Shown: positions 1 through 22,548 of the stretch, piece by piece
Layout: each line of letters opens with the position of its first letter
Numbering within the stretch: the stretch's first letter is position 1
DNA from: a virus
Direction: 5' to 3' (one strand)
IMG/VR virus record: IMGVR_UViG_3300010885_004067
Span: 1 to 22,548 of that record
DNA: 22,548 nt
The notes under the pieces: model-generated
The model's database searches: none
What the model was told of the DNA's origin: nothing
Seen by the model: only the letters and a program-made list of their open reading frames with translations
Program-made: the position numbers and the translations under genes

Positions 1-2223
1 ATCTGAAGAAGAATAGTTTTTAATATTGGACACATATTCTAGAGGAGACCAGGCTTTATCATCAAATGCTTCTGGATCATTAGAGTTGTGTAAACGTGCA
101 TAGCATTTAATATCTGTACCTAAAGGCCTATATGCTACCATAAACATACGCACATCTTCAGCAAATCTATTGTTGTTGAAATTTACCTTAGTAGTGATGT
201 GCTTAGAGACTGCGGTTCCATAACCGAGAACCTCAGTATCAATTAGAACTCCCGTAATCGGATCTATAATAGAGCTAGTAGAAGATGAAAGATTTTCAAT
301 AGTATATAGATCGACTGTCGAATTTTCTAATGTAGGAGAAGAGTATATTTCTCCAGAACCCAATACATTAAAATCTACTTCTACCTTAACAGACTTATTT
401 TTAATCTGTAAGTCTGTATTACTATACAAATTATTATTATTGATCTCATTAGTATGAGAAAGAATATATGCATCATACTTAGAGATGTCTGTTACTGTGA
501 GACCATTGAGTTTGATAGTGTCTTTATTCGCATCATTATAATAATAAGCACCATCATTAGGATCTTTAGCTGTAAATTTAATATTAGTATCTATAGTGCC
601 AGATGCTGGAGTTCTAACGTTGCCTTTAACTCTTACGCGATCTACGTTAAGATTATCAACAGACACAATTATAGTATTAGCATGAGATGTGGTGCCGATA
701 ATAGTACTTCCCGGGGTAAAACTAACATCTGCATTGGCAGTAGAATTAGACAAGAACATTTTATTATTGATCGTATCATATTTGGTAAGTTTACCAATTG
801 CTGGATTTGCAATATATTTACCAGCATTGTTAGAGAACTCGACAATACCATTAATACTAATAGATGAACTATTAGTTACTTGAGAGATAGTAACGACTTG
901 TTTTTTATTGCCACTAATAATAACAATAGGGGTATCTGCGGTTAGAGTATCAAAACCAATACCAGAATATCCATTAATGATATTAGAACCTCGTACTAGA
1001 TTTACTATACCAGGGGATTTTGTAGTATCTTGGTATACGTACTCACCTCCTAAGAAATCTCCGTTTTTATCACTAACAGTTAAAAATTCGTAATTTTTAT
1101 TTACAAAGATTTTCTTATCGCTTGATGATACATACTTAGCACATCTAATATTAAACTTAAGATCTGTATCCGTAATAGAATTAAAAATATTAGCATTTGT
1201 TCTACGGAATAACATACCGTCTTTATTAGAATTAACGCCAGGCGAGGGTGTATTTGTACCCACTAATTTGTCGCCTGTTTTATTAACCCATAGATCATAC
1301 CCCGGATCTTCAAACATAATAACAATACCATAAAATTTGCCAGTTGATAGTTTCAAAGGCTCTTTAAATCCAAATGTCGTTGGCGAAGAGGCGTCTGCAT
1401 ATGAGTAAATCATACCATATTGTTTATATGTCAATGATTGAGTATATGTTTTAGACAACACTGGACTATTGTTTTCAACTTCACAAATAGCGATAGCTAC
1501 ACCTGCGTTAGTTTTACCAGAAGCATTATTTGTCTGATTAGGTTTTTTATTAAAGAAGAGATCTACCGATGTAAGCGCAACTTCTCCTGATTTTCCTACT
1601 ATCTCAGAATCCGCATAGAATGTCTGGATCATGGAATAACTAGGGGGTGTAAAGTATGGTCCCTTTAAGGCTTGTTTAGATACTTCAGTATAGGAGACTG
1701 TTGAGGCTGCACTGCTTGTCGATGGTGTCTTTTTAATTATAACATGGGATTCTTCCCATGCGTATCTTGGTAATGTTAATTGGATATCAGCTATAGAAGA
1801 ACCATCAGCTGATTCAATTTTAAGTGTTTTTGTACCAGCGATTAATGCTGCTTCTGCTGCCGCAACTTCAACGGGAGTATTAGGTACGATTGCAGAGGAA
1901 TAATAGAATGTAAATGTTAAACTCCCTCCAATCAGATAACCACTTAGAATAGGACCTAAATTATAAGTCGAGGTAAGACCACTACCAATTTCAGACCCTT
2001 GCTGTTTGCAAAGGTTAGTAACATCGATTCCGTTGAAATACGCTTTATGTACTGTGCCGGGCTTTAGACCAGTTACAAACAAATCTATTGCTTGTTCTGT
2101 AGCAACAAAGCTATTTCTTCCATTGTTAGGTACAAGAAAAGTAGACGGCGAGCTAACATTGACCAGCCCTAGCTTTGTAGTATATCTTAAAGAACGCCCG
2201 AGATCGTAAGTACCATAATCCAT
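1..2223 (-). CDS. Large virion structural (fibre- or baseplate-associated) protein, 3' end beyond window
   Basis: Reading the minus strand from an ATG at 2223 gives 741 codons with no stop before the window edge, so the C-terminus is missing. It starts MDYGTYDLGRSLRYTTKLGL and is rich in Ser, Thr, Asn and Gly, as beta-rich virion proteins are. A segment around residues 200-225 (QTFYADSEIV, then LTSVDLFF) and one near residues 695-716 (MVAYRPLGTDIKCYARLHN) resemble motifs I associate with giant structural proteins of T4-like cyanophages; that link is from memory. No signal peptide, membrane segment or enzyme motif is visible. A Shine-Dalgarno-like AAGGA lies about 8 bases upstream of the start. 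It is the last visible gene of the leftward baseplate cluster, 52 bases after the DUF4815-type gene. A role in the baseplate periphery or host contact is inferred from position and composition. The coding call is very secure; the function is not. Confidence 0.85.
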   Translation of the reverse strand, partial: MDYGTYDLGRSLRYTTKLGLVNVSSPSTFLVPNNGRNSFVATEQAIDLFVTGLKPGTVHKAYFNGIDVTNLCKQQGSEIGSGLTSTYNLGPILSGYLIGGSLTFTFYYSSAIVPNTPVEVAAAEAALIAGTKTLKIESADGSSIADIQLTLPRYAWEESHVIIKKTPSTSSAASTVSYTEVSKQALKGPYFTPPSYSMIQTFYADSEIVGKSGEVALTSVDLFFNKKPNQTNNASGKTNAGVAIAICEVENNSPVLSKTYTQSLTYKQYGMIYSYADASSPTTFGFKEPLKLSTGKFYGIVIMFEDPGYDLWVNKTGDKLVGTNTPSPGVNSNKDGMLFRRTNANIFNSITDTDLKFNIRCAKYVSSSDKKIFVNKNYEFLTVSDKNGDFLGGEYVYQDTTKSPGIVNLVRGSNIINGYSGIGFDTLTADTPIVIISGNKKQVVTISQVTNSSSISINGIVEFSNNAGKYIANPAIGKLTKYDTINNKMFLSNSTANADVSFTPGSTIIGTTSHANTIIVSVDNLNVDRVRVKGNVRTPASGTIDTNIKFTAKDPNDGAYYYNDANKDTIKLNGLTVTDISKYDAYILSHTNEINNNNLYSNTDLQIKNKSVKVEVDFNVLGSGEIYSSPTLENSTVDLYTIENLSSSTSSIIDPITGVLIDTEVLGYGTAVSKHITTKVNFNNNRFAEDVRMFMVAYRPLGTDIKCYARLHNSNDPEAFDDKAWSPLEYVSNIKNYSSSD

Positions 2224-2275
2224 TTAAATTTTCCTTAGAGGTAAATATATTATATATTGTGCAGACATAATACTA

Positions 2276-5200
2276 TTATTTCAACGGATCTGCATGACTA
2301 TTATTAAAATAATCACGATAAGGCCAATATAAGCCATAATATGATAGGTTATAATTGGTAGTAATATCTGAAGCCGATTGATTCACGGATGTATCAGTTG
2401 GATAGAATAGTTTGTAACCGAAAGTACCTGCCGCGCCCCCATTAAGACCTAGGAAGCCGCCATGTCGTCCACCCTTATATATTCTAATAGTATAGTGTCT
2501 GCCTTGATCCGGATTATGTGTCCACAACAACTTAAACTGATCTTCTAACCAAGTACCCCAAGAAGTAGAGTATGGATCTGATGTTCTCTGTAGTTGTCCA
2601 TAATGTTCTATATTACGTCCATCATTCAGATATAATTGCTTGTTTCTAACATCAGCTTCTGTTATAGCTATTGCGGATCTACTATTAATAATAGGAACCC
2701 GCGGACCGTTCCAGCTTCTCGACTGGAAGATTTCTGCTCCGATAAAATTATTCTTGGCGTTAATATAGAATTCTACTGGACCTGATTGTGTAGAGAAGGT
2801 ATAATTAAATTCTTCATATACATATCCGTTACTATCACGTGAACGGTTTCTTTGTTCTTGTTGTACACTAGTGATTGTTTGTACTGTTGTTGGTTCTGAA
2901 GGTGTTACTGCTACCACACCATCAGTAGCTCTTGTCTGAGAAACTAGCGGCACTTCAACAAAAGGTAGTGAATGATTATCATCGCCTGTAGTGCTTAGAC
3001 TAATCTTAAGTTCATTAACTAATGGAGACAAATATCCGTCAACAATTGACGCACTATAATGTGGATTAGAAGTATCTGCATACGTATAATCTTCAAACCC
3101 ATCTACAAAGAATCCAAACTTAAAGCGATCTGTACCATCGTATCCAGGTATAGATCTTTTTTGTGCGATCGTTTCAGTTAGTGACAAAGAGGTATAATAC
3201 TCTAGATCACTGATACGTCTTTCTAACTTACCGATATCTTGCATAGTATAATTGCGTGGTTGAAGCGCATTACGGTCAGTTGCTCCTAATGGTGTAGTAA
3301 CACGATAATCGTTTAGTCTCTGTGTATTATATTTTTCATTAGCAATCTTAGTATCGGCGAATTTAGTTGTTTCTGCCGATAAAATATATGGGTGTGAAGG
3401 ATATGCAGGTATATTTAATATGTTTATTGTTAGAGCATTATCCGGCGCTGAAGGCGCTTCTATAGATCCGGCTGTGCCTTTAATTACCTGAAATCGATTT
3501 GATGTATCAATAATAACGCGATCTGTTCTACCTAAATAATAATTGACTGAAGCAGATAGCTCGGAATCAGGCACAGGAAACTTCTTATCCGAAGAAGAGA
3601 ATTTACTCGCATATGTTTTTTCTTCTGGATTTGTCGGCACATGAATTAGGTCATCAGCAGTTACTGGTGTTTCCGATGCTGTTGAATTGGGTCTCAAATC
3701 AAACTGATCGCGAAGATCATAATAGTTACCTCTGTTACCATATACTTCTGGAATTTCTAGTGTATTGATAGTAGAAATTGAAGCATCCAGAGAGACTCCA
3801 TCATTAATAGGATATGTACCAGACCCGCCCGGAGCTTTTAGTCCTCCAGTGTCACTATGAGTAAAGTAATCGAAATCTACGAGAAGATATTCTGTAGATA
3901 GTAATGTTATATCTGCATTAGGTTTAAGATAAAGATAAGACATACCATAATAATCTTCGGTCTGATTATGGTCTATATAGAAATATTGTGTTATGTCTGG
4001 TTTAGTCAGATTTGCCCCTCTATAGACTTTATTGAGTCTAATTACATCCGATACGCCCAATGCCCATGGTCCTACAGTCTTTGCTTTATTACTCCCTAAA
4101 TAAAGCCTAATAAATCTATGCCTGTTGACAGTCTTCGCTACCGGCGTAACACTTTCCTGTCTTACATTAAAATAAACTGCTGCCGTTACCTCTGGAGTAA
4201 TTGTATTTCCTAGATTAATAGTGAGCGTCTTGCCTGAAGAATTGTTTTCTACAGTAACGCGGTCCATTGGAATTGGAATGTTTGCTGGATATCCTAAGTT
4301 GTAAGTGTTCGTTGTGGCATTAAATGCAGGATTACTCATTAGTGTAGCGGAAGTATTAGTATCAACAGATCTGATCTGTACAAAACCTAGTGATCCGATT
4401 TTAATAAAATCCCCCGGATTAAGATCAGATAAGAAAGTTGTACCCCCAGTTCCGGTCAATGTGGTAGATGATGTAGAACAGCCAACTCTTTTAGTACCTG
4501 TAGATACAGTACTAACCGTGTTTGCTAACGGTACGATAACAATATCTCTTTTCTGTGTTGAAGAAAGCGTACCTGTATAAGGAAACTTTTCTCCCGTCGA
4601 AGAAGGTATTGTAATCGGAATAGTACCACTTGTCGATAGTGTATATGTATTCCCTGTACGATATGTGTAATTAATATTATACGCATTAGCTACTGCTGGG
4701 TTGCCTGCATAATAAATTAGGCTAGACATCTGATTGTCTTTAATGATAGCCTTACCATTTTCTAAAACGATATCGCAGATAGCATTATCGTCATAAATAG
4801 ATTTCACATCAGCGAAGTTCTTGCCTGCTTTCATATCAATATCAAATAGATATATTCTGTATATACAATCCGGAGTGCCAGGGACTCCCTGGTCATACAT
4901 TATAGACCTAATACGAGCTTGTCCAACTAACGTACCTCTATGGCTTATAGCAGAACCTATTCTAGTAGAGATATAAGATCTTGTATCTGAATATAGATTA
5001 ACAACGGATCCTGTTTTGATGTCAAAATTACCAGCGTATTCTTTAACTCGTACATAGTTACCATAGTTAACTGAGATCGTTCCGTTTAGAATTCTCTGGG
5101 TGTCTGTACCTTTAGCGACTGCTTGTTTATAGTTGTAAAGTGTTTCTACACGAGAGCCGTTAATGTATCCGGTGCCTGGATCAATAATGATGCTGAAGTC

Positions 5201-6700
5201 TGTTGCTTCATCCACAAAAGCATCTGTATTCTGTGTGTTTAGTAAAAACGGATTTAGTACGAAATTGCCTGCTGTTTCATACTGGCGCTGTCCTATGTAA
5301 TCGCCAATCTTATTATAAACAGTTGAAATATTTTGCTTATATGGTTGCCCGTTATTAAATTCTGAGATATATAACCACTCGGTCTTTCTATCAGCTTCTG
5401 CTTTATATAAGACTGTGAGCACAGGTGTTAGTTGTAGACGATTAGCACCAGGTGCGGTATAGTTCGGAGCTCCTGATGCATTGTCTAATAGGGAATCATC
5501 CCCGTTAGATGTGATAATAGTCTCTATAGTTTCAAAACCCACAGATTTCTGATCAGGCGTATTATTATATTTTTCTACAATAATAAGCTGTTCTTGTACA
5601 CGAGAGAAATACCCCTTCTGATAAATAACCCCCGCGCCAACAGTCATAGCATATGTGTTGCCTACTGGAGAGAACTGTTCCCCAGCAATTGTGATATTTG
5701 TTAAGAAATTCTGTGGTGTAGCAGAGAATAATTGATTTTGAGGTTCAGATGCTCCAGCAGAAGCAATAGAGATATTAGGTAATACTGAATATCCAGAACC
5801 CCTATCTACAACAGAAATAGTTTCAACTTTACCTAATGCAGAAGTTGTCAATGTAGCGGATGCACCTGAACCTATCTGTGAAACGATTATAGCATCACTT
5901 GATTGCTGAATAGTATTAGTTGAATGTACGGTTCCGCCAACAGATAGGGACCATTTAGAATAATCTAGATTCTTAAGATCCCCAGTTCTAGGGGTAATCT
6001 TTAGTACTAGTGAATCAGAAGTGATAGCATCATCTATACCAATGATTTGTACATTGGCGGTACCATCAGTTAAATAATCACCGATATAAAAATTATTAGC
6101 GAAGAATGTGCCTCCTGAAGTATTTTGTACTGCAATAGCACTTAGAATAACAACCTTATCTACAGGTCCAAAGCCAGCTGATTTTTCATCAACATTAATT
6201 TTTTCGAGTCTATTATCTGGATTATAGACAGTCAGAATTTCTCCTGGTTGGAAGGCAAGCTGACCGCCTGCTGGTCCTCCTGTCTTAAAACCAGAGCTTA
6301 GGTAACGTATGAATAATGTGTTAAGATCTGGTTTTGTTGATTCGAACCCACTAGCTACATCTATAATAGCTGCTTCTAGAGGAGTAATATCATTACTATT
6401 TTTAATTCGGTAATTTTTATATGATTTAACATTGACAAGATTAGAATCTGTTTGTACATCTCGAATCTTAATATACTTCATATCATCATGGTAAGCAATA
6501 CCACAACCATCTACAATAGTGCCTTGCTTAAAGATATGATTTCCAAATCGCTCGATCTGCTTCTGAAGAAGAGTCTGTAGCTGATTTAGTTCACGTGCCT
6601 GTACAGCAACACCTGGACGAAAAAGAATCTTATAGAAATCTTTTTGATCGTTATAGTCATCAAAATATGGCGATACGCTCAGATCTGTCTGAATTGACAT
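2276..6700 (-). CDS. Giant DUF4815-type virion structural protein (baseplate-associated)
   Basis: A 1474-residue protein. The N-terminus (about residues 10-65; motifs PYFDDYNDQKDFYKILFRPG and ARELNQLQTLLQKQIERFG) matches my recollection of the DUF4815 family found in large structural proteins of T4-like phages. The middle is long, beta-rich and Ser/Thr/Gly-rich, and includes a VVDRGSGYS motif shared in style with the gp7- and gp8-like neighbours. Near the C-terminus are a helical segment (KLERRISDLEYYTSLSLTET) and an aromatic/Gly-rich tail (YKGGRHGGFLGLNGGAAGT). It starts 5 bases after the gp8-like gene ends, in the slot where T4 carries gp9/gp10, so a peripheral wedge or fibre-attachment role is plausible. 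I see no convincing similarity to T4 gp10 itself. The ATG at 6700 is the first in frame and begins the conserved N-terminal block. The structural role is fairly sure; the exact role is not known. Confidence 0.88.
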   Translation of the reverse strand: MSIQTDLSVSPYFDDYNDQKDFYKILFRPGVAVQARELNQLQTLLQKQIERFGNHIFKQGTIVDGCGIAYHDDMKYIKIRDVQTDSNLVNVKSYKNYRIKNSNDITPLEAAIIDVASGFESTKPDLNTLFIRYLSSGFKTGGPAGGQLAFQPGEILTVYNPDNRLEKINVDEKSAGFGPVDKVVILSAIAVQNTSGGTFFANNFYIGDYLTDGTANVQIIGIDDAITSDSLVLKITPRTGDLKNLDYSKWSLSVGGTVHSTNTIQQSSDAIIVSQIGSGASATLTTSALGKVETISVVDRGSGYSVLPNISIASAGASEPQNQLFSATPQNFLTNITIAGEQFSPVGNTYAMTVGAGVIYQKGYFSRVQEQLIIVEKYNNTPDQKSVGFETIETIITSNGDDSLLDNASGAPNYTAPGANRLQLTPVLTVLYKAEADRKTEWLYISEFNNGQPYKQNISTVYNKIGDYIGQRQYETAGNFVLNPFLLNTQNTDAFVDEATDFSIIIDPGTGYINGSRVETLYNYKQAVAKGTDTQRILNGTISVNYGNYVRVKEYAGNFDIKTGSVVNLYSDTRSYISTRIGSAISHRGTLVGQARIRSIMYDQGVPGTPDCIYRIYLFDIDMKAGKNFADVKSIYDDNAICDIVLENGKAIIKDNQMSSLIYYAGNPAVANAYNINYTYRTGNTYTLSTSGTIPITIPSSTGEKFPYTGTLSSTQKRDIVIVPLANTVSTVSTGTKRVGCSTSSTTLTGTGGTTFLSDLNPGDFIKIGSLGFVQIRSVDTNTSATLMSNPAFNATTNTYNLGYPANIPIPMDRVTVENNSSGKTLTINLGNTITPEVTAAVYFNVRQESVTPVAKTVNRHRFIRLYLGSNKAKTVGPWALGVSDVIRLNKVYRGANLTKPDITQYFYIDHNQTEDYYGMSYLYLKPNADITLLSTEYLLVDFDYFTHSDTGGLKAPGGSGTYPINDGVSLDASISTINTLEIPEVYGNRGNYYDLRDQFDLRPNSTASETPVTADDLIHVPTNPEEKTYASKFSSSDKKFPVPDSELSASVNYYLGRTDRVIIDTSNRFQVIKGTAGSIEAPSAPDNALTINILNIPAYPSHPYILSAETTKFADTKIANEKYNTQRLNDYRVTTPLGATDRNALQPRNYTMQDIGKLERRISDLEYYTSLSLTETIAQKRSIPGYDGTDRFKFGFFVDGFEDYTYADTSNPHYSASIVDGYLSPLVNELKISLSTTGDDNHSLPFVEVPLVSQTRATDGVVAVTPSEPTTVQTITSVQQEQRNRSRDSNGYVYEEFNYTFSTQSGPVEFYINAKNNFIGAEIFQSRSWNGPRVPIINSRSAIAITEADVRNKQLYLNDGRNIEHYGQLQRTSDPYSTSWGTWLEDQFKLLWTHNPDQGRHYTIRIYKGGRHGGFLGLNGGAAGTFGYKLFYPTDTSVNQSASDITTNYNLSYYGLYWPYRDYFNNSHADPLK

Positions 6701-6705
6701 TTAAC

Positions 6706-8763
6706 TCAAAACTCCAATATGATTTTTACGGTTTCGGATTGACCGCTATTACGTGTAATAGGTGCTAGGTTTTCAATATAAACAATATCACCACTGTTTT
6801 TTATAAGTTCACCCTTATATTTATACTGTGGAGAGAAGTAGGCATTGCTGTTTGTGCCTCGCAACACCCCTAGATTAAATTCATTACTCACATTAGATAC
6901 ATAAATACGATCATCATTAGCGCCTGTTTCACTATTAATAATTGAATGAAATTTAGCAGAAGGTACCAATTCTTCTTCTGGATAAACGTTATCATAATCC
7001 TGTTTAATCAATTCATCTTCTTGGAATGCATTTTCTGATGTCAATAAACCTACAAAACTAGTAAGTTGATTGAAAGCTTTGAACTCGTCTGCATCTCTTC
7101 CATTTACAGTAACATAAGGGATTGTATTAGCAACATCGACAGTACAGAATGAAGACCCCCCCAATAAAGAATGGCTACTATCAAAACCAGTAGCAGCTAC
7201 ATCGGTTAGGTCGAGAGATGCTGTACGGCTATTTGTTAGGGTTCCAAATCTTGAGCTTTCAATTAAATAAATTGAACAGTTAGATTGTGTAAACGTAGGT
7301 ACAGTATCGATCTGTAGAGTAGTATTGCTATAGATATCTGTAATTTTTCCTAGAATATTGGTAGTATCATTAGTAATGATAACCTGATCATCATATCTAA
7401 AGGAATCTATAAAATTTGTATTTGTACCAACAATAAGAGAGTTAGCATATACTTCTACATTACCATATAATCTAATATGCTTATATCGATATATTTCTTC
7501 ACCTTTAATGAAAGACCCCCGTATGGTACCTGCTTTAATGCTTACATTTACATTTGCGTATCTAGGTTCTTTTATTATACCGATTGTACGGTAGTCATTA
7601 TTCGCCACTAAAGGTGCATTATTACCAATAAAGCTCTGAGAGATACCTACATAATGTCCAAATAATTCATTAGCGATGTTGTAGCCGTGCCCTCCTGATG
7701 GAGGTATTATCGCTCTTAACTGTGCTTCAGTAGTTACATTGACTGTGCTATTTGTTTTAATTTTAGCAATAGTATTTTTATAACCCTTTCCAGCACTAAT
7801 AACTTCTATTCTAGAAATAGAATTTCCGGAGGCCGGTGATATAATAGCTCTAGCATAGCAGGTTTCTGTACTAGTACCATCTAAATCGTAGATAAAAACA
7901 TTAGGATATATTTCGTAGGTATCATTTGCTATTACTGGGTTCACAAAAGGAGAATCTAAGACAGCAACGCGCCTGCCTTTCTTATCGATAAAATAATCCT
8001 TAATGACCTTGTATTCTCCATAAGCCGCGCTTAATGGATTGGTGATTAACATTAGACAATTTTTATAATGACCTGCTCTGTCAGAAGAATTAGAATCTAG
8101 ACCATACTGGACGACACTACCATCAACTGCGATGTCTTCAGACAACCGGAAAGTACCTGAGGTATAATTGTCGTACCCATAACCTTGACTTTCTATGTTA
8201 ATTACGTCAATAGAGCCTTGGGTAGCAGAAGAAGAAACAACATCATCTGGAATTATTGGAATAAATGTAGAGGTTCCAAATCTAGCCATATAGAAATCGG
8301 TTATCGAATACATATATTTCCACACATAACCATCTTGCGGATATTCTATAGGGGATGGATCTTGTCCGAAAGGTTCTTGAGTAGACGGGGCTCCGTTGTT
8401 ATTGAATAGACATTTGTAAATATTATAAACTGTTCCCGCTTTGACTGTAACGTAAAATTTTTCATTAGTCAAATCAACAGTATCATCATACATTGTATAC
8501 ACTGTATCCGATGTCCAGGTATAACGTCTAGCCATCATATAGATATCATCTGTTTTAATACGCTTACCGAAAAGCATGTCATTATAGATATCTATTTCAG
8601 ATCTAACATTATCTAATGGAGAAGGGATGACTTGATCTCCTCCAGGATAAGCAGTATGTTTTGCAGCAAAAATATAATAAGCAGAGTTACTCTGTACTGA
8701 CTGAACAAATGTTTCAGCAGATGCAACTTTTAGTTTATTAGTAACTGTTTGATGTGTACCCAT
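6706..8763 (-). CDS. 8: Baseplate wedge protein, gp8-like, enlarged
   Basis: A 685-residue relative of T4 gp8, the wedge protein that joins gp7/gp10 and gp6 in the baseplate. The support is a DGYVWKYMY motif at residues 144-152 (T4 gp8 has DGYVWEYLF) and a C-terminal block, residues 651-685, with GDIVYIENLAPI and a final VKIILEF (T4: GEMIYMENRPPI and INILFTF). T4 gp8 is about 334 residues, so this protein is roughly twice as long. The extra length lies between these two blocks and is beta-rich, with GxGY motifs near residues 194-198 and 316. The gene sits between the gp7-like and DUF4815 genes, in the same 7-8 order as T4. A perfect late-promoter box lies 28 bases upstream of the ATG, so it probably has its own late transcript. 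The gp8 call rests on remembered T4 sequence but the end motifs are distinctive. Confidence 0.85.
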   Translation of the reverse strand: MGTHQTVTNKLKVASAETFVQSVQSNSAYYIFAAKHTAYPGGDQVIPSPLDNVRSEIDIYNDMLFGKRIKTDDIYMMARRYTWTSDTVYTMYDDTVDLTNEKFYVTVKAGTVYNIYKCLFNNNGAPSTQEPFGQDPSPIEYPQDGYVWKYMYSITDFYMARFGTSTFIPIIPDDVVSSSATQGSIDVINIESQGYGYDNYTSGTFRLSEDIAVDGSVVQYGLDSNSSDRAGHYKNCLMLITNPLSAAYGEYKVIKDYFIDKKGRRVAVLDSPFVNPVIANDTYEIYPNVFIYDLDGTSTETCYARAIISPASGNSISRIEVISAGKGYKNTIAKIKTNSTVNVTTEAQLRAIIPPSGGHGYNIANELFGHYVGISQSFIGNNAPLVANNDYRTIGIIKEPRYANVNVSIKAGTIRGSFIKGEEIYRYKHIRLYGNVEVYANSLIVGTNTNFIDSFRYDDQVIITNDTTNILGKITDIYSNTTLQIDTVPTFTQSNCSIYLIESSRFGTLTNSRTASLDLTDVAATGFDSSHSLLGGSSFCTVDVANTIPYVTVNGRDADEFKAFNQLTSFVGLLTSENAFQEDELIKQDYDNVYPEEELVPSAKFHSIINSETGANDDRIYVSNVSNEFNLGVLRGTNSNAYFSPQYKYKGELIKNSGDIVYIENLAPITRNSGQSETVKIILEF
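6818..6825 (-). promoter_or_regulatory. Possible late-promoter box before the DUF4815-type gene
   Basis: TATAAATA occurs on the minus strand within codons for a YKYK run near the end of the gp8-like protein, 118 bases before the next ATG. Orientation fits, but the coding context makes chance likely. Confidence 0.25.
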
Positions 8764-8790
8764 GACTTATATACGTGTCCTACTTTAATA

Positions 8791-8798
8791 TATTTATA
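8791..8798 (-). promoter_or_regulatory. Late-promoter box before the gp8-like gene
   Basis: An exact TATAAATA on the minus strand lies in the 44-base gap after the gp7-like stop, 28 bases before the gp8-like ATG. The expected start site leaves a leader of about 20 bases. Non-coding position, strand and spacing all fit a T4-type late promoter. Confidence 0.7.
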
Positions 8799-8807
8799 GT
8801 GATATTT

Positions 8808-11800
8808 TTAATCACGAATCTCTACATAAAGCTTATTCCGATCCTTCACGTTGAAAACAAAACGATCTTGAATTACGAACGGCGAAGTATTGGAAACTAT
8901 AATTTCAGAATCGGCTAAACTGATATAGTTATTAGCTAAGGTATCAACTAATACACTTCCAAAGAATCTAGTACCCGCAGTGTGCATGACCTTTTTAAAC
9001 ATATCAGAATATTTATCTATCGGTATTCTAGAGATAATATCGTAAGAATATTCTTGATAATAATCACCATCATGTAGCTTAGAAATATTACTCACAAATC
9101 CCTTAGAGGTTTTATAGTAACCAGATCCAACACCAACACCATTGTCAATAGCAGTAGCAGTGCCGGATCTGAGACCGTCTGAAGATGTATATGTCAATTG
9201 CTGATCTGTTCTATATCCAAATCCAGAATCGATAACTTGAATGCCTGTAACAGTTCCATCTGCTATGATAGCATCTGCTAATACGCTGCCATTAAGTCCG
9301 ATAGGTAAGGCCGCATCGTCCTGTAAGATATTTACTAGATTAGCAGTAGCCCCGGATTGAGTTCCAGCTAAAAGAGAATTAGTTACGAATTCGTTTTCAA
9401 ACTGTATTCTCTTTACGTAGATTTCATCTCCTGCAAAACCTTTGATAATACCTTTGGCAATAGTATTTGCTGTATATGTATTGCTACCTAAAATATTTGT
9501 ATCACTTGAAGCAATGTATCTTCGAACTTTGGTAGGTGATTTAACCTTGTTAGCCATGTTACCCACAATTAAAGTATTAGCTGAAGGTATAGAGACTAGG
9601 GTTCCGATAGTAGAAGCACTAGTGTTAGATATAACAAGTTTTTCATTCTGTTCAAATGCAGATGTACTAGCAACACCTAGTCTTAAATAATCTTTAGGAA
9701 TAATCTGACAGACAACCTCTCCTACTACAAAAGAACTAGTACCATCGATGATGTTCATAATGTAGTCTTTGTGTTGATAACCTACAATATAAGGTTGATA
9801 AGAAAATGTGACAGGATCTCTAGTATAACCAACACCAGGGTTAATTTCAGTAATTGTGTTGATTGAACCTATATTAAAATTTTCGAACTTGAAAGCTTTA
9901 AATAGATAATCATCTAAACCGGCAGAACCACTTTTACTAAATCCATAGGATGTATCATTTATATAATTGTTTAGAATTCTTGTATTAGTCAGTAGATCTG
10001 TATTGAGTCTAACAGTTTCTATATTGTCTAAAGATCCAATTGCAAAAGAAGCGTCAGAGCCAGTTGTACTATATTGAATATCTGCAACAACGCTAGAAAC
10101 ATTAGAATATAGTCCAGGCAGATAAGAATCGAAGAATGTACCTTGAGTATTTGATATAGCAATCTCAAAACTAATTTCTTTGAATTTTGCATAGCTTTCG
10201 GAGTCTTTTACATATAGATCTTTGTCGTTGAAAAAGATTCCATCAATATTCGCAATATCGATAACCCCGCCATCTAGTTTAAGATCTTTATTGGCTGTAA
10301 TGTTACCTCCACCTACTACATTATTATTGTCATCTACCTGATAAACAAAACTTCCTATAGCAAAATCTTTATAATTTCCTGTTGGAATATCTAGTTTGAT
10401 AGTACCTGTATTAGCAATGAAAATAACTTCCCCAGTGACTATTTTTTCTTCAGAAGAAGTAACAACAATTATTGCTGTTGGATCTGCTGCAAGATAAATA
10501 TTACTATCAGGAGGACCAGGTATTCTGTGATTTTTATAGTATAAGAATATATCTACAGTATTATCAATAGAATTTATACCAATAAGTTTACCTGGATAGG
10601 ACCCAGTACGACAGTAAATATCACAGCCTAAAGTAAATCTACTATCTAGAGGACCATCATAAGTCAATGTATAAACATACTGTGTGACAGATTCAAGCAT
10701 CTGAAAATATTTCTCGGGATAGCTAAAAACAGGTGTAATAAATGCGCCTAAACCCGTATCGCTATTAATATCAATCTTAGTAGTAAGATCGGCACCGTTT
10801 ACAATTACGGGGAAAAAACCACTACCCCCTTCATCCATTACTACTTTTTTAACAGCCCCGGCATTATTAGTGATGATTTTACCTCTAGCATCATTGTGCT
10901 GTCCCTTGAATCTAATACTATCTGAATTGCTATAGCCACTGCCGGCAGTCTTAATCACCACATTAGATACATATTGCCCTACCTGAACATTAGCAAGAGT
11001 TAAGAACTTATCCGATGTTTTTGTTCTAGAAGCAAGGTTATTATACTCCCCCGTATTGACAGTATAACCGTAACCTGAATTTATTAGAGAGAAATCTACT
11101 CTGCCATCTCCGGGTTCTACCGAGGATACTCTCCCGATAGCACCTGTACCAGTTACCGAACTTAACAGTACATCGTCGCCTACCTTAAAATTTTCAGATT
11201 TAGTTATAATACGAGTATTGTATAGTGATCCGATAATTCTAGGAGAGTCTGGAAATATACCAGTGCTATCTTTTAATAATTCTTCCGCAATAAATGTACC
11301 TTTGATAGACGATACATATAGAACATGAGAAATACTGTTTCTAACATGCCTCTTGACATAGCGTTCCACAAATGCGGTGGCGCCCGATGTAACACCTGTA
11401 ATTTGTTTACCTACAAGTGTGATAGCTCTATCAACAGAATTGTTATTGATCTCTATATACTGCGGCTTGTACCACACAGCATCTGATAGACGGAATAAGT
11501 CATCCCCGGGATAATATGTTTCCGCGTTAACCCCATAGATAAGTCTAAAGAATAAATCTATAGCTCTTTCTGTGCCTTTAGCCCGATATAGATCTAATGA
11601 ATTTTTAACCAGTAATTGCTTATTAGACTCGATATCAAATTCAATATCTTTAAGATATTTTTCTTTAAACTGAACGACAAACAAATCAATAGTCTTATCG
11701 ATGTCTCTAATATTAGGTAGATTGCGAGAGAAGAATATAGGACCCAATCTTTTAGTTGATCCGCCCTTTGTGATATACGTACTAAACGTATTACCTTCAA

Positions 11801-12107
11801 TATCTACAGTGGATACAGGAATAAATTCTGAACACACATTGAAACATTTGAATGTTTCTAGACCGTCTACTTTAATTAGTAAACTCTTATCGACAAACGC
11901 GACAATCTGACCAGTAACAGAATCTTGTCGAATAGTTTGTCCTACACTAAAACCAGTATTATCAACCAGATCTATTAATTGAAAATTCTGTTCAAGCCAT
12001 TCATAATATGCTTCGATAAAAGTGATAAAGTTTTGACCATCTTCCTGATAGAAAGACGGAAACATATTAGAAATTAATGGAGAAATCTTTTGCTCTATAT
12101 TTCTCAT
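8808..12107 (-). CDS. 7: Baseplate wedge protein, gp7-like
   Basis: A 1099-residue protein, close to T4 gp7 (1032 residues), lying between gp6- and gp8-like genes exactly as gene 7 does in T4. In T4, gp7 pairs with gp10 and clamps the gp6 ring of each wedge. The N-terminus (FPSFYQEDGQNFITFIEAYYE) and residues around 140-215 (helical, with DLYRAKGTERAIDLFFRLIYG) look like the tail-protein-I/gp7 head region. The long middle is beta-rich with repeated GxGY-type motifs (SGYGYT, AGSGYS, PGVGYT, SGFGYR). The C-terminus returns to a compact domain (YSYDIISRIPIDKYSDMFKK). The start is 3 bases after the gp6-like stop, pointing to coupled translation. The family call combines position, length and N-terminal character; direct residue identity to T4 gp7 is weak by eye. 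Confidence 0.78.
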   Translation of the reverse strand: MRNIEQKISPLISNMFPSFYQEDGQNFITFIEAYYEWLEQNFQLIDLVDNTGFSVGQTIRQDSVTGQIVAFVDKSLLIKVDGLETFKCFNVCSEFIPVSTVDIEGNTFSTYITKGGSTKRLGPIFFSRNLPNIRDIDKTIDLFVVQFKEKYLKDIEFDIESNKQLLVKNSLDLYRAKGTERAIDLFFRLIYGVNAETYYPGDDLFRLSDAVWYKPQYIEINNNSVDRAITLVGKQITGVTSGATAFVERYVKRHVRNSISHVLYVSSIKGTFIAEELLKDSTGIFPDSPRIIGSLYNTRIITKSENFKVGDDVLLSSVTGTGAIGRVSSVEPGDGRVDFSLINSGYGYTVNTGEYNNLASRTKTSDKFLTLANVQVGQYVSNVVIKTAGSGYSNSDSIRFKGQHNDARGKIITNNAGAVKKVVMDEGGSGFFPVIVNGADLTTKIDINSDTGLGAFITPVFSYPEKYFQMLESVTQYVYTLTYDGPLDSRFTLGCDIYCRTGSYPGKLIGINSIDNTVDIFLYYKNHRIPGPPDSNIYLAADPTAIIVVTSSEEKIVTGEVIFIANTGTIKLDIPTGNYKDFAIGSFVYQVDDNNNVVGGGNITANKDLKLDGGVIDIANIDGIFFNDKDLYVKDSESYAKFKEISFEIAISNTQGTFFDSYLPGLYSNVSSVVADIQYSTTGSDASFAIGSLDNIETVRLNTDLLTNTRILNNYINDTSYGFSKSGSAGLDDYLFKAFKFENFNIGSINTITEINPGVGYTRDPVTFSYQPYIVGYQHKDYIMNIIDGTSSFVVGEVVCQIIPKDYLRLGVASTSAFEQNEKLVISNTSASTIGTLVSIPSANTLIVGNMANKVKSPTKVRRYIASSDTNILGSNTYTANTIAKGIIKGFAGDEIYVKRIQFENEFVTNSLLAGTQSGATANLVNILQDDAALPIGLNGSVLADAIIADGTVTGIQVIDSGFGYRTDQQLTYTSSDGLRSGTATAIDNGVGVGSGYYKTSKGFVSNISKLHDGDYYQEYSYDIISRIPIDKYSDMFKKVMHTAGTRFFGSVLVDTLANNYISLADSEIIVSNTSPFVIQDRFVFNVKDRNKLYVEIRD

Positions 12108-12110
12108 TTA

Positions 12111-13877
12111 TTATGACCTAACAGGCTCTACAGTAAGATTAATATCTTCTTCTATAATATTTAGGATAACATTATTGATTGTCGAAATGTCTTTGTATCT
12201 TGGTTTTGCTATAAACTTAATACTGTTATTAAAATAACTGTCTATCTTAAAATTAGAGAACTGCAATAAACCCTGATCATAATTCATTTTACCCACTGTA
12301 TCGATAGTGGAATCTGTGTTAGAAGATATTACTATTAGATTTCCGTTAGCATCATCTTTAATATAAGATTTGATACCTTTGTACATAATAAAAGAAGAGG
12401 ATATACAAGAGTTGGTTGTGTTATCTAGAGGTATGTTATACGCAACGTCAAAAGTTAAGTATTTACCTAATTCTGGATTGACTCTCTTAATAATAGTTAT
12501 TGAAGTTTCATTAGAAATGATAGACTGCTGAGAGTTGTCAATAGCTTGTACTAATTTTGAGTAACGTAAAACTCTATTAAAGTTATTGAGATTACTTTGT
12601 GCGTATTTGACAATAGCCGAAGATGTAATGGTCTTAACATCATCTGGAGTAAGTCTAGTTACATTAACGTTATAGCGTATGGTTGATACTACACCTAGAT
12701 ATGTATATTCGGGATCTACAAATACTGGATCAATAGAAACAGGGGACCTAGGTTTTAAGAAACGATAATATTCTTCGCTTTTAAGTTGGGGTACATAATC
12801 TACCTCATTTAGATCAACAGCGACAAATACTTTACCAAACTGGGGAGGATTTAGATTTTCTCCTCCGTAAGCAGTAACCGCATTAATCTCAGGAAAGTTT
12901 AATTTGAGTAGTGTTTCATAATCATTTGTTGTAATAGCTCGTTCTTGTGTTGTAAAATGACGTGGAGCATTATATTTAATAGATTCCGTACTCTCGGAAA
13001 CAGAACCGCCCGATGCTACAGTATTAACATAAACAATGACATTAGATTCCCCATCTAAACGAGAGTCTACGGAAAACTTATTACAACCATTTGGCAACTC
13101 GCCATTAGATACACGATACTCGATATTAACAATAGAGTTGTCTTTTGGACGTCTACCTGTAACACCATCTCCAAAGATAATATCGTAACTATTGCCTATG
13201 CCGCCCTGTACAAAGAACACTTGCGATCTGCTATTTAGATCAAACAAAGATGTAGCACGAGTGTATGTGAGCGAGGTGGCGCCTACATCTTCGATAACTG
13301 TAACTGCAATGCTTGATATGTCTACATTTCTATTAGAAATAGTCATTCTAGGTGGAGAAGAGCTATTATATGTAAAGGTATCGCTTAAGAAATACCCTTC
13401 GTATAAGTTAATATTGCTGCCTGTAAATGTAATATCCGTAGAATTTAATACGAAATCTGATATAATAATAGTTTCTGCGGTAGAAAATGTATACGTTGTA
13501 GATGAGAAGTTAGAGGTAAAGGTAGTTCCTTTAGGTATAACAATTCTTCTCTTCTTGAGATCAGAAGATACGACCGATATATTCACATTAGCCACAGCAG
13601 ATGTGAATGAACGAGGGGTGTAGTTTAGTTCTTTAGCATGGGATACAACAGAGTCTCTTAGCTGTGCCGAGTCCAGGAACATCTCGTTCCCAATCATGTT
13701 TAGATAGAAAGCATTATGATATGTATTATACGATAGGATGTCAAGCAATACACTCATGTTAGAACCATCAAAATCGTAATCATTAAATCTATCTTGGGAT
13801 TTAAGATATGCTTTGAATGTATTTTTAAGGGTATCAAAATCGAGGTTAGTGAGGATGATACTTGAGTTTGCAGCCAT
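12111..13877 (-). CDS. 6: Baseplate wedge protein, gp6-like (baseplate J family)
   Basis: A 588-residue homologue of T4 gp6 (660 residues), which dimerises to form the continuous ring of the baseplate inner wedge; the same fold occurs in gpJ-type proteins and T6SS TssF. The N-terminus has the typical pattern DFDGSNMSVLLDILSYNTYH and FYLNMIGNEMFLDSAQLRDS, followed by VVSHAKELNYTPRS. Around residues 305-350 there is an ITTNDYETLLKLNFPEINAV block that is also typical of this family. Its ATG overlaps the gp25-like stop by one base (TAATG), so translation is probably coupled. A TATAAATA box on the same strand lies inside the end of the gp25-like gene, 47 bases upstream of the ATG, and could give an extra late transcript. 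Confidence 0.9.
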   Translation of the reverse strand: MAANSSIILTNLDFDTLKNTFKAYLKSQDRFNDYDFDGSNMSVLLDILSYNTYHNAFYLNMIGNEMFLDSAQLRDSVVSHAKELNYTPRSFTSAVANVNISVVSSDLKKRRIVIPKGTTFTSNFSSTTYTFSTAETIIISDFVLNSTDITFTGSNINLYEGYFLSDTFTYNSSSPPRMTISNRNVDISSIAVTVIEDVGATSLTYTRATSLFDLNSRSQVFFVQGGIGNSYDIIFGDGVTGRRPKDNSIVNIEYRVSNGELPNGCNKFSVDSRLDGESNVIVYVNTVASGGSVSESTESIKYNAPRHFTTQERAITTNDYETLLKLNFPEINAVTAYGGENLNPPQFGKVFVAVDLNEVDYVPQLKSEEYYRFLKPRSPVSIDPVFVDPEYTYLGVVSTIRYNVNVTRLTPDDVKTITSSAIVKYAQSNLNNFNRVLRYSKLVQAIDNSQQSIISNETSITIIKRVNPELGKYLTFDVAYNIPLDNTTNSCISSSFIMYKGIKSYIKDDANGNLIVISSNTDSTIDTVGKMNYDQGLLQFSNFKIDSYFNNSIKFIAKPRYKDISTINNVILNIIEEDINLTVEPVRS

Positions 13878-14302
13878 TATCTTACTCTATCTAAGGTAAC
13901 ATCGACAGTTACGGGTTCTTGTTTATTTATAACCATAAAAACAACCTTGACCTGATACAGATTGTTGTCATAGTCTGGAACTGCCTGAATATTTAATATC
14001 TTAGCTCTTGGCTCATGAGTACTCAAAGTCTCGCGAATGAAAGTTATAATATTATCTGCCGTATCAGATCCCATCGGTTCGAACAATAGCCTTCTAATGT
14101 TTGAACCTAAATTTGGTTGAAAAAGTCTTTCACGACGATTAGTTAAAATTAAATTACGTATGGATTTGACTACTGCGTTCTCGTTAACATATTTTACAAT
14201 ATCTTTAGACACTGGATGCGGATTAAGATTTGTTAGAAAGTCACTATAGATCTGTGTCTTTCTATCTTGCTGTGTGAACCTATCTGCTCTTGTAACTGAC
14301 AT
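13877..14302 (-). CDS. 25: Baseplate wedge protein, gp25-like
   Basis: A 141-residue member of the gpW/gp25 family (T4 gp25 is 132 residues; T6SS TssE is related). In the T4 baseplate, gp25 sits in the core bundle between gp6 and gp53 and helps trigger sheath contraction. Visible family signs are RRERLFQPNLGSNIRRLLFE at about residues 56-75 and the conserved E-P-R motif at residues 97-99, followed by a C-terminal beta sheet. The gene precedes the gp6-like gene with a one-base overlap, an order seen widely in contractile tail systems. Its start is 14 bases after the Ig-domain gene, with an AAGAGAAA ribosome-binding stretch upstream. Confidence 0.93.
   Translation of the reverse strand: MSVTRADRFTQQDRKTQIYSDFLTNLNPHPVSKDIVKYVNENAVVKSIRNLILTNRRERLFQPNLGSNIRRLLFEPMGSDTADNIITFIRETLSTHEPRAKILNIQAVPDYDNNLYQVKVVFMVINKQEPVTVDVTLDRVR
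13924..13931 (-). promoter_or_regulatory. Probable late-promoter box before the gp6-like gene
   Basis: An exact TATAAATA on the minus strand lies inside the 3' part of the gp25-like gene, 47 bases upstream of the gp6-like ATG. T4 late promoters are often placed within the end of the preceding gene. It could be a chance effect of codon choice. Confidence 0.45.
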
Positions 14303-14316
14303 TTGTTTTCTCTTTA

Positions 14317-15801
14317 TTATGCTGTGACAGTAGAGGTTGCGTTAGAGTTTGCTGCTAATACATATCTCGAAGTGCTTACAGTTACCTTACATTTGATTGT
14401 GCTTCCAATATCAGCGGTTACACATTTGTATGTGTTAGTTGCAGAATTGTTTTGAACAACTGTCGTATCTCCGCGATACCATTCGTAATAGTATAACATA
14501 GGTGTTACACCAGACCAAGTACCTGTCGAACAAGTGAGTGTTTGATCTTTAGCAGCTGTACCTGTAATGACTGGTTTATTAGCTTCAGATACATTATATA
14601 CTACTGGAGATGTATCTGATGACTGTGCCACCTCTGCATTTAAATGGTTGCCTGCAATAATAACACAATGTAATACTTGTTCTAAATCTTCGATAACTGG
14701 TGTGTATGAGAATGTATTGGCACCTTTAATTTCAAGTCCGCCTCTATACCATTGTGCTTCGTATTGAAAAGCAGCGTTGTTAGTAACTCCATTAGAGGAC
14801 CAGGTTCCATTAGAGCATAGCAGTACAGAACCTACAATTGCATCGCCTGTAATAGTAGGAATTGTAACAAGGTCTGGAGGTGGTTGTTTGAATACTGCTG
14901 AGATATCCTGGAAGTATTGTGTAGATGTATTGCTACTAACACTCTCTAGAAAAGCCGCCGAGGAAGAAGTATTGATGCCTGGTGGAATACCAGTTAAATC
15001 TTGTAGTGCTGTCTGATGTCCGCCTACTAGATTACCTGTCGATGTAATAAATTCCTCAGCTGAATTTTTAATATCTTCAAATGATCTGATAATATCTTCA
15101 GATGTATTTACTGCATCTATAACATCCTTGATATTGACACCTATATCTGTAAGACCGCCACAAATAGCATCTGCTATTTCTTTAGAGATTTTTAATATAG
15201 CTCGGTCATATACCTTGTCCAATTCGTCGTTTGCGAACCCCTTTACCATTTGACGGGTACTGATAGCACACGCTTCTAGTTTAGGTACTATTTGCTGTAC
15301 GACTTTAATCAAATCGCTCAATGCACTTATGAGCTGAACAATCTTTTTAATTTCTCTAAGAGCCGCCTCGAGGTCCGGTAGAATACGTCCTACGGTTGCC
15401 TTCTTAATATATTTAGGTAGCTTGAAAGGATTAAGAGGAACAGTAGTAATGGGTAAGATACTATCTAACTGTTTTTGAATAGATGCCTTGATGTCATCTA
15501 GGTTAACACCCAGAGTCTTTAGAGCCTTCTTTGCTTCACGCTGTAACTCTGAACATTCAGTAGCGTTATTAATCTTTGCAGTTGCTTCCTTGACAAACGC
15601 AACAATATGATCTAAATTAGCTTCTTCTTCTGTTTTCTTATTAAGTTTTTCACGACAACCTGCATCACTAACGACTGGCGGCATCAAAAGAGCTTCTAGC
15701 TCTGCTTGCGCTTTTTTAGTGTCTACTACTATAGGAGGTGCGTTTAGAATGCTCTCCTGCAGAATGTGATTAATCTGAATTGTATTAGCAGAATCTGCCA
15801 T
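14317..15801 (-). CDS. Unknown structural protein: helical N-terminal half plus two C-terminal Ig-like domains
   Basis: A 494-residue protein I cannot assign to a T4 gene. Residues 1-260 are mostly helical, with Lys/Glu/Leu patterns suggesting coiled coils (for example residues 85-115 and 145-175) and no membrane segment. A Ser/Pro-rich linker covers about 270-311. Two tandem bacterial Ig-like domains follow, at about 312-400 and 409-494. Both show the pattern P-x-I-T-G then L-x-C-S-x-G-T-W, then Y-E-(A)-Q/x-W-Y-R-G (WYRG at 351-354 and 441-444), and a C near the end of each. It lies between the gp5-like spike and gp25-like wedge genes, with 14-base gaps on both sides, so it is probably made with the baseplate and may be a hub- or baseplate-attached protein. 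Surface or carbohydrate contact by the Ig domains is an inference. It could instead be an assembly or tape-measure-linked factor. Confidence 0.82.
   Translation of the reverse strand: MADSANTIQINHILQESILNAPPIVVDTKKAQAELEALLMPPVVSDAGCREKLNKKTEEEANLDHIVAFVKEATAKINNATECSELQREAKKALKTLGVNLDDIKASIQKQLDSILPITTVPLNPFKLPKYIKKATVGRILPDLEAALREIKKIVQLISALSDLIKVVQQIVPKLEACAISTRQMVKGFANDELDKVYDRAILKISKEIADAICGGLTDIGVNIKDVIDAVNTSEDIIRSFEDIKNSAEEFITSTGNLVGGHQTALQDLTGIPPGINTSSSAAFLESVSSNTSTQYFQDISAVFKQPPPDLVTIPTITGDAIVGSVLLCSNGTWSSNGVTNNAAFQYEAQWYRGGLEIKGANTFSYTPVIEDLEQVLHCVIIAGNHLNAEVAQSSDTSPVVYNVSEANKPVITGTAAKDQTLTCSTGTWSGVTPMLYYYEWYRGDTTVVQNNSATNTYKCVTADIGSTIKCKVTVSTSRYVLAANSNATSTVTA
14320..14868 (-). repeat. 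Tandem pair of Ig-like domain coding units
   Basis: Two units of roughly 260 bases encode residues 312-400 and 409-494 of the Ig-domain protein. They share ordered landmarks: I-T-G, L-x-C-S-x-G-T-W, W-Y-R-G and a late Cys. The residues between differ considerably, so this is an old or diverged duplication rather than a recent copy. Confidence 0.7.
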
Positions 15802-15815
15802 TGTCTTGACCCTTA

Positions 15816-16733
15816 TTACCCTGTAATATCAACACAGATACCGTCTTGGAACACAAGGGTCTTTCCATTAGCGATATAAGAGCCAGACTTACCATTTCCA
15901 ATAGACGCTTTACCCGCTGTAGAGAAACTACCAGTTGTAACAGAGAAGCCGGTTGGGCTAGTAGCTACTATACTTCCTGCTGAAGATTGCCTAATACCCT
16001 TTTTACCCATTAGTTCGATAGCACCACTTGTAGCTATGATAATATCTTCTTTTGCCGCTATCTGCACGCCTTTGCTTATTGTAGCGTTTAAGTTACCACC
16101 TACTTCCATTCTACAGTCTCCAGTAACTGTAATAGACTTGGCACCTCCAGTAATATCAAAACTATCCGCGGGTGTCTTAATGACTAGTTTGCCGTCTTTG
16201 TCTATTTCAATATAAGCACCGCTTTTGTGATAGATATGAATACGTTCGGCACCTTCAGTGTCATCTAGTTCAATTACATGTCCAGACTTAGTTGTAATAA
16301 CACGATTGTATGGATACACAGCACTATAAGGCGAGTCAGGTTCTACAGATCCTACCTTTTCTTTATTGATAACATTCTCTCCCCGTGCTAACATCGAAAG
16401 AGAATGCTTAGAAGAACCGTCATCTTCATCTGGATTAAATAGGTGTGTTCCAAAAATAACTGGCATCTGTTTATTATAACCATCTACCCAGAAACCTACA
16501 ACATGAGTATTGATAGACACACTAGGAGTGTCGCCTACGCCTCCTAGAGAAGCGCTTGTAGTAGGCATCATAAAAGAAGCCCAAGGCAGAATATCTGGAT
16601 CCACATCGTTGACATGTTGACCAATAATTTGCACTTTAACTCTGCCTAGTTTCTTTGGATCTCCATCTATCTTTTTAACGATGCCTACGAACCAGTGAAA
16701 CCCTTCACGACCCATTTGTTGAGTAATTGCCAT
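15816..16733 (-). CDS. 5: Baseplate hub spike protein, gp5-like without lysozyme domain
   Basis: A 305-residue relative of T4 gp5/VgrG, the trimeric spike under the hub. Residues 10-100 form an OB-fold-like domain (HWFVGIVKKIDGDPKKLGRV and PVIFGTHLFN). Residues 140-190 hold the typical transition TTKSGHVIELDDTEG then GAYIEIDKDGKLVIKT. Residues 195-280 have short repeats suited to a trimeric beta-helix (VTGD, VGGN, ISKG, IAAKED, IATSG). T4 gp5 is 575 residues and carries a lysozyme domain between the OB fold and the beta-helix; here nothing fills that place. An in-frame ATG 45 bases further upstream lies inside the previous gene, but the ATG at 16733 has a strong AGGGGGGAGA site about 7 bases before it and begins the conserved domain, so I choose it. 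The gene follows the gp27-like gene, its expected partner. Confidence 0.88.
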   Translation of the reverse strand: MAITQQMGREGFHWFVGIVKKIDGDPKKLGRVKVQIIGQHVNDVDPDILPWASFMMPTTSASLGGVGDTPSVSINTHVVGFWVDGYNKQMPVIFGTHLFNPDEDDGSSKHSLSMLARGENVINKEKVGSVEPDSPYSAVYPYNRVITTKSGHVIELDDTEGAERIHIYHKSGAYIEIDKDGKLVIKTPADSFDITGGAKSITVTGDCRMEVGGNLNATISKGVQIAAKEDIIIATSGAIELMGKKGIRQSSAGSIVATSPTGFSVTTGSFSTAGKASIGNGKSGSYIANGKTLVFQDGICVDITG

Positions 16734-16737
16734 TATA

Positions 16738-18129
16738 TTATCTCCCCCCTTGAGGTACAGAACCTCTAATAAGTTCAAGCGACATATTGTACTGAGGACG
16801 GTCCTGATTTAAAATACAATGTCTAACCTTAGCTACTAGATAATTGCCTGTATCTATTCTATCGAGACCGGTAGTGTTATCGAACGAGGTTATGTCTGAA
16901 AAATTACACTTAATCATATCGCCCACAGTAATATCAGAGTCTCCGTACACGTATATTTGTATAATATGTTTTGCTAACTCTTCTATATATTGCTTTAAAA
17001 TACCCAGTTTCTTAGTAATAGCATAGGGATTCGCACTATACTCAGTTGGCGTCACTGTCATATTAGTACCAGGAGATGCCCCATGACCCCTTTGAAAACT
17101 AGCAGATATTGTCGAAGAGGTTTTTGTCTCTGCCGTCTTTATGTTATTTAACAAATCTCCGTGGGTAGTTGTTACTTCATCTAACGAGCCTTTAGACCAA
17201 TCATAATTAACCCCTACATTGTTAAGACCACCGGATAATGTTTGATCAACGGTACCACCGTTAACTAATTTGTTATACGCTATAATATTACGAACATTGA
17301 CATCTCTAATATCTTCTTTACGCACAGTATCCGTAAAGAATTCTTTATCTGACAGATTCTGTTCTATAGTTTTAGCGCCATCATCCATTAGTTTTTCAAT
17401 AGTAACAAAATGAAATCCGTTCTTATTCTCAAAGAATGTGTACGAGTGTGTCTTATATACACTAGAGAATGAATAATGCTTGAGGTGATCGATAGCAATA
17501 AACGGCCGTTCCATAGAGATCAGATCTATCTGTTTATCTAAACTAACAGTAGGCTCTATAGTAATAGGCTTAGGTGTGTGTATGTACTTTTCCAGTATTT
17601 CTCTTATAACATCGCTATAATTTCTATCTCTAACTGGAATAGCTCGTATAGGGAAATTGTTAAGATACTCTGCTGAAGAACACTTGAGGGTATATGTCAC
17701 TACCTTATTGGTAACACCTACTGGTATTTCATTATATAGTTCATTGACTCGTAGATAATAATAACAATCCTTACCTACAGCACCGGGTGTGTTATATCTG
17801 ATAGTGATAAACTCCTCGCCCTTCAATCCAAAGTTAGCTCGAATATTAGATGCATCGGCAATAAGAAAGTCAGCAAATATAATAGGGGAAAACAGAGACT
17901 CATAAATGTCTATTCTCTTTGCCTGATTTATTAGATTGTATGTCTTGTCGCCTGTTGTACTGTGTAGAACTATTTCTTGTATATGAATATCGCCAGGGAT
18001 ATTGTCTATGATATCGCCGCCCTTATTGGATAACATATTAGGATCTGTGCGATTATAGATGTCACGTTCTACATTGGCTAGAATATCCTGTCCTACCCCC
18101 CGTATAAAACTTTTAAGATTAAAAGACAT
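16738..18129 (-). CDS. 27: Baseplate hub protein, gp27-like
   Basis: A 463-residue protein (T4 gp27 is 391) placed directly before the gp5-like spike gene. In T4, the gp27 trimer forms the hub ring that joins spike and tail tube. Residues 45-130 (DIHIQEIVLHSTTGDKTYNL, IDIYESLFSPIIFADFLIAD) and about 130-240 (NYSDVIREILEKYIHTPKPI, FSSVYKTHSYTFFENKNGFH) have the pattern of the paired beta domains in gp27/gpD-type hub proteins. A C-terminal block (VYGDSDITVGDMIKCNF, then VAKVRHCI) also fits that family, where a dynamic extent-and-transport element is followed by a final barrel. Its ATG overlaps the gp53-like stop by one base (TAATG). The match is by architecture and context rather than by strong T4 residue identity. 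Confidence 0.78.
   Translation of the reverse strand: MSFNLKSFIRGVGQDILANVERDIYNRTDPNMLSNKGGDIIDNIPGDIHIQEIVLHSTTGDKTYNLINQAKRIDIYESLFSPIIFADFLIADASNIRANFGLKGEEFITIRYNTPGAVGKDCYYYLRVNELYNEIPVGVTNKVVTYTLKCSSAEYLNNFPIRAIPVRDRNYSDVIREILEKYIHTPKPITIEPTVSLDKQIDLISMERPFIAIDHLKHYSFSSVYKTHSYTFFENKNGFHFVTIEKLMDDGAKTIEQNLSDKEFFTDTVRKEDIRDVNVRNIIAYNKLVNGGTVDQTLSGGLNNVGVNYDWSKGSLDEVTTTHGDLLNNIKTAETKTSSTISASFQRGHGASPGTNMTVTPTEYSANPYAITKKLGILKQYIEELAKHIIQIYVYGDSDITVGDMIKCNFSDITSFDNTTGLDRIDTGNYLVAKVRHCILNQDRPQYNMSLELIRGSVPQGGR
16741..16750 (-). promoter_or_regulatory. Strong Shine-Dalgarno site setting the gp5-like start
   Basis: On the minus strand the sequence AGGGGGGAGA ends about 7 bases before the ATG at 16733. 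It overlaps the last codons of the gp27-like gene. It supports the shorter 305-residue form of the spike protein over a start 15 codons upstream. Confidence 0.75.
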
Positions 18130-18971
18130 TATGTATTCATTAACCTCTTTAGATCTGCTTCAACTTGTCTCTTATATGAAGCATCGATTAACGAAATTTC
18201 TTTTTTAGCTTCATTCAATTCTTGCTCATAATCAAAAAACGATACCGGGGACCAGAATCTATTTTCATCTAAGGGAATGCTATAAAATATTTGAGCATCA
18301 TTAACAATTGCAGTAGTACCTGAATCTACACCAATAATAGTGTCATCTGCTGCAAAAGAACCAGTCACATGTTGTACATTTATTTGTGTTGTTCCATTAT
18401 TTGTGCAGAAACCATAATTTGTACCATTTACTTGTATCTCTTCGCCTAATGTAAATGTGCCAGTAGTATTAGATATAGACATGGATACTATTCTATTGGT
18501 CGACTTTATGTCGTCGTATTGTTTGCGTCTATATGAGTGAACAACATAATCTATATTTAAAACAGGTACATAGTATTTTTTAGAACTTCCTAGAATATGA
18601 TCATATTCCTCGAGGGTTATTCTATCGTCAGCATAGTCAGACCAGTTGTTACGGTAGAACGCTATGCCTCGTGCTGCTTTTTCAATAGAACCATACTTAG
18701 ATATAATATGTACATATAGATCGTCTTCTGTAATAGCCAAGTCATAATATGGGTCTATAACATTGTTTGAAAAATGAACCAGCCACTCATATCCAGAATC
18801 GTCATAGTAATCATACGATAACAGATCTGTTCTATCTGTTTCTTTCATAGTATACGGCAAGAATAATGTACGTTCGCGTGCAACTCTATCAGAGAATCTT
18901 GCTCTGGCGAGCAGATTCTTGGCAGGAACACCGTTATATGTTATAGTAGGAATCTTGTTAAAATAGTTCAT
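18129..18971 (-). CDS. 53: Baseplate wedge protein, gp53-like, with an inserted beta module
   Basis: A 280-residue relative of T4 gp53 (196 residues), the wedge protein that binds the hub-facing part of the wedge. Residues 50-125 carry the family core (YEWLVHFSNNVIDPYYDLAI, then YVHIISKYGSIEKAARGIAF); T4 gp53 has a matching YWVLLMCNDNYDPYYGW stretch. The C-terminal helix, residues 245-277, resembles the T4 C-terminus (ALEN..LRQIKII..DINSFMNDL). Between them, residues about 160-230 form an extra Thr/Gly-rich segment with two similar units (TTGTFTLGEEIQVNG and VTGSFAADDTIIGVDSG), which T4 lacks. The gene lies between gp48-like and gp27-like genes; the start is preceded by a 15-base gap. Confidence 0.87.
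   Translation of the reverse strand: MNYFNKIPTITYNGVPAKNLLARARFSDRVARERTLFLPYTMKETDRTDLLSYDYYDDSGYEWLVHFSNNVIDPYYDLAITEDDLYVHIISKYGSIEKAARGIAFYRNNWSDYADDRITLEEYDHILGSSKKYYVPVLNIDYVVHSYRRKQYDDIKSTNRIVSMSISNTTGTFTLGEEIQVNGTNYGFCTNNGTTQINVQHVTGSFAADDTIIGVDSGTTAIVNDAQIFYSIPLDENRFWSPVSFFDYEQELNEAKKEISLIDASYKRQVEADLKRLMNT
18285..18494 (-). other. Inserted beta module within the gp53-like gene
   Basis: This stretch encodes residues about 160-229, which have no counterpart in T4 gp53. It consists of two similar units: T-T-G-T-F-T-L-G-E-E-I then V-T-G-S-F-A-A-D-D-T-I. Each is followed by Gly/Thr-rich turns. The style matches segments in the gp7-like protein. It interrupts the protein before the conserved C-terminal helix. 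Confidence 0.6.
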
Positions 18972-18986
18972 TTTTTAGCTCTAATT

Positions 18987-19991
18987 TTAGAAATTGCTAT
19001 TACCTATCGCCGCGCCGACCTTCGAATCCCAAGGCGCATTTGGATCCGAAATAATCCTGTCGAATTTCTCGGTCAGAGTTTCTTCACGACGAGGAGTTTC
19101 CCCGTTAGCTGGAGGTATTGCTACCTGTCCATAATTGCCCCCCCAGTCCCCAGACAGCATATATTCGATTTCTTTAAAATTAATAGATAATGAAATAGCT
19201 ACTGGATGATACTCCCCTCCATCATTAAAAAATGCAGGTACATTGCTAGGCGTATAGTTAACATTAACAGAACCCATCATGCATTTCTTAACTTTAATGA
19301 TGCTGTTGTCTGACCATCCCCACTGACTATTCACAGTATCTGTAAAAGCCGTATTACTGTTTATATTAGTATCCCATGGAAAGAAATTCAATTGCACTAT
19401 GTTTGGATATCTTAGAATAGCTCCAGAATTAAACGACGAATTCTCTGGCAAAGCCGCAGACTTAAGTATTTGTATCACCTTTTTTATTCTTTTACTTTCG
19501 TCAGGATTTTTAGGCGAAAACATCCAGGTTAATGCAAAATCTCTTAGCGACGAGCCTGTAAATACTACAGTTGGATTTGGATTGGGTGCAATTCCTGCGG
19601 ACTGCTGAATCGCAGATGATATAATTCTGGCATTGCTTCCAACACCTTCGGTGACGCCCGCCACTGCTTTAGCAGTAAAGGATTTCTTACCAAATATACC
19701 TTCAACAAATTTACCAGCAGCATCCGCTGTGGCTTTAATAGCATTGCGCTGAGAAGCTGTCTCAAACGCGCCGAACTCGTCTCCATTAAAAGCATCGCCA
19801 ACAGATTCAAACTCTGCTGAAGAGTAACCCACGGGCGTTGCATCAGATAATTCTGTGGGCAATGGTAAATTGATGATTTTGGTTACTGCAAAATTGCTAG
19901 TACTGAATGGAGACGGTCTACTATATTCGCCGATAGATAATCTGCAATAGTATTTACCTAATAGCGAACTTTCTAATTTTTCTGTTGCCAT
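18987..19991 (-). CDS. 48: Baseplate tail-tube cap protein, gp48-like
   Basis: A 334-residue protein close in length to T4 gp48 (364). In T4, gp48 sits on top of the hub and, with gp54, starts tail-tube growth. The C-terminal half has the features of the tail-tube/gp48/gp54 superfamily: FTWDLTP-like RDFALTWMFSPKNPDESKRI near residue 155-175, a long helix VIQILKSAALPE, then KVKKCMMGSVNVNYTPSNVP and VAISLSINFKEIEYM, equivalent to the TFTLEITMREI end of T4 gp48. The N-terminal third is Ser/Ala-rich and low in structure, as in T4. It starts one base after the upstream small gene ends, with GGTGG as a moderate ribosome-binding site. The distinction from gp54 rests on length and on the separate gp54-like gene on the other strand. 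Confidence 0.8.
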   Translation of the reverse strand: MATEKLESSLLGKYYCRLSIGEYSRPSPFSTSNFAVTKIINLPLPTELSDATPVGYSSAEFESVGDAFNGDEFGAFETASQRNAIKATADAAGKFVEGIFGKKSFTAKAVAGVTEGVGSNARIISSAIQQSAGIAPNPNPTVVFTGSSLRDFALTWMFSPKNPDESKRIKKVIQILKSAALPENSSFNSGAILRYPNIVQLNFFPWDTNINSNTAFTDTVNSQWGWSDNSIIKVKKCMMGSVNVNYTPSNVPAFFNDGGEYHPVAISLSINFKEIEYMLSGDWGGNYGQVAIPPANGETPRREETLTEKFDRIISDPNAPWDSKVGAAIGNSNF

Positions 19992-19992
19992 A

Positions 19993-20391
19993 TTATACCA
20001 CCGTCAGAATTTCAACTTCGCTGTCTTGACGATTCTTAGCGATTTTTGTGGACGGATTAATCTTAGCTAGGTATTCTTTTGTATCTGCTAATCTGTTTCT
20101 ACGTAGATGTGCTATATCAGACGCGCCGGTTCTAGAGGTAGATTTACCAGCAAATGCATAATATACATCCAGAGCTCCTGATAAAAGTTTATCTGTCTGT
20201 AGTGCGGCAAATGCCTCGACGCTACTGAACGAAAGACCAATATTTAAATAGTTTTCTGCTACCGGCTGTGCTACCTGTTGGGCATTAGTTGTACTACCCG
20301 AAATAGCATTCGAAATAGCCGACGTAACTAATCTATCAATAGGAGACAGATTAGTACTTTTTACATAATCCAAGGGGTTATTAGAAGCCAT
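19993..20391 (-). CDS. Small protein of unknown function leading the leftward operon
   Basis: A 132-residue protein I do not recognise. The N-terminal half is Ser/Ala/Asn-rich with probable helices (IDRLVTSAISNAISG, SVEAFAALQTDKLLSGALDV). The C-terminal third is basic (IAHLRRNRLADTKEYLAKIN). It has no signal peptide, membrane segment or Cys. It has a good TAAGGA site about 8 bases before the ATG at 20391 and is the first gene after two minus-strand late-promoter boxes, one base ahead of the gp48-like gene. The context suggests a small tail or baseplate component, or an assembly factor working with the tube cap. That is inference only. Confidence 0.8.
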   Translation of the reverse strand: MASNNPLDYVKSTNLSPIDRLVTSAISNAISGSTTNAQQVAQPVAENYLNIGLSFSSVEAFAALQTDKLLSGALDVYYAFAGKSTSRTGASDIAHLRRNRLADTKEYLAKINPSTKIAKNRQDSEVEILTVV

Positions 20392-20408
20392 TTGGGTGTC
20401 CTTAGGTG

Positions 20409-20426
20409 GTATAAATATATTTATAC
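20409..20426. promoter_or_regulatory. Palindromic double T4-type late promoter between divergent operons
   Basis: GTATAAATATATTTATAC is an 18-base perfect palindrome. It contains the T4 late-promoter box TATAAATA on the plus strand (20410-20417) and again on the minus strand (20418-20425), back to back. Late transcripts would start roughly 6 bases past each box: leftward about 20 bases before the small gene at 20391, and rightward about 57 bases before the gp4-like gene. T4 late promoters are read by RNA polymerase with gp55, gp33 and the sliding clamp. Use of both boxes here is inferred. Confidence 0.72.
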
Positions 20427-20456
20427 TCGTATTCTAGTATAGAATTCTTACTATTA

Positions 20457-20464
20457 TATTTATA
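20457..20464 (-). promoter_or_regulatory. Second minus-strand late-promoter box
   Basis: The minus strand reads TATAAATA here, an exact match to the T4 late consensus, in non-coding DNA 66 bases upstream of the small leftward gene. It may act with, or instead of, the leftward box of the palindrome. Confidence 0.55.
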
Positions 20465-20480
20465 ACAAACTCTGAGAAAT

Positions 20481-20921
20481 ATGGCTTATAAAGGAACATT
20501 CAAACCAAAGAATCCTCAGAAGTACAGAGGGGATCCAACTAAGATTATTTATCGTAGTAGGTGGGAACTAATGGTTATGCAAAAGTTAGATTCTCATCCA
20601 GACATAGTCGAATGGTCTTCTGAAGAAGTGATAATTCCATATATAAGCCCAATAGATAATAAACGCCATAGATATTTTCCAGATTTTTATATGAAGAAGA
20701 AGAATCAAGACGGAACTACTGAACAAGTATTAATAGAGGTCAAACCTTTTGCACAGACTAAACCTCCAGTAGTGCAGAACAAACCTAATAGGCGTTATAT
20801 TACAGAAGTGCAGACCTGGGGTATCAATTCTGCTAAATGGAAGAACGCAGAAGCGTATTGTGAAGATAGAGGTTGGAAGTTTCAGATTATAACTGAAAAA
20901 GATTTAGGTCTTACTTTTTAA
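20481..20921 (+). CDS. 4: Head completion nuclease, gp4-like (PD-(D/E)XK fold)
   Basis: A 146-residue homologue of T4 gp4 (150 residues; also called gp50/gp65), which acts on packaged heads before tail joining and probably trims or processes DNA ends. The sequence shows an early acidic residue in a basic/aromatic helix (YRSRWELM, E29), the P67-D68 pair in RYFPDFYM, and E86-V-K88 in LIEVKPF. These give a complete PD-(D/E)XK nuclease core as in TnsA-like enzymes. The start has only a weak GAGA-type ribosome-binding site but agrees with the family N-terminus (MAYKGTFKPKNPQKYRGDPT). It is the first gene of the rightward operon, 57 bases past the plus-strand late box. Confidence 0.92.
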   Translation: MAYKGTFKPKNPQKYRGDPTKIIYRSRWELMVMQKLDSHPDIVEWSSEEVIIPYISPIDNKRHRYFPDFYMKKKNQDGTTEQVLIEVKPFAQTKPPVVQNKPNRRYITEVQTWGINSAKWKNAEAYCEDRGWKFQIITEKDLGLTF

Positions 20922-20939
20922 AAAGGAATATATTTTTTA

Positions 20940-21530
20940 ATGGCTGGTGTATTCGATACTATTTTAACTAAAGGTGTTCGTTCGGGGCAGATTCCATCAC
21001 GAACAGATGCCGCACGTAAATGGTATAGAGAAGCAGCATCCAGTTATGGTAGAGTCAATGAGAAAAAATTAATAAGTGAAGATAATCAAAGATTAACTAC
21101 CAGCATTAAGCCCGGAAACATGTACATGTATGTGTACGATCCGAAACACAAAGATACCTTACCTTTTTATGATAAATTCCCTTTAATATTTCCATTCAAA
21201 GTAGAGAAAGGTAGATTCTGGGGACTCAATTTACACTATCTACCTCCAACATACCGTGCCATTCTAATGGACGCGCTATATGATTTAAAAAACAATAGTA
21301 GGTATGATGAGTCTACTAAATTAAAAATGAGCTATGACGCTCTGAACGGAGCTTCACAATTTGAATATTTTAAACCCTGTGTCAAACAGTATCTTATAAG
21401 TCATGTACAGACAAAATTCTATTACGTATATCCTTCAGAATGGGATATTGCGCTATTCCTACCAACTGAGCGTTTTGCCAAAGCATCTAAGTCTCAAGTA
21501 TGGGCTAACAGTAAAAAGGTCATAGGTTAA
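20940..21530 (+). CDS. 2: Probable DNA end protector, gp2-like
   Basis: A 196-residue protein just after the gp4-like gene, the same pairing as genes 2 and 4 in T4. In T4, gp2 binds the ends of packaged DNA and protects them from RecBCD. The central motif MYMYVYDPKHKDTLPFYDKF, then PLIFPF and WGLNLHYLPPTYRAILMDAL, is one I remember from proteins annotated as DNA end protectors in T4-like marine phages. The N-terminus is basic and helical (RTDAARKWYREAASSYG), which fits DNA binding. It is shorter than T4 gp2 (274 residues). An AAAAGGA site lies a rather long 12 bases before the ATG. Its equal length to T4 gp53 is a coincidence; the gp53-like gene is elsewhere in this window. The specific gp2 call is moderate. 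Confidence 0.62.
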   Translation: MAGVFDTILTKGVRSGQIPSRTDAARKWYREAASSYGRVNEKKLISEDNQRLTTSIKPGNMYMYVYDPKHKDTLPFYDKFPLIFPFKVEKGRFWGLNLHYLPPTYRAILMDALYDLKNNSRYDESTKLKMSYDALNGASQFEYFKPCVKQYLISHVQTKFYYVYPSEWDIALFLPTERFAKASKSQVWANSKKVIG

Positions 21531-21532
21531 AC

Positions 21533-22246
21533 ATGTTTAATATCGAAAAGTTTAACGCAGAGATTTCTACTAAGGGAGTTATGCGATCTAATAGATTCCT
21601 TGCTCATATCACTATACCCGAATATTTAAAAAAGGTTCCCTCCCTAGCAGGAGTTGATCAATTAACTTTGCGTTGCGAACAAGCACAGTTGCCGGGTATG
21701 GCATTTACTACAGCAGACAATGCGGGTATTAGATTAGGCTATGGACCTATGGAAGGTGTTCCATACGGCGTCGCATTTGATGATATTGGTTTAGTATTCA
21801 TATTAGACGCAGAAGGTAAAGTGTACAAATTCTTCTATGAGTGGGTCAACAGGATCGTAAACTTTCAAGCAGAAGGGCAGAATGTACAAAACATTCTCTC
21901 ATCAAAAAACGCAGCGTATGAAGTGGGGTATAAGGACTATTATTGTGCGGATATAACTATAGATGTATTTGATACCACTCAAGACCCCGAAAAAGGCAAG
22001 AAAATTTTATCAGTAAAACTATTTAGAGCGTACCCCAAAGCCCTACCCTCTATTGATTTGAACTGGGCATCAGAATCAGAAATTATTAGATTGCCTATAG
22101 AGTTCAACTACACAGACTACAAGATAACCTTTGAAGAGAATCCAGGACTCGGAAAATCCGCAGCCGGCTTATTTTCTAGATTAAAAAAAGATGACACTTC
22201 AAATGAACCACTTATTCCTGGAACTAACCTTACAGGAATATACTAA
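21533..22246 (+). CDS. 54: Baseplate/tail-tube initiator, gp54-like (tail-tube superfamily)
   Basis: A 237-residue protein. Its N-terminus, MFNIEKFNAEI then MRSNRFLAHITIP, parallels T4 gp54 (MYSLEEFNNQAI then FQRNNMFSCVFA). The rest has the tail-tube pattern: LRCEQAQLPGMAF at 46-58, YGVAFDDIGLVFILD at 78-92, a helix YKFFYEWVNRIVNF at 98-111, and a final sheet ending KALPSIDLNWASESEIIRLP, comparable with gp19 (NVGELQLDWDSNNEIQTFEV). In T4, gp54 sits on gp48 and starts tube polymerisation. T4 gp54 is about 320 residues, so this is shorter, and the tube protein gp19 (163 residues) is the main alternative. It starts 2 bases after the upstream stop. Confidence 0.72.
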   Translation: MFNIEKFNAEISTKGVMRSNRFLAHITIPEYLKKVPSLAGVDQLTLRCEQAQLPGMAFTTADNAGIRLGYGPMEGVPYGVAFDDIGLVFILDAEGKVYKFFYEWVNRIVNFQAEGQNVQNILSSKNAAYEVGYKDYYCADITIDVFDTTQDPEKGKKILSVKLFRAYPKALPSIDLNWASESEIIRLPIEFNYTDYKITFEENPGLGKSAAGLFSRLKKDDTSNEPLIPGTNLTGIY

Positions 22247-22261
22247 AAGGATGAATTAATA

Positions 22262-22548
22262 ATGACATTACCTAGAATAGACAAACCACTATTTGAGTTG
22301 AATGTGCCTTCAACAGGCAAGACCTATAAGTTTAGACCCTTTGTTGTTAGAGAAGAAAAGATTCTTCTTATTGCACAACAATCTGGAGCCGAAAAGGATA
22401 TTGTTCTAGCTATTAAGCAGGTACTTCAGAATTGTATTCAAGATGAAAAGTTTGACATCGATACATTAGCAACCTTTGATCTAGAGTTTTTGTTTCTTAA
22501 ACTAAGATCACATTCTGTCAATAATGTCATTGATGTTTCGTACCGTGA
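22262..22548 (+). CDS. Baseplate hub assembly protein, gp26/gp51 type (partial, 3' end beyond window)
   Basis: From the ATG at 22262 the frame stays open for 95 codons to the window edge. The start MTLPRIDKPLFELNVPSTGK, then KFRPFVVREEKILLIAQQSG and AIKQVLQNCIQD, is typical of the T4 baseplate protein family that includes gp26, with a role in hub assembly, and the related gp51 assembly factor. An AAAGGAT ribosome-binding site lies 9 bases upstream, 15 bases after the gp54-like stop. Since the C-terminus is missing, length cannot separate gp26 from gp51. Confidence 0.8.
   Translation, partial: MTLPRIDKPLFELNVPSTGKTYKFRPFVVREEKILLIAQQSGAEKDIVLAIKQVLQNCIQDEKFDIDTLATFDLEFLFLKLRSHSVNNVIDVSYR

Follow-up and report, generated by a model that had tools for sequence, protein, structure and literature searches.

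A helical protein with optional Ig-like domains in the slot after gp5 of uncultured T4-like phages: a candidate spike-tip component

Introduction

What does a 494-residue protein do whose gene lies between those for the spike protein gp5 and the wedge protein gp25, in the tail block of a T4-like phage? The spike of any contractile injection machine has to be sharpened and armed and, to our knowledge, the solutions for its tip are PAAR proteins and iron-bound self-tips. In T4, the product of gene 5.4 is a PAAR protein that sits on the blunt end of the gp5 β-helix and forms the membrane-attacking tip (PMC4576200, PMC7600766), and P2, phi92 and Mu have spikes in which an HxH motif binds Fe (PMC10811340). 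The group studied here consists of uncultured T4-like phages, and its slot gene product was previously unnamed. We analyzed the gene in the window, i.e., the whole stretch of 22,548 nucleotides from the IMG/VR record IMGVR_UViG_3300010885_004067, together with its relatives, their neighboring genes, and the C-terminal tips of their gp5 proteins.

Results

A conserved gene between gp5 and gp25

The window, a viral contig of 22.5 kb, contains a tail block of the T4-like type comprising gp48, gp53, a gp27-like gene, a gp5-like gene, the target gene, gp25, gp6, and more wedge genes, all on the minus strand. The target and its nearest neighbors are as follows.

16738..18129, minus strand: gp27-like hub protein, upstream of gp5 (phrog_350)
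15816..16778, minus strand: gp5-like hub/spike protein with an OB domain and a β-helix, without the lysozyme domain (phrog_430, E 4e-54; Gp5_OB above cut-off)
14317..15801, minus strand: target gene, 494 aa, in the gp5–gp25 slot (ORF and translation; same-slot homologues)
13877..14302, minus strand: gp25 baseplate wedge protein, downstream of the target (phrog_261, E 4e-42; Pfam GPW_gp25)

A preliminary description of this DNA placed the gene correctly: the ORF opens with ATG, closes with a stop codon and fills 14317–15801, and both neighbors are supported by profile matches. It lies 14 nt from gp5 in the window, and in many relatives it overlaps the gp5 stop codon. Two further contigs carry a 79–80% identical homologue at the equivalent position. 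The dN/dS ratio of the target is ~0.16 overall, with 0.13 for the first and 0.17 for the second Ig-like domain, and the linker preceding them (residues 276–309) is 94% identical to that of relative L001 with a dN/dS of ~0.03. Because purifying selection acts throughout, the target is a real, used gene. Elsewhere in the block, the TTG start assigned to gp5 by the ORF finder is probably 45 nt too far upstream (window 16733–16778), as an ATG at ~16733 fits the homologue in L001, and a conserved gene for 132 residues without a PHROG match lies beside gp48 (window 19993–20391), at the same place in many relatives.

A helical domain with zero to three Ig-like domains

A search with gp6 yielded 80 viral loci, in each of which the stretch between gp5 and gp25 was read, and further searches added to these. 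In all, about 22 distinct relatives of the target were recovered, all from viral contigs; the gene sits between gp5 and gp25 wherever both neighbors are visible, and always directly after gp5. The helical domain was found neither in named phages (tblastn of the phage collection) nor in a scan of bacterial and archaeal genome contigs with the N-terminal domain. Five parts can be distinguished in the target.

15622..15801, minus strand: N-terminal tail, residues 1–60, variable and missing from short homologues (alignment; model pLDDT 30–43)
14977..15621, minus strand: conserved helical domain, residues 61–275, with the motifs T/NDC..., NPFK.P..KK...GR.LPdL.A and P.L..CA (21-member alignment, held-out profile, models)
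14875..14976, minus strand: conserved linker, residues 276–309, DTSS..F..SV...P.P (alignment)
14587..14874, minus strand: Ig-like domain 1, residues 310–405 (pLDDT mostly ~90; Foldseek Ig/FnIII; PHROG 12736)
14320..14586, minus strand: Ig-like domain 2, residues 406–494 (model and Foldseek; weak IG_AIR9 Pfam match, E 0.01)

The AlphaFold model of the target, built with 19 homologues, agrees with the helical N-terminal half and two Ig-like domains originally described. Residues ~10–304 are helical, mostly at low confidence (pLDDT 30–80), and residues ~310–494 form two β sandwiches with a pLDDT of mostly ~90, which Foldseek matches to tandem Ig/FnIII structures (best E 2e-5); both sandwiches are thus Ig-like by model and fold search alike. 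A match to PHROG 12736 covers residues 295–395 (E 4e-10). For the short homologue L117 (201 aa) the model consists of five helices with a pLDDT of 75. Cys83 and Cys178 of the helical domain are invariant wherever the position is present (20/20 and 21/21 members), and two additional cysteines (14/14 and 16/16) are confined to the longer members; disulfides are possible.

The constant part of the family is the helical domain, and the C-terminal part is modular. Most members have two Ig domains, L012 has three, L017 and L109 have two plus another β domain, and the subclade of L014 and L113–L117 and the distant phage L069 have none, their proteins consisting of the helical domain only (~200 aa). 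In the alignment, these Ig-less homologues stop at the conserved linker, where the Ig array of the other members starts. A profile built without them still detects them at E 1e-38 to 1e-25, whereas the best-scoring non-member reaches 0.008, and hence their homology is not a training artefact. The helical domain alone is thus sufficient as a gene, and the Ig pair is an optional appendage rather than the essence of the protein. The earlier idea that the helical half could be an anchor from which the Ig domains face outward is in keeping with this pattern of a conserved, anchor-like part and a variable decoration of zero to three domains. Two oddities were seen among the Ig-less loci. An in-frame TAA in L014 (4041–4043) splits gp5 between its OB domain and spike, which is either a sequencing error or a truly split gp5, and in L069 the target homologue is followed by a second slot gene (3260–3868), whose 202-aa product has a β region resembling a spike and an end that contains HxH.

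Searches with the helical half

The helical domain has no credible match among Pfam or PHROG families, PDB entries, or named phages. A profile search with the N-terminal half alone likewise gave no credible match to a known assembly factor or tape measure, as the hits fail controls: PHROG tape-measure families are hit at E ~1e-7 to 1e-5 (best 2e-7), but reversed sequences reach 8e-6, and the ‘tail protein’ family phrog_788, matched by 7 of 12 members, is also matched by 13 of 14 unrelated control genomes. PDB sequence matches are to coiled coils at E>=9e-4, a likeness to gp5 of Xanthomonas phage X1 is weak and of the coiled-coil type, and a fold search that included the L117 model returned nothing below E 0.15. 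No profile match links the N-terminal half to the T4-type hub and wedge proteins gp27, gp48, gp53, gp25, or gp6, each of which has its own gene. Kinship with other helical proteins of the same slot (L023/L027 and L045) is not supported by hhalign (probability <=2.3%). Finally, the target is not a PAAR protein, because the defining motif (Pfam PF05488) is lacking.

Occupants of the slot after gp5

The preliminary description held that the T4-type order has no gene at this place, which proved incorrect. T4 itself has the order 53-5-5.1-segC-5.3-5.4-6, with four genes between 5 and 6, the last of them encoding the PAAR spike-tip protein, and the slot is commonly filled in T4-like phages. Within the tail operon, the target gene immediately follows the spike gene, as in the gp5.4 type of spike-tip protein. 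PAAR proteins above the Pfam cut-off occupy the slot in L047, L048, L057, and L088, and PAAR-like genes, judged by eye, do so in Melnitz and S-RIM12. Other helical proteins of 363–460 aa are found in L023, L027, and L045, and gene 144 of phiM12 encodes an M15 peptidase. The slot is empty in DLP_6, L018, L022, L036, L058, L065, and L083–L087; a scan starting from L018 gave no additional close empty-slot relative with a visible slot. A search for PF05488 at E<=5, covering the window record and further records with the target of up to 81 kb, gave no match; as these contigs are fragments, a PAAR gene might lie elsewhere.

Several other slot proteins came to light in this survey. A second undescribed family (L023, L024, L027, L030, L034, L043, and L089) is helical, 415–460 aa long, has hydrophobic IPxIG-type segments, goes with a blunt-ended gp5, and has no match in named phages; the N-terminus of a 656-aa slot protein in L134/L136 looks similar to it. 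A third helical family of 363 aa (L045:4466–5557 and L138:2460–3551) also accompanies a blunt gp5 end. A small Gly/Ala-rich protein of 137–150 aa (L041:3924–4337 and L080:3400–3852) is paired with a gp5 tip of its own (..NFDYPGNFNNN), on gp5 bodies ~90% identical to those of empty-slot relatives. In phages of the Melnitz type (L004:6001–9044), two genes take the place of a single gp5, one for an OB protein and one for a spike protein; each product has a peptidase-like end, and a PAAR-like gene comes next.

The gp5 C-terminal tip tracks the slot occupant

The types of gp5 C-terminus track the occupant of the slot. A blunt end (..INLNP, ..APIVGLNG) accompanies occupants of the PAAR and L023 types. 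Of the phages with an empty slot, four lineages (L018, L022, L065, and L083–L087) have an HxH tip, and the rest have other extended ends. Carriers of the target family have a tip of their own.

15819..15953, minus strand: last 45 residues of gp5, the ‘GI-type’ tip, G.G..G..I.(A)(N)GK....F..GI, seen exclusively in target-family carriers

This tip is present in 18 of 18 carriers and in none of 40 non-carriers. A GI-tip profile for which L013, L069, and the Ig-less clade were held out scores the 18 carriers above all 40 non-carriers, the held-out tips scoring 66 to 15.5 bits against 10.9 for the best non-carrier. Among named phages the GI-type tip was not found, matches to gp5 ending before the last 18–25 residues. 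On a tree of gp6, each of the three changes in carrier state comes with a change of the tip, i.e., in the main clade, upon loss in L018, and in a separate appearance in L069, although three independent changes are too few for significance (sign test p 0.25).

Comparison of closely related gp5 proteins points the same way. In pairs whose bodies are 80–100% identical, the tips are 65–100% alike where both slots hold the same occupant or none, and 20–47% alike where the occupants differ. For example, L022 shares 91% of the gp5 body with L023 or L024 and 25–33% of the tip, and for L041 against L058, L061, or L086 the values are 89–91% and 20%. Most simply, these patterns can be read as a slot product that is seated on the apex of gp5 and therefore has to match it, as T4 gp5.4 does, and the joint exchange of slot gene and gp5 tip suggests that the target would cap the tip in place of the usual sharpening protein.

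Discussion

We propose, with a rough probability of 0.55, that the target is a protein of the central spike, with a helical base docked on the gp5 tip and Ig domains pointing toward the cell. The helical domain would dock on the C-terminal tip of the gp5 trimer, i.e., the apex of the cell-puncturing spike, where T4 has gp5.4, and the optional Ig-like domains would project ahead of it toward the host surface. Upon sheath contraction, the target would enter the envelope ahead of all other parts, and its Ig domains could make a final weak contact with glycans or proteins of the host surface, or center the spike. The sequences establish the place of the gene, the conservation of its helical domain, the modular number of Ig domains, the lack of a detectable PAAR gene in carrier contigs, and the link between slot occupant and gp5 tip; that the protein docks there and belongs to the virion, in which stoichiometry, and what its Ig domains do, we infer. 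Of the earlier suggestion of an undescribed baseplate component, the unnamed conserved gene within the hub/wedge block stands; its anchor is probably the spike apex and not the body of the baseplate, given that slot gene and gp5 C-terminal tip are swapped jointly and that T4 has gp5.4 in this slot. One feature speaks against a cap: taken alone, the GI-type tip has the look of a complete apex, which would favor binding at the side or none.

By position and co-variation, we file the target as a protein that may work like a spike-tip protein, an exchangeable, non-PAAR component of contractile tails. With gp5.4 and the PAAR proteins of phages and T6SS it shares the slot after gp5 and before gp6 (with gp25 intervening in the target phages), a presence that tracks the form of the spike C-terminus, and mostly one occupant per phage. 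It differs in having neither the PAAR motif nor similarity to these proteins, in being helical, 200–590 aa long and often equipped with Ig domains, and in that the gp5 of its carriers ends in the GI-type tip instead of a PAAR-binding blunt end. The HxH iron-binding spikes of P2 (gpV), phi92, Mu, and Milano (gp27), seen also in empty-slot relatives such as L018, are an alternative answer to the same problem; there, however, the tip is inside the spike chain and requires no partner gene. Ig-decorated virion proteins (the PHROG 12736 structural protein, Hoc-like proteins, ‘whisker’) share the sequence type of their Ig modules with the target (PHROG 12736, E 4e-10), but the match is limited to the Ig part, and the helical domain and gene position differ. 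Conversely, phiM12 gene 144 and the L023/L027 and L045 families share the slot after gp5, without detectable sequence relation to the helical domain of the target.

The strongest rivals to a spike-apex protein are an assembly adaptor acting on the tip and hitchhiking of adjacent DNA. Since the 3' end of gp5 adjoins the slot gene, and the two even touch, one recombination event could replace both without any contact between the products, and the target could then decorate the baseplate or a fiber elsewhere, as the preliminary description had it; Ig-like domains indeed occur in many phage surface proteins (113 Rheinheimera phages, 16 Stenotrophomonas phages, and others). We consider this unlikely, as it leaves unexplained why the terminal part of the spike is where the breaks occur, and why the empty-slot phages L018, L022, L065, and L083–L087 have self-sufficient HxH tips, never the GI type or the blunt PAAR type. 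Doubtful to a similar degree is a gp5-specific chaperone or adaptor, comparable to the T6SS adaptors encoded beside vgrG, that would act in folding or loading of the gp5 tip without staying in the mature virion. The match with the tip and the adjacency of the genes would be explained equally well, and the helical domain alone is often enough; however, arrays of zero to three Ig domains under purifying selection (dN/dS 0.13–0.17) are typical of virion surface proteins and not of chaperones, and known adaptor families gave no match.

Two further readings concern the helical half by itself. Its long amphipathic helices, its scattered tape-measure profile hits, and the likewise long and helical character of the L023/L027 and L045 families would suit a tape-measure-like or membrane-active protein, released from the tail tip to aid DNA across the inner membrane. 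This is improbable, given that reversed sequences give tape-measure hits of similar strength, that the profile comparison with the other helical slot families is not significant, and that the N-terminal half has no segment with the hydrophobicity of a transmembrane helix, the top 19-residue mean of the whole protein (1.74) being in Ig1. More improbable still is an unrecognized remote copy of a known T4 hub protein: the hub neighborhood would fit, but no Pfam, PHROG, or PDB sequence match survives the controls, the fold search stayed above E 0.15, and neighboring genes already encode gp5, gp27, gp48, and gp53.

Returning to the spike-apex reading, we see about even odds that the family constitutes a non-PAAR class of spike-tip proteins, i.e., a helical cap, mostly with Ig-like binding domains, that is swapped as one cassette with the gp5 apex. 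If the family does cap the spike, T4-like phages would have another, non-PAAR solution, able to carry binding domains at the point of penetration, and at least four interchangeable solutions for the spike apex would exist among them: PAAR proteins, HxH self-tips, the helical/Ig cap, and other helical proteins. The correspondence between gp5 tip and slot offers a simple genomic predictor of the spike occupant, together with a list of other unnamed slot proteins.
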